A stretch of 64,000 bases of DNA from Owenweeksia hongkongensis DSM 17368 (GTDB lineage Bacteria > Bacteroidota > Bacteroidia > Flavobacteriales > Schleiferiaceae). How positions within the stretch are numbered: position 1 is the stretch's first letter; each line of letters begins with the position of its first letter. Of the stretch, positions 1-64,000 are shown piece by piece. The DNA lies in NCBI RefSeq assembly GCF_000236705.1, contig NC_016599.1:2046001-2110000 (forward strand), in the 5' to 3' direction. Under the pieces are notes generated by a model, which did not search any database, was not told the origin of the DNA, and saw only the letters and a list, made by a program, of their open reading frames with translations. Made by a program: the position numbers and the translations under genes.

Positions 1-2179
1 CGATGCCGTAAACTTTCTCAACTCGGCCATCGGGTCAAAGGTAGCAGGAAGACAGACAATATTAATAATTGCCGCAGCCGGAGTTTTGTTTGGGGCCTTA
101 TCCTCTAGCGGAATGATGGAGATTGCCCGTAAGGGAATTTTCAATCCCGAGATGTTTGCGTTTTCTGATGTGATGGTGATTTTTGTGGCCGTAATGGTGG
201 CAGACATTATTCTCCTCGATGTCTTCAACTCGCTTGGGTTACCCACCTCCACTACGGTAAGTATTGTATTCGATTTATTAGGGGCAGCCGTAGCTGTTGC
301 CATTTGGAAATCTTTGGAATCCTCTAGCGGCTTTGCTGGTGTGGCTGAGGCCATCAATATAAGTACAGCAACTGCTATTATTTCGGGCATATTCCTCTCC
401 ATAGGTGTCGCCTTTTCCATTGGTGGAATTGTTCAGTACTTATGCCGACTTTGGTTTTCGTTCAAATTTGAAAAACACCTAAAAACCCATGGGGTGATTT
501 TTGCCTCTATTGCGATCAGTATTATCACCTACTTCCTTTTGATAAAAGGGGCTAAGGGCAGTTCTTTTCTTAGTAAAGATGTTTCAAATTTTGTTGCCAC
601 ACACACACTTGAACTAATGGGTGTGGTGTTCCTTATTTCCCTTTTGGTGATTTTTATTTTGGTAAAAACTGTAAATGCGCACCCTCTGAAAATTGTAGTA
701 TTTACGGGTACATTCTCACTAGCCATGGCCTTTGCAGGCAACGATCTTGTAAACTTTATTGGAGTTCCACTAGCAGGATACCAGTCTTTTAATATTTGGG
801 ATGGCAGCGGTATTGCTCCAGATATGTTTATGATGGATCAGCTTGGCGCAAAAGTGCAAACTCCTTTCGTCTTTCTTTTGCTGGCAGGTTTGATTATGGT
901 AGTAACACTATGGTTTTCAGGCAAAGCACAAAAGGTAACTGAAACAGAGGTAAACCTTGGTCGTCAGGATGCTGGTGAAGAAAGGTTTAAGCCCAATTTG
1001 CTTTCCAGAGTAATTGTGGGAGGTGCACTAAACATGGGTTCATGGATGCGTACTACTTTGCCTGCAGGCGCTGTAAGACGTATGGACGTTAGATTTTACA
1101 AACGGATTGCCGAAGTTTCAGATTATGATCGTCCTGCTTTTGACTTGGTACGTGCTTCGGTCAACCTGATTGTAGCTAGTTTCCTTATTGCATTAGCTAC
1201 CTCGTTCAAACTTCCTCTTTCTACTACTTATGTATCATTTATGGTGGCTATGGGTACATCATTGGCTGATAAAGCTTGGGGGCAAGAAAGTGCCGTGTAC
1301 CGTGTAGCTGGAGTACTTAATGTAATTGGAGGATGGTTAATCACCGCTTTGATGGCTTTCTTTACCGCTGGTGCATTTGCCACAGGTATTTACTTTGGAG
1401 GCCCATGGGTAGCTATACTTTTGGGAGTATTAGCCCTTGCTTTCTTCGTAAATAGCAACCTTCGTTTCAACAAAAAACAAAAGGCAGAAACTAAGCTTAA
1501 GGCTCAGGAAATTGATCCAGAAAAGCAAGAACGTCTTTTTGAAGTTTTAAAAGAAGACATTATTAAGCTACTGGCCTTTGAAGATGAAGTTGTAGATCAT
1601 GCTTTTAAATATATAAAGAAAGAAAAACCAAAGCCTGTTCGTAAGTTAAACCATGCTTGGAAAGACTTTGAAGCAGAAGCCGACAAACTCAAAAAAGTGG
1701 TTTACAAGCATGTGCTTAAGAAATCTTCGCACAGTGAAGAATATGGAGTTGCACTTCTGTTTAATCAGCATCATATTGATGATTTGAAGAAAAACCTGAG
1801 TGCATTGGTTGACCTTATAACCGAACACGAAAAAAATCATCAATCGCTGCCTGAAGAAGATTATGTAAAGATTGTGCTTAATCTAAAGCCGTCTTACCAG
1901 GCCTATGATAAGTTGATTTCTGAAAAGCTTGAAAGAGACTTGTTGCTAAACATCGATGACTTGCTGCGTCTTAAAAAAGAAACTCAGGAAGAAATGCAGG
2001 ATGCATTGAATCAACTAATGGTTATTTCTTCTCAAAAGCACATTAGCCATAAGCAAGCAATTGTACTTTCTGAATACATTTTACTGTTAAAAAACTTAGT
2101 GGCCATTAAAGGGCGTATCGTTCAAAATTACCAGAGAGGTAAAGATGCTGAAGGAAGTATACTAGATGCGATAGTGTAA
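1..2179 (+). CDS. Inorganic phosphate transporter, PiT family (5' truncated by window edge)
   Basis: Multi-pass permease importing phosphate with a cation. The reading frame is open from base 2, where it already encodes DAVNFLNSAIGSKVA, the first PiT signature normally preceded by GAN. The gene therefore begins outside the window, and the TTG at 86 is not its start. The second signature, GNDLVNFIGVPLAGYQSF, begins at base 737, so both inverted halves of the PiT fold are present. After the last membrane segment (about base 1470) comes a charged, helical tail of roughly 230 residues with no membrane segments, which resembles the PhoU-like tails found on some bacterial PiT proteins (inference). 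A strong terminator follows. Family call is firm; the substrate is inferred from the family. Confidence 0.93.
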   Translation, partial: DAVNFLNSAIGSKVAGRQTILIIAAAGVLFGALSSSGMMEIARKGIFNPEMFAFSDVMVIFVAVMVADIILLDVFNSLGLPTSTTVSIVFDLLGAAVAVAIWKSLESSSGFAGVAEAINISTATAIISGIFLSIGVAFSIGGIVQYLCRLWFSFKFEKHLKTHGVIFASIAISIITYFLLIKGAKGSSFLSKDVSNFVATHTLELMGVVFLISLLVIFILVKTVNAHPLKIVVFTGTFSLAMAFAGNDLVNFIGVPLAGYQSFNIWDGSGIAPDMFMMDQLGAKVQTPFVFLLLAGLIMVVTLWFSGKAQKVTETEVNLGRQDAGEERFKPNLLSRVIVGGALNMGSWMRTTLPAGAVRRMDVRFYKRIAEVSDYDRPAFDLVRASVNLIVASFLIALATSFKLPLSTTYVSFMVAMGTSLADKAWGQESAVYRVAGVLNVIGGWLITALMAFFTAGAFATGIYFGGPWVAILLGVLALAFFVNSNLRFNKKQKAETKLKAQEIDPEKQERLFEVLKEDIIKLLAFEDEVVDHAFKYIKKEKPKPVRKLNHAWKDFEAEADKLKKVVYKHVLKKSSHSEEYGVALLFNQHHIDDLKKNLSALVDLITEHEKNHQSLPEEDYVKIVLNLKPSYQAYDKLISEKLERDLLLNIDDLLRLKKETQEEMQDALNQLMVISSQKHISHKQAIVLSEYILLLKNLVAIKGRIVQNYQRGKDAEGSILDAIV

Positions 2180-2203
2180 ATAAGATTTAGCTAATAGATA
2201 TAA

Positions 2204-2245
2204 CAAAGCCCTGATGAATCAAAACTCATCAGGGCTTTGTTTTTT
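2204..2245 (+). terminator. Intrinsic terminator of the PiT gene
   Basis: A perfect 14-bp stem (2204-2217 with 2226-2239), an 8-base loop and a T-run from 2240 lie 25 bases after the PiT stop codon. Confidence 0.92.
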
Positions 2246-2314
2246 AGTTGTGATTGACATTAAATACTTTCACCTATGACATTATCGTTCTGATATTCAA
2301 AAAAGAAGTAACTA

Positions 2315-3181
2315 ATGAGCTACATCAACCTAGCTACCATTTTCTTAATTTTTTCTGCTTGCCAAGCAAATTCAGAAAACGTCACCTCTATTCTTACAAC
2401 ATCAAATGACATTGTAGCACAAACACCAGCTCCAATATCCCACTCTCCGGGCACAACTATTTTGGAGCGATTTAATCCACCTCCCGGCTATGATAGACAA
2501 CATTGCTTGACAGGTTCTTTTGGCGAATATTTGCGTAATCTACCATTAAAACCCAATGAAAGTCCTGTTCTATTTTACGATGGAAGTTTGAAGAACTCCA
2601 ATAAACACGCAGCCGTCCTAGATATGGACATTGGCGACAGAGACCTTCAGCAATGTGCAGATGCAATAATGCGGATTCGTGCAGAGTATTTTTTCAAAAG
2701 AAAAGAATACGACCAAATATCCTATCATTTTGTAAATGGCTTCAGCGCTGATTATAATCGCTGGGCAAAAGGCGAGAGAATAAGTGTAAAAGGAAACACC
2801 ACCAAGTGGTATGGTAACAAATCAGCAGACTACAGTTACCAAAACTTCAGAGATTACCTCACAATGGTTTATATATACGCTGGCACGGCATCACTTGAAA
2901 AGGAGTTAAAACCAAAACCAATCGCAGACCTTAGTATTGGTGACGTTTTTATTCGCGGTGGCAGCCCAGGTCATGCTATGCTTATTGTAGATGTTGCTCT
3001 AAACGAAACTGGAAAAAAAGTTTTTATGCTTGCGCAAAGCTACATGCCCGCTCAAAGCATTCACATTGTAAAAAACCTTGAAAACGAAAAAATATCTCCA
3101 TGGTATGAATTAAATGAATCTGAAATGATTCTTGATACGCCTTCATGGAATTTCTACTATGCAGAGTTAAGATCATTCTAA
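2315..3181 (+). CDS. DUF4846 family lipoprotein
   Basis: Predicted lipoprotein of 288 residues. It has a short hydrophobic leader ending in FSAC at residues 13-16, a usable lipobox, so it is probably membrane anchored and periplasmic. The body matches DUF4846: PPGYDRQHCLTGSFGEYLRNLP, then a YDGSLK segment, VLDMDIGDRDLQQCADAIMR near residues 101-120, and a GDVFIRGGSPGHAMLIVD segment near 210-227. The late G-HAM-VVD-type segment recalls cysteine/histidine hydrolase folds, but no catalytic role has been established for the family that I know of. It is a single gene, flanked upstream by a strong terminator and downstream by a shared hairpin with the convergent dipeptidase gene. Function unknown. 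Confidence 0.85.
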   Translation: MSYINLATIFLIFSACQANSENVTSILTTSNDIVAQTPAPISHSPGTTILERFNPPPGYDRQHCLTGSFGEYLRNLPLKPNESPVLFYDGSLKNSNKHAAVLDMDIGDRDLQQCADAIMRIRAEYFFKRKEYDQISYHFVNGFSADYNRWAKGERISVKGNTTKWYGNKSADYSYQNFRDYLTMVYIYAGTASLEKELKPKPIADLSIGDVFIRGGSPGHAMLIVDVALNETGKKVFMLAQSYMPAQSIHIVKNLENEKISPWYELNESEMILDTPSWNFYYAELRSF

Positions 3182-3187
3182 AACAAA

Positions 3188-3211
3188 AAAAGCGACCAAA
3201 TAGCCGCTTTT
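3188..3211. terminator. Short bidirectional terminator-like hairpin
   Basis: A 7-bp stem AAAAGCG (3188-3194) with CGCTTTT (3205-3211), with A-rich and T-rich flanks, lies between the convergent DUF4846 and dipeptidase genes. It could serve both strands. Confidence 0.55.
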
Positions 3212-3230
3212 CTTCTTTCTAATATATTTC

Positions 3231-4619
3231 CTAATCCTCCATTTCAGCAAAGTGCTTGAAGAACTGAGGGATAGTTTCAATTCCTTTAAAGTAGTTGAAA
3301 ACACCATAATGCTCATTTGGTGAATGAATGGCATCCGTATCCAAACCAAAGCCCATAAGGATAGATTTTACACCAAGCTCGCGCTCAAATAGCGCTACAA
3401 TAGGAATGCTCCCTCCGCTGCGAACAGGAATCGGCTTTTTGCCAAATGTATCTTCATAAGCAGCACTTGCCGCTTTGTAACCTCTGTTGTCAGTTGGTGA
3501 AACATAAGGATCACCACCGTGATGCGGAGTAACCTCAACTGTTACAGACTTTGGACCAATGCTTTCAAAGTGATCCTTAAATAGCTTCGTGATTTTGTCC
3601 GGATGCTGATCAGGAACAAGACGCATAGATATTTTGGCAAACGCCTCAGAAGCGATTACCGTTTTGGCACCTTCGCCCATATAGCCACCCCAAATACCAT
3701 TTACATCTAAAGTAGGACGGATGGATGCGCGCTCAGGAGTGCTGTAACCTTTCTCTCCGTGAACATCATTTATCTTAAGCTTGCGCTTGTAATCTTCATC
3801 GCTATGTGGAGCTTTTGCCATTTCTGCACGCTCTTCTTTTGAGATTTCAATCACATCATCATAAAAACCAGGAATGGTAATATGATTGTTTTCATCCATC
3901 AGCGAGGCAATCATCTGCGTAAGAATATTGATAGGATTGGCCACAGCGCCACCGTAAAGACCAGAGTGCAAATCACGGTTTGGCCCTGTAACTTTTACCT
4001 CAACATAGCTCAAGCCGCGAAGTCCTGTGGTAATTGAAGGTACATCATTGGCCAACATCCCTGTATCAGAAATAAGGATAACATCACTAGCCAATTTTTC
4101 TTTGTTGCGCTCTACGTACCAACCTAGGTTCACGCTTCCAACTTCTTCCTCACCCTCAATCATAAATTTCACATTGCAGGATAAAGTATTGGTTTGCATC
4201 ATCACTTCAAGCGCCTTTACGTGCATAAACATTTGGCCCTTGTCATCACAAGCTCCACGAGCAAAAATGGCACCTTCAGGGTGAATATCTGTTTTCTTAA
4301 TAACGGGATCAAACGGATCATTATCCCAAAGATCGATTGGATCAGCTGGCTGCACATCATAATGCCCATAAACCAAAACGGTTGGTAATTTTGGATCGAT
4401 GATTTTCTCTCCGTAAACAATTGGATAACCAGGGGTAGGACAAATTTCCACCTTATCGGCACCGGCACTTTTCAGGCTTTTGCCCACTGCTTCAGCTGCC
4501 GCCATTACATCCTTCTTATAAGCCGAATCTGCAGAAATGCTAGGAATGCGAAGCAGCTCCTTCAACTCTTCTAAAAAACGGTCTTTATTCTCCTTAATAT
4601 ATTTTAATTGATCGCTCAT
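3231..4619 (-). CDS. M20 family dipeptidase (carnosinase-like metallopeptidase)
   Basis: Cytoplasmic zinc aminopeptidase/dipeptidase of 462 residues, the usual length for the CNDP-like branch of M20. Visible metal and catalytic residues: H86 in VYGHYDVQP, the bridging Asp near residue 125 in RGACDDKGQ, the Glu pair near 158-159 in EGEEEVGS, D185 in ISDTG, and the C-terminal His in AIHSPNEHYG. The dimerisation domain lies in the middle (GPNRDLHSGLYGGAVANP). No signal peptide. It begins with ATG and has a TATCTTTG box 17 bases upstream. The gene stands alone. Exact dipeptide preference cannot be read from sequence. Confidence 0.93.
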   Translation of the reverse strand: MSDQLKYIKENKDRFLEELKELLRIPSISADSAYKKDVMAAAEAVGKSLKSAGADKVEICPTPGYPIVYGEKIIDPKLPTVLVYGHYDVQPADPIDLWDNDPFDPVIKKTDIHPEGAIFARGACDDKGQMFMHVKALEVMMQTNTLSCNVKFMIEGEEEVGSVNLGWYVERNKEKLASDVILISDTGMLANDVPSITTGLRGLSYVEVKVTGPNRDLHSGLYGGAVANPINILTQMIASLMDENNHITIPGFYDDVIEISKEERAEMAKAPHSDEDYKRKLKINDVHGEKGYSTPERASIRPTLDVNGIWGGYMGEGAKTVIASEAFAKISMRLVPDQHPDKITKLFKDHFESIGPKSVTVEVTPHHGGDPYVSPTDNRGYKAASAAYEDTFGKKPIPVRSGGSIPIVALFERELGVKSILMGFGLDTDAIHSPNEHYGVFNYFKGIETIPQFFKHFAEMED

Positions 4620-4635
4620 ATTGTAAAATTTTAGC

Positions 4636-4643
4636 CAAAGATA
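4636..4643 (-). promoter_or_regulatory. Possible -7 box for the dipeptidase gene
   Basis: On the minus strand this reads TATCTTTG, matching the Bacteroidota TAnnTTTG box. It ends 17 bases before the ATG. I see no matching TTTG/TTG element at the usual 17-23 base distance, so the call is weak. Confidence 0.4.
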
Positions 4644-4744
4644 AAAGTAACATCCTACCTAAGCCCTCATTGAAAATTTAGTTTAGAATAAAGCTCACAG
4701 ATCTTGACCCTTTAACGTTTATATCTACCTGTCACACTTTTATT

Positions 4745-4752
4745 TAGATTTG
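4745..4752 (+). promoter_or_regulatory. Possible -7 box for the lipoprotein/Nudix operon
   Basis: TAGATTTG matches TAnnTTTG and sits 15 bases before the ATG at 4768. No convincing -33 element is seen. Confidence 0.4.
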
Positions 4753-4767
4753 TGCCAAGACAAAACT

Positions 4768-5460
4768 ATGCGCTATTTCCTCCTTCCTATCCTCCTTTTG
4801 CTATCGCTATGCTCATGTGACAAGCTAAAAAACAACTCCTACCATGAACCTATTATCATTAAAACAAATGCACCTGTACCGTTTGGTGATAGCCTTGCTG
4901 TATGGATAGAAAGTAATAAAGAGGGTTACAACTATAGATTATTTCACCCAACTGGATTATATAAAGGTGCTTCTTACAACACCCGAGCTTCTTATGGAAG
5001 TGATAGAGGAACCTATATTGCAGAAGCCATTGGAGACGAAACACGCACAGATTCTCTCTATGTCGACCTTATCCCATTAACTGCACCTTGTAGTCCATCC
5101 ACTAATCAATTAATTGGAGACAATGGAATTTATTTTGATCTGAATAGTGCAGTTGAAACAACCCTACCAAATTATACTGTAAAGTATCAAACAGACACCA
5201 CATCACTTACCCTACGCTTTAAGAAATCTAGCCGTCCACAGGGAAATGCCACTTATATCTCAACTTCCTCTACATATAGTATGTTGGAGTATGATGTATT
5301 TGTAACCATGGAATCCAATGGACAACTTCAATCATTAACTAATCAACCTATTTATGTTGAAGTAAATAATGGAACTATTTCCATCAGTCTTTGCAACTTT
5401 GCTTTAAGAGGTTACAGTCAGAAAATTTACATTGATGCCAATTTACAATTCAGTAAATAA
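4768..5460 (+). CDS. Paralogous lipoprotein 1 of 3 (unrecognised family)
   Basis: Predicted lipoprotein of 230 residues from the ATG at 4768, chosen over an upstream TTG because it directly begins a signal peptide (MRYFLLPILLLLSLCSC). The mature part is a beta-rich, probably Ig-like N-terminal domain with a TNAPVPFGDSLAVWI segment and an HPTGLYKGASY segment, then a second domain. Two cysteines, in APCSPS and SLCNFA, are at positions shared with the paralogs at 5901 and 6637, so a disulfide is possible. I do not recognise the family and assign no function. Its stop codon overlaps the next start by one base (TAATG), so the Nudix gene is likely translationally coupled. Confidence 0.8.
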   Translation: MRYFLLPILLLLSLCSCDKLKNNSYHEPIIIKTNAPVPFGDSLAVWIESNKEGYNYRLFHPTGLYKGASYNTRASYGSDRGTYIAEAIGDETRTDSLYVDLIPLTAPCSPSTNQLIGDNGIYFDLNSAVETTLPNYTVKYQTDTTSLTLRFKKSSRPQGNATYISTSSTYSMLEYDVFVTMESNGQLQSLTNQPIYVEVNNGTISISLCNFALRGYSQKIYIDANLQFSK

Positions 5461-5867
5461 TGAGAATAACGAAAACAGAAGTTACCACCGATGTAGTAAT
5501 CATCAAAATCGAGAATGGTAATAAACACATCTTACTCATTCAACGAAAAAATGATCCTCACAAAGGAAAATGGGCACTACCTGGAGGTTTTGTAGAAACA
5601 GATGAAACTATAATAACTGCTGCTGTGAGGGAATTAAAAGAAGAAACAGGGATAAAAGTATCTGAAGCCGAGCTTCGGTTTATAGGTTATTTTGATAATC
5701 CAAATCGAGATCCCCGCGGTCGTATCATTAGTTTTGCCTTTGCGGCAGAAGTTCCAGCAAAAACAAAGTATAAAGCAGCTGACGATGCAAATAAAGCTCA
5801 GTGGTTTTTACTGAATGACCTACCTGATTTGGCTTTTGATCACCAACGCATTATAGAATCTATTTAA
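5460..5867 (+). CDS. Nudix hydrolase
   Basis: Small cytoplasmic hydrolase of 135 residues acting on a nucleoside diphosphate linked to another group. The Nudix box is complete: G43, E49, R57-E58, E61-E62 and G64-I65, matching GX5EX7REUXEEXGU, which binds the catalytic metal. The preceding GKWALPGGF is typical of the ADP-ribose/NADH pyrophosphatase-like group, though the substrate cannot be fixed. The gene overlaps the lipoprotein stop by one base and lies inside a run of three related lipoproteins, which is an odd partner for a cytosolic housekeeping enzyme. The next lipoprotein gene starts 33 bases later. Confidence 0.92.
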   Translation: MRITKTEVTTDVVIIKIENGNKHILLIQRKNDPHKGKWALPGGFVETDETIITAAVRELKEETGIKVSEAELRFIGYFDNPNRDPRGRIISFAFAAEVPAKTKYKAADDANKAQWFLLNDLPDLAFDHQRIIESI

Positions 5868-5900
5868 AATATTCACACCCTGAAAATCAAAACTAAAACC

Positions 5901-6605
5901 TTGCGCTACCTCTATTTTTTATTTGCAACATTCCTATTACTTACTTCATGCGAAAAGCTAAAAAAAGATGATGATGACGAGGGTAGAAGAATTATAATAA
6001 AAAGTAATTCTCCCGTGAAAGCTGGGGAGAAACTGAAAGTTTGGGTTGAAGTCACCAATCCAGATTGGAATTACGAATTACTACACCCACTTGGCACTAC
6101 TCATGGCACCAGTTACACTACAGACAGTGCCAATATTGGAGATGACGGTGTGTATATAGTCACAGCATCCGGGCAATCAGAAAAAAAAGATTCCATTTTA
6201 GTAAAAGTAGACAACCCTCCCATTTCGTGCACACCTCCGAACAATGCCGTAATGTATAGCAGCGGAAACATTAAACACTTTACTAGTGGGAGTAGAGAAA
6301 TAACTGAACGTGGATATGAGATTTGGGTGTTTTCCGATACAGAATGGATGATGTTTCGATTTAAATCGGATGATATTCTCGATGAAACCTCTACCTATGC
6401 GTCTACTTCAAATCGTTCAAACATAAAGGAAAATCAGGTTTACTGCTACCTAATAAAATACGGGGCAACTCATGTAAATGATCCAGGTCAGCCAGTACTT
6501 GTTGAAATTGAAGATGAAAGAATGATCCTCACTGTTTGCGACTTTTTAGTGCAGTATGACACCTTCTCCGAAAGGATAGATGTTAAACTAACTTTTTCTT
6601 TATAA
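5901..6605 (+). CDS. Paralogous lipoprotein 2 of 3 (TTG start)
   Basis: Predicted lipoprotein of 234 residues. It starts at TTG: the first codons (TTG CGC TAC) align with ATG CGC TAT of paralog 1, an in-frame TAA lies at 5865, and no ATG fits. The signal peptide MRYLYFLFATFLLLTSC ends in a clear lipobox. The mature protein opens with an acidic DDDDEG linker, then SNSPVKAGEKLKVWVEV, HPLGTTHGTSYTTDS and GDDGVYIVTASG, matching paralog 3. Conserved cysteines are in ISCTPP and TVCDFL. The family is unrecognised; the likely place of action is the cell envelope. It lies in an operon with the Nudix gene upstream and paralog 3 31 bases downstream. Confidence 0.78.
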   Translation: MRYLYFLFATFLLLTSCEKLKKDDDDEGRRIIIKSNSPVKAGEKLKVWVEVTNPDWNYELLHPLGTTHGTSYTTDSANIGDDGVYIVTASGQSEKKDSILVKVDNPPISCTPPNNAVMYSSGNIKHFTSGSREITERGYEIWVFSDTEWMMFRFKSDDILDETSTYASTSNRSNIKENQVYCYLIKYGATHVNDPGQPVLVEIEDERMILTVCDFLVQYDTFSERIDVKLTFSL

Positions 6606-6636
6606 AAACATTCTATTCAAGTACCTCAACCTCTTT

Positions 6637-7338
6637 ATGAAAAATCTAATTCGCTTTATTTTACTTGTCATTATAATTTCCGCATGTACCAAAGACAATG
6701 ACTCTCGTGTAAGATTTAAACTAAGGAGTAATAGTCCAGTTCAGTTTGGCTCTAGCTTAAGAGTATTTGTAACATCTGAAAATGACGATGATCGCCAATA
6801 TGTAATTAGCCACCCGGCAAACAGAGAGTATGATGGGAGCTACGAAACCGATAGCTCACGCGGTTCCGACAATGGGTGGTACTTTACCAGCACTTATGAC
6901 GGTGATGGTAATCTAATAACTGACTCAACTCACGTTACCATAGTTCCTGCGGCAGTACCTTGCAAGCATCCAGTGGACACACTCACATCCGCCTTCTCAA
7001 ATGATGACCTATATTTTTACAGTGTAAATGGCGGTATGAAAGGTACAGGTAGTTACAAGATTGATGCTTATGGCCAACATAGTGAATTAACCATGGACTT
7101 TGGCCAAAAGTCTGTTCCTACAGAATCTCGCACCTACATCTCCAAGGAGTCAAGTGTAAATAATACCGTAGACGAAGTTAGCATCCTCTTAAGATGGAAT
7201 GTAATCTCTTTCACTGGTGTACCTAATCAACTTGCACATCTGGAAATGGACAGTACCAGATCAACCCTTACTTTATGTGATTTTGAAATGACTTCTGGAA
7301 CCACCAAAATTCTTGTAAATACTACATTAGAATTATAA
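6637..7338 (+). CDS. Paralogous lipoprotein 3 of 3
   Basis: Predicted lipoprotein of 233 residues with signal MKNLIRFILLVIIISAC. It shares with its two upstream paralogs the SNSPVQFGSSLRVFV segment, an HPANREYDGSYETDSSRGSDNG segment, and two cysteines (VPCKHP and TLCDFE). The three have diverged strongly, so the duplication is old or the family evolves fast. It is the last gene of the operon; the next gene is convergent. No catalytic residue pattern is seen. A surface or periplasmic binding role is possible, but this is only inference from the Ig-like, lipid-anchored architecture. Confidence 0.78.
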   Translation: MKNLIRFILLVIIISACTKDNDSRVRFKLRSNSPVQFGSSLRVFVTSENDDDRQYVISHPANREYDGSYETDSSRGSDNGWYFTSTYDGDGNLITDSTHVTIVPAAVPCKHPVDTLTSAFSNDDLYFYSVNGGMKGTGSYKIDAYGQHSELTMDFGQKSVPTESRTYISKESSVNNTVDEVSILLRWNVISFTGVPNQLAHLEMDSTRSTLTLCDFEMTSGTTKILVNTTLEL

Positions 7339-7374
7339 GCAGATCATTGTTTCGAATAAGCCGAAATAGCATTA

Positions 7375-8268
7375 CTATTCCTTCAACACTTTGAACACAC
7401 GATTTCCCTCACTGGAAGTGACCTCCACAAAGTAAACTCCAGCAGGACCAATCAGATCTAGCTGATACTGACTCTCCATGATAGCATAATCTTCAAAAAG
7501 CAATTTACCATGAAGGGAGTACACCTTTACGGCAAATGGGTCTGTCGCGAGTGATTCTATGGTTACGTACCCACTAGTCGGATTAGGGAAAAGTTGAACA
7601 GTCTCAGGAGAGTGATTACTTTCCTCAACCCCCACATATTCACCAAGAATCGATACATCATCTATCAAAAGAAAACTACTGGTGGCATTGGTATCGGGGC
7701 CGGCAATTTGTATAAAAATCACCATAGTATCCAAATCAGAAAAAGAGCTCCCATGAAACTCAATCGGCACCGCAAAGGGTTTATATTCATTTGGATTTGG
7801 CTCCAATGCTTCACTTCCGAAAACGTAAAAACCATAAATACCGTTGTAACAACCACTGGTAAAAATCACACTTATACCAGCATGAACATTTTGCTGAGCT
7901 CGTGAAAATTTATAATGCCCTCTAATAACCAACGGCAAGTGTGGCACTGCTTGCCCCGGACACTTCCTAAAAGTGCTGTTCCCCAAAGAATCCAAAGACA
8001 ATTTTCCAAGCACCAATTGGGTGTACTTTCCTGCTTCCAGCGAAGGGGTAAGTTTTACCGCATAGTTTCCAGAATTGGCATCACTACTTTTTGAAACCCC
8101 CTCCGAGAAATTTGAACTTAGCAACCTATTTGTAGATTCCCAATGGTCAGGATCTTCTTTCCCATTTGTATTGGGCACTACATACCAATTTTCAAATCCA
8201 GCATTAGGAATTTGCTGGGCAAACATTAAAGTTGACGACAAACAGAAAAAGAATAGTAGTCGAAGCAT
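7375..8268 (-). CDS. Secreted protein with T9SS C-terminal sorting domain
   Basis: Secreted protein of 297 residues. A signal peptide (MLRLLFFFCLSSTLMFAQ) is followed by IPNAGFENW, the start typical of Bacteroidota PCMD/carbohydrate-binding-like cargo. The C-terminal about 75 residues form a type A T9SS sorting domain: FPNPTSGYVTIES, VYSLHGKLL, GVYFVEV and a basic RVFKVLKE end. It should be exported by Sec, then moved across the outer membrane by the type IX system whose translocon SprA is encoded at 51249-58619. The middle part is beta-rich with no recognised catalytic motif. It is a single gene, convergent with the lipoprotein operon. Confidence 0.87.
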   Translation of the reverse strand: MLRLLFFFCLSSTLMFAQQIPNAGFENWYVVPNTNGKEDPDHWESTNRLLSSNFSEGVSKSSDANSGNYAVKLTPSLEAGKYTQLVLGKLSLDSLGNSTFRKCPGQAVPHLPLVIRGHYKFSRAQQNVHAGISVIFTSGCYNGIYGFYVFGSEALEPNPNEYKPFAVPIEFHGSSFSDLDTMVIFIQIAGPDTNATSSFLLIDDVSILGEYVGVEESNHSPETVQLFPNPTSGYVTIESLATDPFAVKVYSLHGKLLFEDYAIMESQYQLDLIGPAGVYFVEVTSSEGNRVFKVLKE

Positions 8269-8334
8269 TCTGAGTTTATTTCCCTTAAAAGTAAGGAAGC
8301 TGTTACCGCTTTATACCATCAATTATTTTACGAT

Positions 8335-9219
8335 TTACCACGCAAATAGTACCAGCCCCAAAATACCGCCAATAATCAACAGTCGGTACAAATGGTTCAA
8401 CACGCGATAATCGGCTGGCGAGCCAGCTCGGATCAGAAAAAAGATAGAAATAAATACTCCGGCACCTCCCGCCATTAGGTAGTAACTTATTCCTGAAAAG
8501 TTGGTTTTATAAAAAATTGCAAAGGCAGGAATAGCTCCCAAAAGCGCAAAGCCGGTGATGAGCCACTTGGTTTTATTAACCCCTACAGTTGCAGGCAAAG
8601 TATTGTACCCGGCAAGCACATCGCCTTTTAGAGCTTCCAAGTCTTTAATTATTTCGCGAATAAAAATCACCAACAACACAAAACTCACGTAAGTGATAAT
8701 CAATAAATCTTCGAGCTGGTAATAAATGAAAATAGCAAAGAAAGGTGTGATAGAAAGCAGCGCTGCGGCCATGTTTCCCACAAAAGGGATCTTCTTTAGC
8801 TTATGCGAATAAAACCACATCAGGAAAATAAATCCACTGAAAAACAGAAATACATGAAACGAAACTAACCATGCCAACAAAGCACCGATAACGTTAAACA
8901 AAAAGTACAATCTTAGGCTGGTAGACTGCTTCACGATTTTCTCATAAAGCGTTTTATTAGGACGATTGATCATGTCCTTCTCCAAATCGTAAAAGTTATT
9001 AATCAAATAACCTCCAGCTACCGAAAACAGTGATGCAAAAACAATAAGATGAAGATTGGGATTGGTGATGGTGTTCCACCAATCGTGGTGATCATTTAGA
9101 ATAAAAATTACCGCCAGATATTGGGCCAAGGCCAAAAAGAAAATATTGTACCACCTCACCATACTCAGCAAGGCCGAAAGCTTAAAGATTAGTAATCTTT
9201 GCCTCCTATTAAGTCTCAA
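8335..9219 (-). CDS. UbiA family prenyltransferase
   Basis: Integral membrane prenyltransferase of up to 294 residues with about nine hydrophobic segments. Both Asp-rich motifs are visible: NNFYDLEKDMINRP near residues 74-87 and DLEALKGDVLAGYNTLP near 193-209. Bacteroidota members in this context are often annotated as geranylgeranylglycerol-phosphate geranylgeranyltransferase-like, but the acceptor cannot be read from sequence. The frame opens with TTG at 9219, one base after the mevalonate kinase stop. An internal ATG at 9162 (MVRWYN) is the alternative start. Placement after two mevalonate-pathway genes fits use of their isoprenoid product. Confidence 0.85.
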   Translation of the reverse strand: MRLNRRQRLLIFKLSALLSMVRWYNIFFLALAQYLAVIFILNDHHDWWNTITNPNLHLIVFASLFSVAGGYLINNFYDLEKDMINRPNKTLYEKIVKQSTSLRLYFLFNVIGALLAWLVSFHVFLFFSGFIFLMWFYSHKLKKIPFVGNMAAALLSITPFFAIFIYYQLEDLLIITYVSFVLLVIFIREIIKDLEALKGDVLAGYNTLPATVGVNKTKWLITGFALLGAIPAFAIFYKTNFSGISYYLMAGGAGVFISIFFLIRAGSPADYRVLNHLYRLLIIGGILGLVLFAW

Positions 9220-9220
9220 T

Positions 9221-10159
9221 TTAGAATCGGTGTATCAGTTCTGGCTGATGTCCCTGAAGCATGGTTTGGGCTTTCTCATAATCAAGCGTAAAGCCCAATA
9301 CAAAACCACCTCCACCTGAGCCACACAGCTTCAAATAATAGGCGTTTGTTTCAATTCCTTTTTTCCACAGCTCATGCACGCTGCTAGGAATCATTGGTGT
9401 GAAATACTCAAAAACCAGATGGCTGAGTTTTTTCAAATTGCTGAAAAGAGGCTTGGTATCTCCTTTCAAAAAGGCCTGAATGCAAGCATCATTGTACTTG
9501 GTAAATTCTTCCTTCATTACGTTTCTAAAACCGTGGTTTTTCATCTTTTCCATGAAGATGTTTACCATCGGTTGAGTCTCGCCCGGTTGGCCGCTATTCA
9601 ATAAAAATATAGCGCCTTTGCCTTGTCCAGGCTTTGGCAATGCCACAGTTCCCAATTCCTCTTTGGAAGAAATAAGAACGGGTAATTTCAAGTAGCAAAT
9701 CAATGGATCCAAGCCACTGCTCTTACCATGAAAATAGGACTCCATCTGACCTAAAATTTTCTTTAGCTCAACTATGGAATTTTTGTCAATATCGGTATCG
9801 GGGTCAATTCGGTTTACAGCGTACTTATCGTAAATAGCTGCGCATAATGCACCACTACTTCCTACACCATATCCTTCGGGAATAGAACTGTCAAAATAGA
9901 ATCCAGCTTCAATATCAGCCTCCAAACTTATAAGATCAAGAGGAGCGATAATTTCTCCACTTTCCTGAAGTTCCTTCAAATACTGAAAATACTTCTTTAG
10001 GCTGGTATTGCTCTTTTCAGACTTGCCTTCCAGCGCATCACTTTGCTTAAAAGCTCCACGATAAAAATCATAAGGAATAGACAATCCCTGAGAGTCGTTA
10101 ATGATGCCATACTCCCCAAAAAGGAGAATCTTAGCATAATAAAGTGGATTCTTATTCAT
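9221..10159 (-). CDS. Mevalonate kinase-like GHMP kinase
   Basis: Cytoplasmic kinase of 312 residues that most likely phosphorylates mevalonate. GHMP motif 1 surrounds K10 (YAKILLFGEYGI). The ATP-binding loop is GYGVGSSGALCAAI from residue 96. HGKSSGLDP at 144-152 carries the catalytic Asp, and motif 3 is LKLCGSGGGGFVLGF near residues 276-290. It lies between the decarboxylase and prenyltransferase genes, all on the minus strand, which supports the mevalonate assignment over galactokinase or homoserine kinase; phosphomevalonate kinase remains possible. A TATATTTG box lies 35 bases upstream, and directly beyond it is an array of 7-bp repeats (10215-10256). Confidence 0.85.
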   Translation of the reverse strand: MNKNPLYYAKILLFGEYGIINDSQGLSIPYDFYRGAFKQSDALEGKSEKSNTSLKKYFQYLKELQESGEIIAPLDLISLEADIEAGFYFDSSIPEGYGVGSSGALCAAIYDKYAVNRIDPDTDIDKNSIVELKKILGQMESYFHGKSSGLDPLICYLKLPVLISSKEELGTVALPKPGQGKGAIFLLNSGQPGETQPMVNIFMEKMKNHGFRNVMKEEFTKYNDACIQAFLKGDTKPLFSNLKKLSHLVFEYFTPMIPSSVHELWKKGIETNAYYLKLCGSGGGGFVLGFTLDYEKAQTMLQGHQPELIHRF

Positions 10160-10194
10160 CTATCTAATTTTATGCGCCTTACAGCATCACGTGG

Positions 10195-10202
10195 CAAATA
10201 TA
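10195..10202 (-). promoter_or_regulatory. Possible -7 box for the mevalonate kinase gene
   Basis: On the minus strand this reads TATATTTG, matching TAnnTTTG. The place where a -33 box would be expected is occupied by the 7-bp repeat array at 10215-10256, and no TTTG is found there. Confidence 0.4.
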
Positions 10203-10214
10203 GGGGAAAAATAG

Positions 10215-10256
10215 TACTAAGTACTGGGTATTAAGTATTGAGTATTAGGTATTAAG
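10215..10256. repeat. Six-unit 7-bp tandem array (array A)
   Basis: Six consecutive heptamers without any slip in register: TACTAAG, TACTGGG, TATTAAG, TATTGAG, TATTAGG, TATTAAG (consensus TAYTRRG). It lies in the 104-base gap between the mevalonate kinase start and the decarboxylase stop. The same unit type occurs at 12224-12265 and 12660-12694. In the undiverged form (TACTNAG) each unit is the palindrome AGTACT plus one free base, so the array is nearly strand-symmetric. It resembles the heptanucleotide STRR repeats known from cyanobacteria in design, not in sequence. Confidence 0.85.
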
Positions 10257-10263
10257 AATTTCC

Positions 10264-11307
10264 TTATTCCTTACTCCCTACAAACTCCGGTCCTTGCCCT
10301 ACTCTATCACAAATATATCTTCCGTCTTTCAAATACTGCTTCAACTCACTATCAACAAAGGACTTAACTTTTTGTTCCGCTGTAGCGGGAAATAGCACGT
10401 GTACATTGGCGCCAGCGTCCAAAGTAAAGTAAACTGGTGTTCCCGTTTCCTTTCTATGCTCGCGAATGCGCTCAATGATATGTACGGTATTGGGCTTCAT
10501 TAGGATGAATGATGGATCAGAGGTCATCATCATGGCGTGCAGCGTCAATGCTTCACTTTCTACCAGATTTCCAAAAGCTGCCAAATCTCCACTGGCTAGA
10601 ATTTCAGTTAGCTTTTCAAGGTTTTCATGTGCTTGTAAAAAGCGCCTTTCGGCAAATGGGTGATTGTTCATCAAACCATGTCCGGCAGTGCTACTTACAC
10701 TTTTGGCGCCCACCTCAACTAGTAAAACATAGTCGCAGAAGGTTTTAAAAACTTCATGCACTTTTCCGGTAAACGGAACGGCAAACTCATCGTTGCTTTC
10801 CGGCATTCCAGCAAAACGGCCCCATTCTACCAAACCGCCATACACCGATCGGCTGGCACTTCCTGAACCTAGCCTTGCCCACTCACTTGCCTTACGGTAA
10901 AAGTCATCTTCTTTCTTTCCAGCAATTTCTTCTTTTAGCGAAAGCAGGCAAAGCGCCAAAGCACTCATACCCGAAGCACTGGAAGCAATTCCGCTGCTAT
11001 GTGGAAAGCTGTTGTGGGTTTTTATAGTAAAATGAAACTCCTTCAAAAAAGGAGCTTCATCTACAATTTGATTAAAAAACTTTTCAATCTTGGGTGCAAA
11101 GTCTGGTTTAGTCTCGCCATCCAAAATGACCTCAAAAGAAAAAGTTGCATCCGTTTTCTTGTCATCAAGAATAACTTCAGTTTCGGTGTAGCAATCATTC
11201 AGCGTAAAGCTGATGCTCGGATTGGCAGGTATCTGTTTTGGGTATTTGCCCCAATATTTTACCAAAGCAATGTTTGACGGGCTACGCCAGCTAGCAGACT
11301 TTTTCAA
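10264..11307 (-). CDS. mvaD: Diphosphomevalonate decarboxylase
   Basis: Last enzyme of the mevalonate pathway: ATP-dependent decarboxylation of mevalonate 5-diphosphate to isopentenyl diphosphate. The protein has 347 residues and shows the family signatures NIALVKYWGKYPKQIPANPS (residues 12-31) and the ATP loop SSGIASSASGMSALAL (104-119). The frame begins at TTG (11307); upstream in frame there is only a stop at about 11335-11337 and no ATG, so TTG is accepted. It follows fabD with a 27-base gap and precedes the kinase gene across a 104-base gap that holds repeat array A. Presence of this pathway fits flavobacteria, which use mevalonate instead of MEP. Confidence 0.94.
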   Translation of the reverse strand: MKKSASWRSPSNIALVKYWGKYPKQIPANPSISFTLNDCYTETEVILDDKKTDATFSFEVILDGETKPDFAPKIEKFFNQIVDEAPFLKEFHFTIKTHNSFPHSSGIASSASGMSALALCLLSLKEEIAGKKEDDFYRKASEWARLGSGSASRSVYGGLVEWGRFAGMPESNDEFAVPFTGKVHEVFKTFCDYVLLVEVGAKSVSSTAGHGLMNNHPFAERRFLQAHENLEKLTEILASGDLAAFGNLVESEALTLHAMMMTSDPSFILMKPNTVHIIERIREHRKETGTPVYFTLDAGANVHVLFPATAEQKVKSFVDSELKQYLKDGRYICDRVGQGPEFVGSKE

Positions 11308-11334
11308 GGTGTTTTCTTTTTTGTGGTGAATGAA

Positions 11335-12213
11335 TTAAGCTTCCGCAGAACGAGCTTCTGCTTCGCGATTAATTTTCTTCACCAAGCCTTGTAATACTTT
11401 TCCAGGGCCTACTTCGATAAACTCAGTAGCTCCATCCTTTATCATTTGCTGCACGCTCTGTGTCCATTTTACCGGAGCAGTAAGCTGAGCAATTAGGTTT
11501 TTCTTAATCTCTTCAGGGTCATTTACCGCTGTGGTAGTCACGTTTTGGTAAACCGGACAAATAGGCTGGCTAAAAGTGGTGTTGGCAATAGCTGCTGCCA
11601 ATTCTTCTTCGGCTGGCTTCATCAATGGCGAGTGAAAAGCTCCACCCACAGGAAGCATCAAGGCACGCTTGGCACCTGCTTCTTTCATTCTTTCGCAAGC
11701 CAAAGTAACTGCTCCGGTACTTCCAGAAATCACCAACTGCCCTGGGCAATTATAGTTTGCGGCCACTACTATTCCGTCAATTTCTCTACAAACTTGCTCC
11801 ACCACCTGGTCTTCAAGACCTAAAACTGCGGCCATAGTGGAAGGCTCTTTTTCGCAAGCTTTTTGCATGGCCAAAGCACGCTGAGAAACCAATCTCAATC
11901 CATCTTCAAAAGACAAAGCGCCATTAGCTACCAAAGCTGAAAACTCACCCAAAGAATGACCAGCCACCATATCAGGAGCAAAATCTCCAAGGGTTTTTGC
12001 CAAAATAACTGAGTGCAAAAACACAGCTGGCTGCGTAACTTTAGTTTGCTTCAAATCTTCGGCAGTTCCGTCAAACATAATATCGGTAATACGGAAACCC
12101 AAAATTTCATTGGCCTTCTCAAATAGCTCTTTTGCTACTTCTGAATTTTCGTAAAGGTCCTTACCCATTCCTACAAACTGGGCTCCTTGTCCAGGAAAAA
12201 TGTATGCTTTCAT
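11335..12213 (-). CDS. fabD: Malonyl-CoA:ACP transacylase FabD
   Basis: Loads malonyl groups from CoA onto acyl carrier protein for fatty-acid synthesis in the cytoplasm. The protein has 292 residues. The GQGAQ motif is at 8-12, the nucleophile S87 lies in GHSLGEFSA, and the catalytic H194 in GAFHSPLM. The C-terminal EVGPGKVLQGLVKKI is also typical. ATG start. The 65-base gap upstream of it holds a 7-bp repeat array that can fold into a hairpin, so this leader may affect fabD expression. Other fab genes are not nearby. Confidence 0.96.
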   Translation of the reverse strand: MKAYIFPGQGAQFVGMGKDLYENSEVAKELFEKANEILGFRITDIMFDGTAEDLKQTKVTQPAVFLHSVILAKTLGDFAPDMVAGHSLGEFSALVANGALSFEDGLRLVSQRALAMQKACEKEPSTMAAVLGLEDQVVEQVCREIDGIVVAANYNCPGQLVISGSTGAVTLACERMKEAGAKRALMLPVGGAFHSPLMKPAEEELAAAIANTTFSQPICPVYQNVTTTAVNDPEEIKKNLIAQLTAPVKWTQSVQQMIKDGATEFIEVGPGKVLQGLVKKINREAEARSAEA

Positions 12214-12223
12214 ATTTTTTTGG

Positions 12224-12265
12224 TACTTAGTACTGAGTACATAGTAATAAGTACTCAGTATTGAG
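12224..12265. repeat. Six-unit 7-bp tandem array with hairpin (array B)
   Basis: Six heptamers in perfect register: TACTTAG, TACTGAG, TACATAG, TAATAAG, TACTCAG, TATTGAG. Within it, 12231-12240 (TACTGAGTAC) and 12251-12260 (GTACTCAGTA) are exact inverted copies around a 10-base loop; with G-T pairs the stem extends to 12226-12265. It lies between the end of the four-helix-bundle gene and the start of fabD. Confidence 0.9.
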
Positions 12266-12278
12266 GTTTATATTCGGC

Positions 12279-12635
12279 TTATTTGTGTTTTAAATGATTT
12301 TGAAGAGCATAGTTCATGCTACACACCTCATTTATTAGTTCAAAATGCTTTTGGAGATTTTCTTGTTTTGTGAATCCTAACTCTTCTGTTAATAAAAGCT
12401 GAGTTTCCAATTCATACGCTGAGCCATTGGAAATACTTAAAAAGTGGAGAAATTCCTTCGGGCTATTTCTACCTGCACCTTGAGCTATATTTGAAGGAAT
12501 TGAAACTGCACATCTGTTTATTTGAGAAATCAATCCGAACTGCTCCGACTTTGGCAACTGGCTAGTTATGATGTAAGTTTCCTTAACCAACTCCATCGCC
12601 TTTTGCCAAACTTTCAACTCCTTAAACTTATGCAT
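12279..12635 (-). CDS. Four-helix-bundle protein (S23/IVP family)
   Basis: Small helical protein of 118 residues with all family hallmarks: LKVWQKAMELVKETY (residues 7-21), FGLISQINRCAVSIPSNIAQ (33-52), GRNSPKEFLHFLSISNGSAYELETQL (about 55-80). Relatives are encoded in 23S rRNA intervening sequences and resemble the Avd accessory protein of diversity-generating retroelements, a basic pentamer that binds nucleic acid. Here there is no rRNA, reverse transcriptase or template repeat nearby. The gene instead lies between queD and fabD with a 7-bp repeat array on each side (12660-12694 and 12224-12265). The flanking arrays suggest a small inserted unit (inference). Molecular function unknown. Confidence 0.9.
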   Translation of the reverse strand: MHKFKELKVWQKAMELVKETYIITSQLPKSEQFGLISQINRCAVSIPSNIAQGAGRNSPKEFLHFLSISNGSAYELETQLLLTEELGFTKQENLQKHFELINEVCSMNYALQNHLKHK

Positions 12636-12659
12636 ATCAAGATGATTTTTTGCACCAGA

Positions 12660-12694
12660 TACTTTGTACTAAATACTCAGTACTTTGTACTTGC
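12660..12694. repeat. Five-unit 7-bp tandem array (array C)
   Basis: Five heptamers in register: TACTTTG, TACTAAA, TACTCAG, TACTTTG, TACTTGC. The 11-base string TACTTTGTACT occurs twice, 21 bases apart. The array begins 24 bases upstream of the four-helix-bundle start codon and ends two bases from the queD stop codon. Confidence 0.87.
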
Positions 12695-12696
12695 AG

Positions 12697-13110
12697 CTAC
12701 TCCCCAAAATACTCCACCGCATTGTTTATCGTCTCATCAAGGCGAACCTTGTGCAGCTGAGCTCCGTGCTTTTCTATTTCAGGTTGTAATATTTTCCAGA
12801 TTTCCACAGCTAGCACTTCCGTGCTGCTAAATTTCCCCTTCATAAAATCGACATCATGATTGAGGTTGCTGTGATCCAGTTTATCGGTCACCTTCTTTTG
12901 AATAATGCGCTTCAGGTCCACAAGATTCATTACAAATCCGGTATCTGGATTTATCTCGCCCTTTATGGTAACGATAAGCGTATAGTTATGCCCGTGAAAA
13001 TTTTTATTGGAACATTTTCCAAAAACTTCGCGGTTCTTCTCCTCGCTCCAATTGGGATTGTACAGCTGATGCGCTGCGCTAAAGCGTTCTTTCCTTTCTA
13101 TATAGATCAT
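12697..13110 (-). CDS. queD: 6-carboxytetrahydropterin synthase (QueD/PTPS family)
   Basis: Makes 6-carboxytetrahydropterin from dihydroneopterin triphosphate, the first dedicated step towards queuosine; the related 6-pyruvoyl-tetrahydropterin synthase activity is the alternative. With the ATG at 13110 (preferred to a TTG eight codons earlier because it begins MIYIERKERFSAAHQL) it has 137 residues. Zinc ligands: H14 in SAAHQ, H39 and H41 in FHGHNY. The catalytic Cys lies in GKCSNKNF and the LDHSNLN motif follows. Other queuosine genes are not in the window. Repeat array C abuts its stop codon. A TATCTTTG box lies 22 bases upstream. Confidence 0.92.
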   Translation of the reverse strand: MIYIERKERFSAAHQLYNPNWSEEKNREVFGKCSNKNFHGHNYTLIVTIKGEINPDTGFVMNLVDLKRIIQKKVTDKLDHSNLNHDVDFMKGKFSSTEVLAVEIWKILQPEIEKHGAQLHKVRLDETINNAVEYFGE

Positions 13111-13131
13111 ACGATCATTTGAAAATTTGCG

Positions 13132-13139
13132 CAAAGATA
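13132..13139 (-). promoter_or_regulatory. Possible -7 box for queD
   Basis: Reads TATCTTTG on the minus strand, 22 bases upstream of the ATG at 13110. No TTTG element at the standard distance was found. Confidence 0.38.
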
Positions 13140-13196
13140 ACTTATGCGATAGAATGTAGAATAGCTTAGGTGAAAACTAGAATTTGTAGTTACGTA

Positions 13197-13973
13197 TTAC
13201 CAACTTCCACTGGCACCGCCACCTCCAAAGCCTCCGCCTCCGAAGCCGCCAAAACCACCTCCACCAAAGCCTCCAGAAGATCCTCCACCGAAGGATGAAC
13301 CACCGCCAAAACCACCAATCCAGTAGCCACCGCCACCGCGATAACCACCTGAACCTCGGCCTCCACCGCCTTTCTTACGAAGAGACATGAGCACGATAAT
13401 TCCGAAAATTACGATCGCCACCCATGGGAAACGTTTGCCTTCTTTTCTACGATTAGGTTTGCCTTCAAACTCTCCGGCAAGGAGCTTTATGATTTGTGTG
13501 GTTCCTTCGTTAATCCCACCGTAGTAGTCCTGTTTTTTGAAATAGGGAATTACATAGTCTTCGATAATCAGTTTGGTTTCCAAATCGGTAAGAGCCCCTT
13601 CCAAACCATAACCATTTTGAATGGCCATTTTGCGATCATCTACCGCAACCAAAAAAACGAGGCCATTATCCTTTCCTTTCACACCAACTTTCCACTTTTG
13701 ACCAAGCTCAGCAGCATAAAGATTAGGGTCTTCATCGTTTAATGTGTTAATGAGCACAACCGCAATTTGCGTAGAGGTGGTGTCATTGTAGCGAAGTAAC
13801 TTTTCTTCAAGCTGAGCCCTTTGTTGTGATGACAGTGTGTTGGTAAAATCGTTTACCAACTTGGGCGGGTTTGGCCTTTCCGGAAAACGCTGACCAAAAA
13901 CTGTTGCCACCATTAGCAGCAACGGAAGTATAAATTTCAGTTTATGCAAACCTTTAAGATTTTGAGATTTCAT
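13197..13973 (-). CDS. TPM-domain membrane protein with Gly-rich tail
   Basis: Envelope protein of 258 residues. The ATG at 13973 is chosen because it begins MKSQNLKGLHKLKFILPLLLMV, a signal peptide/anchor ending near VFGQ. It is followed by a TPM domain (VNDFTNTLSSQQRAQLEEKL, then TTSTQIAVVLINTL, VGVKGKDNGLVFLVAVDDRK), a second membrane helix (WVAIVIFGIIVLMSL) and a tail of about 60 residues made almost entirely of Gly with Ser, Phe and Trp. This matches YgcG-type TPM proteins. The start overlaps the end of the preceding TPM gene by 20 bases, so coupling is likely. Biochemical role unsettled; TPM domains have been linked to weak phosphatase activity and membrane-complex repair. Confidence 0.88.
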   Translation of the reverse strand: MKSQNLKGLHKLKFILPLLLMVATVFGQRFPERPNPPKLVNDFTNTLSSQQRAQLEEKLLRYNDTTSTQIAVVLINTLNDEDPNLYAAELGQKWKVGVKGKDNGLVFLVAVDDRKMAIQNGYGLEGALTDLETKLIIEDYVIPYFKKQDYYGGINEGTTQIIKLLAGEFEGKPNRRKEGKRFPWVAIVIFGIIVLMSLRKKGGGGRGSGGYRGGGGYWIGGFGGGSSFGGGSSGGFGGGGFGGFGGGGFGGGGASGSW

Positions 13974-14400
13974 CAGGTAATTCATTGATATCATCATCGC
14001 CCTGATGGGGGAAATATTTTTTTAACGCCTCGCCCGCCATGGTAATGCCTTCTACCATTCCTTTGGTAAAATCGCCAGCTTTAAAATGGCCAACCATCAC
14101 ATCACGAATATTGTCCCAAAAATCAGAAGGCACAGCTTCATTAATTCCTTTGTCACCTAAAATAGAAAACTGATGATCTTGCACGGCCAGATAAAACATC
14201 ACTCCATTCCGAAGCTCTGTTTTCGTCATACCTACTTCTTCAAACACTTTTTTGGCATGTTCCAAGTTGGGCTCATCCGTATGGTTTTCGAGGTGCACGC
14301 GGATTTCTCCAGAAGTCTGATTTTCGGCAGTCTTTATGGCTGCTACAATTTCCTTCTCCTGTTCTGTGGTAAAAAAGCTCTTGGCTTCTTCCTTCTTCAT
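13954..14400 (-). CDS. TPM-domain protein (short, soluble)
   Basis: Protein of 148 residues from the ATG at 14400 (a TTG 12 codons earlier lies inside the upstream hairpin and is rejected). It has no signal peptide or membrane segment in the N-terminus: MKKEEAKSFFTTEQEKEIVAAI runs into the TPM core TSGEIRVHLENHT, LRNGVMFYLAVQDHQFSILGDKGI and FWDNIRDVM. This is the cytoplasmic-facing type often paired with a longer Gly-rich TPM protein and LemA, as here. It lies between lemA and the longer TPM gene; a hairpin terminator just upstream may lower its expression relative to lemA. Confidence 0.87.
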   Translation of the reverse strand: MKKEEAKSFFTTEQEKEIVAAIKTAENQTSGEIRVHLENHTDEPNLEHAKKVFEEVGMTKTELRNGVMFYLAVQDHQFSILGDKGINEAVPSDFWDNIRDVMVGHFKAGDFTKGMVEGITMAGEALKKYFPHQGDDDINELPDEISKS

Positions 14401-14424
14401 AGTATGAAGTGGTTTTATAAAAGA

Positions 14425-14453
14425 AACTCCGCCCAAGAGCGGAGTTCAATTTT
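14425..14453 (-). terminator. Intercistronic terminator/attenuator after lemA
   Basis: A perfect 8-bp stem (14425-14432 with 14439-14446), six-base loop and a minus-strand T-rich tail (TTTCTTTT) lie between lemA and the short TPM gene. The position inside an apparent operon suggests partial termination. Confidence 0.7.
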
Positions 14454-14459
14454 GTTATT

Positions 14460-15050
14460 CTAAAATTCTACAGCTGGTGCATTCTCAGAACCTGCGGCAG
14501 ACTGGAAGTATCCTTTTTTCTCAAAGCCACCCATTCCGGCAATAAACATTTGAGGAAACTTCTTGATGTAAGAGTTGTAACCCTGCACCGTTTCGTTGAA
14601 CCTTCTTCTTTCTACAGAAATTCTGTTCTCTGTACCTTCCAATTGGCTTTGTAGCGCAAGGAAGTTTTGATTCGCTTTCAATTCAGGGTAACGTTCCACA
14701 CTTACCAAAAGTCGGCTAAGAGCACCACTCAATCCATCTTGTGCCTGCTGAAATTTCTGCAATTGTTCTGGAGAAATATTATCAGCATCCACTTGCACAG
14801 AAGTAGCTTTTGCGCGCGCTTCAATTACTTGAGTTAAAGTTTCTTTTTCAAAGTCAGCGGCACCTTTTACTGTGTTCACCAAATTTGGAATAAGATCGGC
14901 TCTACGCTGATAAGAAGTTTCCACATTAGCCCATTGGCCCGCGGTGGCTTCCTGCATAGTTACCATATTGTTGTACATACCTTTAAAAGAAAAGTAAGCG
15001 ATCACTACAAGAAGACCGACTACTATTAGCGCGATAAGTCCCTTTTTCAT
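14460..15050 (-). CDS. lemA: LemA family protein
   Basis: Membrane-anchored helical protein of 196 residues. A single N-terminal helix (LIALIVVGLLVVIAYFSF) is followed by the LemA core: YNNMVTMQEATAGQWANVET, RRADLIPNLVNTVKG, and RRRFNETVQGYNSYIKKFP near residues 148-166. The anchor puts the helical body on one face of the membrane. It is the first gene of a three-gene unit with two TPM proteins, a widely conserved association. A good promoter lies 27-57 bases upstream. The molecular role of LemA is not established. Confidence 0.93.
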   Translation of the reverse strand: MKKGLIALIVVGLLVVIAYFSFKGMYNNMVTMQEATAGQWANVETSYQRRADLIPNLVNTVKGAADFEKETLTQVIEARAKATSVQVDADNISPEQLQKFQQAQDGLSGALSRLLVSVERYPELKANQNFLALQSQLEGTENRISVERRRFNETVQGYNSYIKKFPQMFIAGMGGFEKKGYFQSAAGSENAPAVEF

Positions 15051-15076
15051 TTGAGTTTGATTGTTTTAATTTCTAA

Positions 15077-15107
15077 CAAACTTAGGCGAAGCAATTGGTA
15101 TTCCAAA
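15077..15107 (-). promoter_or_regulatory. Bacteroidota-type promoter of lemA operon
   Basis: Minus strand: TTTG (15107-15104), 19-base spacer, TAAGTTTG (15084-15077). This fits TTTG-N17-23-TAnnTTTG and lies a suitable distance from the ATG at 15050. Confidence 0.7.
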
Positions 15108-15169
15108 GAAGCTGCTCTGCCACAAGGGCAGAATGGTAGGTAATTGGTAGAAATGGGGCGGTGAAAACC

Positions 15170-15502
15170 CTAAAGTTCTCTCTTTATCTCCATCAAAGCC
15201 TGACGGATCATCTTGAGCTTATCTACTACTTCAGCATTTTTGGCGGTGTCTTCGCGGTTTTCCCGCAATTTGGTTTGAGCACCTTCCAAAGTAAAACCTC
15301 TCTCTTTTACCAAATGATAAATAAGCTTGATATTATCCAGGTCTTTCAACGTAAAAAGGCGGTTGCCCTTTTTGTTTCGCTTGGGCTTAAGAATGTCAAA
15401 CTCCTTTTCCCAAAAGCGTACCAATGAGGTATTCACGTCCAAAATAGCCGCCACCTCACCAATGGTGTAATAGCGCTTTTCTATTTCATCGTTCATGCTC
15501 AT
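15170..15502 (-). CDS. MerR family transcriptional regulator
   Basis: DNA-binding protein of 110 residues. The MerR winged-helix domain is at the N-terminus: RYYTIGEVAAILDVNTSLVR, FWEKEFDILKPKR, then NRLFTLKDLDNIKLIYHLVK. A helical tail of about 35 residues follows, with no effector domain and no cysteine metal site. This short form next to the M23 peptidase gene is common in Bacteroidota. Its ATG overlaps the peptidase stop by one base (TAATG on the minus strand), so it is probably translated with it. Target genes unknown. Confidence 0.9.
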   Translation of the reverse strand: MSMNDEIEKRYYTIGEVAAILDVNTSLVRFWEKEFDILKPKRNKKGNRLFTLKDLDNIKLIYHLVKERGFTLEGAQTKLRENREDTAKNAEVVDKLKMIRQALMEIKREL

Positions 15503-16473
15503 TAATCGAATGATTGGTTAGGCTGACTAGACATTTGAATAATTGTGCTAAACTCTTCTGGAGAAAGCTCACCGTAATAGAAGTTTACAGGATTCAATTT
15601 ATCATCGTTTAACCATACTTCATAATGCAAGTGTGGACCACGGGAACGACCAGTGTTTCCAACAAAACCTATTATTTCCCCACGCTTCACTTTCTGCCCT
15701 TTACGGACATTATATTCATTAAGGTGAGCGTACACCGTGGTGTAGCCATAACCATGATCTATGCGGATATGGTTACCAAAACCACTGGCACGGTTATCCG
15801 CACGAATCACTTTTCCATCACCTGTAGCGTATACTGGAGTTCCGATTTGAGCACTAAAATCCATACCGTTGTGCATTTTACGAGCCTTGGTAAACGGATC
15901 TACACGAAGTCCAAAACCAGATGCCATCCTTTTTAAATCTTTGTTAGCCACGGGCTGAATAGCAGGAATCGCAGCTAACAACTTAGTTTTATCTTCGGCC
16001 ATATCCACTATTTCATCAAAAGAGCGGCTTTGTACATAAATCTCTTTGGTAATCTGATCCATGCGTTGAGCTGTCTCTTTTATAAGCTCACTATTGTCAA
16101 ACCCTTCAAGCTTTTTATAACGGTTAGCTCCACCAAATCCCGCCTTTCGAATAGTATTAGGGATAGGTTCTGCTTCAAAAATTACTCGATAAATATCATC
16201 ATCCCGCTTTTGCAAACCTTCAAGCACCGCTACAGCCTGATTCATCTTCCCGTTAAGGATATCATACTGAATCTTCATATTTTCCACCTCACGGTGCAGC
16301 CGTTTTTCCTTGGGTGAATTGATAAAATTGTCAGCCACCAAATAGAATAACGCTCCCATCAAAGCTGAGGAAGCCAGAAAAATAGCGGTATTGCGTATTT
16401 TATAACGCGTCCCCTTCTCTATTTTTCGATAGGATAATGTTTTAGGGTCGTAATAGTACTTGACCTTCGCCAT
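15502..16473 (-). CDS. M23 family metallopeptidase (LytM domain)
   Basis: Envelope peptidoglycan hydrolase of 323 residues. One membrane helix near residues 28-47 (TAIFLASSALMGALFYLVA) is followed by a coiled-coil stretch (about 57-95) and a C-terminal LytM domain. Zinc ligands: the His and Asp of KMHNGMDFSA and the second His of RGPHLHYEVW; HLHYEV also holds the catalytic His. The anchored, coiled-coil form is that of peptidases acting in cell-shape or division. It lies first in a two-gene unit with a MerR regulator and is divergent from alaS. Confidence 0.92.
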   Translation of the reverse strand: MAKVKYYYDPKTLSYRKIEKGTRYKIRNTAIFLASSALMGALFYLVADNFINSPKEKRLHREVENMKIQYDILNGKMNQAVAVLEGLQKRDDDIYRVIFEAEPIPNTIRKAGFGGANRYKKLEGFDNSELIKETAQRMDQITKEIYVQSRSFDEIVDMAEDKTKLLAAIPAIQPVANKDLKRMASGFGLRVDPFTKARKMHNGMDFSAQIGTPVYATGDGKVIRADNRASGFGNHIRIDHGYGYTTVYAHLNEYNVRKGQKVKRGEIIGFVGNTGRSRGPHLHYEVWLNDDKLNPVNFYYGELSPEEFSTIIQMSSQPNQSFD

Positions 16474-16600
16474 ATTTTCTACTTTTGGCCTGCATTTCCT
16501 TAAGTGGAAATGTACAGGTTTTACAAGGTTTCAGCTTACAAATGAAAGCCTTTATAGAACTCCAAAAGTACATATTTAAGATATTTTTGTTTAAACAGCT

Positions 16601-19222
16601 ATGGATCAATCCCAAAAATGGACCGCCCGTAAAATTCGTCAATCGTTTCTTGACTTTTTTGAAGCACGAAAACATGACATCGTTCCTTCTGCACCAATAG
16701 TGCTAAAAGGCGACCCTACACTGATGTTTACCAATGCTGGTATGAATCAGTTTAAGGATTACTTTTTGGGAAATGACACTCCAAAAAACACCCGTGTTAC
16801 GGATACTCAAAAATGTCTTCGCGTAAGCGGAAAACACAATGACCTGGAAGAGGTGGGCCATGATACCTACCACCACACCATGTTTGAAATGCTGGGTAAC
16901 TGGAGTTTTGGTGATTATTTTAAAACCGAAGCCATAGAGTGGGCCTGGACATTATTGACGGAAGTGTACGGTTTGGATAAAGATCGACTTTACGTTACCG
17001 TATTTGAAGGTGACAAAGAAGATGAACTTGAAAAAGATCAGGACTCTTTTAACAACTGGAAAAAATTTACCGCTGAGGATAGAATCCTTAACGGAAATAA
17101 AAAAGATAACTTTTGGGAAATGGGGGCTTCAGGCCCATGTGGACCAAGTTCTGAAATACACATCGACCTACGAAATGACGATGAGCGCGCAAAAGTAGAT
17201 GCGCGCACTTTGGTAAATATGGACCATCCACAAGTGGTGGAAATATGGAACCTTGTATTTATAGAATTTAACCGCAAGGCTGATGGAAGCTTAGAAAAGC
17301 TACCTGCCAAGCACGTAGATACTGGGATGGGCTTTGAGAGACTTTGCATGGCTTTACAAGGCAAGCAATCCAATTATGATACGGATGTGTTTACTCCGCT
17401 TATCGCGAAAATTGAAAACCTCAGCGGAATCGCTTATGGTAAAGATGAACAGCAAACCATTGCAATCCGTGTAATTGCTGACCATGTACGTGCAGTGGCG
17501 TTTGCTATTGCAGATGGACAATTGCCTTCAAATACTGGTGCTGGATATGTGATCCGAAGAATTTTGAGAAGAGCTATCCGTTATGGATTCTCTTACCTTA
17601 ATATGAAGGAAGCTTTCATATACCAATTGGTAGAAATTCTGGCTGAGCAAATGGGCGAATTTTTCCCGGAGATACAGTCGCAGAAGCAGTTGGTAGAGAA
17701 AGTAATTCACGAAGAAGAGAATTCGTTCCTAAGAACTTTGGAGCAAGGCCTTAGCCGCCTCGATCAAATTATTGCTGAAACTGATGGCAAAATGGTAGAA
17801 GGCGCAAAGGTTTTTGAATTGTATGACACATTTGGTTTTCCACCAGATTTGACCGGACTTATTCTTAGCGAGCAAGGGTATAGCTACAATCAAAAAGGCT
17901 ATGACACCGAAATGACTTCACAAAAGGAGCGCGCACGAAGTGCCGGGAAGTTAGACACCGGAGACTGGGTAACTCTGAAGGATGATGAAAAGGAAGAATT
18001 TATTGGTTATGATTATACTTCTGCTCAGGTTTCCATTACGCGTTATCGCAAAGTAGTAGCTAAGAAAAAAGAACTTTATCAATTGGTATTTAGCCTTACT
18101 CCTTTTTACCCCGAAGGTGGTGGGCAAGTTGGTGATAAAGGGCTATTACACAATGACAATGAAAAGATTGAAATCATTGACACCAAAAAAGAGCACGGTG
18201 TAATTATTCACATTGCTGAAAAGCTTCCTGAAAATCTTGATGCTAAATTTCAGGCAGAAGTAAACACCGAGTTACGCACTGACGCATCCTACAACCACAG
18301 TGCAACGCACTTGCTGCATCAAGCTTTGCGCGAAGTGTTAGGAACACACGTAGAACAAAAAGGATCATTGGTAGCTCCAAATCACTTGCGTTTTGACTTT
18401 AGTCACTTTTCAAAAGTGACGGATGAAGAAATTCAGCAAATTGAGGATTTGGTAAATAACCGTGTTCAGAAAAACTTCTCACTAGAGGAATTCAGAAATA
18501 TCCCAATAAACAAAGCGCAGGAAATGGGCGCTATGATGTTGTTTGGTGAAAAATATGGCGACACCGTTCGTGCTATTAAATTTGGCGAATCCATTGAACT
18601 TTGCGGAGGTATTCATGTAGGAGCTACCGGTGAGATTGGTTTATTTAAAATCACTCACGAAGGTGCTGTAGCTGCAGGCATTCGCAGAATTGAAGCACTT
18701 ACCGGAGCTACTGCCCGAAAGTATGTGAATGAGCACATCGAAACCTTGAACACCATTAAGCAAGAACTTAAAAACGTAAAAGACCTGATTGCCGGAATCA
18801 ATAGCTTGAAAGACGAAAACAGCAAGCTGAAAAAGCAAATTGAAGAACTGATTCGCGAAAAGGCAAAAGGCGAAAAAGATGTGTGGGTGAACAATGCCAT
18901 TCAAAAAGATGGCTACACTTTGATTATCCAAAAAACTGCTTTGGATGGGGGCGCTGTGAAGGACCTTCTTTTCCAAATCAAAAATGAAAATGAAAATATT
19001 GCCGCTGTAATTGGCGTTGATATGGGCGATAAAGCGCAAATTGCAGTTGCCTTTAGTGACGAACTTGCCAAAGAAAAGGGCTGGCATGCGGGCAATATGG
19101 TGAAAGAACTTGCTCGTGAAATCAAAGGTGGTGGCGGTGGCCAACCATTTTTTGCAACAGCTGGAGGTAAAGACCCAGCAGGTATTGACAAAGCACTTGA
19201 AAAAGCTAAAACTCTCTTATAA
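16601..19222 (+). CDS. alaS: Alanyl-tRNA synthetase
   Basis: Charges tRNA-Ala with alanine in the cytoplasm. At 873 residues it is full length. It has the class II catalytic core ([20 protein letters not shown], then GRxxxR-type regions), the editing-domain zinc motif [12 protein letters not shown] and ELCGGIHVG, a coiled coil near residues 715-760, and the C-terminal DHHA1 domain ([17 protein letters not shown]). The ATG at 16601 starts [20 protein letters not shown] as in relatives. The next gene begins directly after its stop. A TATTTTTG box lies at 16582-16589 but without a clear -33 partner. Confidence 0.98.
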
Positions 19223-19972
19223 ATGAAAAAACTATTTACCCTCGCCCTTGTCGCTGTTGGCCTTAGCCTTAGCGCGCAGAAAAAGAAAGACGATATTGTA
19301 TACTACGATGACGCCAATGTGAAGCATTCAAAGTTTGGAATTGCTTTGATAACAAACCCCAACTTTAGCGATCGTAGATTAATTAATAATGAAACCCCCG
19401 AAGGTGGCGACTTTCTATTAACCAACAATAGAGCTATAGGCTCGTTTCAGTTAAATTATGGTATTGATATAATTTATTCACTTGGCTCTGCCCTTGATAT
19501 TAGTGTAGGTTTTGGCCATGGCGGTATCAGCTATAAAGTAGAAGATGTGCTAGTGAATGATTACGAATCACAACCTGGAGACACCACTACTTTTGTTGCT
19601 GATTTCACTAACTCAGCAAGGTGGTACACTATTCCCTTTAAGTTCAATTTCAATACCTCAATCAATGATATTTGGGATTTAGAGGTTGTGCCTGCTATTC
19701 AGGTTAATCTACCTTACGAATACACAAGCGAGGTAAAACCTGTGAATAGTATGATTCAGGAATATACTTATGATGGTGATGATGACCTGAACAGCCCGAC
19801 TTTTACTGTAGGCTTAAGTCTTGGAGGGACCTATAAATTTGCAGACAATTGGGGGTTAATCGTTCGTGGAAACGTAAGCTATATGCTGAATGCATTAATC
19901 GAACAACCTAATTATCCTAGAGAGACAACGCTAAGTTTTGGGATAGACCTCGGCTTGAAATACAGTTTCTAA
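19223..19972 (+). CDS. Outer-membrane beta-barrel protein (porin family)
   Basis: Predicted outer-membrane barrel of 249 residues. A signal peptide (MKKLFTLALVAVGLSLSAQ) is followed by alternating amphipathic strands with terminal aromatic residues and a C-terminal strand ending in LGLKYSF, the usual Phe-terminated barrel end. It matches the small porin/PorT-like barrel class of Bacteroidota; no narrower assignment is justified. The ATG immediately follows the alaS stop with no gap, so it may be co-transcribed, an odd partner for a tRNA synthetase. Confidence 0.75.
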   Translation: MKKLFTLALVAVGLSLSAQKKKDDIVYYDDANVKHSKFGIALITNPNFSDRRLINNETPEGGDFLLTNNRAIGSFQLNYGIDIIYSLGSALDISVGFGHGGISYKVEDVLVNDYESQPGDTTTFVADFTNSARWYTIPFKFNFNTSINDIWDLEVVPAIQVNLPYEYTSEVKPVNSMIQEYTYDGDDDLNSPTFTVGLSLGGTYKFADNWGLIVRGNVSYMLNALIEQPNYPRETTLSFGIDLGLKYSF

Positions 19973-19982
19973 GCGAAAAAAA

Positions 19983-20387
19983 TCATCTCGTACAAACAGT
20001 TTTCACCTCATCATCGCCAGTGCCATCATTGGCGGTGTAAGTGAAGGTAACTTGATCAAAATCCAGGTTTGCTTTTGCGTCACCATTAAAGGTGATTTCA
20101 TCTGTAGTTTGCTTTACAATAATCAAGTTATACTCGTTTACCACAGCAATCAGCTCAGTATTGGGGTGATTGTAAAGCCCTCTTATAACCACCTCATCAG
20201 GAGCAGCACCCTCACCAATGGTAATGTCATAAAAAGCCGGAGCATTCCAACCTTCACGGTCATTGGCACTCCATGTGCCAATGTACCGATTTCTAAAGTC
20301 TTCAACTTCTTCCGGATCCTTTTCACAGGCCACAAATACCAAAGAGGCAAATGCTACAAGCAATAAGGACTTTACAAATTTCTTCAT
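19983..20387 (-). CDS. Small lipoprotein, lipocalin-like
   Basis: Predicted lipoprotein of 134 residues. The signal MKKFVKSLLLVAFASLVFVAC ends in a clear lipobox. The mature part has RNRYIGTWSANDREGWN, the GTW pattern seen at the start of lipocalin-like Bacteroidota lipoproteins, followed by alternating beta strands. It begins directly after the stop of the OmpH gene on the same strand, so the two are likely one operon. No ligand or function is known. Confidence 0.75.
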   Translation of the reverse strand: MKKFVKSLLLVAFASLVFVACEKDPEEVEDFRNRYIGTWSANDREGWNAPAFYDITIGEGAAPDEVVIRGLYNHPNTELIAVVNEYNLIIVKQTTDEITFNGDAKANLDFDQVTFTYTANDGTGDDEVKTVCTR

Positions 20388-21017
20388 TTACTCTTCTTCT
20401 TTAGAAGCCTTTCCTTGATTGTGCTTCTTATTTAGGCGCTCTACTACCACTGCTGTGATATTGTAGTTTTCATTAGCCGCAAGCAAAATGCTATTTGGGT
20501 CGTAGCTCAAAATGTAGTCCAAACCGAATTCGTCCTTTACATTTTCCACTATATCCTTTAAATCATCCATTATCAAAGAATCAAGGCTGCGCTGTTCTTT
20601 CGCTAATTCAGCTCCCTTTTCATCACGATAAGCCATAAGCGACTGTTGCGATTGTTGCAAATCCATTTGTGCAGCCTGCAATTCAGCTTCACTCATATTT
20701 GGGGCCTGCTTTTGCAAAAGCTCTACATTCTGCTGAAAAACCTGTGCCTTATTGGCCATATCCTGCTCCAAAATACGAGCGCGGCCCGCCAATTTTTCCT
20801 GAAGTTCTTTATGAAGATCATATTTTCTTACTAAAGAATCAGTATTGATATACGCCACACGTACACCCTTAAAATCTTGGCCTTTCAAGTTTTCAGCTAC
20901 CTCACTATCATTAGCTGGTGATATTGCGGAGCTCCCGCTGCCTGAATCTTTAATAAACAAATAGCCAACGGCTACTATTAAAACGATAATTGCTACAGTG
21001 TTAAAAGTCTTCATCAA
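20388..21017 (-). CDS. OmpH/Skp family periplasmic chaperone
   Basis: Skp-like chaperone for outer-membrane proteins, 209 residues. An N-terminal hydrophobic helix (TVAIIVLIVAVGYLFI) precedes the OmpH domain: VRVAYINTDSLVRKYDLHKELQEKL starting near residue 52, a long charged coiled coil (about 75-150, rich in Gln, Glu and Lys), then LDYILSYDPNSILLAANENYNIT, the typical returning strand. The Lys-Glu-rich end is disordered. The uncleaved-looking leader may act as an anchor. It is in an operon with the small lipoprotein downstream. Confidence 0.88.
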   Translation of the reverse strand: MMKTFNTVAIIVLIVAVGYLFIKDSGSGSSAISPANDSEVAENLKGQDFKGVRVAYINTDSLVRKYDLHKELQEKLAGRARILEQDMANKAQVFQQNVELLQKQAPNMSEAELQAAQMDLQQSQQSLMAYRDEKGAELAKEQRSLDSLIMDDLKDIVENVKDEFGLDYILSYDPNSILLAANENYNITAVVVERLNKKHNQGKASKEEE

Positions 21018-21137
21018 AAAATTATTTTGCCGCGAAAATAAGCAAAAGGGATGCTATAAGACTAACGGTAAAAAAAGAGAAAGGGTGGGCTTTACTTTAA
21101 AAAAATGCAAACAAGCTATTTTCATAAATTTACCCCC

Positions 21138-21290
21138 ATGAAAGGTGATAGCATAAACAAAGAAAATAAGAAGTTTGACATTCCAAAAAGTGGTTCTCTA
21201 GGACTTCTTGCCTTGGGCTACCGAGGTGTGCAGGCTTGGCGCAAAGTTCGTGATGGCGATGACACAGCTGATTCTTCGTCTAAAAATTAA
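21138..21290 (+). CDS. Small conserved hypothetical protein
   Basis: A 50-residue protein from the ATG at 21138; the frame opens earlier, but upstream codons look like leader. The middle SGSLGLLALGYRGVQAWRKV is the recognisable part, which I recall from small unannotated Bacteroidota proteins. The ends are charged and probably unstructured. The central stretch could lie on or partly in a membrane. It sits between the divergent OmpH gene and the AlbA-domain gene. Function unknown. Confidence 0.6.
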   Translation: MKGDSINKENKKFDIPKSGSLGLLALGYRGVQAWRKVRDGDDTADSSSKN

Positions 21291-21341
21291 TCCTTAACAT
21301 TCCTGTGGTTTTCAAACAGAGCCTTTTTGTATTTTAACCAC

Positions 21342-22238
21342 ATGAACCCACATCCCTATCCGTTTAAAAAAAGCATACAGGAATTAACCTTTGCCGATTT
21401 AGAGGAATACTTTTCGCAGAAGCGAAGGGAAAATCAGCACCTAGAGTTTAAGAGTGGGGAGGTTACGATTGACAAAATTCTTAAAGAAGTTGGAGCCTTT
21501 CTCAATGCAGAAGGTGGTGTTTTAATAATTGGCGCTCCTAGAGAACTTGAACGACCCCATGATACAGGTGTTTGCATTGGTGAACTCACCAAGTCCAGTT
21601 TTGAATCGGTAGATACGGTAAAGACATATTTATCAAATGATATAATTCCTCCGCCACCTCGATTAGAAATTGTACAGCTTCAGGATTCCACCCGCAATGT
21701 ATTTGTGATTGATATTCCTGCCAGCCCAGCCGCTCCTCATCAAGTGTTGCGAAATGGAAAGTACTACTTTAGAGATGGAGATATGTCCCGTCCCGCGCGT
21801 CATCGAGAAGTGGAGAAAATGTTTGCCAACAGGCAAAATGGAAACCTGCAAATACAACTAAAACTGGACAAGGAAGTTGATGATTTAAGCTTGGCTATCT
21901 CTATTGAAAACCTAAGTTCGAAAACTGCGAAAAACATTGGTTACAAAGTGCAGTGTTTGCCGGTAAGGCAAATGGAGCGTTTTGTTGTAGAGAAATATTT
22001 TCACAAAACTCTGAACCAACATCAATCATGGAAAGACAAAGTTTCTATTCCATATAGCAGTGAGCGAATTTACATTCAGGTGGACACTTTTGGCGAAAAC
22101 CTAATTACCAAAACAAAAGCAGCCTTTGTAGCAATAGCCAAGACCAGAACCGAGCTTTTGGCTACTTATTACTCTGAAGAAATAAATGCCCCGAGCCCGG
22201 TAGTTTTTTTTGAAACCAATAAATATCTTCTGGCGTAA
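21342..22238 (+). CDS. AlbA_2 (Schlafen-like) domain protein
   Basis: Protein of 298 residues from the ATG at 21342 (a TTG five codons earlier is less likely). The AlbA_2/Schlafen-type domain covers roughly residues 15-165: RENQHLEFKSGEVTIDKILK, EVGAFLNAEGGVLIIGAP, and VLRNGKYYFRDGDMSRPARH. In relatives the domain binds nucleic acid and is usually followed by an ATPase or winged helix. Here the remaining 130 residues look like a beta-sandwich (LQIQLKLDKEVDDLSLAISI) and carry no HTH that I can see. Role unknown. Confidence 0.85.
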   Translation: MNPHPYPFKKSIQELTFADLEEYFSQKRRENQHLEFKSGEVTIDKILKEVGAFLNAEGGVLIIGAPRELERPHDTGVCIGELTKSSFESVDTVKTYLSNDIIPPPPRLEIVQLQDSTRNVFVIDIPASPAAPHQVLRNGKYYFRDGDMSRPARHREVEKMFANRQNGNLQIQLKLDKEVDDLSLAISIENLSSKTAKNIGYKVQCLPVRQMERFVVEKYFHKTLNQHQSWKDKVSIPYSSERIYIQVDTFGENLITKTKAAFVAIAKTRTELLATYYSEEINAPSPVVFFETNKYLLA

Positions 22239-22302
22239 ATTCCCGTTGATTGAGTTAAACTTTTGACTAAACTTATGGTTCTATTTCAACTAATCATAAC
22301 GT

Positions 22303-23343
22303 ATGGACAACACGAATACTATTAAGGGAGTTCTCATTTTTATGGCCGTGGTTCTTAGCTTTTATCTGCTAAAAATTCTTTCCTTCATTTTTATCCCTTT
22401 TATATCCGCCATTTTTTTGGCGCTGCTTTTTACACCTCTTATGCGCTGGTTAAGGCGTAAAAAAGTTCCAAAGTGGGCGTCCGTCACTATTTCCGCTTTT
22501 ATAATGCTCGTGGTGCTTTTTGGCACCTATCAACTTATTGGTCTTAGTGTAAGACAAATAACACAAGGTCAAACAGAATTTTGGGAAAAGGCTGACGAAA
22601 GTTTAACTACCACATGGGCTCCAGTCACAGACATGCTTGACATTGAAGTTTCATCTAATAATGATGAAAGCATCGCCAAAGAACTCATGGATAATGACAA
22701 AGTATCTGAATGGGTGTACAGTCATTTTGGAAGCACCATTGCCGTAGTTCAGCGGATGGTAGTTACTATCCTCATGATGCTTTTCTTTTTAATTCTTCTC
22801 CTATCTGGATCCTTAAATGTTCAACAGATTTTTGGCACTCTCGTTTTCAATAGAAAAAACTCATCAGTAAAAGCATTTAGCAAAATTGAAAGCAGCATTG
22901 TTACGTTTATAAAAGTTAAAACACTTACCAGCTTAATGACAGGAATCGGTTTTGGACTGACCTGTTATTTCTTTGGGGTAAGCTTTGCCTTGTTTTGGGG
23001 TTTAATAGCATTTGCCACCAACTATGTGCAAATGATAGGCTCCGTTGTTGTTACTATCTTCCTGGCCCTTTTTGCTTTAATCGATCTGACCGCACCGGGG
23101 TCATTTCTTGCCTTTGTATTAATCCTTGTCGGCATTCAAGTTTTGGTAGGAGGTGTTTTAGAGCCCATTTTTATGGGGCAATCTTTTAGGATAAACACCA
23201 TTACCGTACTCGTAATGCTTATGCTGTGGGGCTACATTTGGGGTGTTGCAGGGCTTATTCTTTCTGTTCCAATTACCGTAATGCTCAAAATTATTTTTGA
23301 GCAATTCAAAAGTACCGAGGTAATTGTAAAGGTGATGGAGTAA
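22303..23343 (+). CDS. AI-2E family transporter (PerM/UPF0118)
   Basis: Integral membrane protein of 346 residues with about eight membrane segments: a pair at residues 7-45, one at 60-85, an extracytoplasmic loop at about 90-145, then further helices. Family marks include PFISAIFLALLFTPLMRWL and the C-terminal EPIFMGQSFRINTITVLVML, followed by GYIWGVAGLILSVPITVMLK. The family includes a permease once linked to autoinducer-2 export and also cation/proton antiporters, so the substrate is open. Single gene. Confidence 0.9.
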   Translation: MDNTNTIKGVLIFMAVVLSFYLLKILSFIFIPFISAIFLALLFTPLMRWLRRKKVPKWASVTISAFIMLVVLFGTYQLIGLSVRQITQGQTEFWEKADESLTTTWAPVTDMLDIEVSSNNDESIAKELMDNDKVSEWVYSHFGSTIAVVQRMVVTILMMLFFLILLLSGSLNVQQIFGTLVFNRKNSSVKAFSKIESSIVTFIKVKTLTSLMTGIGFGLTCYFFGVSFALFWGLIAFATNYVQMIGSVVVTIFLALFALIDLTAPGSFLAFVLILVGIQVLVGGVLEPIFMGQSFRINTITVLVMLMLWGYIWGVAGLILSVPITVMLKIIFEQFKSTEVIVKVME

Positions 23344-23362
23344 TGTAAAAAGCTCTGTACAG

Positions 23363-23821
23363 CTACACACCAAATTGGTTAAGGTGATGATCCAAATGCT
23401 TGTAGAACATAGTGTTCCATTGATCGGTTCTTAGTTTCCCAAAAGAGAGTGACTCCTTATTGCCGAAATGCGCTCCACCCAATTCTTGTGTCTGCCTAAT
23501 GTAACCTATCAGCCGTGCTTTCTCAGCATCAAAATCTTTGCTTCCGGTAATCAAAAAAGCTGGGGCCGTACGTGAGTTTCTCTTGTAAGGGGCTGGACCT
23601 ACCACCGTGTTTTTCACAAATACCTTTAGCATAAATTTTACCACACCCTTTGGCTTGGGAAATTTATCCGTGTACACCATTTCGTAGGTTACGCAACAAT
23701 GCGCCAGCATTTGACCTACTGACATTTTACCCCACTGTGGCTGTGTTTCGGGTGTAAGTTTACCTATTCGCTCCACTATTTCATCACTTACTTCTTTGGT
23801 AAAAATATCAGGGTAGTCCAT
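23363..23821 (-). CDS. DUF1569 domain protein (DinB-like fold)
   Basis: Cytoplasmic helical protein of 152 residues. It matches DUF1569: WGKMSVGQMLAHCCVTYEMV near residues 30-49, RTAPAFLITGSKDFDAEK in the middle and LDHHLNQFGV at the C-terminus. The spaced His residues (AHC and DHH) are those expected to hold a metal in the DinB/YfiT-like four-helix fold, though metal binding has not been shown here. Single gene, convergent with the AI-2E-type transporter gene, with only 19 bases between the stop codons. Function unknown. Confidence 0.85.
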   Translation of the reverse strand: MDYPDIFTKEVSDEIVERIGKLTPETQPQWGKMSVGQMLAHCCVTYEMVYTDKFPKPKGVVKFMLKVFVKNTVVGPAPYKRNSRTAPAFLITGSKDFDAEKARLIGYIRQTQELGGAHFGNKESLSFGKLRTDQWNTMFYKHLDHHLNQFGV

Positions 23822-23955
23822 TTTTTTTCTTTATTATTCTAAAACACAAATCTAAACCAATGCTTCACTTATCTAGTTTTTGATTTAGCTTTTCCACTTC
23901 CTAAGCTTCAATCAAAAAACATTTTAGCTTTGAACAAAAGCTTGCTCCTTTTTTT

Positions 23956-25116
23956 ATGACAGACGTAGCCCAGTTTCACAACCTTTCTCACCTATTCATT
24001 TCGCTAATTGGCGCAATCGTATTACTAGCTATTTATCGCAATATTCGCAAGCGCTTTGGTAGCCTGCTGGCCGAAGACGAATCACAAAAGCGTGTGGATA
24101 GAGGTTTGATTTACCTGAGCCTTGCCATGCTCGTGTGGGTCGTTTCTGGCTTTGACTCTTACTTGGCTTATCACTTTAATTTTCAAACATCACCCTTCCA
24201 AGTTTTAATTATCAGTCTGCTTTCTATTGCCAATAATTTCTTTTTGCTGCTGGCACTTTTCTATTTTCAGTATGCACCCTCGTTTGTTTATGAAAGCAAA
24301 AAGGGCGGACGTGTAATCTTGTCCATCATTATTTTGGTAACCCTACTAACCTTGGGCGCTGCCTTGGCGGACAAACCCATGATTTATTTTGGACTTAGCC
24401 TAAAAGCCCTGCCAGACCTCTTGCTTTCTGCCCTTATTTCGTTTCTACTCATTATATCTTTGTACCGCACTTTTTTGCATCGGGGCTTACCGGTGGTTGC
24501 AGTTATTTCCTCTATTGTGGTAATGCTTATGCTAGCCTCTCAACTGCCCGAGGTCTTTTTATTTTTAAAGAATGACTTTGCAGTGTACCTGCTCAAGATA
24601 GTTTCCAAAACCTCCTTGATTTTTATTTTCCTGGTATTGGCTACCACTTGGGTCATTCAGCTGGCAAATACCCCACGGCCCACCGAAATGCGTATTCACT
24701 TTTTAGACTGGTCACTTATAAAACTTACCATTCCATCTAAAAACATCGAAGACCAAACGGTGGATTTTAGTTCCAAAACCACTCAGTTCAGCAATCTTTT
24801 AAAATTTGCCATAAGGCGAAAATATGGTGCTGCCGAAATGCAACCGATGGTGGTAGGTGCAGCTGGTGAAATTAAAAACCAAACCTATCTCACCCGCATC
24901 CTCGAAAACATAAATGAGATATTAAACCAAAGCCCTGAAAATGCACTGGAGCGCAAGGACCTTTTCACCTTTTTGGGCGAAGGAAAGTACAGAATCCGAA
25001 TGCTGCCGCAGGATATTTTTATAGACGATGCCTTGCTAAGCGAATTTGCAGCTAATGCCAAAAACCCCCAGTACCAAAGCATTTTAGACCAAACATCGAG
25101 CGGTTACAAAAAATAA
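23956..25116 (+). CDS. Seven-TM membrane protein with soluble C-terminal domain (unrecognised)
   Basis: A 386-residue protein. About seven hydrophobic helices fill residues 10-235, in the arrangement of 7TM sensor modules: N-terminal helix ISLIGAIVLLAIY, last helix LIFIFLVLATTWVIQL. A cytoplasmic domain of about 150 residues follows with no recognised catalytic motif; it contains RIHFLDWSLIKLTIPS and FAIRRKYGAAEMQPM. A sensor/adaptor role is suggested only by architecture. A peptide transporter gene follows 92 bases downstream. I do not recognise the family. Confidence 0.75.
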   Translation: MTDVAQFHNLSHLFISLIGAIVLLAIYRNIRKRFGSLLAEDESQKRVDRGLIYLSLAMLVWVVSGFDSYLAYHFNFQTSPFQVLIISLLSIANNFFLLLALFYFQYAPSFVYESKKGGRVILSIIILVTLLTLGAALADKPMIYFGLSLKALPDLLLSALISFLLIISLYRTFLHRGLPVVAVISSIVVMLMLASQLPEVFLFLKNDFAVYLLKIVSKTSLIFIFLVLATTWVIQLANTPRPTEMRIHFLDWSLIKLTIPSKNIEDQTVDFSSKTTQFSNLLKFAIRRKYGAAEMQPMVVGAAGEIKNQTYLTRILENINEILNQSPENALERKDLFTFLGEGKYRIRMLPQDIFIDDALLSEFAANAKNPQYQSILDQTSSGYKK

Positions 25117-25208
25117 CATTGTGTTATTTTTTACTATTCATTGTCACAACACTTCATCCTCGTAAGCCGTCTTTCATTATTTGGCCATTCATTATAAATG
25201 AAGCTAAA

Positions 25209-26765
25209 ATGAAAGCACAAGAAAGTACAAGCGCCCCCGAAATGATGGGGCATCCCAAAGGTTTATTTTATCTCTTTTTTGCCGAATTGTGGGAGCGGTT
25301 TTCCTTTTATGGAATGAAAGCCCTGCTGGTGCTTTACATGATAAAGCAGCTCCTCTTTACCGATGAAATGTCCTTTGGCGTATTTGCCGCCTATATGTCG
25401 CTGGTGTATGTTACTCCACTCATTGGCGGTATGCTGGCCGATAAATTTTTAGGCTTCCGCAAAGCAATAATTATCGGTGGCGTATTTATGACTTTGGGCC
25501 ACCTGCTCCTCACCATAGAAATGCCCGTTTTCTTTTACGGTTCACTTGCGCTTATCATTGTGGGTAATGGTTTTTTTAAGCCCAATATTTCCACTTTCGT
25601 GGGAAGCTTGTATCACAAAAAAGACCCTCGTAGAGATTCGGGCTTTACCATTTTTTATATGGGAATAAATATTGGCGGTGCGCTAGCTCCTTTACTTTGC
25701 GCATTGGTTGCCGAAATGTACGGTTGGCATTATGGTTTTATCCTTGCCGGATTGGGCATGATAACTGGCCTTATCGTTTTTTACAGAGGTATAAAAAGTG
25801 GCGTATTTGGAAACCATGGACTTCCTCCTTCTCAAGAAATTTACAACCAAAAAGTAGCTGGCTTAAACCGCGGAAACCTCATCGCCCTTTTATCCTTTCT
25901 TAGCGTTCCCTTATTTGCGCTTGGCATTTATCTTCACCATTATGAGCATTTTATTGTGTGGCTGGCAGCCTTCCTCATTGTTGGCGTTTTAGTTCAGATT
26001 TATCTAAAATCTGATAAAGTTGAAAAAAGCCGCCTGATTGTAATTGGCTACCTCACCATGCTTATGACCTTGTTTTGGGCTGTGTTTGAGCAAGCCGGAA
26101 GTTCACTCACCTTGTTTGCTGATAGAAATGTGAATCTCATTTGGCTGAGTGCCGCACAAACCAATAGCATTAATTCTCTCTTTATAATTGCCCTCGCCAT
26201 TCCATTTTCTGCACTTTGGGCTTACCTCACCCGCATAAATCGCAATCCAAACTCAGCCATAAAATCAGGAATGGGCCTTCTATTTCTTGGTATTGGTTTT
26301 TTGGTTTTCGCACTCTCCGCCCGTGATGTGGATGCACTTGCCCGGACACCTATGTTTTACCTCTTTGCTGGCTATTTTATTCTTACCATTGGCGAACTCT
26401 TCATCTCTCCAATCGGACTTTCTAAAATGACGGAGCTTTCGCCTACAAAGTATGTTTCCTTTGTAATGGGCGTGTTCTTTTCGTCATCCTTTTTTGGGCA
26501 TTTCTTTGCAGGAAAAATAGCCTCGCTCACCGCACTGAAAAAAGGAGAGGTAAATATATTTTCAGAAGGATTTTTTGGAAAAATCACCGCTTGGGTCACC
26601 GGCCTTGATTATACACAAATTACTACAGCCAATGTTCCAGGTTTTGAACAGCTCTATTCATACGTTTCGGTGTATGCCGGTTTTGGCGTGCTTATGGTTT
26701 TACTCGGCCTTTTGGCCATTGTGATTTCACCGATTATTAAAAAGCTGATGGGTGGAATTAATTGA
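25209..26765 (+). CDS. Peptide MFS transporter (POT/PTR2 family)
   Basis: Proton-coupled di/tripeptide importer, 518 residues from the ATG at 25209 (an upstream TTG would add 30 atypical residues). The POT signature is intact: ELWERFSFYGMKALLVLYM near residues 25-43, with the proton-coupling ExxER motif, then GNGFFKPNISTFVGSLY and FYMGINIGGALAPLLCALVA. It has about 14 hydrophobic helices, and FEQAGSSLTLFADRNV is also typical. It would bring in peptides for cytoplasmic dipeptidases such as the one at 3231-4619, but the genes are not linked. Confidence 0.94.
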   Translation: MKAQESTSAPEMMGHPKGLFYLFFAELWERFSFYGMKALLVLYMIKQLLFTDEMSFGVFAAYMSLVYVTPLIGGMLADKFLGFRKAIIIGGVFMTLGHLLLTIEMPVFFYGSLALIIVGNGFFKPNISTFVGSLYHKKDPRRDSGFTIFYMGINIGGALAPLLCALVAEMYGWHYGFILAGLGMITGLIVFYRGIKSGVFGNHGLPPSQEIYNQKVAGLNRGNLIALLSFLSVPLFALGIYLHHYEHFIVWLAAFLIVGVLVQIYLKSDKVEKSRLIVIGYLTMLMTLFWAVFEQAGSSLTLFADRNVNLIWLSAAQTNSINSLFIIALAIPFSALWAYLTRINRNPNSAIKSGMGLLFLGIGFLVFALSARDVDALARTPMFYLFAGYFILTIGELFISPIGLSKMTELSPTKYVSFVMGVFFSSSFFGHFFAGKIASLTALKKGEVNIFSEGFFGKITAWVTGLDYTQITTANVPGFEQLYSYVSVYAGFGVLMVLLGLLAIVISPIIKKLMGGIN

Positions 26766-26767
26766 TT

Positions 26768-27757
26768 TTAACCCTTCATAATTTCAGAGAACAAACGAAT
26801 AGACTTTATTCGGTCTTCGGTACTGTACATGTGTGACACCACCATCAACTCATCTACCTCCGTGGCTTTTACAAATTCATCCACCTGCGGCTTTACCTTT
26901 TCTTTGGTGCCCACGAATGTATACTTAAGCATTCGCTGGAAAGAAGGGTGCTGTGTCAACTCCCTCAGCTCTGGTGTCATATCTTGCGGAGGGTCCATAT
27001 AGTCACGGTCGTTTGTGAGTATGCCTAAAAACCGTTTGATTAACGAAGTAAAAAGTCTTTCAGCTTCTTCAACAGTATCCGCCAAAATCACATTTATACA
27101 CGCTATAGTTTTGGGCTTATCCAGATACTTTGAAGGCTTAAAATTATTGTGGTAAATATTTAGAGCATCAAAAAGTTGTGCCGAAGAAAAATGACTGGCA
27201 AAAGCATAGGGCAAACCTTTTTCTGCAGCCAAGTGGGCACTATCGGTGCTGGAGCCCAAAATCCAAATAGGAACATCTACACCTTCGGCCACAGTAGCGC
27301 GAACATCAGAATTTTCATTTTCTACAGAGAAGTATTGCTGAATTTTTTCCACTTCATGTGGGAAGTGATGCGTGGCCTGCATTCTATCGCTCCTTATCGC
27401 ATTGGCCGTAACTTGATCCGTTCCTGGCGCGCGTCCTAATCCGAGGTCAATTCTGTTGGGAAAAAGATGACCTAAGGTTCCAAATTGCTCAGCAACTATA
27501 AGAGGTGAATGATTAGGAAGCATGACTCCACCAGAACCTACCCGTATACTTTTAGTTGCAGCCGCCACTTGCCCAATAAGTACAGCTGTAGCCGAACTGG
27601 CAATACTTACCATATTGTGATGTTCGGCTAACCAAAATCTAGAATAGCCAAATTCCTCCGCTTTTTTGGCAATTTTTAGTGTATCGCGTAAAGCTACACC
27701 CGGGCCTAAATCTTTGCCAACAGTGGCTAGTTCTAATATTGAAAATGGAATTGACAT
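26768..27757 (-). CDS. LLM class flavin-dependent oxidoreductase (luciferase-like)
   Basis: Flavin-dependent monooxygenase-fold protein of 329 residues from the ATG at 27757 (MSIPFSILELATVG, the usual start of this subgroup; the TTG seven codons earlier is rejected). It shows FGYSRFWLAEHHNMVSIASS, VGSGGVMLPNHSPLIVAEQF and RIDLGLGRAPGTDQ, all typical of the bacterial MsnO8/YhbW-like LLM group. The substrate is unknown. It is convergent with the POT transporter gene, two bases apart. The 244-base gap upstream, towards the SDR gene, holds no clear ORF. Confidence 0.92.
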   Translation of the reverse strand: MSIPFSILELATVGKDLGPGVALRDTLKIAKKAEEFGYSRFWLAEHHNMVSIASSATAVLIGQVAAATKSIRVGSGGVMLPNHSPLIVAEQFGTLGHLFPNRIDLGLGRAPGTDQVTANAIRSDRMQATHHFPHEVEKIQQYFSVENENSDVRATVAEGVDVPIWILGSSTDSAHLAAEKGLPYAFASHFSSAQLFDALNIYHNNFKPSKYLDKPKTIACINVILADTVEEAERLFTSLIKRFLGILTNDRDYMDPPQDMTPELRELTQHPSFQRMLKYTFVGTKEKVKPQVDEFVKATEVDELMVVSHMYSTEDRIKSIRLFSEIMKG

Positions 27758-28001
27758 AGTTTCTTTTTGAGATGGCAAAGCTATTAATCAGCTAGCGTAT
27801 TCCTTTACAGATCAATCTACGTATAGTTCAATCTTATATAGCTTGATTTACAACAATTTCAAGAAAAACACATTAGTCTAAACCTATCTTTTTATAGGAA
27901 TATTCTTTCAAAATAAACGAACTCACAACACCACATTGAGTTACTTAGCTAAAGGATTTTAATAGATCCTGTAATTAATTATTCAAAATTTAAATAACGA
28001 T

Positions 28002-28784
28002 ATGAAAGATAAAGTGGTTATCATCACCGGAGCAGCAATGGGACTAGGCTATGCTGCAGCCGTAGAATTAGCTTCACAGGGTGCCAAGTTGGTTTTGGTA
28101 GACTACAATGAAGAAAAATTGGAAGCTGCACAGAAGGAAATAAAAGATAAATATTCAGAAGTAGAAATACTTACTGTGATAGCCGATGTATCCGATGAGC
28201 AAGCCGTAAAAAACTATGTAGACAAGACCGTAGAGAAATTTGGACGTATCGATGGTTTTTACAACAATGCAGGGATTGAAGGTAAACAAGCTTCCATCAC
28301 TGAATATGAAATGGAGACCTTCAAAAAGGTGATTGACATTAACCTAATGGGGGTTTATTACGGCATGCGCTATGTAATTCCTGTAATGCAAAAGCAGGGC
28401 TACGGACGTATTGTAAATGTAGCCTCTGTAGGGGGAATAAGAGGAGTGCTAAACGAGGTTCCTTATGTAGCTAGTAAACATGCGGTATCAGGAATGACGA
28501 AAAATGCCGCCTTGGAATTTGGTAAAGATGGGGTGTTGACCAACGCCATAGCACCTGGAGCGATTCTTACACCTATGGTGGCCGCCTCATTTAAGCAAGT
28601 GAACCCTGATGACCCAAAAGCTGCTGAAAAAGAATATGCGGCAAACAATCCTACCAAACGATTGGGTGAACCCGAAGATGTAGCCAAAGTAGTTGCGTTT
28701 TTCTTGAGCCCTGAAAACGGATATGTAAGTGGCCAGACCATTGCAATTGATGGAGGCCAGTCCAATGTATACGGTATCGTGTAA
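28002..28784 (+). CDS. SDR family oxidoreductase
   Basis: Classical short-chain dehydrogenase/reductase of 260 residues. The NAD(P)-binding motif TGAAMGLG is at 9-16, NNAG lies near 89-92, the catalytic Ser is in NVASVGG and the YxxxK pair in YVASKHA, followed by the usual NAIAPGAILTPM and GQTIAIDGGQSN. Acidic residues after strand 2 (VDYNEEKL) favour NAD over NADP. It is followed by a strong terminator, so it is monocistronic. Substrate unknown; the neighbouring P450 suggests oxidative metabolism of a small molecule, but this is speculative. Confidence 0.93.
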   Translation: MKDKVVIITGAAMGLGYAAAVELASQGAKLVLVDYNEEKLEAAQKEIKDKYSEVEILTVIADVSDEQAVKNYVDKTVEKFGRIDGFYNNAGIEGKQASITEYEMETFKKVIDINLMGVYYGMRYVIPVMQKQGYGRIVNVASVGGIRGVLNEVPYVASKHAVSGMTKNAALEFGKDGVLTNAIAPGAILTPMVAASFKQVNPDDPKAAEKEYAANNPTKRLGEPEDVAKVVAFFLSPENGYVSGQTIAIDGGQSNVYGIV

Positions 28785-28805
28785 GGTTTTACAACTTATT
28801 CATAA

Positions 28806-28855
28806 AACATCGATTCCTAAGGTCTTACAACCCAGGAATCGGTGTTTCTTTTTTT
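28806..28855 (+). terminator. Intrinsic terminator of the SDR gene
   Basis: A 13-bp stem (28806-28818 with 28834-28846, one G-T pair) and a T-rich run to 28855 follow the SDR stop codon. Confidence 0.88.
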
Positions 28856-28921
28856 ACACCCAATGTGTTTAATTTCAAGAGATAAAGCTTAAAATAACAG
28901 AGCTTGGTTTACTTTTGAAGG

Positions 28922-30328
28922 ATGGACACCTCTCAAAGAAACATCAATGACCTTCCCTCCCCAAAAGGTCAACCCATTGTTGGGCACTTATTACAATTCA
29001 ACTCGGAAGCCAAACACACAGTACTTGAAAATTGGGTAAAGGAAGTTGGTGATGTTTTCAGAATCAATATGCTCGGAAAGCCATTTTTGGTTTCAGCCAA
29101 TCCAGATATAAATCTTGAAATTCTGAAAAGTCGTCCTGATAAGTTTCAGCGCTTTTTTAAGATAAATGAGATTCTCACCGAGATGGGTGTTGTTGGCGTT
29201 TTTAATGCTGAAGGTGAGCAGTGGAAACAACATCGCGAATTGACCGCTGAGGCGCTAAATGTGAAAAATGTACGGAGCTTCTTCTCTACTCTTCAGATGA
29301 TGACGGAGCGCCTTTACGGACGGTGGTGCGCTTTCGCGAAAGCGAAAAAAGAAATAGACGTACAAAAGGAAATGGTGCGATATACGGTAGACATCACCAC
29401 CTCCATCGCTTTTGGTTATGATGTGAATACACTGGAAAAAGAAGGCGATGTGATTCAGGATCATATGGAGAAAATCTTCCCCATGATCAACAGCCGAATT
29501 ACCGCGCCCATCCCTATTTGGCGATTAATAAAATCTAAAAAGGACAAAGAACTGGATGTTGCATTGAAGGCGATTGAGGATTTGGTGCATCAATTTATTG
29601 AAGAAGCTAAAGCCAGACTACACGATAATTCTGAGCTTCAGGAAAACCCAACTAACTTTTTGGAAGCCCTTTTAGTGGAGCAAAAGAAAAACCCTGACTT
29701 TACTGATCAGGAGGTTTTTGGGAATGTATTCACCATCCTTTTGGCGGGCGAAGACACGACTTCCAATTCTATTTCATGGACACTGTTCTATTTAGCTCAA
29801 CACCCTGAAGTGTATCAAAAAGTAAGAGAAGAAGCCCAGCAGGTTTTTGGCAGTACAAGATGTGCTACTTCACATGAACAAGTAGCCGAACTAAAATATA
29901 CCGAGGCTGTGTGTATGGAGGCAATGCGCCTGAAGCCTGTGACGCCAAACTTATACATGCAGGCCAAAGAAGATGTGGTGATTCAGGATTTGGCAATACC
30001 AAAAGGAACTACGATAATGATGCAAAACAAGGTGGGGCAAACGGATGAAGCTCACTTTACTGATGCTGATCAATTTATTCCCGAAAGATGGATTGCCAAT
30101 GGATGCCCACACCACACGGCACATTCGCCACAAATGATGCGTGCTTTTGGGGCTGGCCCACGTTTTTGCCCTGGCCGCAATCTTGCCATTCAGGAAATGA
30201 AAATGGCCATTTCTATGATTTGCAAAAACTTTGATTTGGAGCTTGCCGTAAAACCTGAAGAGGTAAAAGAAATTTTTACGTTTACGATGTTTCCAGAGGG
30301 TTTGGTGGTGAAGTTGGGGGGCGTTTAG
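28922..30328 (+). CDS. Cytochrome P450
   Basis: Heme-thiolate monooxygenase of 468 residues. The I-helix oxygen-binding motif is LLAGEDTTSNS, the K-helix ExxR is EAMR, and the heme ligand Cys lies in FGAGPRFCPGRNLA near residue 417. It has no N-terminal membrane anchor, so it is probably soluble. No ferredoxin or ferredoxin reductase gene is in the window; redox partners must come from elsewhere. A TACTTTTG box at 28910-28917 lies only four bases before the ATG, so a leaderless message is possible if it is used. Substrate unknown. Confidence 0.95.
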   Translation: MDTSQRNINDLPSPKGQPIVGHLLQFNSEAKHTVLENWVKEVGDVFRINMLGKPFLVSANPDINLEILKSRPDKFQRFFKINEILTEMGVVGVFNAEGEQWKQHRELTAEALNVKNVRSFFSTLQMMTERLYGRWCAFAKAKKEIDVQKEMVRYTVDITTSIAFGYDVNTLEKEGDVIQDHMEKIFPMINSRITAPIPIWRLIKSKKDKELDVALKAIEDLVHQFIEEAKARLHDNSELQENPTNFLEALLVEQKKNPDFTDQEVFGNVFTILLAGEDTTSNSISWTLFYLAQHPEVYQKVREEAQQVFGSTRCATSHEQVAELKYTEAVCMEAMRLKPVTPNLYMQAKEDVVIQDLAIPKGTTIMMQNKVGQTDEAHFTDADQFIPERWIANGCPHHTAHSPQMMRAFGAGPRFCPGRNLAIQEMKMAISMICKNFDLELAVKPEEVKEIFTFTMFPEGLVVKLGGV

Positions 30329-30446
30329 GGTAAATAATTGGTCTTGTACTAATCAACAGGCCAAGGGTAATGCAGTAGTGTAATAGCGTGGTGTATTTTA
30401 AACTGATCTATAACTTAGCACATACAAATCTTTGCCATCTGAGAGC

Positions 30447-30953
30447 TCAGCCTTCCTCACTATCACTTGCAGGAAGGATATTCTCTGGATCAGAGCCTTT
30501 TGAAATATGCTTCGAAACCTTGCTTAATCCAAATCCACCTGCCAGACCCGTCATAAAGGTTAACCAAGGAATAAAATAATTCTCCTTAAAAAAAAGAATG
30601 AGTATGGTAATAATTGGAACTGCAATTATAATTCCAACTAGTCCATATCTTATAGTTTTCTGATTAATGGTGGAAGATTCAATCGCCTTCAATTGTATTT
30701 TCTCAACAGTATCTAACCTCTTGTTATGAAATTTATATGCATTATCCTCATTAGTTGCTAGTATATCCAAAAGCTTGTCTGTCTGTTGCGGAGTAAACTT
30801 GCTGGTGTCGAAAGAGTTTTTGGCTCCTTTCTGTTGCATCGCAAACATCTCAAACTGCTCCAACATTCCTTCAACTTTGCTGGAGGGTGGATTCATTTCA
30901 ACCTCGTCTGCATCACCTTCTGAGCTATTTGGTATTTTATCAATACTGCTCAT
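30447..30953 (-). CDS. Two-TM hypothetical protein
   Basis: A 168-residue protein. A polar, mostly helical N-terminal part of about 100 residues (TPQQTDKLLDILATNEDNAY) is followed by a membrane hairpin, YGLVGIIIAVPIITILILFF and YFIPWLTFMTGLAGGFGL, and a short acidic tail. No catalytic motif is seen and I do not recognise a family. Its ATG lies inside the end of the next-upstream gene (14-base overlap), so the two are translated together. The pair sits between P450 and urocanate hydratase, with coding that looks more AT-rich than its neighbours. Confidence 0.72.
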   Translation of the reverse strand: MSSIDKIPNSSEGDADEVEMNPPSSKVEGMLEQFEMFAMQQKGAKNSFDTSKFTPQQTDKLLDILATNEDNAYKFHNKRLDTVEKIQLKAIESSTINQKTIRYGLVGIIIAVPIITILILFFKENYFIPWLTFMTGLAGGFGLSKVSKHISKGSDPENILPASDSEEG

Positions 30954-31284
30954 TCGATAAAAGATGCTTTGTATGTTTCATGTAAACTAGGCTTGTAGAG
31001 GGCTTCTCTTTTAAAGAGTTTTCCCTAAGAGCTGAGCACATTGAAGAGTCAATATACTTACTAAGTATAGAAAGCTTATGATCTAGTGTATATGACATTT
31101 TCTTATTCATATATTCCTTAAAAACAATTTTCTTAAGGTCAGCTATCTCTTCAGCAGTAATGTTTTTTTCTGTTGCAAAATTATCCAAGACCTCTAAAAA
31201 CCATTTATAGGCATCGTCAAGAGCTTCAATTCTTGGGTTATTTATTTTCAGAGGATTCTTCTTATCCATTAAGAGTGTCATCAT
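30940..31284 (-). CDS. Small helical hypothetical protein
   Basis: A 114-residue, strongly helical, charged protein (LDDAYKWFLEVLDNFATEKN, then ITAEEIADLKKIVFKEYMNK). No signal peptide, membrane segment or known motif. It starts at one of two adjacent ATG codons; 31284 is the outer one. It overlaps the two-TM gene by 14 bases in an apparent two-gene operon. The combination of a soluble helical partner and a small membrane protein resembles several accessory two-gene systems in outline only. Function unknown. Confidence 0.68.
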   Translation of the reverse strand: MMTLLMDKKNPLKINNPRIEALDDAYKWFLEVLDNFATEKNITAEEIADLKKIVFKEYMNKKMSYTLDHKLSILSKYIDSSMCSALRENSLKEKPSTSLVYMKHTKHLLSNEQY

Positions 31285-31353
31285 TCGACTTTAGTAAATA
31301 CAAATTTAATTATTTAAACGGATACGACCTGCACTTTGTTTTATGTGAATATA

Positions 31354-33354
31354 TTAAAATAATCGGTTTAAATCCTCATCTACAACCTCAGGCAACGTAA
31401 TCTTCAAACCTGGCGTTCTTTCCATTTCGCGCTTTATGGCAAACATGGCAGGTTCATTGCGCGCCCAACTTCTGCGGGCAATACCGTTATTCACATCATA
31501 AAGAAGCATGTTTTCCAATCTGCGGTCAGCATCGGCAGTTCCGTCCAGTAACATTCCAAAGCCACCGTTTATTACTTCACCCCAGCCTACTCCGCCACCA
31601 TTGTGAATACTCACCCAGGTAGCGCCTCTAAAGCTATCGCCAATTACATTTTGGATAGCCATATCAGCGGTAAACTGTGAACCGTCATATATATTGGAAG
31701 TTTCGCGGTATGGAGAGTCCGTTCCACTCACATCATGGTGATCTCTACCTAAAACTACCGGCCCAATCTTTCCTTCCTTGATGGCTTTGTTAAATGTTGA
31801 AGCAATTTTAATTCGTCCTTCGCTATCGGCATAAAGAATACGTGCTTGCGAACCAACAACCAATTTATTCTCACCCGCAGCTTTTATCCAACGGATATTA
31901 TCTTCCATCTGCTGGCTAATTTCACTTGGAGCGCTTGCTGCCAACTCAGCCAAAACTTCTGAAGCCAACTGATCCGTAAAAGCTAAATCTTCTGGCTTAC
32001 CCGAAGTGCACACCCAGCGGAATGGGCCAAATCCATAATCAAAACACATCGGCCCCATAATATCCTGCACATAGCTTGGATACTTAAACTCACGTCCTAT
32101 AGTAGGGTTAGGATTCATCACATTAGCTCCAGCACGGCTCGCTTCTAATAGAAAAGCATTTCCGTAATCAAAAAAGTAGGTGCCTTTTGCAGTGTGTTTA
32201 TTCACCGCGTTGGCATGTCTGCGCAAAGTTTCCTGAACTAATTCTTTAAAGCGGTCTGGCTCATTCGCCATCATCACATTCGCATCTTCATAACTTACAT
32301 CTACCGGATAGTAACCGCCTGCCCATGGATTGTGCAGCGATGTTTGATCCGAGCCCAAATCAATATAAATATCTTCCTGATCAAAAGTTTCCCACACATC
32401 TACAATGTTTCCTTCGTAGGCAATAGAAACGGTTTCTCGATTCGCTTGGGCTTTCTTTACGCGAGCGACAAGCTCATCCATATCCGAAATCAACTCATCA
32501 ACCCAGCCTTGCTCAAATCTTTTGCGCGAAGCAGCAGTGTTTACTTCTGCCGTTACCGAAATACATCCGGCAATATTTCCAGCTTTAGGCTGCGCACCGC
32601 TCATGCCACCAAGTCCAGCAGTTACAAACAAAGCTCCACTATTTGGCTCCTTGCCCACTTTTCGCAAAGCATTCAAAACAGTAATGGTAGTGCCGTGAAC
32701 GATACCCTGTGGCCCGATATACATATAGCTACCAGCCGTCATTTGCCCATATTGGCTTACGCCTAATGCGTTCATTTTTTCCCAATCATCTGGTCGGCTA
32801 TAGTTGGGAATAGTCATACCATTTGTAACCACTACACGCGGAGCATCTTTGTGCGAAGGGAAAAGTCCCATTGGGTGGCCACTGTACATGTGCAAAGTTT
32901 GCTCGTCAGTCATTTCGGCCAAATACTGCATTGTCAATAAGTACTGTGCCCAGTTTTGAAACACAGCTCCATTTCCACCATAGGTGATCAATTCATCAGG
33001 GTGCTGTGCCACTGCAGGATCTAGGTTATTCTGGATCATCACCATAATAGCGCGGGCCTGCTCACACTTGCCCGGGTATTCGCTTATTGGCCGGGCATAC
33101 ATTTCATATTCCGGCTGAAAACGATACATATATATACGTCCATATTTTTTCAGCTCTTCGGCAAATTCACTTGCCAATTCTTTGTGCCAACCTTTTGGAA
33201 AGTAGCGAAGAGCATTTTTTAGCGCAAGCACTTTTTCCTCATCACTAAGTATATCCTTTCGCTTAGGTGCGTGGCTTACCTCAGGCTTGTAATCTCTTTT
33301 GGCAGGTAATTCATTTGGAATCCCTTGTATTATCAAATCTTTAAAGCTTGGCAT
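31354..33354 (-). CDS. hutU: Urocanate hydratase
   Basis: NAD-dependent enzyme of histidine degradation converting urocanate to imidazolonepropionate. At 666 residues it is the longer urocanase form common in Bacteroidota. Recognisable segments: ITYGGNGAVFQNWAQYLLTM, YSGHPMGLFPSHKDAPRVVV, the NAD-binding GLGGMSGAQPKAGNIAGC, and SGTDSPYRETSNIYDGSQ. ATG start. No other hut gene is in the window, so the pathway is dispersed. It is followed by the unrecognised gene pair at 30447-31284 and preceded by the DUF5522 gene, 39 bases upstream. Confidence 0.95.
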   Translation of the reverse strand: MPSFKDLIIQGIPNELPAKRDYKPEVSHAPKRKDILSDEEKVLALKNALRYFPKGWHKELASEFAEELKKYGRIYMYRFQPEYEMYARPISEYPGKCEQARAIMVMIQNNLDPAVAQHPDELITYGGNGAVFQNWAQYLLTMQYLAEMTDEQTLHMYSGHPMGLFPSHKDAPRVVVTNGMTIPNYSRPDDWEKMNALGVSQYGQMTAGSYMYIGPQGIVHGTTITVLNALRKVGKEPNSGALFVTAGLGGMSGAQPKAGNIAGCISVTAEVNTAASRKRFEQGWVDELISDMDELVARVKKAQANRETVSIAYEGNIVDVWETFDQEDIYIDLGSDQTSLHNPWAGGYYPVDVSYEDANVMMANEPDRFKELVQETLRRHANAVNKHTAKGTYFFDYGNAFLLEASRAGANVMNPNPTIGREFKYPSYVQDIMGPMCFDYGFGPFRWVCTSGKPEDLAFTDQLASEVLAELAASAPSEISQQMEDNIRWIKAAGENKLVVGSQARILYADSEGRIKIASTFNKAIKEGKIGPVVLGRDHHDVSGTDSPYRETSNIYDGSQFTADMAIQNVIGDSFRGATWVSIHNGGGVGWGEVINGGFGMLLDGTADADRRLENMLLYDVNNGIARRSWARNEPAMFAIKREMERTPGLKITLPEVVDEDLNRLF

Positions 33355-33393
33355 ATCCTTAAACTCTTTTCTTTATAATAAAACTATGAAAGT

Positions 33394-33549
33394 CTATTTT
33401 TTAAACCTCCCAGACTTCTTGTCAAAACCATAGGGACAGTGCTTGCAACCATTTTGACAACAGTAGCCACGCTTCAGGTGGTACTGCTTGGTAAACACTA
33501 TATATCCCTCAGGAGATTTGTAATAATCACCCTCTTCCAATTGTGGCAT
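33394..33549 (-). CDS. DUF5522 small Cys-rich protein
   Basis: A 51-residue protein from the ATG at 33549. The core GYIVFTKQYHLKRGYCCQNG is followed directly by CKHCPYG, the hallmark of DUF5522: four closely spaced cysteines (CC-x3-C-x2-C) that could hold zinc or an iron-sulfur cluster. The lysine-rich ends suggest nucleic-acid or protein contact, not shown. It is upstream of urocanate hydratase on the same strand and may share its transcript. A reasonable promoter lies at 33574-33606. The function of this family is unknown. Confidence 0.83.
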   Translation of the reverse strand: MPQLEEGDYYKSPEGYIVFTKQYHLKRGYCCQNGCKHCPYGFDKKSGRFKK

Positions 33550-33573
33550 TAAGTCCTCTTTTTTTAACGGCCA

Positions 33574-33606
33574 CAAAGCTACACATTGCCCCTCTATTTG
33601 GCCAAA
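33574..33606 (-). promoter_or_regulatory. Probable promoter of DUF5522-hutU
   Basis: Minus strand: TTTG (33606-33603), 21-base spacer, TAGCTTTG (33581-33574), 24 bases before the ATG at 33549. The spacer is at the long end of the accepted range. Confidence 0.5.
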
Positions 33607-33648
33607 ATGACTCGTAGTATTAGCCCTTTAGGAAATAAAAGCTCCACA

Positions 33649-33716
33649 CTTGTATGATATTTAAGTCAACTTAGACCTAACAATCTGATAACAAGGACGA
33701 AAAAATATCATACAAG
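33649..33716. repeat. Perfect 14-bp inverted repeat upstream of the RRM gene
   Basis: CTTGTATGATATTT at 33649-33662 is repeated exactly in inverted form at 33703-33716, 40 bases apart. A smaller palindrome (AAGT-CA-ACTT, 33663-33672) lies inside. The whole element ends 14 bases before the promoter of the RRM gene. Confidence 0.9.
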
Positions 33717-33730
33717 AAATTAGAAACTAA

Positions 33731-33759
33731 TTGAACTGTGTATAAAAAGACTACCTTTG
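33731..33759 (+). promoter_or_regulatory. Promoter of the RRM protein gene
   Basis: TTG (33731-33733), 18-base spacer, TACCTTTG (33752-33759), placing the start point near 33765 and giving a leader of about 20 bases. It is a close match to the Bacteroidota consensus. Confidence 0.78.
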
Positions 33760-33784
33760 ACCTTTAATAAATTAGTTTTTTAAG

Positions 33785-34120
33785 ATGAACATTTTCGTAG
33801 GAAGCCTTCCTTGGGCAACAGAGGAAGAAGATTTAAGAGGCGCTTTTGAGGCCTATGGTGAAGTAGATTCAGTGAGAATTATCACTGACAAATTTACCGG
33901 TAGAAGTAAAGGATTTGGCTTCGTTGAGATGCCTGATGATGACGCTGCACAAAAAGCAATTGACGAACTTAACGGTTCTCAGTTTGGCGGAAGAGACATC
34001 GTTGTTAACAAATCAGAGCCAAAACCACAAGGCGAGCGCAGAGGCGGTGGCGGTGGTTTTAACCGCGGTGGCGGTGGTGGAAATCGCGGCGGCGGTGGAT
34101 ACAACCGTGATCGTTACTAG
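33785..34120 (+). CDS. RRM-type RNA-binding protein with Gly/Arg tail
   Basis: Single-RRM RNA-binding protein of 111 residues, the small glycine-rich type common in Bacteroidota and cyanobacteria. RNP2 is NIFVGSLPW at residues 2-10 and RNP1 is RSKGFGFVEM near 40-49; both hold the aromatic residues that stack on RNA bases. The tail from residue 82 is a run of Gly with Arg, Asn and Tyr (RGG-like), which adds non-specific RNA binding. Family members act in cold adaptation and RNA metabolism. It has its own promoter and terminator. A striking inverted repeat lies upstream at 33649-33716. Confidence 0.95.
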   Translation: MNIFVGSLPWATEEEDLRGAFEAYGEVDSVRIITDKFTGRSKGFGFVEMPDDDAAQKAIDELNGSQFGGRDIVVNKSEPKPQGERRGGGGGFNRGGGGGNRGGGGYNRDRY

Positions 34121-34153
34121 TATTTAAGAAAACAATTTCTTGATCCTATAATT

Positions 34154-34178
34154 AAAGCAGCCCTCGGGCTGCTTTTTT
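34154..34178 (+). terminator. Intrinsic terminator of the RRM gene
   Basis: A perfect 9-bp stem (34154-34162 with 34167-34175), a CTCG loop and a T-run to 34178. Confidence 0.92.
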
Positions 34179-34240
34179 GGTTTTAGACAGGCCACAATCT
34201 TCTCAACATATCCTTTCTCATTTTTCACTTAATTTGCCTC

Positions 34241-35035
34241 GTGAAAAATTTTCAGAACAAAATAGTTTGGATAACCGGAGCTAGTGCCGGTATTGGCGAA
34301 GAAATGGCTCGCCAACTCAATCAAAAAGGAGCTACCATTATTCTTTCTGCCCGCAGAAAAGAAGCTCTGGAAAAAGTTCAACAATCGCTTCCCTTCCCTG
34401 AAAAGTCATACGTGATGACTATTGACATGGAAGCTCCCACTACTTTTACCGACAAGGTAAAGGAGGTGATTCAAAAATTTGGAAAGATTGACTTACTATT
34501 CCTCAATGCTGGTATAAGCCAGCGTTCGTATGCAGCTCAAACTGACATTTCCGTAGACAGAAGATTGATGGAGATAAACTACTTTGGGCCTGTTGCACTT
34601 ACCAAAATTTTATTGCCCTTTTTGCAAAAGCAAACTGAAAGCAACATTGCTGTAAACAGCAGTCTCGCTGGGAAATTCGGATTCTATGAACGTTCGGCTT
34701 ATTCGGCATCTAAGTTTGCACTGCACGGCTTTTTTGAATCTTTGAGACTGGAAGAAGCAGAGCACAATGTAAACGTAAACATGCTTTGCGCGATTGGTAT
34801 TAAAACAGGTATTTCACAAAATGCACTTGACGGAAATGGCAAGCCCTTTGCAAAAACAAGTGCCATGCAAGAAGAAGGCATTGCCGTAGATGATTGCGTT
34901 TCACAAATGGTAGCGGCCATTGAAAACAACAAGAAAGAAGTAATAATTGGAAAAGGTGCACAGCGCTTTTCTACTAAAATAAAGGAGTTTTTGCCTGAGC
35001 TATTTTTCAAAATGCTCCAAAAACGCAAACCTTAA
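34241..35035 (+). CDS. SDR family oxidoreductase (GTG start)
   Basis: Short-chain dehydrogenase of 264 residues, starting with GTG directly before KNFQNKIVWITGASAGIGEE. The TGASAGIG cofactor loop is at 12-19. Positive residues after strand 2 (SARRKEAL) favour NADP. The NAG motif is LNAGIS, the catalytic Ser lies in VNSSLAGKF and YxxxK in YSASKFA. The C-terminal EFLPELFFKMLQKRKP suggests membrane association, as in DHRS7-like members. The VOC gene begins 21 bases after it. Substrate unknown. Confidence 0.92.
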   Translation: MKNFQNKIVWITGASAGIGEEMARQLNQKGATIILSARRKEALEKVQQSLPFPEKSYVMTIDMEAPTTFTDKVKEVIQKFGKIDLLFLNAGISQRSYAAQTDISVDRRLMEINYFGPVALTKILLPFLQKQTESNIAVNSSLAGKFGFYERSAYSASKFALHGFFESLRLEEAEHNVNVNMLCAIGIKTGISQNALDGNGKPFAKTSAMQEEGIAVDDCVSQMVAAIENNKKEVIIGKGAQRFSTKIKEFLPELFFKMLQKRKP

Positions 35036-35056
35036 TTTCAATAATTTTCAATACTC

Positions 35057-36121
35057 ATGAGTGGTAAAAAAGTAATTTCCGGAATTCAACAAATCGGCAT
35101 AGGAAACCGTGGCGTACATCCTCTTTGGAAATGGTATCGCCAAAATTTTGGCATGGATATCGGCATCTTTGAAGAAGCTGCACCTGCGCCACTAATGACC
35201 ATCTATACCGGAGGCGAAGTACAAAGCCGTAATGCTGCACTTGCTGTAAATATGCAAGGTGGTGGTGGATTTGAAATCTGGCAATTTACCAGCCGCGAAG
35301 CACAGCCACCAGCTTTTGAAACCAAATTGGGAGATTTGGGTCTTTACATTGCCAAGATGAAATCCAGAGATGTAAAAAAGGCTTATGAAAGTTTTAAAGC
35401 CAAAGGGCTCGACCTCGTAGGAGAGCTAAGCAATGACCCTGCCGGGCGTCCACATTTTTATGTAAAAGACCCCAATGGAAATATCTTTGAAGTGGTGGAA
35501 GGTGATAGCTGGTTTGGCAGCAATGAGCACCTCACTGGTGGAGCATTTGGGATGGTGATTGGTGTAAGCGATATGGAAAAAAGCTTGAAGCTTTACCGCG
35601 ATGTGCTGGAGCACGACCAAGTGATTTATGACGAAACCGGAACTTTTGATGACTTAAAATCACTAAAAGGTGGCGAAGGTAAATTTAGAAGAGTATTGCT
35701 TCAAAACTCTAAAAGCCGTCAGGGTGCATTTGGGCCACTTCTGGGCAATAGCCAAATCGAACTTATTCAAGACCTGGATAATAAAGGTCGCAAGATATTT
35801 GAAAACCGTTATTGGGGAGACCTTGGTTACATTCACCTTTGCTTTGATGTGCGCAACATTGCAGCCTTGGAAAAAGAATGCGAAGCAGCTGGATTTCCTT
35901 TTACCGTAGATAGCAACAACTCATTTGACATGGGTAAAGCTGCAGGAAGATTTTCTTATATAGAAGATCCAGATGGCGCTTGGATAGAATTTGTGGAAAC
36001 ACATAAAGTACCCGTAATGGAAAAGTGGAACTGGTATTTGAATATTAAAAATCGTGCTCCCGAAAAACCACTTCCAAGATGGATGCTTGCTGCTTTAAAA
36101 TTCAATAAAGTAAAAGACTAG
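35057..36121 (+). CDS. VOC family protein (two glyoxalase-like domains)
   Basis: A 354-residue protein with two vicinal-oxygen-chelate modules. Module 1 ends in RPHFYVKDPNGNIFEVVEG, and module 2 starts GGAFGMVIGVSDMEKSLKLY and ends in FSYIEDPDGAWIEFVET. Candidate metal ligands are the His of GYIHLCF and the final Glu of WIEFVE in module 2, and the His and Glu of the first closing motif. The two-module form recalls 4-hydroxyphenylpyruvate and extradiol dioxygenases, but specific signatures for those are not seen. It follows an SDR gene and precedes a glycosyltransferase gene by eight bases, so the three likely form one transcript. Substrate unknown. Confidence 0.87.
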   Translation: MSGKKVISGIQQIGIGNRGVHPLWKWYRQNFGMDIGIFEEAAPAPLMTIYTGGEVQSRNAALAVNMQGGGGFEIWQFTSREAQPPAFETKLGDLGLYIAKMKSRDVKKAYESFKAKGLDLVGELSNDPAGRPHFYVKDPNGNIFEVVEGDSWFGSNEHLTGGAFGMVIGVSDMEKSLKLYRDVLEHDQVIYDETGTFDDLKSLKGGEGKFRRVLLQNSKSRQGAFGPLLGNSQIELIQDLDNKGRKIFENRYWGDLGYIHLCFDVRNIAALEKECEAAGFPFTVDSNNSFDMGKAAGRFSYIEDPDGAWIEFVETHKVPVMEKWNWYLNIKNRAPEKPLPRWMLAALKFNKVKD

Positions 36122-36129
36122 AACTTACC

Positions 36130-37134
36130 ATGCCGGACAATTTGGTTTCTATCATAATGCCGGTATACAATGCAGCACCTTTTTTGGCTGACTGCCTAAA
36201 ATCTATTCAGCAACAGAGTTTCAGTAATTGGGAACTCATTGCGATTGATGATTTTTCTACTGATGCCTCTTTCAAAGTTTTGGAAGAGGCATCGTCTTTT
36301 GATAGACGAATCAGGATTATAAAAAACACTAAGAAAGGTATAATTCCTGCCCTTTCGCTTGCGCTAAAAAATGCAAACGGACATTTTATTACACGGATGG
36401 ATGCTGATGATATTATGCCTGCTGATCGGCTTTTGAAGATGGTGGAAGCTTTGAATGCTGCATCTCCAAAAACAGTTGTGACTGGTTTGGTTGAATATTT
36501 TTCCAACACAGAAGTAAGCTCTGGATACAGAACCTATCAAAATTGGCTAAACCAAAATATTCAGGCAGAAAACCCTTGGTCAAATGTGTACCGCGAATGT
36601 ATCATTGCTTCGCCCTGCTGGATGCTGCAAACTCAAGAGCTAAGAGATATTGGAGGCTTTGATAGTCTTGAATATCCTGAGGACTATGACCTCGTTTTCC
36701 AACTCTATAAACGTGAGTTTAAAATAAAGGCAGTCCCCGAAATATTACTAAAATGGAGAGAACACCCTGCACGAACTTCTCGAAACTCGGAAGATTATGC
36801 GCAGGAAAGCTTCTTTAAACTCAAAGTAAAACGCTTCTTAGCATTTGAAAAGCCAATCGAAAATCTTGTACTCTGGGGAACTGGAGTAAAAGCTCGCCTT
36901 ACGGCAAAACTACTTTTAGAAAATTCTACTCCATTTACCTGGATGGATTTACATCCCGAAAAATATCCTGATGGTATTTTCGACCAAGTTATTCTCCCCT
37001 TTAGGGAAATAGAAGGAATGGAAAAAGTGAAGCTTATTTTGGCCGTTTATCCGCCCAAAAAAGAAAAGCTGAAAATGGAAAACTATTTGAAAAACCTCCA
37101 TTTAAAAGAAGGTGAAACCTATTGGTATTTTTAA
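36130..37134 (+). CDS. Family 2 glycosyltransferase
   Basis: GT-A fold glycosyltransferase of 334 residues. The N-terminal motif is VSIIMPVYNAAPFLADCLKS, the nucleotide-sugar Asp lies in AIDDFSTDAS, and the DxD metal motif is RMDADD near residue 95. The acceptor-side acidic motif is EYPEDYDLVFQL. The last 90 residues (LVLWGTGVKARLTAKLLLEN) look like a small nucleotide-binding-like domain rather than a membrane anchor. It overlaps the convergent histidine kinase gene by four bases. Sugar and acceptor unknown. Confidence 0.93.
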   Translation: MPDNLVSIIMPVYNAAPFLADCLKSIQQQSFSNWELIAIDDFSTDASFKVLEEASSFDRRIRIIKNTKKGIIPALSLALKNANGHFITRMDADDIMPADRLLKMVEALNAASPKTVVTGLVEYFSNTEVSSGYRTYQNWLNQNIQAENPWSNVYRECIIASPCWMLQTQELRDIGGFDSLEYPEDYDLVFQLYKREFKIKAVPEILLKWREHPARTSRNSEDYAQESFFKLKVKRFLAFEKPIENLVLWGTGVKARLTAKLLLENSTPFTWMDLHPEKYPDGIFDQVILPFREIEGMEKVKLILAVYPPKKEKLKMENYLKNLHLKEGETYWYF

Positions 37135-39194
37135 CTCAAGTACTTTGAAAGTATCCTCAAAATCACTTCTCTCGTAAAGGGTTTTGTGATGTAATCTTGC
37201 ATCCCTGAAGACTTAGATTCTTCTCTTGACTTTTTGGTGATATTAGCAGAAAGAGCCACTATCGGCAAATTCAAACCCTTACCTCGAATTTTTCGAGTTG
37301 CTTCCAACCCGTCCATCTCAGGCATGTGAAGATCCATAAAAATCAGATCATAGCTTTTCGTTTCAAGCTTCTGCAAGGCTTCCAGCCCATCACTTGCCAC
37401 ATCGGCCATTATCCCAAACTGCTCTAAAAGCTTGCTAAGCACGAGCACGTTCATAGGGTTATCTTCAGCTATGAGAATTTCCTTGCCCAAATAACTTACA
37501 GCCTCTTCTTCCTTCTCTGCCCCTTGCCCAAAGTCAGAATCTCCCAATGGAAAAACAAAAGTTACTGAGAATTCAGTTCCTTGATTTTCTATGCTACTCA
37601 CACTTATGCTGCCTCCCATGGCATCAATCAACTTCTTCGTAATAGCGAGCCCTAAACCCGTTCCTTCATATTTACGAGTGTAGCCTGTTTCCACCTGAGA
37701 AAACCTATCAAAAATCTTGTCCAAATTTGCTGCTGGAATACCAATTCCAGTATCCTCCAACACTATTTTTACATTCAGATTTTCACCTACTACTTCCTCA
37801 GTATACTCAAGCTTTACACCGCCCAACTGTGTGAATTTAAATGAGTTTCGCAGCAAATTAGTTAGTACTTGATTAAACTTTAGTGAATCACCCAGAGCAA
37901 CTTTCCCTTGCTTCACCTCCGTATCTAAAGTTAAGTTCAAGCCTTTTTCCTCAAATGATTGCTCGTACAAATCCAGCAGCAGACGCACCTCTTCCAGCGG
38001 ATTAAAGTCACGCGCTAGCAACTCTACTTTACCTGATTCTATTCTATCTATCTCTAGGACATCATTTACTAAAGCCAGCAAATTTTTCGAGGAAAAAGTC
38101 ATCATACGCAAATACTTCATACTCTCATCTTCCAGTTTCTTACGATTAAGGATATCAATAAAGCCTAAGATTGCATTGAGAGGGGTTCTTATTTCATGGC
38201 TCATATTTGATAGAAACTCAGACTTTGCCATGGATGCCTCCTCGGCTCTATGTTTCTCTTTGCTAAGTGCGCTATTCAGTTTTTTTAGTTCCCTATTAAT
38301 ATGTGAAACACGTCTTTTTTCCCTTGAGGATTGTAATAACAAAAACAAGGTAATCCCCATCATCAATGCTATTATCAACCCCAATATGAAACCTAGGTTG
38401 CTCTCGAACCAGGTATTGAAGCCAAAAAAAGACTTGGTTGGTTTTAGCTTTAGTGTCCAAAGCTGATCAGCTCCTAGTTTTACAGGCACCTTGCTTTCAA
38501 AAATGAAGTTCTCAGCCTGAGGAAAGAGGTTTGTGTCTCCCACCGAGTAGAATAGAGTTCCCTTATCATCATACAAAACAAGGCTATACTCCTCACGACC
38601 GGCCATAACCGCATCAAAGTGATTATTAAAAACCATCCCCGCGGTAATAGTTCCCTGAAATGTTCCATCATAATATACAGGTGCATCAACTAAAAAAGAG
38701 TTTCCTCCCTGAGTTAAGTTTGCCCACTTCGTAACATTGATGGATGAGTCTAATGAACTTTTAATCCATGCGTCTCTTCGATATGGAATATTGGATATAT
38801 CCAAATCAATAACAGCCTCATTCCCCTCAAGTGGCTCAACATCCCTGATAACCATGTTACTATCAATCCATTCTACCAACTGAAAAGAAGGATTTTGACT
38901 GATCATCAATTGCGCATCGAATTTCCAGTACTTAAGATAATCGCCATTAGTAACCTCTATCCTCTGCTTCAGGTTGTTTAATAACTGAGTGTTATCTTCA
39001 ATTACATGTTGAAATTGATCACTAATAAATTGGCCAGTAACCTCCATTTTATTTGATCGAGCCTCACGAATATCTTTACTATATAGCTGCCAAATGTAGG
39101 CCACCAATATAGAAAGCACGAGACCTACAGCTATGGAAACTGCAATATCTACACTCCGGTAAAAGCGATGATTACCTTTTTTTTTCTTTATCAT
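37131..39194 (-). CDS. Hybrid sensor histidine kinase/response regulator
   Basis: Inner-membrane signalling protein of 687 residues. Order: TM helix near 15-36; extracytoplasmic sensor of about 230 residues (CHASE/Cache-like position, no firm family); second TM near 267-289; coiled coil to about 325; HisKA with the phospho-accepting His in SNMSHEIRTPLNAILGF near residue 334; HATPase with VLEDTGIGIP and GTGLGLAITKK; and a C-terminal receiver with the phospho-Asp in YDLIFMDLHMPEMDGL and the conserved Lys in YITKPF. No separate response regulator or HPt gene is adjacent, so its downstream partner is unknown. Confidence 0.95.
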   Translation of the reverse strand: MIKKKKGNHRFYRSVDIAVSIAVGLVLSILVAYIWQLYSKDIREARSNKMEVTGQFISDQFQHVIEDNTQLLNNLKQRIEVTNGDYLKYWKFDAQLMISQNPSFQLVEWIDSNMVIRDVEPLEGNEAVIDLDISNIPYRRDAWIKSSLDSSINVTKWANLTQGGNSFLVDAPVYYDGTFQGTITAGMVFNNHFDAVMAGREEYSLVLYDDKGTLFYSVGDTNLFPQAENFIFESKVPVKLGADQLWTLKLKPTKSFFGFNTWFESNLGFILGLIIALMMGITLFLLLQSSREKRRVSHINRELKKLNSALSKEKHRAEEASMAKSEFLSNMSHEIRTPLNAILGFIDILNRKKLEDESMKYLRMMTFSSKNLLALVNDVLEIDRIESGKVELLARDFNPLEEVRLLLDLYEQSFEEKGLNLTLDTEVKQGKVALGDSLKFNQVLTNLLRNSFKFTQLGGVKLEYTEEVVGENLNVKIVLEDTGIGIPAANLDKIFDRFSQVETGYTRKYEGTGLGLAITKKLIDAMGGSISVSSIENQGTEFSVTFVFPLGDSDFGQGAEKEEEAVSYLGKEILIAEDNPMNVLVLSKLLEQFGIMADVASDGLEALQKLETKSYDLIFMDLHMPEMDGLEATRKIRGKGLNLPIVALSANITKKSREESKSSGMQDYITKPFTREVILRILSKYLS

Positions 39195-39342
39195 GAAACG
39201 ATGTAGAGGCTTCTGTTTTCAAACACGACTGCAATATGGGTCAAATGCTTTTTATTCAAACCACATTTTAAATTTATAATACATTTTGGGATTTATGTAC
39301 TTCTCTTAGCATAAGACTTAAATTTACCACTAAATACGTTTT

Positions 39343-39909
39343 ATGGATCAACAAATTAATCGCTGTGGCTGGCTTAATAATGACCCTCTTTACATTAAAT
39401 ATCATGATGAAGAATGGGGTGTACCAGTTCATGATGATCAAAAAATGTTTGAATTTCTCCTGCTAGAAACTTTTCAGGCGGGTTTAAGTTGGTTCACTAT
39501 TCTCAAAAAAAGAGAAAACTTTAGAGAAGCCTTTGCTCAATTTAATTACAAGGAAATAGCTCAATTCAATGATGAGGATTTTGACCGATTAATGAACGAT
39601 TCCGGCATCATAAGAAACAAACTAAAAATACGAGCTACCATAAACAATGCCCAAAGATTTATGGAAGTACAAAAGGAATTTGGCAGCTTTTGCAAATACA
39701 TTTGGGGATTTGTAGATCACAAGCCGATAATTAATAAGCCTAAAACCTTGAAAGATGTTCCTGCCACAAGTCCAATTTCTGATGCCTTGAGCAAGGACCT
39801 TAAAAAGCGAGGTTTCAAGTTTGTGGGATCAACCACAATCTATGCTCACATGCAAGCTTGTGGCATGGTCAACGACCATACTATTGACTGCTTTCGGTTT
39901 GGAAAATAG
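39343..39909 (+). CDS. tag: DNA-3-methyladenine glycosylase I
   Basis: Base-excision repair glycosylase of 188 residues removing 3-methyladenine from DNA. It matches Tag along its length: NRCGWLNNDPLYIKYHDEEW, GVPVHDDQKMFEFLLLETFQ, AGLSWFTILKKRENFREAF. The Glu of LLLETFQAGLSW is the conserved base-pocket residue. Zinc ligands are the early Cys of RCGW, the His of KYHDEEW, and the late His and Cys of NDHTIDCFRF. Single gene; its stop is two bases from the convergent tsaB stop. Confidence 0.95.
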   Translation: MDQQINRCGWLNNDPLYIKYHDEEWGVPVHDDQKMFEFLLLETFQAGLSWFTILKKRENFREAFAQFNYKEIAQFNDEDFDRLMNDSGIIRNKLKIRATINNAQRFMEVQKEFGSFCKYIWGFVDHKPIINKPKTLKDVPATSPISDALSKDLKKRGFKFVGSTTIYAHMQACGMVNDHTIDCFRFGK

Positions 39910-39911
39910 GT

Positions 39912-40601
39912 TTAGAGAAGCTTCTTCGGCTTACCCGCAATAAAATCTTTGAGATAAAAAGGCTCGAAATAGGCCATATCTTCAAAATCCTCGTTCTCAA
40001 ATTTTGCCTGAGCAATAGGAGCCAAAGCTGCGGCAGAAGGGTATTCTAAGTTGTGATAAACGTAACGGGCATCGGACAAAACATCCCTACACTTTGACGA
40101 ACCATCACCAAGCAAATGTATTTTTGAGTGACTAGGATACAAGCTAGTGCCCTCTTCTATCACCATCGCTTCTATAGGATTTAAAGCACTTCCCTGTGCA
40201 TCAAAACCTGTTGTGTAAACTTCCATTCTTCGAGCATCTATCATGGGCATAATAAGCTCGTTTTCGGCAATTTCATTTTTTGACAATAAGTCCTTTGCCA
40301 AAATGGTGAGACCATCTTCGCTAATAAGCGGAATGCTCAAAGCATAGCACAAACCTTTGGCTGCAGAAACTCCTATGCGAAGCCCTGTATAAGAGCCGGG
40401 ACCTTTGCCCACAGCTACAGCTGAAAGTTCCTTCAACTCACGACCAGCTTTGGTCATGCATTCCTGAATAAATAAATGAAGCTTTTCTGAGTGAATATAT
40501 TTATCGCTCGTTTCTTCTTTTAATGAAACTACTTTGCCATTTTCGGCCAAAGCCACCGAGCAATTTTTGGTAGAAGTTTCTATACTAAGAATCAATGCCA
40601 T
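39912..40601 (-). CDS. tsaB: tRNA threonylcarbamoyladenosine biosynthesis protein TsaB
   Basis: Partner of TsaD in making the t6A37 modification on ANN-decoding tRNAs. The ATG at 40601 gives 229 residues starting MALILSIETSTKNCSVALAE; the longer frame adds an Arg/Lys-rich stretch that overlaps the previous gene and is rejected. The ASKHA-fold motif VAVGKGPGSYTGLRIGVSAA is near residues 62-81. As usual for TsaB, catalytic metal-binding residues of TsaD are absent. It lies 10 bases after the efflux adaptor gene, probably on the same transcript. Confidence 0.94.
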   Translation of the reverse strand: MALILSIETSTKNCSVALAENGKVVSLKEETSDKYIHSEKLHLFIQECMTKAGRELKELSAVAVGKGPGSYTGLRIGVSAAKGLCYALSIPLISEDGLTILAKDLLSKNEIAENELIMPMIDARRMEVYTTGFDAQGSALNPIEAMVIEEGTSLYPSHSKIHLLGDGSSKCRDVLSDARYVYHNLEYPSAAALAPIAQAKFENEDFEDMAYFEPFYLKDFIAGKPKKLL

Positions 40602-40611
40602 GAGCTTCTTA

Positions 40612-41895
40612 CTACTTGTCTTTGGACTTTTCCTCTTTCTTCGAATCCTTTTCCTCCACCTTATCGCCATTCACGAGCTGTTTACTCACAAGGCTATATG
40701 GGCCAGTAATTACCTGTTGACCATCTTCTAGTCCGCTCAATACTTCAATATTTTCATCATCCTGAATACCCGTGGACACCACCTGAAGTTTTGCCTTACC
40801 ATCTGCATATAAGAACACCACTTCATAATCTTCCTTACTCTCAGTGTCTTCCCTTCCTATTTTATAAGACTTAGCTTTTGTGCTCGTATCGCTTCTGGTA
40901 GTTACAGATTCAATAGGCACTGCAATTACATCTTTTTTCTTTTCTGTTTTAATTTCTACAGAAGCGGTCATTCCCGGTCTGAAAGGCGATTTTTCACCTT
41001 CTTTAAGCATTCCTTCGTATGATTCTTTTAGCACCCTTACCTTCACTTCAAAGTTGGTCACCTGATCAGCACTTACACCTGTAAGTTGAGCCGAGTTAGC
41101 TATTTCTGTAACCACACCTACAAACTCTTTATCCAAATAAGCATCCACTTCTACGATGGCAGTGTCACCCATGCTTACACGTATAATATCATTTTCATTT
41201 ACCTCTACTAGCACCTCCATATTTTCGAGGTTTGCAATACGGGCAATTTCAGTTCCAGCCATCTGAGCAGTACCAACCACACGTTCACCAATTTCCACAT
41301 TCAGCATGCTTACGGTACCATCCTGTGGTGCATAAATTGTAGTTCGCTGTAAATTATCTAGTGCCTCACGGTAGGTAGCCTCTGCACTTTGTTGCTGAAA
41401 CTGGGCACTTTCTACATTTAGATTGGCCACATCGTAACCACGCTTTGCCGCATCATACTCAGCATCACTTATTACTTTTTGCTTATACAGCTTATCGTTT
41501 CTGTCAAAAATATTCTTGGCTTCCACCTGCTGAGCCTTGCTACTCGCTAAAGCTGCTTTACTACTGTTCAAAGCGGCTTTAGCACGATTAACAGCCGACT
41601 GATAAATATCTGGATTGATGCGTACCACAAGGTCCCCTTTCTTTACATCCTGCCCTTCTTCGATGGGCAGTTCAATGATTTCTCCGGAAACCTCAGGACT
41701 AAGTTTTACTTCTACCTCTGGTTGAATTTTACCGCTGGCTATTACCGTTTCTTCCAGGGTAAGTTTTTCTACTTTACCAATGGTCACTTCGGTAGCATCA
41801 GATGAGCCGATGGCACCTTTCTTTTTGGCTACCACCAAGGCAATTACCAAAATTACCGCGCCAATAATAAGTCCATAGCGTAGCCTTTTACTCAT
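40612..41895 (-). CDS. HlyD/AcrA-type efflux periplasmic adaptor
   Basis: Membrane-fusion protein of 427 residues. An N-terminal anchor (YGLIIGAVILVIALVVA) precedes the barrel-sandwich half (VKLSPEVSGEIIELPIEEGQ, then DVKKGDLVVRINP), a coiled-coil hairpin rich in Ala, Lys and Gln (about 95-195), the second lipoyl half (TIYAPQDGTVSMLNVEIGER), a beta-barrel, and a Lys/Glu-rich tail. It bridges an inner-membrane pump and a TolC channel; the TolC gene is directly upstream, but no pump (MacB or RND) gene follows, where tsaB is found instead. It is probably the MacA-like type, with the pump encoded elsewhere. Confidence 0.92.
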   Translation of the reverse strand: MSKRLRYGLIIGAVILVIALVVAKKKGAIGSSDATEVTIGKVEKLTLEETVIASGKIQPEVEVKLSPEVSGEIIELPIEEGQDVKKGDLVVRINPDIYQSAVNRAKAALNSSKAALASSKAQQVEAKNIFDRNDKLYKQKVISDAEYDAAKRGYDVANLNVESAQFQQQSAEATYREALDNLQRTTIYAPQDGTVSMLNVEIGERVVGTAQMAGTEIARIANLENMEVLVEVNENDIIRVSMGDTAIVEVDAYLDKEFVGVVTEIANSAQLTGVSADQVTNFEVKVRVLKESYEGMLKEGEKSPFRPGMTASVEIKTEKKKDVIAVPIESVTTRSDTSTKAKSYKIGREDTESKEDYEVVFLYADGKAKLQVVSTGIQDDENIEVLSGLEDGQQVITGPYSLVSKQLVNGDKVEEKDSKKEEKSKDK

Positions 41896-41898
41896 GGT

Positions 41899-43332
41899 TT
41901 ATAGTTTTATCTGATTGGTTAGGTAAAATTCGAGAACCTTAGTCTTGAAAATATAATCATACTTTGACCTCAACATTTCCGATTTTGCGATAGCCAAGCT
42001 ATTCTTGGCATTTTCAAAATCAAACTGATTAAGGGCTCCAACTTCAAATCTCTCTTTCGAGTACTTGAAACTTTCTTCGCTAGACTCTACAGTTACCTCT
42101 GCTGCCAAATATGAATTATAAGAAGCCTTGGCATCTGCATGCGCCTGATAAATAGTTTGCCTTAAAGTGTTCTTTTCCATCTCCAGTTGCAACTGAGATT
42201 GCTTCGTATTAATCTCCGCAATCTGCTTATTGCTATGCACATTTAACCCATTAAATAATGGGACGCTTAGAGATAATCCTATATACTCGTTCAAGTTATC
42301 ACCCACTTGGTTACCAAATTTCTTTTCTTCATATGGACCAATAGGAACTGTTTGACTGAAAGGGATAAATATCACCTGTCCATTTTGATCATATGTAGGC
42401 TGGGGTATGTTTACGGTTTCCGTACCAGCAGGCTCCAATATTTGATCGGAATAGCTGGTTCCTACCTGACCAACAACACTCAGTGTGGGATAGGCCCCCG
42501 ATTTGGTAATGGCTTCATTTTTCTCACTACTCTCCACCCGGGTTTCAGCACCCTTTATTGCAGGTTGCAAGTCCATGGCTGTTGCAAAAATACTTGCAGG
42601 ATCACGAGCAACAAGAGCAGCTTCCGGTACATCAAGATCCGGGCTTGAAATTTCGAAATCATCAGGGTTTTCTAGCTGAAGCAGATTTGCCAATTGCAGT
42701 TTACTTATGGTAAGAGCGTTTTCGCTTGCTATCACATTTTGATGATCTCTGGCTAGCTGAGCTTCCAATTGAAGTTGATCACCTTTTGGACTAGCTCCAG
42801 CCTCCACCAGTTTTGTAGTTCTATTTACCTGTAGTTGCGATACTCTTTCCTGCTCTTTAGCTACAACTAAAATTTCTTTGTTCAATAAAATCTGGAGATA
42901 GGATGCCGCCACATTCAGGCTGATATCATTTTTGATATCCTCCAAATCATAAAGAGCCGCCAAATAATCGAGATTAGATTTTGAAATATTGTAGTGCTTG
43001 CGCAAACCATTAAACACGACCCAATTTCCTTGTAAGTTTAACGAGGCTGTTTGCCTTCGAGCTTGGCTAATTTCGTTGGTAACAGGGTCAATGTTCAAAC
43101 CAAAATTCCAACCGTAGTTACTATTCAGGTTAAAGTTTGGAGCTATGTCCCATTTGGCACTTTGCTGGCTGGTTTTATTAGCCTCTACCTGAAGGGCTGT
43201 TTGCTTAATTTGAATATTATTTTCGAGCGCATAATTAACACACTCTTCAATACCCCAAACCTTACCTGTATCTTGCGCTGTGGCATTCAGACACATCAAA
43301 ATACCGAGGACAACGCTAATGTTAAGTTTCAT
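41899..43332 (-). CDS. TolC family outer-membrane efflux protein
   Basis: Outer-membrane channel of 477 residues from the ATG at 43332, which begins a signal peptide (MKLNISVVLGILMCLNATAQ). The two repeats of long alpha-helical hairpins are visible: ECVNYALENNIQIKQTALQV at the start of repeat 1, and GLSLSVPLFNGLNVHSNKQI in repeat 2, with NSYLAAEVTVESSEESFKYS in the second helix pair. It forms the exit duct for the adaptor encoded three bases downstream. A good promoter lies 37-65 bases upstream of the ATG. Confidence 0.92.
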   Translation of the reverse strand: MKLNISVVLGILMCLNATAQDTGKVWGIEECVNYALENNIQIKQTALQVEANKTSQQSAKWDIAPNFNLNSNYGWNFGLNIDPVTNEISQARRQTASLNLQGNWVVFNGLRKHYNISKSNLDYLAALYDLEDIKNDISLNVAASYLQILLNKEILVVAKEQERVSQLQVNRTTKLVEAGASPKGDQLQLEAQLARDHQNVIASENALTISKLQLANLLQLENPDDFEISSPDLDVPEAALVARDPASIFATAMDLQPAIKGAETRVESSEKNEAITKSGAYPTLSVVGQVGTSYSDQILEPAGTETVNIPQPTYDQNGQVIFIPFSQTVPIGPYEEKKFGNQVGDNLNEYIGLSLSVPLFNGLNVHSNKQIAEINTKQSQLQLEMEKNTLRQTIYQAHADAKASYNSYLAAEVTVESSEESFKYSKERFEVGALNQFDFENAKNSLAIAKSEMLRSKYDYIFKTKVLEFYLTNQIKL

Positions 43333-43368
43333 GAAAAGAAATTTGAAATAAAAATCCAAGCAGCCTCA

Positions 43369-43397
43369 CAAAGATAGCAGAAACTGCCAGTCACAAA
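43369..43397 (-). promoter_or_regulatory. Promoter of the tolC-adaptor-tsaB unit
   Basis: Minus strand: TTTG (43397-43394), 17-base spacer, TATCTTTG (43376-43369), 36 bases before the ATG at 43332. Confidence 0.72.
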
Positions 43398-43404
43398 AAT
43401 GCTA

Positions 43405-43626
43405 TTATGTGCGGGATTTTTTATTGCGATAAATGGCATAACCAACGCCTGCCATTAGCAAATAAGGGAAGGCCATAAGGTAAACGATTCCACCATTAAG
43501 GCCATCAGCTATTGAACTACCACCTGCCCGGCTACTTTCGGCAATAGCCTTACACATGGCGCATTGCGCTTCTCCCGCCAAGGGAAAAAGGATAAGCCAC
43601 ACTATTATGTAAATCCATTTTTGCAT
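43405..43626 (-). CDS. Small membrane protein of the oxidase cluster
   Basis: A 73-residue protein with an N-terminal signal/anchor (IYIIVWLILFPLAGEAQ), a CAMCKA motif straight after it (two Cys two residues apart), and a second membrane helix (VYLMAFPYLLMAGVGYAIY) ending in a basic tail. Similar short proteins follow the DUF420 gene in flavobacterial oxidase clusters. The exposed C-x-x-C could bind a metal or undergo redox chemistry, a plausible fit to copper delivery, but this is inference. It lies 46 bases after the DUF420 gene. Confidence 0.78.
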   Translation of the reverse strand: MQKWIYIIVWLILFPLAGEAQCAMCKAIAESSRAGGSSIADGLNGGIVYLMAFPYLLMAGVGYAIYRNKKSRT

Positions 43627-43672
43627 AGGGCAAATATAAGATGTAAAAACGCACTAGCAGTGCCTTTATCAT

Positions 43673-44239
43673 TTAATAATATGGAGCCATAAAAAGATAC
43701 ACTAGCACTCCGGTAATGGCCACGTATAACCAAATAGGAAATGTCCAGCGCACGATTTTGCGGTGCTTACCGTACTCGCCAGATAAGCCACGATAAATAG
43801 CAAACATAGCTAGTGGCAGCACGGGCACACTTAAAACAATATGGGTTATTAAAACGAAGAAGTATAGGCCTTTTAAGAACCCTTCTCCTCCATAAGGAAT
43901 TGGATCAGCATTAAGCTTACTGATAACGTAAGAAACCAAGAATATGGCCGAGAAACCAAAACCTGTAAGCATGGCTGCACGATGTGCGGCAATATTTTTT
44001 TTACGAATAAACCACAGTCCTAAAATCAAAAGAATAGCTGTGCTACCATTCAAAATGGCATGAAATGCAGGAAGAGTAGAACGCTCAATTCCCATGTCAA
44101 TGCTAAGCACATCCGGAAAAAGAATAAGAGCTGCCACGGCTAATGGCACAACAATAGAAAGCGCCACAATTACCGGTACAGCAACCTTATCACTATTCTG
44201 TTTTTTATAATTTTCTTTAGCAGCACGTAAATCCGCCAT
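43673..44239 (-). CDS. DUF420 family membrane protein
   Basis: A 188-residue integral membrane protein with about five helices, typical of DUF420, which is found with cytochrome oxidase genes in Bacteroidota and Bacillus-type organisms and has been linked to oxidase assembly (CtaM-like). Conserved His residues lie at helix ends: PAFHAILNGSTAILLILG, AAHRAAMLTGF, FFVLITHIVLSVPVLPLAMF. Some of these could coordinate heme or copper (inference). It starts one base after the SCO gene stop, so the two are tightly coupled. Confidence 0.9.
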   Translation of the reverse strand: MADLRAAKENYKKQNSDKVAVPVIVALSIVVPLAVAALILFPDVLSIDMGIERSTLPAFHAILNGSTAILLILGLWFIRKKNIAAHRAAMLTGFGFSAIFLVSYVISKLNADPIPYGGEGFLKGLYFFVLITHIVLSVPVLPLAMFAIYRGLSGEYGKHRKIVRWTFPIWLYVAITGVLVYLFMAPYY

Positions 44240-44240
44240 A

Positions 44241-45002
44241 CTATTTCTTCTTTTTGTTCTTTTTGCTTTCGCGATACTCGTCTACCGATTTCTGCTTTTC
44301 AAACTCAGCAATCAGCACTTTGATGTCGTCCTTTAGCTTATTCACTTCATCCGGACTCAAACCATTATACACAGCTTTGATGTTGCCGTGCTCATCCAAC
44401 CCACTTCGTATTCTTCCTTTCCAGTCTACAAGCACCAGGTTTTCTGAATGAAGAAATCCACCATCGGCAAATTCGTCCTCCATGGCATTTGTAAAATAAC
44501 CCTGAGCTGTTTTATAGATTTCATCCTGATTTCCCGTAAGGAAATACCAGCGACCGGGAGTAGCACCGATTCTCTTCTCGTATGCCTTTAAAACTTCAAC
44601 TGTATCATGGTTTGGGTCTACCGAAAAGGAAACAATTCTGAAGTGATCGTACCCCTTAAACCGCTCTTGAACCTGCGCTACATTATAGTTCATGGCAGGA
44701 CAAATACTTGGGCAGGATGTAAAGAAAAAGTTGGCTAGGTAGATTTTACCTTCCAAATCTTTTGATGACAGTGTGCTATCATCTTGCGTGGTATATTCCC
44801 ATGAAGGAATGGTGTAATAAGCTGTATCCACCACTTCTTCGCCATCATCATTTAATACAGTTATTGCTTCTTTAGGACCAACGTATTTCAGTTTAATAAA
44901 GAAGTTTTCTTCGGCACTATAAACGAAGAAAAAGTAAACTAAAAAGGGTAGTACTAATATAGAAACCAGCACTACCCTTTTAAGATATTTTGTATTATTC
45001 AT
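44241..45002 (-). CDS. SCO family copper chaperone
   Basis: Thioredoxin-fold protein of 253 residues delivering copper to the CuA site of cytochrome oxidase. An N-terminal anchor (VVLVSILVLPFLVYFFFVY) is followed by the copper-binding Cys pair in FFFTSCPSICPAMN and the later His in FLHSENLVLVD; all three ligands are present. The C-terminus is Lys-rich. It is placed between the subunit IV and DUF420 genes with gaps of 7 and 1 bases. A related role as a thiol-redox protein is possible, but context favours oxidase assembly. Confidence 0.95.
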   Translation of the reverse strand: MNNTKYLKRVVLVSILVLPFLVYFFFVYSAEENFFIKLKYVGPKEAITVLNDDGEEVVDTAYYTIPSWEYTTQDDSTLSSKDLEGKIYLANFFFTSCPSICPAMNYNVAQVQERFKGYDHFRIVSFSVDPNHDTVEVLKAYEKRIGATPGRWYFLTGNQDEIYKTAQGYFTNAMEDEFADGGFLHSENLVLVDWKGRIRSGLDEHGNIKAVYNGLSPDEVNKLKDDIKVLIAEFEKQKSVDEYRESKKNKKKK

Positions 45003-45009
45003 ATCACAA

Positions 45010-45351
45010 TTACACCTTCATGTAACTACCTTCTGAAAGCACGATAAATGCCAGGTAAGGAATAAGAATTATTGCAGGAAGGGCAAGTGTCCAAACCAAG
45101 TTTTTTCGTTCAAACTTAACGTGCATAAATTCTGCAACGATATAAAATGCTTTTACCAAAGTAAGAACGATGAAAATAATGTTCAATACTGAAGTTCCCA
45201 TAAAATGACCCATTAGAAACTCAGGCTTAATGAGACCCAATATTACTTCTACCGCAGTAACTACCAATAGAAGAATAAAAACTTTCCATATCCACCAGAT
45301 TCCTTCTGGACTTTCGTGGTGCTCACTTGGAAGATTAGGATTATGTGACAT
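45010..45351 (-). CDS. Cytochrome c oxidase subunit IV family protein
   Basis: A 113-residue protein with three membrane helices (WKVFILLLVVTAVEVILGLI, NIIFIVLTLVKAFYIVAEFM, TLALPAIILIPYLAFIVL), matching the CoxIV/CyoD-like prokaryotic subunit. The HVKFERKNL loop after helix 2 is characteristic. It is a minor structural subunit of the heme-copper oxidase. It lies 35 bases after the larger subunit III gene. Subunits I and II are not in this window. Confidence 0.92.
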   Translation of the reverse strand: MSHNPNLPSEHHESPEGIWWIWKVFILLLVVTAVEVILGLIKPEFLMGHFMGTSVLNIIFIVLTLVKAFYIVAEFMHVKFERKNLVWTLALPAIILIPYLAFIVLSEGSYMKV

Positions 45352-45386
45352 ATCTAAAAGACTTTATAAAGTTTATTCTGAAATAA

Positions 45387-46304
45387 TTAAACAAGGTAGA
45401 AGAAGGTAAATACGAATACCCATACAAGGTCTACAAAGTGCCAGTAAAGACCAACTTTCTCTACCATTTCGTAATGTCCTCTCTTTTCATAAGTACCCAT
45501 TACCACGTTAATGAAAATGATAATGTTGATTACCACTCCAGAGAATACGTGGAAACCGTGGAAACCAGTGATAAAGAAGAAGAAATCAGCAAAAAGCACA
45601 TTTCCGTATTCGTTCTGTACCAAGTTTGCTCCTTGCACTACACCTGCCTTTTCAGCAAGTTTAAGGGCTTCACCTCTTTCAAAGATTTCACCATTTTTAC
45701 CTGGTCTGCGCAGAGTGTACTGATCGTTAGCTTTGAAAGCATTGAACATTTGCTCATCAGTATACTCAGTTCCATGACCATGAGCATCAGGACCATCAAT
45801 AAGGGTACGCAACGGCACCACCTTACCTTCCATATCACTAATGTAAACTACAGTTCGGTCTTCAATTTGAATAGCTCCTTTATCTCCATTGATAAAGTGA
45901 CCCCATTCCCAAGCTTGTGAAGCCAAGAAAAAGAAACCACCAATAATGGTAAGTCCCATCCAGAGCATCACACCTTTCTTGTTCATCTTATGGCCGGCAT
46001 CTACTGCCATTACCATAGTTACCGAACTAAGGATAAGAATAAAGGTCATCAGCGCCACATAAAGAAGCGGTGCATCACCTTCTACAAAAGGGAAGTGAGT
46101 AAATACTTCTTCGGCAATAGGCCAGGTATCTTCGTACTTAAAACGTACAAGCCCCATTGCGGCAAGAAATCCTGAAAAAGTAAGGGCATCTGATAATAGG
46201 AAAAACCACATCATCAGTTTACCATAGCTAGCACCAAAAGGTTGCCTTCCTCCACCCCATAATGGGCGTGCGTTGTGTTCCATTGTAGCTCCGTCAGCCA
46301 TCAT
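45387..46304 (-). CDS. Cytochrome c oxidase subunit III (long form)
   Basis: A 305-residue oxidase subunit III with about seven membrane helices. The N-terminal GKLMMWFFLLSDALTFSGFL and C-terminal ITGFHGFHVFSGVVINIIIF are diagnostic, followed by YWHFVDLVWVFVFTFFY. A polar insertion of about 85 residues between helices (starting GAIQIEDRTVVYISDMEGKV) is absent from the short copy encoded next to it, and lies on one face of the membrane. It is followed by subunit IV and preceded by the second subunit III gene. Confidence 0.94.
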   Translation of the reverse strand: MMADGATMEHNARPLWGGGRQPFGASYGKLMMWFFLLSDALTFSGFLAAMGLVRFKYEDTWPIAEEVFTHFPFVEGDAPLLYVALMTFILILSSVTMVMAVDAGHKMNKKGVMLWMGLTIIGGFFFLASQAWEWGHFINGDKGAIQIEDRTVVYISDMEGKVVPLRTLIDGPDAHGHGTEYTDEQMFNAFKANDQYTLRRPGKNGEIFERGEALKLAEKAGVVQGANLVQNEYGNVLFADFFFFITGFHGFHVFSGVVINIIIFINVVMGTYEKRGHYEMVEKVGLYWHFVDLVWVFVFTFFYLV

Positions 46305-46321
46305 TTAAAATTTTTGCAAGT

Positions 46322-46903
46322 TTAGCGAATAAATACCAAAAAGCAGAACAAATAAATCCAAAGAGCATCAAGGAAGTGCCAGTAAATGGCGCTCATATCT
46401 AATCCCTGATGATCCTCAATTGTATAAGCGTTTTTATTTGCCTGAAACAATGTTACTAATAATACTATAATACCTGACAAAACGTGAAACCAGTGCAAGC
46501 CGGCAATCACATAAACCCAAGAAGTGGCATTGTTACTTCCGGGGCCCGTAAGGTAAAGACCTCTGTCTATCAAATCTCCTGCGCCATAGTATTGTAAAAT
46601 GGCAAAGGTTACTCCTAAAACCAAAGTTAACAAAACACCAATTTTCACCAATTGAGCATTGCCTTTTTTGGCCGCTCTATGCGCAATTATCATAGTGACG
46701 CTAGAAAGAACTATGGCTGCGGTAGCATAATAAAACTGTATTGGCAACTCAAATTGCAACCAACGGTTTTCTGCCATCAATGCCGATCTGCTCACCACAT
46801 ATCCGCTGGTCAAACCTGCAAAGGTCATCACTATACTAGCAATACCAATCCAGAGTAGCGGTTTGCGAACCTTTCTCTTTTGTTCGGGAAGTAATACGCC
46901 CAC
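46322..46903 (-). CDS. Cytochrome c oxidase subunit III (short form, GTG start)
   Basis: A 193-residue subunit III paralog with five membrane helices, beginning GTG three bases after the cyoE stop codon. It has LHWFHVLSGIIVLLVTLF and IYWHFLDALWIYLFCFLVFI, the two His-rich helices that define the family. It lacks the long polar insertion of the neighbouring copy. Two adjacent subunit III genes are normal in flavobacterial caa3/aa3-type clusters. Confidence 0.93.
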   Translation of the reverse strand: MGVLLPEQKRKVRKPLLWIGIASIVMTFAGLTSGYVVSRSALMAENRWLQFELPIQFYYATAAIVLSSVTMIIAHRAAKKGNAQLVKIGVLLTLVLGVTFAILQYYGAGDLIDRGLYLTGPGSNNATSWVYVIAGLHWFHVLSGIIVLLVTLFQANKNAYTIEDHQGLDMSAIYWHFLDALWIYLFCFLVFIR

Positions 46904-46906
46904 TAC

Positions 46907-47830
46907 TTATATAAATTTATCGATTACATATACCAACTGTACCACAGGCAGGTATATAATACTGGCAAACATCAGCGCACGAGCATCTTTAATTTCGCGC
47001 GTTTTGAAAAGCTTAATAGCTTTAATAAGGAAGAAAATTCCTGCTGCCAAAATAATCAAAGCGGCTACCCAGCTTAAGCTAAGACTTCCGGTAATCCCGA
47101 AAAATGGCAACAATGAAACAGGAATCGTAAATAAGGTGTAAAGTACTATTTGAGTAGCTGTGCGTGTGTCTCTTTCCCTTGAAGGCAAAAGCACATAACC
47201 AGCTTTTTTATACTCTTCGTCAGCTATCCAGCCAATAGCCCAAAAGTGAGCAAACTGCCATAAAAACTGCATGGCAAACAACACTCCCGGCTCAATATCA
47301 AAATCATTGGTAGCAGCTACCCATCCAAGCAAAGCAGGAATAGCTCCCGGCAAGGCACCTACAAAAACAGCAATTGGTCCTACTGCTTTTAAAGGAGTGT
47401 AAACCAACACATACATGAAAAGTGCAAAGGCCCCAAAACCTACAGTCAGCGGATTAATAAGAAAAAGAAGATACAACCCAACAAATGCCATAATGGTACA
47501 GGCAATCATAGCTTCCAACACCGAAAGACGACCAGTAGGCAACGGACGATTCATGGTTCTTTTCATCAAAAGATCACGATCTCGTTCTATAATTTGATTA
47601 AAACCATTGGCAGCACCTACCACTAAAAACCCACCAATACCTAAGTATAACATGGTAAGTCCAGAAATGGCATTAGCACCCAAAAGATATCCGGCCATAG
47701 CTGAATATACCACGCTCAGATTGAGCCGCGCCTTGGTAAGCTCAGTTACTGCCTTAAACTTTCCAGAAAGGCTAATACTCTGGGTTTCTATTTTTTGAAT
47801 TTCTTCCAAGTACTGATTTTGAAGCGGCAA
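46907..47830 (-). CDS. cyoE: Protoheme IX farnesyltransferase (heme o synthase)
   Basis: Membrane prenyltransferase of 307 residues that attaches farnesyl diphosphate to heme b, making heme o for the oxidase encoded downstream. The Asp-rich motif is ANGFNQIIERDRDLLMKRTM, followed by NRPLPTGRLS, and the second conserved stretch is YTPLKAVGPIAVFVGALPGA. It has about nine helices. It starts at TTG (47830): an in-frame TAA lies 15 bases upstream and no ATG intervenes. It heads the oxidase assembly cluster. The 152-base gap upstream holds the 8-bp repeat arrays. Confidence 0.95.
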   Translation of the reverse strand: MPLQNQYLEEIQKIETQSISLSGKFKAVTELTKARLNLSVVYSAMAGYLLGANAISGLTMLYLGIGGFLVVGAANGFNQIIERDRDLLMKRTMNRPLPTGRLSVLEAMIACTIMAFVGLYLLFLINPLTVGFGAFALFMYVLVYTPLKAVGPIAVFVGALPGAIPALLGWVAATNDFDIEPGVLFAMQFLWQFAHFWAIGWIADEEYKKAGYVLLPSRERDTRTATQIVLYTLFTIPVSLLPFFGITGSLSLSWVAALIILAAGIFFLIKAIKLFKTREIKDARALMFASIIYLPVVQLVYVIDKFI

Positions 47831-47884
47831 ATTTACTACCCATTAATCGGGTATCCAAAATAGAATGATTCTAACTTAAGGGAG

Positions 47885-47924
47885 GTTGAATTGTTAATTT
47901 GACAACAAGTTAACTGGTCAATCA
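47885..47924. repeat. Five-unit 8-bp degenerate tandem array (left arm)
   Basis: Five octamers in register: GTTGAATT, GTTAATTT, GACAACAA, GTTAACTG, GTCAATCA. Most are variants of GTTRAYNN, with GTTAAC a palindromic core. It lies between cyoE and cysQ, and its partner array in inverted orientation is at 47948-47979. Confidence 0.75.
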
Positions 47925-47947
47925 AAAAACACACACAACTCCTTACC

Positions 47948-47979
47948 GAGTTGACTATTTAACCACTCAACAAATTAAC
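47948..47979. repeat. Four-unit 8-bp degenerate tandem array (right arm)
   Basis: Four octamers in register: GAGTTGAC, TATTTAAC, CACTCAAC, AAATTAAC (consensus NNNTYRAC). Read on the minus strand it gives GTTAATTT, GTTGAGTG, GTTAAATA, GTCAACTC, which parallels the left array unit by unit; GTTAATTT is shared exactly. Confidence 0.75.
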
Positions 47980-47982
47980 CTC

Positions 47983-48795
47983 TCACCCCTTCTTCACAAT
48001 AAACCAAGGGTTCAACAAATCTTCTTTATTGTATTCAAGTGGTAGGTTATCGTCTGGGCGTACTACCTCAAAGCCTGCATATTTTGCAATAGCGTGACCC
48101 GCTGCCGTGTCCCACTCCATCGTTGGAGCAAATCGAGGATATACATCTGCGCTACCTTCGGCTACCATACATATTTTAAGACTACTTCCGCGCGACATTA
48201 CCTCCGCATCCGGGTATTCTTTTCTTATTCCCTCAAAATATTGAGCGGTTTCATCACTCATATGCGAGCGACTGCCCACCATAGTAAATACTCTTTTTTG
48301 CTTTTCCGGCAAGGCATCAGATGCATTTAAGGTATCTTCCAAAGTATTCTTTGAGATTTTAGCCGCGGCTTCTGTAAGTCTACGGCTACCAAAACCATCT
48401 GCCCCAAAGTATAATGTGTCTTCCACAGGAACATAAATCACCCCCATAATGGGCGCTCCATTTTTTACCAGGGCAATGTTTACGGTAAACTCACCATTTC
48501 TCTTTATGAATTCTTTAGTACCATCCAATGGATCAACCACCCAAAGCAAAGGCCATTTGCTCCTTTCTTCAAAAGCAATCGATCTTCCTTCCTCACTCAA
48601 AACAGGAACACCCGTTTTCTCAAGAGTTTTCATAATTGCATTATGGGCACGTTTATCAGCAATGGTGAGAGGCGAATTGTCTTCCTTATATTCAACATCA
48701 AATTCATTCACATATACATCAAGAATTTCCTTTCCTCCATCAATAGTAGCTACAATAGCATCCTGAAGTAAAACTTTTAGATCGGCTGTGGTCAT
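47983..48795 (-). CDS. cysQ: 3'(2'),5'-bisphosphate nucleotidase CysQ
   Basis: Lithium-sensitive-type phosphatase of 270 residues that hydrolyses 3'-phosphoadenosine 5'-phosphate in sulfur metabolism. Metal-binding motifs are VLSEEGRSIAF, VVDPLDGTKEFIKRNGEFTV (about residues 88-107) and the C-terminal MEWDTAAGHAI. The sequence fits CysQ better than inositol monophosphatase because of the KEF-KRNGEFTVNIAL stretch. Single gene, with the tonB terminator upstream and the 8-bp repeat arrays immediately after its stop codon. Confidence 0.93.
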   Translation of the reverse strand: MTTADLKVLLQDAIVATIDGGKEILDVYVNEFDVEYKEDNSPLTIADKRAHNAIMKTLEKTGVPVLSEEGRSIAFEERSKWPLLWVVDPLDGTKEFIKRNGEFTVNIALVKNGAPIMGVIYVPVEDTLYFGADGFGSRRLTEAAAKISKNTLEDTLNASDALPEKQKRVFTMVGSRSHMSDETAQYFEGIRKEYPDAEVMSRGSSLKICMVAEGSADVYPRFAPTMEWDTAAGHAIAKYAGFEVVRPDDNLPLEYNKEDLLNPWFIVKKG

Positions 48796-48820
48796 GATTA
48801 AAAAATGTTAGTAGCAATAA

Positions 48821-48847
48821 AAAACCCCCACAAAATGCAGGGGTTTC
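48821..48847 (-). terminator. Intrinsic terminator downstream of the first TonB gene
   Basis: On the minus strand, GAAACCCC-type stem (48840-48846 paired with 48822-48828) and a T-rich tail lie 24 bases after the TonB stop. Confidence 0.8.
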
Positions 48848-48870
48848 AAATAGCCAATTAGACTAATATA

Positions 48871-49578
48871 TTATTGAAGCTTCGCATTGATAGGAAGCGT
48901 AAAACTCATACGTACTGACTTACCTCTTTGTTTAGCAGGAGTCATTTTTGGTAAAGACTTTACTACGCGTACCGCTTCATCATCAAGCATCTGATCTACA
49001 CCTCTAACAACTTGTACGTTAGAAATAGCTCCATTTTTCTCAATCACAAAGTTTACATATACACGCCCCTGAATACCCATCTGACGAGCCATTTCAGGAA
49101 ACTTAAAGTTCTTACCTACATATTTAAGAATCTGCTGTTGAAAACAAGCTTTCTTTTCATCGTTTGTAGACGCTTCTTCGCACCCCGGAAAAACAGGCAC
49201 CGACTCCACTACTGCAAAGCTTAGAACTTCATCAGAAACCTCTTCTTCCATTTCTATGATTTCCACTTCTTCAGTTTCATCCGTTTCTGTAGATTGAATC
49301 TCAAGCTCTTCTTCCAACTCAACATCATCCTCTACAACCTCGATCACCTCTGGTGGCGGTGGAGGTGGTGGGGGTGGTGGGGCAGTTTGCCTTTGTGTAA
49401 TCGGAATGATCTCATCGTCAATTTCCACGTCTACTTCTCCAAGATCAGAAAGACCTCCTTCGGAAGTACGCCATTGAATCATAACAATGGACAAAACTAA
49501 TGCTATAACCAAACCTACCTGAAGGAAGATTCCTCTCATTTGCTCCAGGTCAGCTTTCGGATTTTTCTTTGGTTCCAT
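48871..49578 (-). CDS. TonB family energy transducer (paralog 1)
   Basis: Inner-membrane-anchored energy transducer of 235 residues from the ATG at 49578 (MEPKKNPKADLEQMRGIFLQ; the upstream TTG is rejected). Order: short basic N-terminus, one TM helix (VGLVIALVLSIVMIQW), a run of ten prolines, an acidic spacer rich in Glu, Val and Asp, then the TonB C-terminal domain (FKFPEMARQMGIQGRVYVNF, VIEKNGAISNVQVVRGVD, SVRMSFTLPINAKLQ). It passes proton-motive force to outer-membrane receptors. No ExbB/ExbD genes are nearby. It is one of a tandem pair. Confidence 0.92.
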   Translation of the reverse strand: MEPKKNPKADLEQMRGIFLQVGLVIALVLSIVMIQWRTSEGGLSDLGEVDVEIDDEIIPITQRQTAPPPPPPPPPPEVIEVVEDDVELEEELEIQSTETDETEEVEIIEMEEEVSDEVLSFAVVESVPVFPGCEEASTNDEKKACFQQQILKYVGKNFKFPEMARQMGIQGRVYVNFVIEKNGAISNVQVVRGVDQMLDDEAVRVVKSLPKMTPAKQRGKSVRMSFTLPINAKLQ

Positions 49579-49663
49579 TAATGCTTTTTTATCGGGGCTA
49601 AAGATACATAAATTCAATTGGGCTCTACAAATGAAATTTGATTACAATTACGTTAAATCCTCA

Positions 49664-50389
49664 TTATCTGGATAGTTTAAAATTCACGGGAATGGTCATT
49701 TTCATCTTTACCTTTTTTCCTCGTTGAGTACCAGGCACAAATGTTGGCATATTCTCAATCACCCGCAATGCCTCGGTATTTAATGATTCGTAATTTCCCC
49801 GTACCACTTCCGCACTTTCCACTTCTCCAGATTTTGAAATAATAAAGGAAACGTACACTTTATCCTCCAACCTTAGTTTTTGCGCAACTGCCGGGTATTT
49901 GGTGTTTAAATTTATATATTCATTTATCCAGTCATTAAAGCACCGCTTTTGTTCATCAATGTTTATGGCAAGTTCACAATCCGATGGGCGTGCCATTTTT
50001 TCCATCATATAAAACTCTAGCGGCTCCTCTTCCAGTTCTTCTTCCTCTCCAATATCGTCAACTCCTTCTTCCGGGTTTTCTTCTGTATTTAATAGTTTAT
50101 CCCAATCTAGCTTTGGGCTATGATCCTCTCCCTCTTCCGGTGGTAAGTTCTCATTTATATCAAACTTGGGAGTTTCCGGTTTTTCCAACTCTTTTACTGG
50201 TGTAATAGTAATTGGAATATCAGGGCCAAGTCCAGCTTCAATTGGCCGGTCTTCCAATATGGGCTGAGAAATTTCCTGTCTGTACTGAAAAACTATTAAA
50301 ACAAATAGCAATGAGAGTGTAATGCCAATCATGAAAAACATAGCGCTCTTCTTTCCTAAGTCGGCCTTGGGGCTTTTTTTTGAATCCAT
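49664..50389 (-). CDS. TonB family energy transducer (paralog 2)
   Basis: Second TonB-type protein, 241 residues from the ATG at 50389 (MDSKKSPKADLGKKSAMFFM). It shares the KKxPKADL start, TM helix position, acidic middle and C-terminal domain (YPAVAQKLRLEDKVYVSFII, SKSGEVESAEVVRGNYES, KVKMKMTIPVNFKLSR) with paralog 1, but the poly-proline run is missing and its spacer is shorter on Pro and richer in Glu. This may change how far it spans the periplasm. The two genes are 85 bases apart and arose by tandem duplication. Confidence 0.9.
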   Translation of the reverse strand: MDSKKSPKADLGKKSAMFFMIGITLSLLFVLIVFQYRQEISQPILEDRPIEAGLGPDIPITITPVKELEKPETPKFDINENLPPEEGEDHSPKLDWDKLLNTEENPEEGVDDIGEEEELEEEPLEFYMMEKMARPSDCELAINIDEQKRCFNDWINEYINLNTKYPAVAQKLRLEDKVYVSFIISKSGEVESAEVVRGNYESLNTEALRVIENMPTFVPGTQRGKKVKMKMTIPVNFKLSR

Positions 50390-50437
50390 AAAAAATAAGA
50401 ATGATGTTGTAAGAGTGGGTTCCAATATGCGGAACAA

Positions 50438-50848
50438 TCAGGCTAAAGCCCGATGTGACACAACAAGCATTAGCACAAAACTCAAGGAGCCAGAAGTATT
50501 GGCCACAAAATCAAACCAATCACCAACTCTGCCAGGCACGTAGTAAGATTGAAGTAATTCTATAACTCCACCAAAAACAATGCTGATTAAGCAGCTTATA
50601 AATAGAGCTTTGCCCGAAATAGGATTACCGTATTTGAAACGGAGAAATCCAAAATATATTAGAATTGTAGCCACAAAATATATGGCTGCGTGAATGAGCT
50701 TATCGTTGAGCGATTGAAACACATTCGGAACTTCAGGGCCGGGCATAGTGCTGAAGTATAAAATAAAAATACCCCAGACCAAGGCTGGGGTAAAATGTAA
50801 TATGATATATGCAGAGTGCTTAGACTCCGGCTGCTTCTTTGTAGGCAT
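50438..50848 (-). CDS. VanZ-like family membrane protein
   Basis: A 136-residue membrane protein with four helices, of the VanZ-like type: [20 protein letters not shown] near residues 22-41 and [20 protein letters not shown], the conserved DK-xH segment. [21 protein letters not shown], with E, Q and D residues, also matches. Despite the name it is not evidence of glycopeptide resistance. Its ATG lies 29 bases inside the end of gcvH. A terminator-like hairpin lies within its own coding sequence at 50761-50792. Confidence 0.87.
50761..50792 (-). terminator. Terminator-like hairpin inside the VanZ coding region
   Basis: Minus strand: TACCCCAG (50792-50785), seven-base loop, CTGGGGTA (50777-50770), then a tail read as TTTTTATTT. 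It is 28 bases past the gcvH stop codon, where a gcvH terminator would be expected. Confidence 0.65.
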
Positions 50849-51200
50849 TTACATCCAGTAGATCTACTAATTCAGAAGCATCGCTTATTTTTACTTTTAT
50901 CATCCAGCCCTCACCATAAGGGTCAGAGTTTACCACTTCTGGAGATTCTTCAATTTTTGGATTCATTTCCAAAACCTCACCAGAGATAGGCATAAACAAA
51001 TCAGAAACAGTTTTCACAGCCTCTACTGATCCAAACACTTCTTCTTTATCCAATTCTTCACCTTCAGTTTCGATTTCAACAAATACAATATCACCAAGTT
51101 CTGACTGTGCAAAGTCGGTAATACCGATAGTTGCTACATCGCCATCAATGCTAATCCACTCGTGATCTTTAGTATACTTTAGTTCTGCTGGAAAATTCAT
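50820..51200 (-). CDS. gcvH: Glycine cleavage system H protein
   Basis: Lipoyl carrier of the glycine cleavage complex, 126 residues, shuttling the aminomethyl group from GcvP to GcvT. The lipoylated Lys is K63 in [15 protein letters not shown]. The N-terminal [20 protein letters not shown] and central [17 protein letters not shown] are standard. The gcvP and gcvT genes are not in the window. It overlaps the VanZ-like gene by 29 bases and follows sprA on the same strand. A TAAATTTG box at 51218-51225 may be its promoter, without a clear -33 element. Confidence 0.97.
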
Positions 51201-51248
51201 GCTGTATAATTTTTGGGCAAATTTAATTTTATTTCTGGTTACTCCTTT

Positions 51249-54200
51249 TTATGTACCAAGATTTAATCTAAGACTGATTCCAAACTGATGAGTAGTAAGC
51301 GGATATGAATTTGATGTTTCATACTTACTCATGTTCAAATCATAGAAAAGTTTGGTCTGAACCCTCTTGCTAATCTGATAATCTGCCGAGAATTTGAGGG
51401 TAGTCACTCTTTGCCCCTGTGACACCTGGTTGGTTTGCTCTACAATTTTTCTGATAAGTGTAATGTTTCTTCTTATACCTAAGTCCACCTTAAGCTCAAG
51501 ATTACTTACCGGACTCTTTCTTCGTGCCCCTAGTTGTACAAATCCCAGCTTCACATCTTTAATAATGTAACCTGCACCTATCACCCACTCTTGTCCTTTG
51601 GTTTCAGTAATCTGAGCGTTGGTAAGGCCTAATGCTATATTTCTATCCTTCTTGTATTCGATACGTAAGGTTGCATTATTCTTGGTTTTCATATTAAAAC
51701 CAACGAGTGGTGCAAACTGCTCGGAAAGAATAACCGACCCGACTTGAAAGTCTGGCATCAAATCACCGTTATTATTTAATGCTGGCTTCAATTCATCTTC
51801 AGGAACTCCCGCATCCAGTTGATCCTGAATATTTTGTTGCTTAAGCAAGTTGGTAGAAATACCTCCAAGTGTGTATGTAGAGCGGTACCCGTGAGTAACC
51901 ACCACACTATTGAACCAATTTTTTACTGCTTTAATATTGGTAAGTCCATCGTAGGTAATTTGCCAGTTTGGCAATGGAATTTTCTTTTTATGATTCATCT
52001 CGGCATAGTTCACCTCTACGTCATTGATATTTGTACCTGAGTATGCCGAAACAAATGCAGGAATAAGCACATCCTGAGCATTATAACTAAAGTACTTGTA
52101 GCCCGCTGCCGATGAGTCCGAAGGCACGTTGTTTTCCACCACATTATATCCCGGGTTTTGCGAAGCGTAGTCCTGCGCCATCTCTTGGGCTATAATTTTT
52201 CTATACTCTAAGAAGTTGCTATACGTTTCTGAATCATAGGTTAAATCTTCAAACTGATCGCCCACCGTACCAATCATAATGTGGCTGATGGTAAAGTTTT
52301 CTGTCTCAAAAGTATTTTGACTTTCAAACATATCATTTTCACCATTATACCTAAAAAACTCAGACAAGCTGTGTGACTCGGTCCGCTGGGCATTAAACAC
52401 TATTCTAAAGTTTTTGGCAGGCTCTGCTGTCAACCTAAAGTTCATATTCTCACTATATGTTTCGGTATATTGTGTAGGAAGCAATTCCGACTGTGTAAGC
52501 CAACCATTACTTACCGCATCCTGCTGAACATTAGTTTGCCCACCCATGGTAAACCAAAACCCCGGTGCATTATTATTATCTAAATCCATTCCCAAAATAC
52601 TGGGCGTACCATTAAAACCGGGCAGCAAAGTTCCTTCAGCTAGTGAATAATTGGCAGATGCGTTTCTAAACATCATAAGGGTGCGGGCAACACCTGCTAG
52701 TACTTTTTGCAAAGTAGTTTCTTCCTCATCTTCTTTTGCAGAATCTTCACCTCGCCCCTGCCCTGGCAATCGGGGACCTCTGGGTCGCACTTCTCTTCCT
52801 GCCGTTTTACCATCATTTACTTTTTTCAGGTAAGGCACATTATTGTACAGACTTATCAGATTAAAATTATTATTTAATTGAATCCTCTGATTATTTTGAA
52901 TCGTATTGCCATAATCCAAATCTGGATTTCCTGAAGCCCCAGCATTATTTGCGATAAGCGAATTGGCCTGCCAATCATAATCCCCAGTATAGCTGGCCTG
53001 TGTATTTACCCAATCCAAAAAGACAATTTTATTGATGGGAACCTGCCAGTTTACGTTTACCGTTTGGTGATAGTTAGTAGGGCGGCCAAAGTCTTTTAAG
53101 TTATCCCAAATAATTTCTTTCCTTCTCGCTTCATCTGGAATAGAATCGGGTGTAGCCTCATCTATTCGTGTACGCATATTCGCGGTGAAATCTACTTTAA
53201 GTGTTTTTGTAATATCATAAAGTAAAGAATACTGTCGGTTGAAATTAAAACTATTATTATACGTGGTATCCAAATCAAACAAAGGGTTATCGGGATAAGC
53301 TGTATTTCGCATTTGCATGGCATGCTTGCTTCTATCCAAAGTTCCAATTACCGTAAATTGCTTTGGCAGCAAATAGAAATTAAAATCATTCACAATTCGC
53401 AAATAATCATTCTTCATCCACTTCACCTTTTTAAAAGGCTCCACCGGTTTTGGTGAATGACGGAATGTATAGTTTAGGCTACCTCGATAATCTTTTCTTT
53501 CATCAAATGCCACATTAATGTTTCGTTGAAAAATCTTAGAATAGGTATAAGTTGCACTAAAGTTTTCTATATCCCATGGCATTGGCTTGTCCTGAGCTCG
53601 CTTACCTACTCTATCCTTTCTTACGTTGGTAAAGTTTATAGACTGCCTCTTAGTATAGTCTTGAGACATTTCTTTGAGCTCATCCCTTTCGGCATCAGTC
53701 TCCAAATTGGCCAATGCATCCTGAAACTCAATATCCGGATCAAGGGGGTTAAATTGAGGGTTTAACCACTCTTCTCCTGTTCCAAAAAACATTGGGATTC
53801 TAAGTCCTACATCTTGAGGGAAAAACTTGCCTAGCTCAAAGCTACTCTGCAAATCATAAGCAAACATTTGAAACTTGTTTCGCTCACTTACCGTTTGATC
53901 TATACTTCCAAAACCAATGGAACTTGTTCTACCGCTTACGCTAATATTTGCAAAGTCGGCAAGCTGCGCTGCCACTCTAGCATTAGCCGCCCATCCGCCA
54001 CGTTGATCAAAGTCGCTTAGTCGCAATTCATTCACCCAAACTTCAGCACATTTTGGCAAACCGTCATCTGCACTATTCACTGTTCTTCTCTTAGGGTTTC
54101 TCACCCCAATCATTATGGTGCGCACGTTACTTAAGTTTGGCGCTCCCACCACGGTTATGGTTGCTTTTCCCTTTACTTGGCTAAACTCTTCGGTAATACT

Positions 54201-57200
54201 TGTATTGCTTGAACGGAAAGCTCTATCTCTGGCAAGCTTTACTTCTTTCAAATCCTCAAGCTCAAAGTCTACATCATTGGCCTCTGGCCAAATTAGATCT
54301 TCATCCGATGTACCATGCTCTGTTTCCGTCAGAGGAATTTCATACTCGTAAAAGTTTTGTTCATAATCGCTACCCATACGTATAAAAAGCATGAGGTCTC
54401 CATCTTTAAGGGCTCCCTGTCTATCATCCTGATTCACCACCCCATCTTCTGCATGCGCAAACATCTTTAGGCGATTATAATTACGCATGTCAAATTCAAT
54501 GTTTTTAAACACCGCTCTGGATGCGCCATCTTTCAAATTGCATAATCTAAGCGAAAGCGATTGTTCATTTGCCTGCTGCGAAGAAGTTGTTCCAAAAACC
54601 ACCTGACGATCAATTCCCGGAGGCACTACATAGGGGATTGGTAAACGATCACCATTTTGTTCAATGCTCACTGCATTTACCTCAAAAATTGTGTTATCAC
54701 TAGCATCATCATTTAAGCGATCACCGTCTCCATCCAGGTCATAAGCATATCGTCTCCACTCACCTCGTACTAACTCAAGTTTTGCAAAGCGCAGCACCAC
54801 ATCATTCTTAAACCCTTTCATAAACATTCTGGCAAAACGAATAGATCTGAAATCACTTATAGGCCCTACCTTTTTATCTGGACTAAAAACAGGAACTTTA
54901 AACTGTACCCAGGTAGCGTTTACCTTTTTACCATTGGGCTGAACAGGTTGATCCTCTACCGGCACTACTCTAATATCAGTCACATAATTCTTACCCACTT
55001 TATTCAGATCCTCCTTTCTCATACTGATCCGATATTGATAGTATGCTTCAATTTTGTTCATCGTTTGGTCACGATTCACATCTTCAATATCCGGAGTGTT
55101 GGTGGCAAAGGCAATTACGCCATCTACTTCGGTAGGATCACTGTTTCCTTCTGGGTTATTATAATTTTTGTACCGCTCTAGGATTGTTGCCTTTTCCTGA
55201 TCTAAGCTATTACCACGGTAATATCTAAAGTTATCAGCAGCAGGGTCTCCTGTAACGGAGGTGTAGGCAATACTTTGCTGACCAAGTGTATTTATAATTC
55301 TTGTTAAATACGGATCATAAGGCCCATCCGTCCAGCTACCTTCTTCATTGTCACCAATAAGGTCATACCCTACATCCTGAAAATCACGAGCAGCAGGGTC
55401 ATTATCAAAAGCTACTACCACTGGTCTCACAGCCGGAGCGTACCCCCATTCAGTAGAGTCTAGTTTAGAAACATCGCCATCAGCTGGGATTCCATTTTCT
55501 ACGGCTTGCTTACCATCTCTAAGTATGTCTTCAGAAACATTACCTAAGTTTAAATACAAGTCTCCTTCCAAGGTGGAAGGAGAAGCTTCGTCCCCTTCAA
55601 AAGGGTTTAATACCCAGAACTGTACGAACTCAATATTTTGCTCCTCAAAGTTGGTGGTAGAAAGATCTCTCATAATACCTCCCCATCGTTGTTCAGGATT
55701 GTTAAGCTCACCATCTGCATTAATACCCGCTGAAACTGAAGTAGGCTCTACATCATAGTTGTACGGACCACGTTCTTTTGGATAATACGCCAAATCCAGC
55801 ACCGATATATAGTTTACCTGCGAGGCATCTTGTTGAATATTTGGAAAAACTTCGCTCACAGTAACTTGTCTTACAAATTGCCCAGATTGGAACTCCGGAT
55901 CATCCTTCATATGCTGTGGCAATGCCCCATCACTATTACGATGAAAAAGTGGATCAATAGTATACCATGCTAGCTTTGCTCGGTTAAAGCCGTTTTCGAT
56001 ACCTGTAGAGGCTCCAGCGGGAAATAAATCCAGCTGACCGGCCGGTGTACTGGCCAACCTCCAAGCTTGTGGTGCCATTATGTTAATAGTCGTCTGGCTA
56101 CTTTCAAAATCATCGAGGTATGTGGTAGCCTCGCCATCTATCTCAATACCGCGAGGAGAACCTGGTACCAATTGTGCAAACTCACCTTGAACGGTAATAC
56201 TGGAAGGTGCCTTGGTTTCAATAAATGGGATCGCATCTACTGCCCGAGTAAGATATGGGGCATCTTTACTATACTGCCCATTTAGCCCCCACATGGTATT
56301 AGCAATGGGTTCTGTACCAATATTTACTTTTTGCGTAAGCGGCTTTTCGGACAAGCGAACTACAGTAGCGCCAATACTTAAATTTTCATTAAACTGATAA
56401 TCCGCATTAACCCCCATAAAAGTTTTTGTCTGGAAATTGAATACCGCATTATTTTCAAAGTCTACCTTAATGGGAGTACCCGATTGCAGAATACCTTCAT
56501 CTATAATTTTTACTCTCCCCAAATTGTAATCTACGGTATAGTCCACATTTTCTATAAGTTGCCTGCCCCCAGCTGTAACCACTACCGAGCCTTGTGGAAT
56601 ATTAAAAGCATTCAAAGAAATTTCGGAAGAAGAAGTAGACTTGTATTGTCCTTTCAGCAAATACTTATTTAGCTGGGCTTCATTTTGCGCCTTAAATCGT
56701 GTAGAGTCATACAACTGTTGAAAGACATATTTTTCCCTATCATCAGGATCACTTAGCTGCCGGGCTATGTTGCTACCAAAAGGCTCTAGTACCGGGAAAA
56801 TTATCTTTCCGTTTTGTGGAGTAATGGTAATGTTATTGATAAAGTCAAAAAATCCATCAGGCGATGGGTCATTGTTTGCATTCAATTTATCCAGACCAGT
56901 AGCGCGTAGCAATAGTTCGTCACTCAATTCTCCATCCGGTAACAGCGGAATTGGAGTTCCCGTTTCATCATTACGGTAAAGTACATCTAGTCTAAAATCT
57001 TCTTGATTTACCTGATAGGCATTCAAGCTATAGATGTTTTTCATCATCAGATCCCAAATAGGAAGGTTCACATTTAGAATAGAACTCTTCAGCATTTTGG
57101 TCATAAGTGGCTTTGGTGCAGCCACACCATCTGTAGAAAATTCACCCACCTGATATGTTTTGCCACCTGCCGTAAACTGGAAAGCAACAGCCAGGATCTC

Positions 57201-58619
57201 ATCCTGATTTAGTGAACTACTAAGTGATATATAACCCAACTGTGAATTATAGCTATACTCTCCGCTACTAAGTTTTCGAGCATTAGTAAGGTCTACAAAT
57301 TCTATTGCCTCTTGATATCCCGCTGATTGCAGCGAGCTGGTAGCCCTCGAAATATCTCTAATACCAGGCACGTCTGCTTCTAACACTTCTGGATTTAATG
57401 CGTTGTTTCGGTTATCAGGAAAACCTTGGTTTGGATAGAACCTACCATAAATATCAGGACCCGGAATATTAGCCGTAGTACTTCGGTATGCACCAGGACC
57501 ATCGCTTTCACCAAGATCCATAAAGGCTACAATATTTCTATTGTCCTCCGTGGCTTGGCGTGTGTTGGTCACCCATACTTCTACTTTGGTAATTTGCACG
57601 GGTGAAGTAAGCAATGGGCGATTAGCCAAAAAGGCTTCATAGTTTTCACGGAAATAATGCGAAAGAAAGAAGTGACGATTCGCATCATAATTATCGGCAG
57701 AGATTTCGAAATCTGTAGTAGTAGCACCACCTTGCACATTAATCGATGATGATTGACTTCTTTGCTCAGAGAACACACCCGTTACCATTAGCTTTCCAAA
57801 CTGAAACTGCCCTTTTACTCCAAACAGACTTTGAGCCCCACTTATCAGTGAGCTATTAAGCGGAAGACTAACATTACCAAGTTCTATCTTTTTGATGATG
57901 TCATCCTCGTCACCTGTAAACTCAACCTTCATTTGGTTTTCAAAACTAAAGGTAGCTTCGGTATCGTAGTTTGTTGTAATCTTTAATTTTTCACCAACAT
58001 TACCAGTAATGTTCATTTGAATACGTTGATCAAAGTCAAACGTAAAAGTGCTTCTATTTCTTTCTGGAATTAGTGGGTTGTCAATCTTCTGAATCCTTCC
58101 GCCAAAGCGCAGCTCGGCATACCCTTGAGGGCGAATATCTATAGTGTTGCTACCAAATAGCTTATTAAACAGTTCACTATTTACTTGAATTTGCGGTATA
58201 AGTGAGCTACCGGGATCACGGCCTTCATCCGCATCCGCTTGAGCACTCTGTGTTTTAGACTTCCAGTAATCATCTACCTGCTTACGAGCCACGTAATCGC
58301 GATATTCATCTGGTGTCATAAACATGGGCGGCTTTGAGGTAAGGTTACCTATTTTTTCGGTAACTATATACTGCCCCGTCTCATCATCATATTCTACATC
58401 GTTCGAATAATTGGAAGGGTCATTCATATAAAGACCACCAGACTCATCCCCAAACGGGTAAGGCAATGTAGAATCAGGGTCAGTAGAATCTTGAGGAATA
58501 AGAATACCGTTACGCTCCACCTCTAAGTACACATATCGTGAACCCGTGTAGCCAGCCAAGGCAATTGCCGCAGCCATAAAAATGACAAAGCTAAGAGGCG
58601 CACGTAATCCCTTCTTCAT
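51249..58619 (-). CDS. sprA: Cell surface protein SprA (T9SS outer-membrane translocon)
   Basis: Giant outer-membrane barrel of 2456 residues, the conducting channel of the type IX secretion system and needed for gliding in relatives that glide. An N-terminal signal/anchor (LSFVIFMAAAIALAGYTGS) is followed by the SprA start segment IDIRPQGYAELRFGGRIQKI near residue 160, then long beta-rich stretches throughout, such as GEKLKITTNYDTEATFSFEN, and a final strand ending SLRLNLGT. Length matches Flavobacterium SprA (about 2400). It exports the sorting-domain proteins encoded at 7375, 59336 and 60232. Its ATG overlaps the ruvA stop by one base, a conserved ruvA-sprA-gcvH-vanZ order in flavobacteria. 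Confidence 0.97.
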   Translation of the reverse strand: MKKGLRAPLSFVIFMAAAIALAGYTGSRYVYLEVERNGILIPQDSTDPDSTLPYPFGDESGGLYMNDPSNYSNDVEYDDETGQYIVTEKIGNLTSKPPMFMTPDEYRDYVARKQVDDYWKSKTQSAQADADEGRDPGSSLIPQIQVNSELFNKLFGSNTIDIRPQGYAELRFGGRIQKIDNPLIPERNRSTFTFDFDQRIQMNITGNVGEKLKITTNYDTEATFSFENQMKVEFTGDEDDIIKKIELGNVSLPLNSSLISGAQSLFGVKGQFQFGKLMVTGVFSEQRSQSSSINVQGGATTTDFEISADNYDANRHFFLSHYFRENYEAFLANRPLLTSPVQITKVEVWVTNTRQATEDNRNIVAFMDLGESDGPGAYRSTTANIPGPDIYGRFYPNQGFPDNRNNALNPEVLEADVPGIRDISRATSSLQSAGYQEAIEFVDLTNARKLSSGEYSYNSQLGYISLSSSLNQDEILAVAFQFTAGGKTYQVGEFSTDGVAAPKPLMTKMLKSSILNVNLPIWDLMMKNIYSLNAYQVNQEDFRLDVLYRNDETGTPIPLLPDGELSDELLLRATGLDKLNANNDPSPDGFFDFINNITITPQNGKIIFPVLEPFGSNIARQLSDPDDREKYVFQQLYDSTRFKAQNEAQLNKYLLKGQYKSTSSSEISLNAFNIPQGSVVVTAGGRQLIENVDYTVDYNLGRVKIIDEGILQSGTPIKVDFENNAVFNFQTKTFMGVNADYQFNENLSIGATVVRLSEKPLTQKVNIGTEPIANTMWGLNGQYSKDAPYLTRAVDAIPFIETKAPSSITVQGEFAQLVPGSPRGIEIDGEATTYLDDFESSQTTINIMAPQAWRLASTPAGQLDLFPAGASTGIENGFNRAKLAWYTIDPLFHRNSDGALPQHMKDDPEFQSGQFVRQVTVSEVFPNIQQDASQVNYISVLDLAYYPKERGPYNYDVEPTSVSAGINADGELNNPEQRWGGIMRDLSTTNFEEQNIEFVQFWVLNPFEGDEASPSTLEGDLYLNLGNVSEDILRDGKQAVENGIPADGDVSKLDSTEWGYAPAVRPVVVAFDNDPAARDFQDVGYDLIGDNEEGSWTDGPYDPYLTRIINTLGQQSIAYTSVTGDPAADNFRYYRGNSLDQEKATILERYKNYNNPEGNSDPTEVDGVIAFATNTPDIEDVNRDQTMNKIEAYYQYRISMRKEDLNKVGKNYVTDIRVVPVEDQPVQPNGKKVNATWVQFKVPVFSPDKKVGPISDFRSIRFARMFMKGFKNDVVLRFAKLELVRGEWRRYAYDLDGDGDRLNDDASDNTIFEVNAVSIEQNGDRLPIPYVVPPGIDRQVVFGTTSSQQANEQSLSLRLCNLKDGASRAVFKNIEFDMRNYNRLKMFAHAEDGVVNQDDRQGALKDGDLMLFIRMGSDYEQNFYEYEIPLTETEHGTSDEDLIWPEANDVDFELEDLKEVKLARDRAFRSSNTSITEEFSQVKGKATITVVGAPNLSNVRTIMIGVRNPKRRTVNSADDGLPKCAEVWVNELRLSDFDQRGGWAANARVAAQLADFANISVSGRTSSIGFGSIDQTVSERNKFQMFAYDLQSSFELGKFFPQDVGLRIPMFFGTGEEWLNPQFNPLDPDIEFQDALANLETDAERDELKEMSQDYTKRQSINFTNVRKDRVGKRAQDKPMPWDIENFSATYTYSKIFQRNINVAFDERKDYRGSLNYTFRHSPKPVEPFKKVKWMKNDYLRIVNDFNFYLLPKQFTVIGTLDRSKHAMQMRNTAYPDNPLFDLDTTYNNSFNFNRQYSLLYDITKTLKVDFTANMRTRIDEATPDSIPDEARRKEIIWDNLKDFGRPTNYHQTVNVNWQVPINKIVFLDWVNTQASYTGDYDWQANSLIANNAGASGNPDLDYGNTIQNNQRIQLNNNFNLISLYNNVPYLKKVNDGKTAGREVRPRGPRLPGQGRGEDSAKEDEEETTLQKVLAGVARTLMMFRNASANYSLAEGTLLPGFNGTPSILGMDLDNNNAPGFWFTMGGQTNVQQDAVSNGWLTQSELLPTQYTETYSENMNFRLTAEPAKNFRIVFNAQRTESHSLSEFFRYNGENDMFESQNTFETENFTISHIMIGTVGDQFEDLTYDSETYSNFLEYRKIIAQEMAQDYASQNPGYNVVENNVPSDSSAAGYKYFSYNAQDVLIPAFVSAYSGTNINDVEVNYAEMNHKKKIPLPNWQITYDGLTNIKAVKNWFNSVVVTHGYRSTYTLGGISTNLLKQQNIQDQLDAGVPEDELKPALNNNGDLMPDFQVGSVILSEQFAPLVGFNMKTKNNATLRIEYKKDRNIALGLTNAQITETKGQEWVIGAGYIIKDVKLGFVQLGARRKSPVSNLELKVDLGIRRNITLIRKIVEQTNQVSQGQRVTTLKFSADYQISKRVQTKLFYDLNMSKYETSNSYPLTTHQFGISLRLNLGT

Positions 58620-59197
58620 TATAATCTCTTCAACGCTTGCTTTATGATCTCTTCCACTCCAGCATCAGGCGTTTCACCCGTTAGCTGCACCAAGAGTCTT
58701 TCTGTTTGTTTTGGAGTATACCCTAGTACTTCCAAAGCAGAAGCTGCTTCTACTTTTACACCGGCCGGTGCCCCCATTGTGGTAATCGAAGTTTCAATAC
58801 CTGTTACCTTATCTTTTAGGTCAATGATAATTCGCTGGGCTGTTTTGGCACCAATGCCTTTTATGGATTGTAATAAACGTACATTCTCAGATGAAATTGC
58901 GCTAATCACTTCCTCAGAAGAAAGGCTACTTAAAATGACTCTAGCCGTATTACCTCCCACTCCACTCACCGAAATCAGTTGAATAAAAATGTCTCTTTCT
59001 GATTTAGCATTAAACCCAAATAGTGTTTGAGAGTCTTCTTTGTATATGGCATGAGTAAATAACTTCACGCTAGGTTTGGCACAAATATTGGAATATGTAG
59101 ATAGGGTAATATTGACTAAATATCCCACACCGGCACAGTCCAACACCGCATAGGTTGGTGTTACCTCTGTCAATTTCCCTTCTATATAATATATCAT
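58619..59197 (-). CDS. ruvA: Holliday junction branch migration protein RuvA
   Basis: Tetrameric DNA-binding subunit that holds four-way junctions for the RuvB motor, 192 residues. Domain I is the OB fold (MIYYIEGKLTEVTPTYAVLD), domain II carries two helix-hairpin-helix motifs (LISVSGVGGNTARVILS and LLQSIKGIGAKTAQRIIID), and domain III is the C-terminal RuvB-binding helix bundle (ALEVLGYTPKQTERLLVQL). ATG start. It is coupled to sprA by a one-base overlap. ruvB is not in the window. Confidence 0.97.
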   Translation of the reverse strand: MIYYIEGKLTEVTPTYAVLDCAGVGYLVNITLSTYSNICAKPSVKLFTHAIYKEDSQTLFGFNAKSERDIFIQLISVSGVGGNTARVILSSLSSEEVISAISSENVRLLQSIKGIGAKTAQRIIIDLKDKVTGIETSITTMGAPAGVKVEAASALEVLGYTPKQTERLLVQLTGETPDAGVEEIIKQALKRL

Positions 59198-59284
59198 TCG
59201 CGCAAGTAGAGTTTAAGGTTCTGCAAGTTTAGTCCTTGATTGGGATTAAGAACGGCAAAAATAGAAATTTCATATACCTACAAA

Positions 59285-59314
59285 ACAAAAAAAGCCACGC
59301 GCTTGGCGTGGCTT
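59285..59314 (-). terminator. Intrinsic terminator of the T9SS cargo gene
   Basis: A perfect 9-bp stem (59292-59300 with 59306-59314) and a minus-strand T-run (59291-59285) lie 22 bases after the stop at 59336. Confidence 0.92.
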
Positions 59315-59335
59315 CATAATCAACATGTTAAGACT

Positions 59336-60049
59336 CTATTTTATAACCAGCTTCTTAGAAGTTGTTACTTCACCATTAGATTTAATGATGTAAAAATAAA
59401 CTCCACGAGACAATTTTGAAACATCCAGTTTCAATTGATCATCTACCTCGGTAAGTTCTCGACTATACACCTTAGTACCCACCATGCTTACTAGTTCAAA
59501 GCTTGCACTCTCACCCCTCATGCCTGTATACTTCACATTAAGAATGCCTGAAGCCGGATTTGGATATACCGCGAATTCGTCAAAAGACTTTTCTTCAATT
59601 CCTATTCCTCCTGTCACCTCATAATTTGCAGTAAAAGCAACTGAGTCAGAAGGATTGTCTACATCATACCATACATATGTAATAGGTCCGCTTCTATTTA
59701 CACCATCTTGATCTGGATACACATGGCCAATAAACACATCACCTCCACCAGTAGCCTGGCCTGCCCCAATTGTAATTGTACCTGGACTAACCGACACTGA
59801 TGCCTTATAACAAACAACCCAGCAAATGGCGTTACTATCGGTTAAAGCATTGTAGTTCTTGTCTATTCTCTTACATCCCACCTCAATAGCCTGAGAGCTA
59901 TTGTTACGGATATTTATATCAATAGTTAAATCATCCGCTGTAACAGCATCACCGCTTGTATGAGATGAATCAACATTTTCGATAGTAAGGCTTTGCGCCA
60001 TCACCATAGATCCTGCACACAGCAAAAGGGAAAGTAATTTTAACTTCAT
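59336..60049 (-). CDS. Secreted protein with T9SS sorting domain
   Basis: Secreted protein of 237 residues from the ATG at 60049 (MKLKLLSLLLCAGSMVMAQ signal peptide; four earlier codons are rejected). The N-terminal half is an Ig-like beta domain with three Cys (VGCKRIDKN, CWVVCYKAS). The C-terminal 75 residues are a type A sorting domain: FAVYPNPASGILNVKYTG, ELVSMVGTKVYSREL, LSRGVYFYIIKS and a basic end. It is exported via SprA. Unlike most sorting-domain proteins it has only a single small domain and no enzyme motif. Function unknown. Confidence 0.87.
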   Translation of the reverse strand: MKLKLLSLLLCAGSMVMAQSLTIENVDSSHTSGDAVTADDLTIDINIRNNSSQAIEVGCKRIDKNYNALTDSNAICWVVCYKASVSVSPGTITIGAGQATGGGDVFIGHVYPDQDGVNRSGPITYVWYDVDNPSDSVAFTANYEVTGGIGIEEKSFDEFAVYPNPASGILNVKYTGMRGESASFELVSMVGTKVYSRELTEVDDQLKLDVSKLSRGVYFYIIKSNGEVTTSKKLVIK

Positions 60050-60231
60050 AATCATATACATTTAGATAGGCGAAGATAAATAAACTTCATAAGAACATCA
60101 TCTTATTATAAGATTTAACACACTTTAAGCCCCACTAAACGATGCATGCATACAATAACTTTTATCCAAATGTATACTTAGTGTTAGGATTTTTTTACAT
60201 TCGTCACATATTCCCTAAATTATTAGAAATT

Positions 60232-62238
60232 ATGAAAAAACTATTATCCCTGTCCATTTTTACAGCGTATTCCGTTGTAGGCATGGCTCAATTACCTGTA
60301 AGCACATCTGCAGAAAACAAAAATGCCGTGCTTGAAGAATTCACTGGAATCTACTGTCAGTTTTGTCCTGATGGGCATAAAAGAGCAAAGGATTTTTCTA
60401 CCGCAAACCCTGGTGATGTTGTCTTAATTAACATTCACACTGGTGGCTATGCTGCTCCAGGAGCAGGTGATCCTGATTTCCGTACTCCTTATGGTGCTGC
60501 TATTGCAGGTCAAAGTAACCTTGCTGGATACCCTGCAGGAACAATGAATAGAAGAGAGTTCACCGGAATGCAACAAAATGGTTCTGGTACCGCTATGAGC
60601 CGTGGCGATTGGGCTACAGCTGGTACTACAGTAATTGGTGAGTCATCTTATGCTAATATTGCTATTGAAGGCGATATCGACTATGCAGCCAATACTCTTA
60701 CCATTGATGTAGAAACTTACTTCACCGGAGCTGCTCCAGGATCTACTGTAAAATTGAATGTAGCTGTACTTCAAAGTAATATTCCTGGCCCACAAACTGG
60801 AATGGCTGCGAACCCTACACAGGTAGTTAATGGTGTATATTACCACGATCATATGTTGCGTGATTTGTTAACTGGTCAATGGGGTATTGATATTCCAACA
60901 ACTCAAAATGTTGTGAATTCATATTCTTACACATGGCCTATTCCAGCTGACATCAATGGTGTACCTGTTTCTATGGGAGATCTTGAAATTGCAGCTTTTA
61001 TCAGCGAAACACAACAAGTTATCGTAACTGGTGCTACAGGTCCGGTAAACTTTACACTTCCTGCTGGAGTAAGCACTGCTGACTTGGAAGCTGTGAGTAC
61101 CATGTCCAATAATGGTGGTTACTGCCAAACTTCAATAACTCCTGAGTTTACTATTCAAAACAATGAGAGTTTTGCTGTAGATAGTGCTGAAGCAATTTTG
61201 GTAATGAATGGTGGTGCTCCTATTTCACAATGGGTAACTAACATTCCTGCAAATGGAACCAAACTAGTTACTTTTCCATCTCAAAACTTGGTAGCTGGAG
61301 CTAATACTTTTAGTTTCTCAACATCTGTAACTGGTGTATACAAGTATATTGATGTAACTGCAGCTAATAACAATGCATCTGCTGATGATGTCTACATGGT
61401 GAGTTCTACCGTAAACAATTATCCTATGGCGAATGATTTTGAAGGATTACCATTGGGAGGTTTACCAAGCAATATGATTGTAGAGGACAACACTGGTCGT
61501 CTTTATGCAGTAGATCAAAGTGTTGCTACTGGTCTTCCTATTCCACTAGGAGGATACGGACAATCTGTTACTTCTTTCCGTTTTGACTTTGCAACTATTG
61601 ATCCAGGCACTGTGTCTTCTTTAGTATCTGAAAAAGTAAGCCTTGCAAACGCAAATGGTTCTGAAGTTCAATTTGACTATGCATACGGTGTTCGTGGTAC
61701 AAGTACAGGAGATATGCTAGAAGCATTTGTTTCTGTAGACTGCGGTCAAAACTGGATTAGAATTTGGGATGCAACTGCTGGTTCAGGGCTTGAAACTGCA
61801 CCTGCTACTGCTTCTGGAAGTCGTTTTTACCCAATAGCTGCTAATAACTGGAAAACTATTAGCGCATACATCTCTGGTATAGACGGAGCTGCTGAAGTAA
61901 TGATCAAAATAAAAGGAACTTCTGCCCTAGGTAATGCCCTTTACTTTGATAACTTAATGATTGATGGCAAGCCAATCGGTCTTGCTGAAATAAATGCTGC
62001 TGAAACTGCAAGCGTTTATCCTAATCCAGCAACGGATAAATTCTTTGTAGAATTGAATGAGCCTACTGACTTTAATGTACAGCTTAGCACTACTACTGGT
62101 CAAGTAGTAAGAGTTGCTGATTTTACTAAAACCACAAAAGCGGAAATCAACACTAACGGCCTAGCTAAAGGTGTTTATATTCTGAATATTTCTTCTGATA
62201 ATGGTACTTCTTCTCAAAGAGTAACTATTGCAGATTAA
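60232..62238 (+). CDS. Omp28-related T9SS-secreted protein
   Basis: Secreted protein of 668 residues from the ATG at 60232, which starts a signal peptide (MKKLLSLSIFTAYSVVGMAQ); a 30-residue upstream extension is rejected. The N-terminal about 270 residues are Omp28-like, with a thioredoxin-type start EEFTGIYCQFCPDGHKRAKD containing CxxC. A beta-sandwich and a choice-of-anchor-like region follow, and a type A T9SS sorting domain closes the protein (ASVYPNPATDKFFVELN, LAKGVYILNISS). The next gene encodes a TlpA thioredoxin, which may keep its Cys pair in the right redox state (inference). Confidence 0.9.
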   Translation: MKKLLSLSIFTAYSVVGMAQLPVSTSAENKNAVLEEFTGIYCQFCPDGHKRAKDFSTANPGDVVLINIHTGGYAAPGAGDPDFRTPYGAAIAGQSNLAGYPAGTMNRREFTGMQQNGSGTAMSRGDWATAGTTVIGESSYANIAIEGDIDYAANTLTIDVETYFTGAAPGSTVKLNVAVLQSNIPGPQTGMAANPTQVVNGVYYHDHMLRDLLTGQWGIDIPTTQNVVNSYSYTWPIPADINGVPVSMGDLEIAAFISETQQVIVTGATGPVNFTLPAGVSTADLEAVSTMSNNGGYCQTSITPEFTIQNNESFAVDSAEAILVMNGGAPISQWVTNIPANGTKLVTFPSQNLVAGANTFSFSTSVTGVYKYIDVTAANNNASADDVYMVSSTVNNYPMANDFEGLPLGGLPSNMIVEDNTGRLYAVDQSVATGLPIPLGGYGQSVTSFRFDFATIDPGTVSSLVSEKVSLANANGSEVQFDYAYGVRGTSTGDMLEAFVSVDCGQNWIRIWDATAGSGLETAPATASGSRFYPIAANNWKTISAYISGIDGAAEVMIKIKGTSALGNALYFDNLMIDGKPIGLAEINAAETASVYPNPATDKFFVELNEPTDFNVQLSTTTGQVVRVADFTKTTKAEINTNGLAKGVYILNISSDNGTSSQRVTIAD

Positions 62239-62265
62239 TCTTTGGGTTAGTTTTTGAACCTTAAT

Positions 62266-62297
62266 AGCCACGACCGACAGAATTGTTGGTCGTGGCT
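62266..62297 (+). terminator. Hairpin after the Omp28-like gene
   Basis: A 10-bp perfect stem (62266-62275 with 62288-62297), extended by three weaker pairs, with only a short AT-rich tail. It may be a terminator or an mRNA-stabilising stem. Confidence 0.7.
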
Positions 62298-62318
62298 TAA
62301 TTATTAAATACATTTTCG

Positions 62319-62828
62319 ATGAATAAATTTATTCCTACCCTTTTCCTTAGTCTTATTTGCTCAATTGGTCTCTTAGCTCAAGAAGGGTTGCCTAGCATTC
62401 AAATTAAAGACCTAATGGGTAACCAAGTGGATGCATCTACTTTGAGTAATGACGGAAAACCTATTGTTGTAAGCTTTTGGGCAACTTGGTGCAAACCATG
62501 TATTCGCGAGCTAAGCACCATTAATGATGACTACATTGACTGGCAGGATGAGACTGGTGTTAAGTTAATCGCTATTTCTATCGATGATAGCCGTTTATCA
62601 AGTAAGGTTCGTCCTTTTGTAACTGGCCAAGGCTGGGAATACGAGGTGTACTTAGATGAGAACTCTGAACTTAGACGTGCTTTAAATGTGAATAACATCC
62701 CTCATACTTTTTTACTTAACGGAGAAGGTGAGATCGTGTGGCAACACAATGGTTACATACCCGGTGATGAGGATCATTTATATGAGCTAATCACCAAATT
62801 GGTGAACGGAGAAGACATCAACGAGTAA
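62319..62828 (+). CDS. TlpA family disulfide reductase
   Basis: Periplasmic thioredoxin-fold protein of 169 residues. A signal peptide (MNKFIPTLFLSLICSIGLLAQ) is followed by the active site WATWCKPCIREL near residues 55-66 and the cis-Pro in NNIPHTFLLNGEGEIVW. The WCxxC motif with Lys-Pro is the TlpA/ResA reductant type. It lies between an Omp28-like protein gene and a DUF6029 gene, a repeated association in Bacteroidota. It likely reduces Cys pairs in exported proteins. Confidence 0.94.
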   Translation: MNKFIPTLFLSLICSIGLLAQEGLPSIQIKDLMGNQVDASTLSNDGKPIVVSFWATWCKPCIRELSTINDDYIDWQDETGVKLIAISIDDSRLSSKVRPFVTGQGWEYEVYLDENSELRRALNVNNIPHTFLLNGEGEIVWQHNGYIPGDEDHLYELITKLVNGEDINE

Positions 62829-62850
62829 AGCACCCAAACCCGCGTATTCT

Positions 62851-64000
62851 GTGAAAAAATTATTAGTCGCTACGGCTATATTAGCTGGAGCATATGGTTC
62901 ATTTGCCCAAAGCAAACTAGACTTAGGTCAGATTAGTGGAAACTTCCAAACTGATGCTCAATATTATTTTAGGGACTCCCTCATTGACCCAACGGGCGAG
63001 GCTTATCCGGATGAGCGCCTATTAACTACAGGTTTTTTAAACTTGACGTATACCCGCGGGAATTTTATGGCTGGTGTTCGTTATGAAAATTATCAAAATA
63101 ACCGTGTTGGTTTACCCCCCGGTTATAAAGGTGAAGGTATTACCTATCGCTACGCCCGCTACATGGGAGATAAAATAGATATTACCGTTGGTAATTTTTA
63201 TGAGCAATTTGGCTCCGGGCTTATTTTGAGAGCCTACGAGGAGCGAGGTCTGGGAATTGATAACAACCTTGATGGAGTTAGATTGAAGGTGACACCTGCT
63301 GATGGTCTTACCTATAGAGCAATTGTTGGACGCCAACGAAACTATTTTGATAAATCCAATAGCATTGTAAGAGGCTTTGATACTGACTGGAACATGAAAA
63401 ACTCACTGAAATGGGAAAGTAATATTAACCTGATTTTGGGAGCTGGTCTTGTAAGTAAGTACCAAGAATTTGACAGTCCCACTTACGAATACCCAAACAA
63501 TGTGGCTTCCGGAGCTTTACGCTTCAACCTGATTACAGGAGCATTTAATGTTTATGGTGAATATGCCTATAAGGCTAACGACCCGAGCGCAGATAACTTT
63601 GAAATTTATAAACCTGGAGAAGCCTTTTATCTAAGCGCTTCCTATGCAAAAAATAACTTCGGAGTTATTTTTAGTGCCAAACGATACGATAACTTTTCAT
63701 GGAGATCTCAGCCTAATACAGATCCTCAGCAATTACTACTTGGTTATCTGCCATCGGCCACCACATTACATACCTATACACTCCCAGCCCTGTATGCCTA
63801 CAATACAGTACTTACGGGTGAGCAAGGCTTTCAAATTGAAACCAGCTACAAGTTTCCTCGTAAAACAGCACTTGGTGGAAAATATGGAACCTACATAGGT
63901 CTTAGCGCTGCAGTAAGTAAGAGTATTGACAAAGAATATATAACTCGTGATGACGGCACTGGGGTGCAAACAATAAGTGGAACAGATGGATATAAGAGCG
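62851..64000 (+). CDS. DUF6029 family outer-membrane protein (3' truncated by window edge)
   Basis: The frame opens at GTG (62851) and runs to the window end without a stop, giving 383 visible residues. A signal peptide (VKKLLVATAILAGAYGSFAQ) is followed by KLDLGQISGNFQTDAQYYFR, LNLTYTRGNFMAGVRYENYQ, VTVGNFYEQFGSGLILR-like and RAYEERGLGIDNNLDGVRLK, matching DUF6029 proteins, which are predicted barrels found next to TlpA genes. The alternating strand pattern continues to the edge. It starts 22 bases after the tlpA stop, so the two are probably co-transcribed. Function unknown. Confidence 0.85.
   Translation, partial: MKKLLVATAILAGAYGSFAQSKLDLGQISGNFQTDAQYYFRDSLIDPTGEAYPDERLLTTGFLNLTYTRGNFMAGVRYENYQNNRVGLPPGYKGEGITYRYARYMGDKIDITVGNFYEQFGSGLILRAYEERGLGIDNNLDGVRLKVTPADGLTYRAIVGRQRNYFDKSNSIVRGFDTDWNMKNSLKWESNINLILGAGLVSKYQEFDSPTYEYPNNVASGALRFNLITGAFNVYGEYAYKANDPSADNFEIYKPGEAFYLSASYAKNNFGVIFSAKRYDNFSWRSQPNTDPQQLLLGYLPSATTLHTYTLPALYAYNTVLTGEQGFQIETSYKFPRKTALGGKYGTYIGLSAAVSKSIDKEYITRDDGTGVQTISGTDGYKS

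What the first reader, a model, noticed from the sequence alone, without database searches (positions are those of the whole stretch)
12224..12694. Four-helix-bundle gene bracketed by 7-bp tandem arrays built on the palindrome AGTACT
Arrays B (six units, 12224-12265) and C (five units, 12660-12694) keep a strict 7-bp register although the units vary, and flank one S23/IVP-type gene that sits between the unrelated genes queD and fabD. The usual unit TACTNAG equals AGTACT plus one free base, so the array is self-complementary in any register; array B has exact 10-base arms (12231-12240, 12251-12260). Avd-type relatives of this protein bind nucleic acid. Taken together this looks like a small protein-plus-repeat unit: either an inserted element with its own ends, or a protein that binds structured repeat DNA or RNA. 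Mobility and binding are inference; the repeats and gene are seen directly.
Basis: partly seen in the sequence, partly recalled or inferred. Interest (0 to 1): 0.82.

Follow-up and report, generated by a model that had tools for sequence, protein, structure and literature searches.

The report
Repeat-armed S23 gene inserted between genes
A small helical-bundle gene of unknown function sits between two matching sets of 7-letter DNA repeats, and the same arrangement, with different repeats each time, brackets most of the relatives examined in several bacterial groups, which points to an overlooked kind of tiny inserted element.

Summary
In detail: two 7-bp arrays (12224-12265, 12660-12694) bracket an S23 (PF05635) gene between fabD and queD. 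It generalises. In 172 of 201 S23 loci the two flanks are inverted copies of each other (control flanks 16 of 189), built on a 7-bp, less often 8-bp, unit that differs between loci; AGTACT is one version. In 170 of 186 loci both neighbouring genes run in the S23 direction. Orthologous gaps without the unit were found for two other S23 loci of this genome, in a Flavobacterium operon and in cyanobacterial plasmids. Two-armed copies without the gene occur here, including two rRNA spacers. A second family, PF13366, is bracketed likewise, with a weaker period near 10 bp. I read this as a small REPIN/IVS-like element. Repeat binding by S23 and the way it moves are inferred. Against: no transposase, no empty site at queD-fabD, one candidate target duplication, no G-U excess in the arms. 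A 23S IVS with S23 and heptamers is in print for one species; ten paper searches, with capped listings, showed no general account.

The parts
12279..12635 (-). S23 / 23S rRNA-intervening-sequence-type four-helix-bundle gene, 118 aa
   Evidence: PF05635 131.4 bits, TIGR02436 122.5 bits; PDB relative 2gsc, E 3.5e-22; pN 0.18-0.20 against saturated pS 0.82-0.84 between the two sides of the genus
12660..12694 (.). array C, five 7-bp AGTACTN-type units: upstream arm relative to the S23 gene
   Evidence: kept in the genus
12224..12265 (.). array B, six 7-bp AGTACTN-type units: downstream arm, 10 bp before the fabD ORF start
   Evidence: kept in the genus
10213..10277 (.). array A (10213-10260): array of the same unit without S23, in the gap between two genes; 10262-10277, which overlaps the end of the next ORF, may be a short second arm
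   Evidence: RNAfold pairs the first arm mainly with itself, so the second arm is weak
11335..12213 (-). downstream neighbour, fabD-like acyltransferase
   Evidence: PF00698
12697..13134 (-). upstream neighbour, queD-like PTPS
   Evidence: PF01242

Best explanation
The arrays and the gene form one unit, a copy of a widespread small element: an S23 ORF in the loop between two inverted arms made of a 7-bp (sometimes 8-bp) unit. Shown: the arms match each other within a locus and differ between loci; the ORF mostly lies in the direction of the genes on both sides; orthologous gaps without the unit exist at other loci; two-armed copies without the ORF occur. Inferred: the S23 protein recognises its own repeat unit (its solved relative from X. 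campestris is a pentamer, PMC4990558), is expressed by read-through from the host operon, and acts on the arms in cis and on gene-less copies in trans, so that units spread with the help of host or neighbouring enzymes, as REPIN doublets do with RAYT. In transcripts the arms may fold and be cut by RNase III, as in 23S rRNA IVS elements.
For: Inverted flanks (local alignment score 15 or more) in 172/201 S23 loci against 16/189 control flanks; 89/104 against 10/95 with one locus per 60%-identity protein cluster; 18/20 loci labelled as other phyla against 1/17. Lag 7 in 156/405 flanks against 6/393 controls, lag 8 in 54/405 against 4/393, each other lag from 4 to 13 in at most 8/405. Both neighbours in sense in 170/186. 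Protein identity predicts the repeat in pairs without detected flank homology: 42 of 218 at 60-70%, 5 of 8 at 70-85%, 4 of 4 above (these four within one operon neighbourhood), reversed control 1.8% or less. Empty gaps. Gene-less two-armed copies. Arms and protein kept in the genus although synonymous sites are saturated. PF13366 genes have inverted flanks in 25/29, lag 10 raised most.
Against: No transposase or recombinase domain found in the protein. No empty site at queD-fabD in four genomes. One candidate 6-bp target duplication (L279 against L286), none clear at the other empty-site comparisons. G-U pairs do not exceed A-C pairs in the arms on the sense strand (154 against 186 in 121 loci), so RNA-stem selection is not seen. 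Unit-order shuffling shows little register-specific pairing (9% at p<=0.05, n 80). 29 of 201 loci lack inverted flanks at this threshold. Two cyanobacterial units (L226, L278) lie against the direction of their neighbours. Arrays without S23 are found in 64 of 632 gaps, and PF13366 shows that bracketing is not unique to S23.
Confidence: 0.66

Rival explanations
1. A resident regulatory unit: S23 binds the arrays in its own operon mRNA or DNA and controls its neighbours; the arrays are operators and mobility is rare or past.
For: Gene and arrays kept at the queD-fabD site in the four genus members with saturated synonymous sites; array B lies 10 bp before the fabD ORF start; six of the seven S23 loci of this genome are shared with at least one genus member.
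Against: 17,702 pairs of S23 loci were compared with no flank homology found by blastn, so neighbours mostly differ; empty orthologous gaps exist; S23-free arrays lie in convergent and divergent gaps about as often as in co-directional ones (8/78, 12/142, 44/412).
Confidence: 0.2
2. The arrays are ordinary simple repeats grown by polymerase slippage in intergenic DNA, next to S23 by chance or because both collect in the same gaps.
For: Heptamer repeats are abundant in several bacteria, and slippage has been proposed for them (PMC4692102, discussion); 64 of 632 S23-free gaps hold a lag-7/8 array.
Against: The two flanks of one S23 gene are inverted copies, those of different loci mostly are not (78/93 against 145/919); direct copies are rarer (55/201 against 172/201 inverted); arm polarity relative to the gene is biased.
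Confidence: 0.05
3. The unit is a 23S rRNA intervening sequence (IVS) that has colonised mRNA operons; its fitness comes from RNase III excision that makes insertion harmless.
For: The Coxiella IVS has an S23 ORF in sense, complementary ends, RNase III cuts, and heptameric GACAGAT repeats just before the ORF (PMC4990558, sections read); sense orientation 170/186; an AGTACTN two-armed copy lies in two rRNA spacers of this genome.
Against: No G-U excess in arms; none of 204 S23 loci matches the 23S-holding stretch of this genome; excision not tested.
Confidence: 0.3

Closest known systems
23S rRNA intervening sequences (IVS) with S23 ORF, e.g. Coxiella (PMC4990558)
   Same: S23 ORF in sense, complementary ends, heptamer repeats before the ORF, sporadic distribution
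   Different: Here in protein-coding operons; both arms built of the heptad; repeat differs by locus; dispersed gene-less copies; excision untested
REPIN-RAYT systems (recalled, not looked up)
   Same: A single gene bracketed by inverted short repeats, with dispersed gene-less palindromic doublets in the same genome
   Different: RAYT is a Y1 transposase; S23 is a helical bundle with no known catalysis; arms are periodic arrays
Heptamer repeats of unknown role: GGGAATC in Xanthomonas, GGGGA(C/T)T in Nostoc (PMC4692102), TAACTGA in Beggiatoaceae, cyanobacteria and Bacteroidetes (PMC4679880)
   Same: Intergenic 7-bp arrays; in two Xanthomonas genomes 70 and 75 convergent inverted pairs (passages)
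   Different: A find for 'S23' and 'four helix' in the main text of both papers gives 0; a link of those repeats to S23 is my inference and untested in those genomes
Avd of diversity-generating retroelements
   Same: Weak profile similarity of the helical-bundle protein
   Different: bAvd model 24.5 bits against cut-off 40, DivGenRetAVD 27.8 against 80

Membership tests
S23 / 23S_rRNA_IVP protein family (PF05635) | profile score above the curated cut-off | tested here: met
   131.4 bits against 33.8
23S rRNA IVS | inserted in an rRNA gene | tested here: not met
   lies between queD and fabD; 0 of 204 S23 loci match the 23S-holding stretch of this genome
23S rRNA IVS | complementary ends around the ORF | tested here: met
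   window arms (L002 score 19); class
23S rRNA IVS | ORF in sense to the host transcript | tested here: met
   window: queD, S23 and fabD all on the - strand; class 170/186; two cyanobacterial units are antisense
23S rRNA IVS | excision by RNase III | not testable with these tools
   the G-U test gave no support
REPIN-RAYT | Y1 (HUH) transposase encoded | tested here: not met
   Pfam at E 0.001 finds PF05635 and a sub-cut-off bAvd match only
REPIN-RAYT | gene bracketed by inverted repeats | tested here: met
REPIN-RAYT | dispersed gene-less doublets of the same repeat | tested here: met
   7 of 10 other AGTACTN-pattern places read as two-armed by eye; pattern counts
IS / MITE | target-site duplication | tested here: inconclusive
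   one candidate 6-bp case (L279 against L286); none clear elsewhere
DGR accessory protein Avd | profile score above the cut-off | tested here: not met

The most novel reading that the evidence does not exclude
A bacteria-wide class of minimal elements in which a small non-transposase protein sets the period of the repeat arms around its own gene (7-8 bp for S23, about 10 bp for PF13366), reads them unit by unit as an oligomer, and drives the spread of gene-less two-armed copies; it would be a source of the heptamer repeats long seen in cyanobacteria, Xanthomonas and Bacteroidota, with rRNA IVS as one special case.
Probability: 0.35. Interest if true: 0.93.

Novelty: new variant of a known kind. 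Interest (0 to 1): 0.82.

Why it matters
S23 proteins have no known function (PMC4990558, introduction). Tying S23 to locus-specific heptad arms, sense insertion in operons and gene-less copies gives it a testable role, and offers an origin for heptamer repeats whose function is left open in print (PMC4692102, discussion). PF05635 matches 232 of 296 genomes drawn from the window's phylum, so the gene is common there. That another family, PF13366, has arms of another period suggests a rule linking protein and repeat.

Tried and rejected
AGTACT as the general mark of S23 genes: rejected; of seven S23 genes in this genome only one has it, the others show other repeats by eye. Direct repeats (one array split by insertion): inverted matches dominate. 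RNA-stem selection by G-U excess: not seen. The RNAduplex energies did not separate controls and are not used. Unit-order shuffle: weak. Units per array: the peak at 5 is the detector's floor, so no claim about pentamers and five units is made. S23 inside 23S among the loci held: none found. Empty site for L007: not resolved in G002. L006 empty-gap letters AAACTCGAAAT resemble its arms; the other cases that I looked at do not follow, so not used. No structure prediction was run: a solved relative is close.

Full report
OBSERVATION. The arrays and the gene are real and at the stated places. TRF reports 7-bp arrays at 12223-12265 and 12660-12692 and a third at 10213-10260; the triple AGTACTN pattern matches 8 times in the window against 0.01 expected and 31 times in the genome against 3 for the pattern read backwards. 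The gene is PF05635, 131 bits. Its closest solved relative is 2gsc, XCC0516, with five chains; the S23 protein of X. campestris is described as a homopentamer in PMC4990558 (introduction).

THE SAME ANATOMY WITH OTHER REPEATS. The genome (unnamed, one contig, 4.0 Mb; Bacteroidota by inference from named S23 relatives) has seven PF05635 matches. AGTACTN flanks one of them only; the others show 7-bp or 8-bp repeats of their own by eye. I then tested S23 loci in relatives. In the first set (96 loci), 200-bp flanks have a 28-base window with 19 or more lag-7 matches in 35/95 upstream and 48/94 downstream, against 0/93 and 1/91 in stretches 700 bp away. The upstream flank aligns to the reverse complement of the downstream flank (score 15 or more) in 78/93, against 145/919 when loci are crossed, 26/93 for direct copies and 7/88 for far stretches. 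A set from the wider phylum gives 22/28. Of 80 named loci (the best 80 of 583, themselves a capped list), the 60 that I grouped as Bacteroidota give 54/60 (far 7/52) and the other 20 give 18/20 (far 1/17). The labels are those of the records: one of the 60, L166, is labelled Algicola, a Pseudomonadota genus, and one of the 20, L172, labelled Limnohabitans, shares a long stretch with Flavobacterium and may be mis-binned; both have inverted flanks. In all: 172 of 201 against 16 of 189, and 55 of 201 for direct copies; with one locus per 60%-identity cluster 89 of 104 against 10 of 95 (L043, L053 and L095 dropped for short flanks). With a 20-base window, lags 7 and 8 and their multiples 14 and 16 stand out in strong windows; other lags show small shifts of the mean (up to +0.96 of 20), which I put down to base composition.

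POLARITY AND DIRECTION. Among arrays passing the threshold, the upstream arm has more AG than CT in 109, fewer in 17, tied in 10 of 136; the downstream arm has fewer AG than CT in 83, more in 21, tied in 15 of 119. Both neighbouring genes run in the S23 direction in 170 of 186 loci, both against it in 6, mixed in 10; 6 loci with far neighbours and 12 without a neighbour on one side were left out. Genes were called simply as the longest ORFs.

PROTEIN AND REPEAT GO TOGETHER. For 17,702 pairs of loci (195 of 204 loci entered) with no homology found between 900-base outer flanks, repeat similarity is at background (0.6-2.3%) below 50% protein identity, 3.5% at 50-60%, 42 of 218 at 60-70%, 5 of 8 at 70-85% and 4 of 4 above, with a reversed control at 1.8% or less. 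The four pairs above 85%, and one of the five at 70-85%, are among L160, L162, L163 and L172, which hold parts of one operon neighbourhood, so those bins are few and not independent; without these loci the 60-70% bin is 40 of 201.

GAIN AND LOSS. At queD-fabD the three other genomes of the genus carry the S23 gene and both arrays: AGTACTN matches 19-22 of 24 against a shuffle maximum of 16, although synonymous sites are saturated between the two sides (pS 0.82-0.84, pN 0.18-0.20). G001 is a draft with two versions of the locus, one 96% identical to this genome and one with an S23 gene identical to that of G003, so this is at most three lineages. Four of the seven S23 loci matched among the 16 of 21 S23 loci of the three genomes that I had fetched; DNA searches show L005 also in G001 and L007 also in G003. 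L005 and L006 face an empty orthologous gap in G002 (71 and 45 bp). At the L006 gap G001 holds another ORF, PF13366 (147.6 bits), in arms of its own, and G003 about 2.5 kb of other DNA. In cyanobacterial plasmids the S23 unit of Calothrix brevissima (two plasmids) lies between genes that are 2-3 bp apart in 9 of 13 other operon regions fetched; the other 4 (L278, L281, L284, L285) hold other DNA there. An S23 unit between nrdB and nrdA in Nostoc is absent in Calothrix NIES-4105. At a second gap of that operon Aulosira plasmid 2 (L278) holds a distant S23 gene (78 bits) between ATTCAAA arrays. The nrd unit and the L278 unit are antisense to their neighbours. A gene-less unit of about 200 bp in Nostoc C052 (L279) faces an empty copy on another plasmid of the same strain, with ATGACC at both ends of the insertion; this is the one candidate target duplication. 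In a Flavobacterium-type operon, L160 and L172 carry the unit at one gap; L162 carries it at another gap while the first holds a gene-less two-armed copy of similar repeat.

GENE-LESS COPIES. Of ten other places of the AGTACTN pattern in this genome, seven read as two-armed by eye; L253 and L261 look one-armed and L256 shows no clear array. One two-armed copy lies between tRNA-Ala and the 23S gene in each of two rRNA operons. In 1.464 Mb sampled, 64 of 632 S23-free gaps hold a lag-7/8 array against 24, 22 and 20 for three other lag pairs, and 15 of 64 have an inverted partner (reversed control 4 of 64) against 1/24, 2/22 and 2/20. AGTACTN triples are found in 9 of 60 genomes, this one included, most in G034, G000, G001 and G003; the backward control in 2. 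A second pattern is most frequent in G020, whose S23 flank it came from (46 matches), but it matches 25 of 60 genomes and its control reaches 9.

A SECOND PROTEIN WITH ANOTHER PERIOD. Of 29 PF13366 loci with enough flank (30 fetched of 54 matches), 25 have inverted flanks (far 2/25, crossed 20%) and 20 of 25 have both neighbours in sense (4 left out). Lag 10 is raised most (mean +2.0 of 20, p 2e-8; strong windows 5/59 against 0/55), lags 13 and 14 somewhat, lag 7 has no strong window in 59. The number is small, the period is less sharp than for S23, and I looked for empty gaps of this family nowhere but at the L006 gap.

MECHANISM. Shown: arms, polarity, direction, gain and loss, gene-less copies, a tendency to co-inheritance. 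Inferred: recognition of the unit by S23, and spread in cis and trans. Not supported here: selection on an RNA stem (G-U 154, A-C 186) and register-specific pairing. The sense bias may simply reflect a need for read-through expression.

LITERATURE. The Coxiella 23S IVS paper (PMC4990558; abstract, introduction, discussion and two results sections read) describes tandem GACAGAT heptamers just before the S23 ORF and RNase III cuts in the stem. PMC4692102 (passages and discussion) and PMC4679880 (passages) describe heptamer repeats of unknown role. Ten paper searches listed no paper that ties S23 genes in general to such arms. Several of these searches matched far more papers than were listed, and subscription papers and preprints are mostly not held, so this is not proof of absence.

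Noticed in passing
L257:939-1003 and L260 at the same place: A two-armed AGTACTN unit without S23 lies in the spacer between tRNA-Ala and 23S in two rRNA operons of this genome.
   Followed up: partly
L336 (G001:C96) 471-1024; L355-L384: PF13366 (PDDEXK_3) genes are bracketed by inverted arms with a period near 10 bp (CACAGAG types among them).
   Followed up: partly
L278:1267-1881, L284:539-1153, L285:1039-1653: A 615-base ORF (the L284 copy has no Pfam match) sits at the same integrase-hyp1 gap of several Nostocales plasmids.
   Followed up: no
L281:1177-1392: A 71-aa ORF with a weak, sub-cut-off RING-finger match sits in the same gap.
   Followed up: no
L006:1420-1500 and L338: Empty-gap letters AAACTCGAAAT at the end of the upstream gene resemble both arms of the unit inserted there; possible target resemblance.
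   Followed up: partly
L274:2807-2860: A short stretch without annotated gene recurs on a number of Nostocales plasmids.
   Followed up: no
L149, L153, L155: S23 units with an 8-bp AGGCACAA unit in records labelled KSB1, Nitrospirae and Desulfobacteraceae; possible transfer across phyla.
   Followed up: partly
G003:C84, between 12555 and 15090: The gap that holds L006 in this genome holds about 2.5 kb of other DNA in G003.
   Followed up: no
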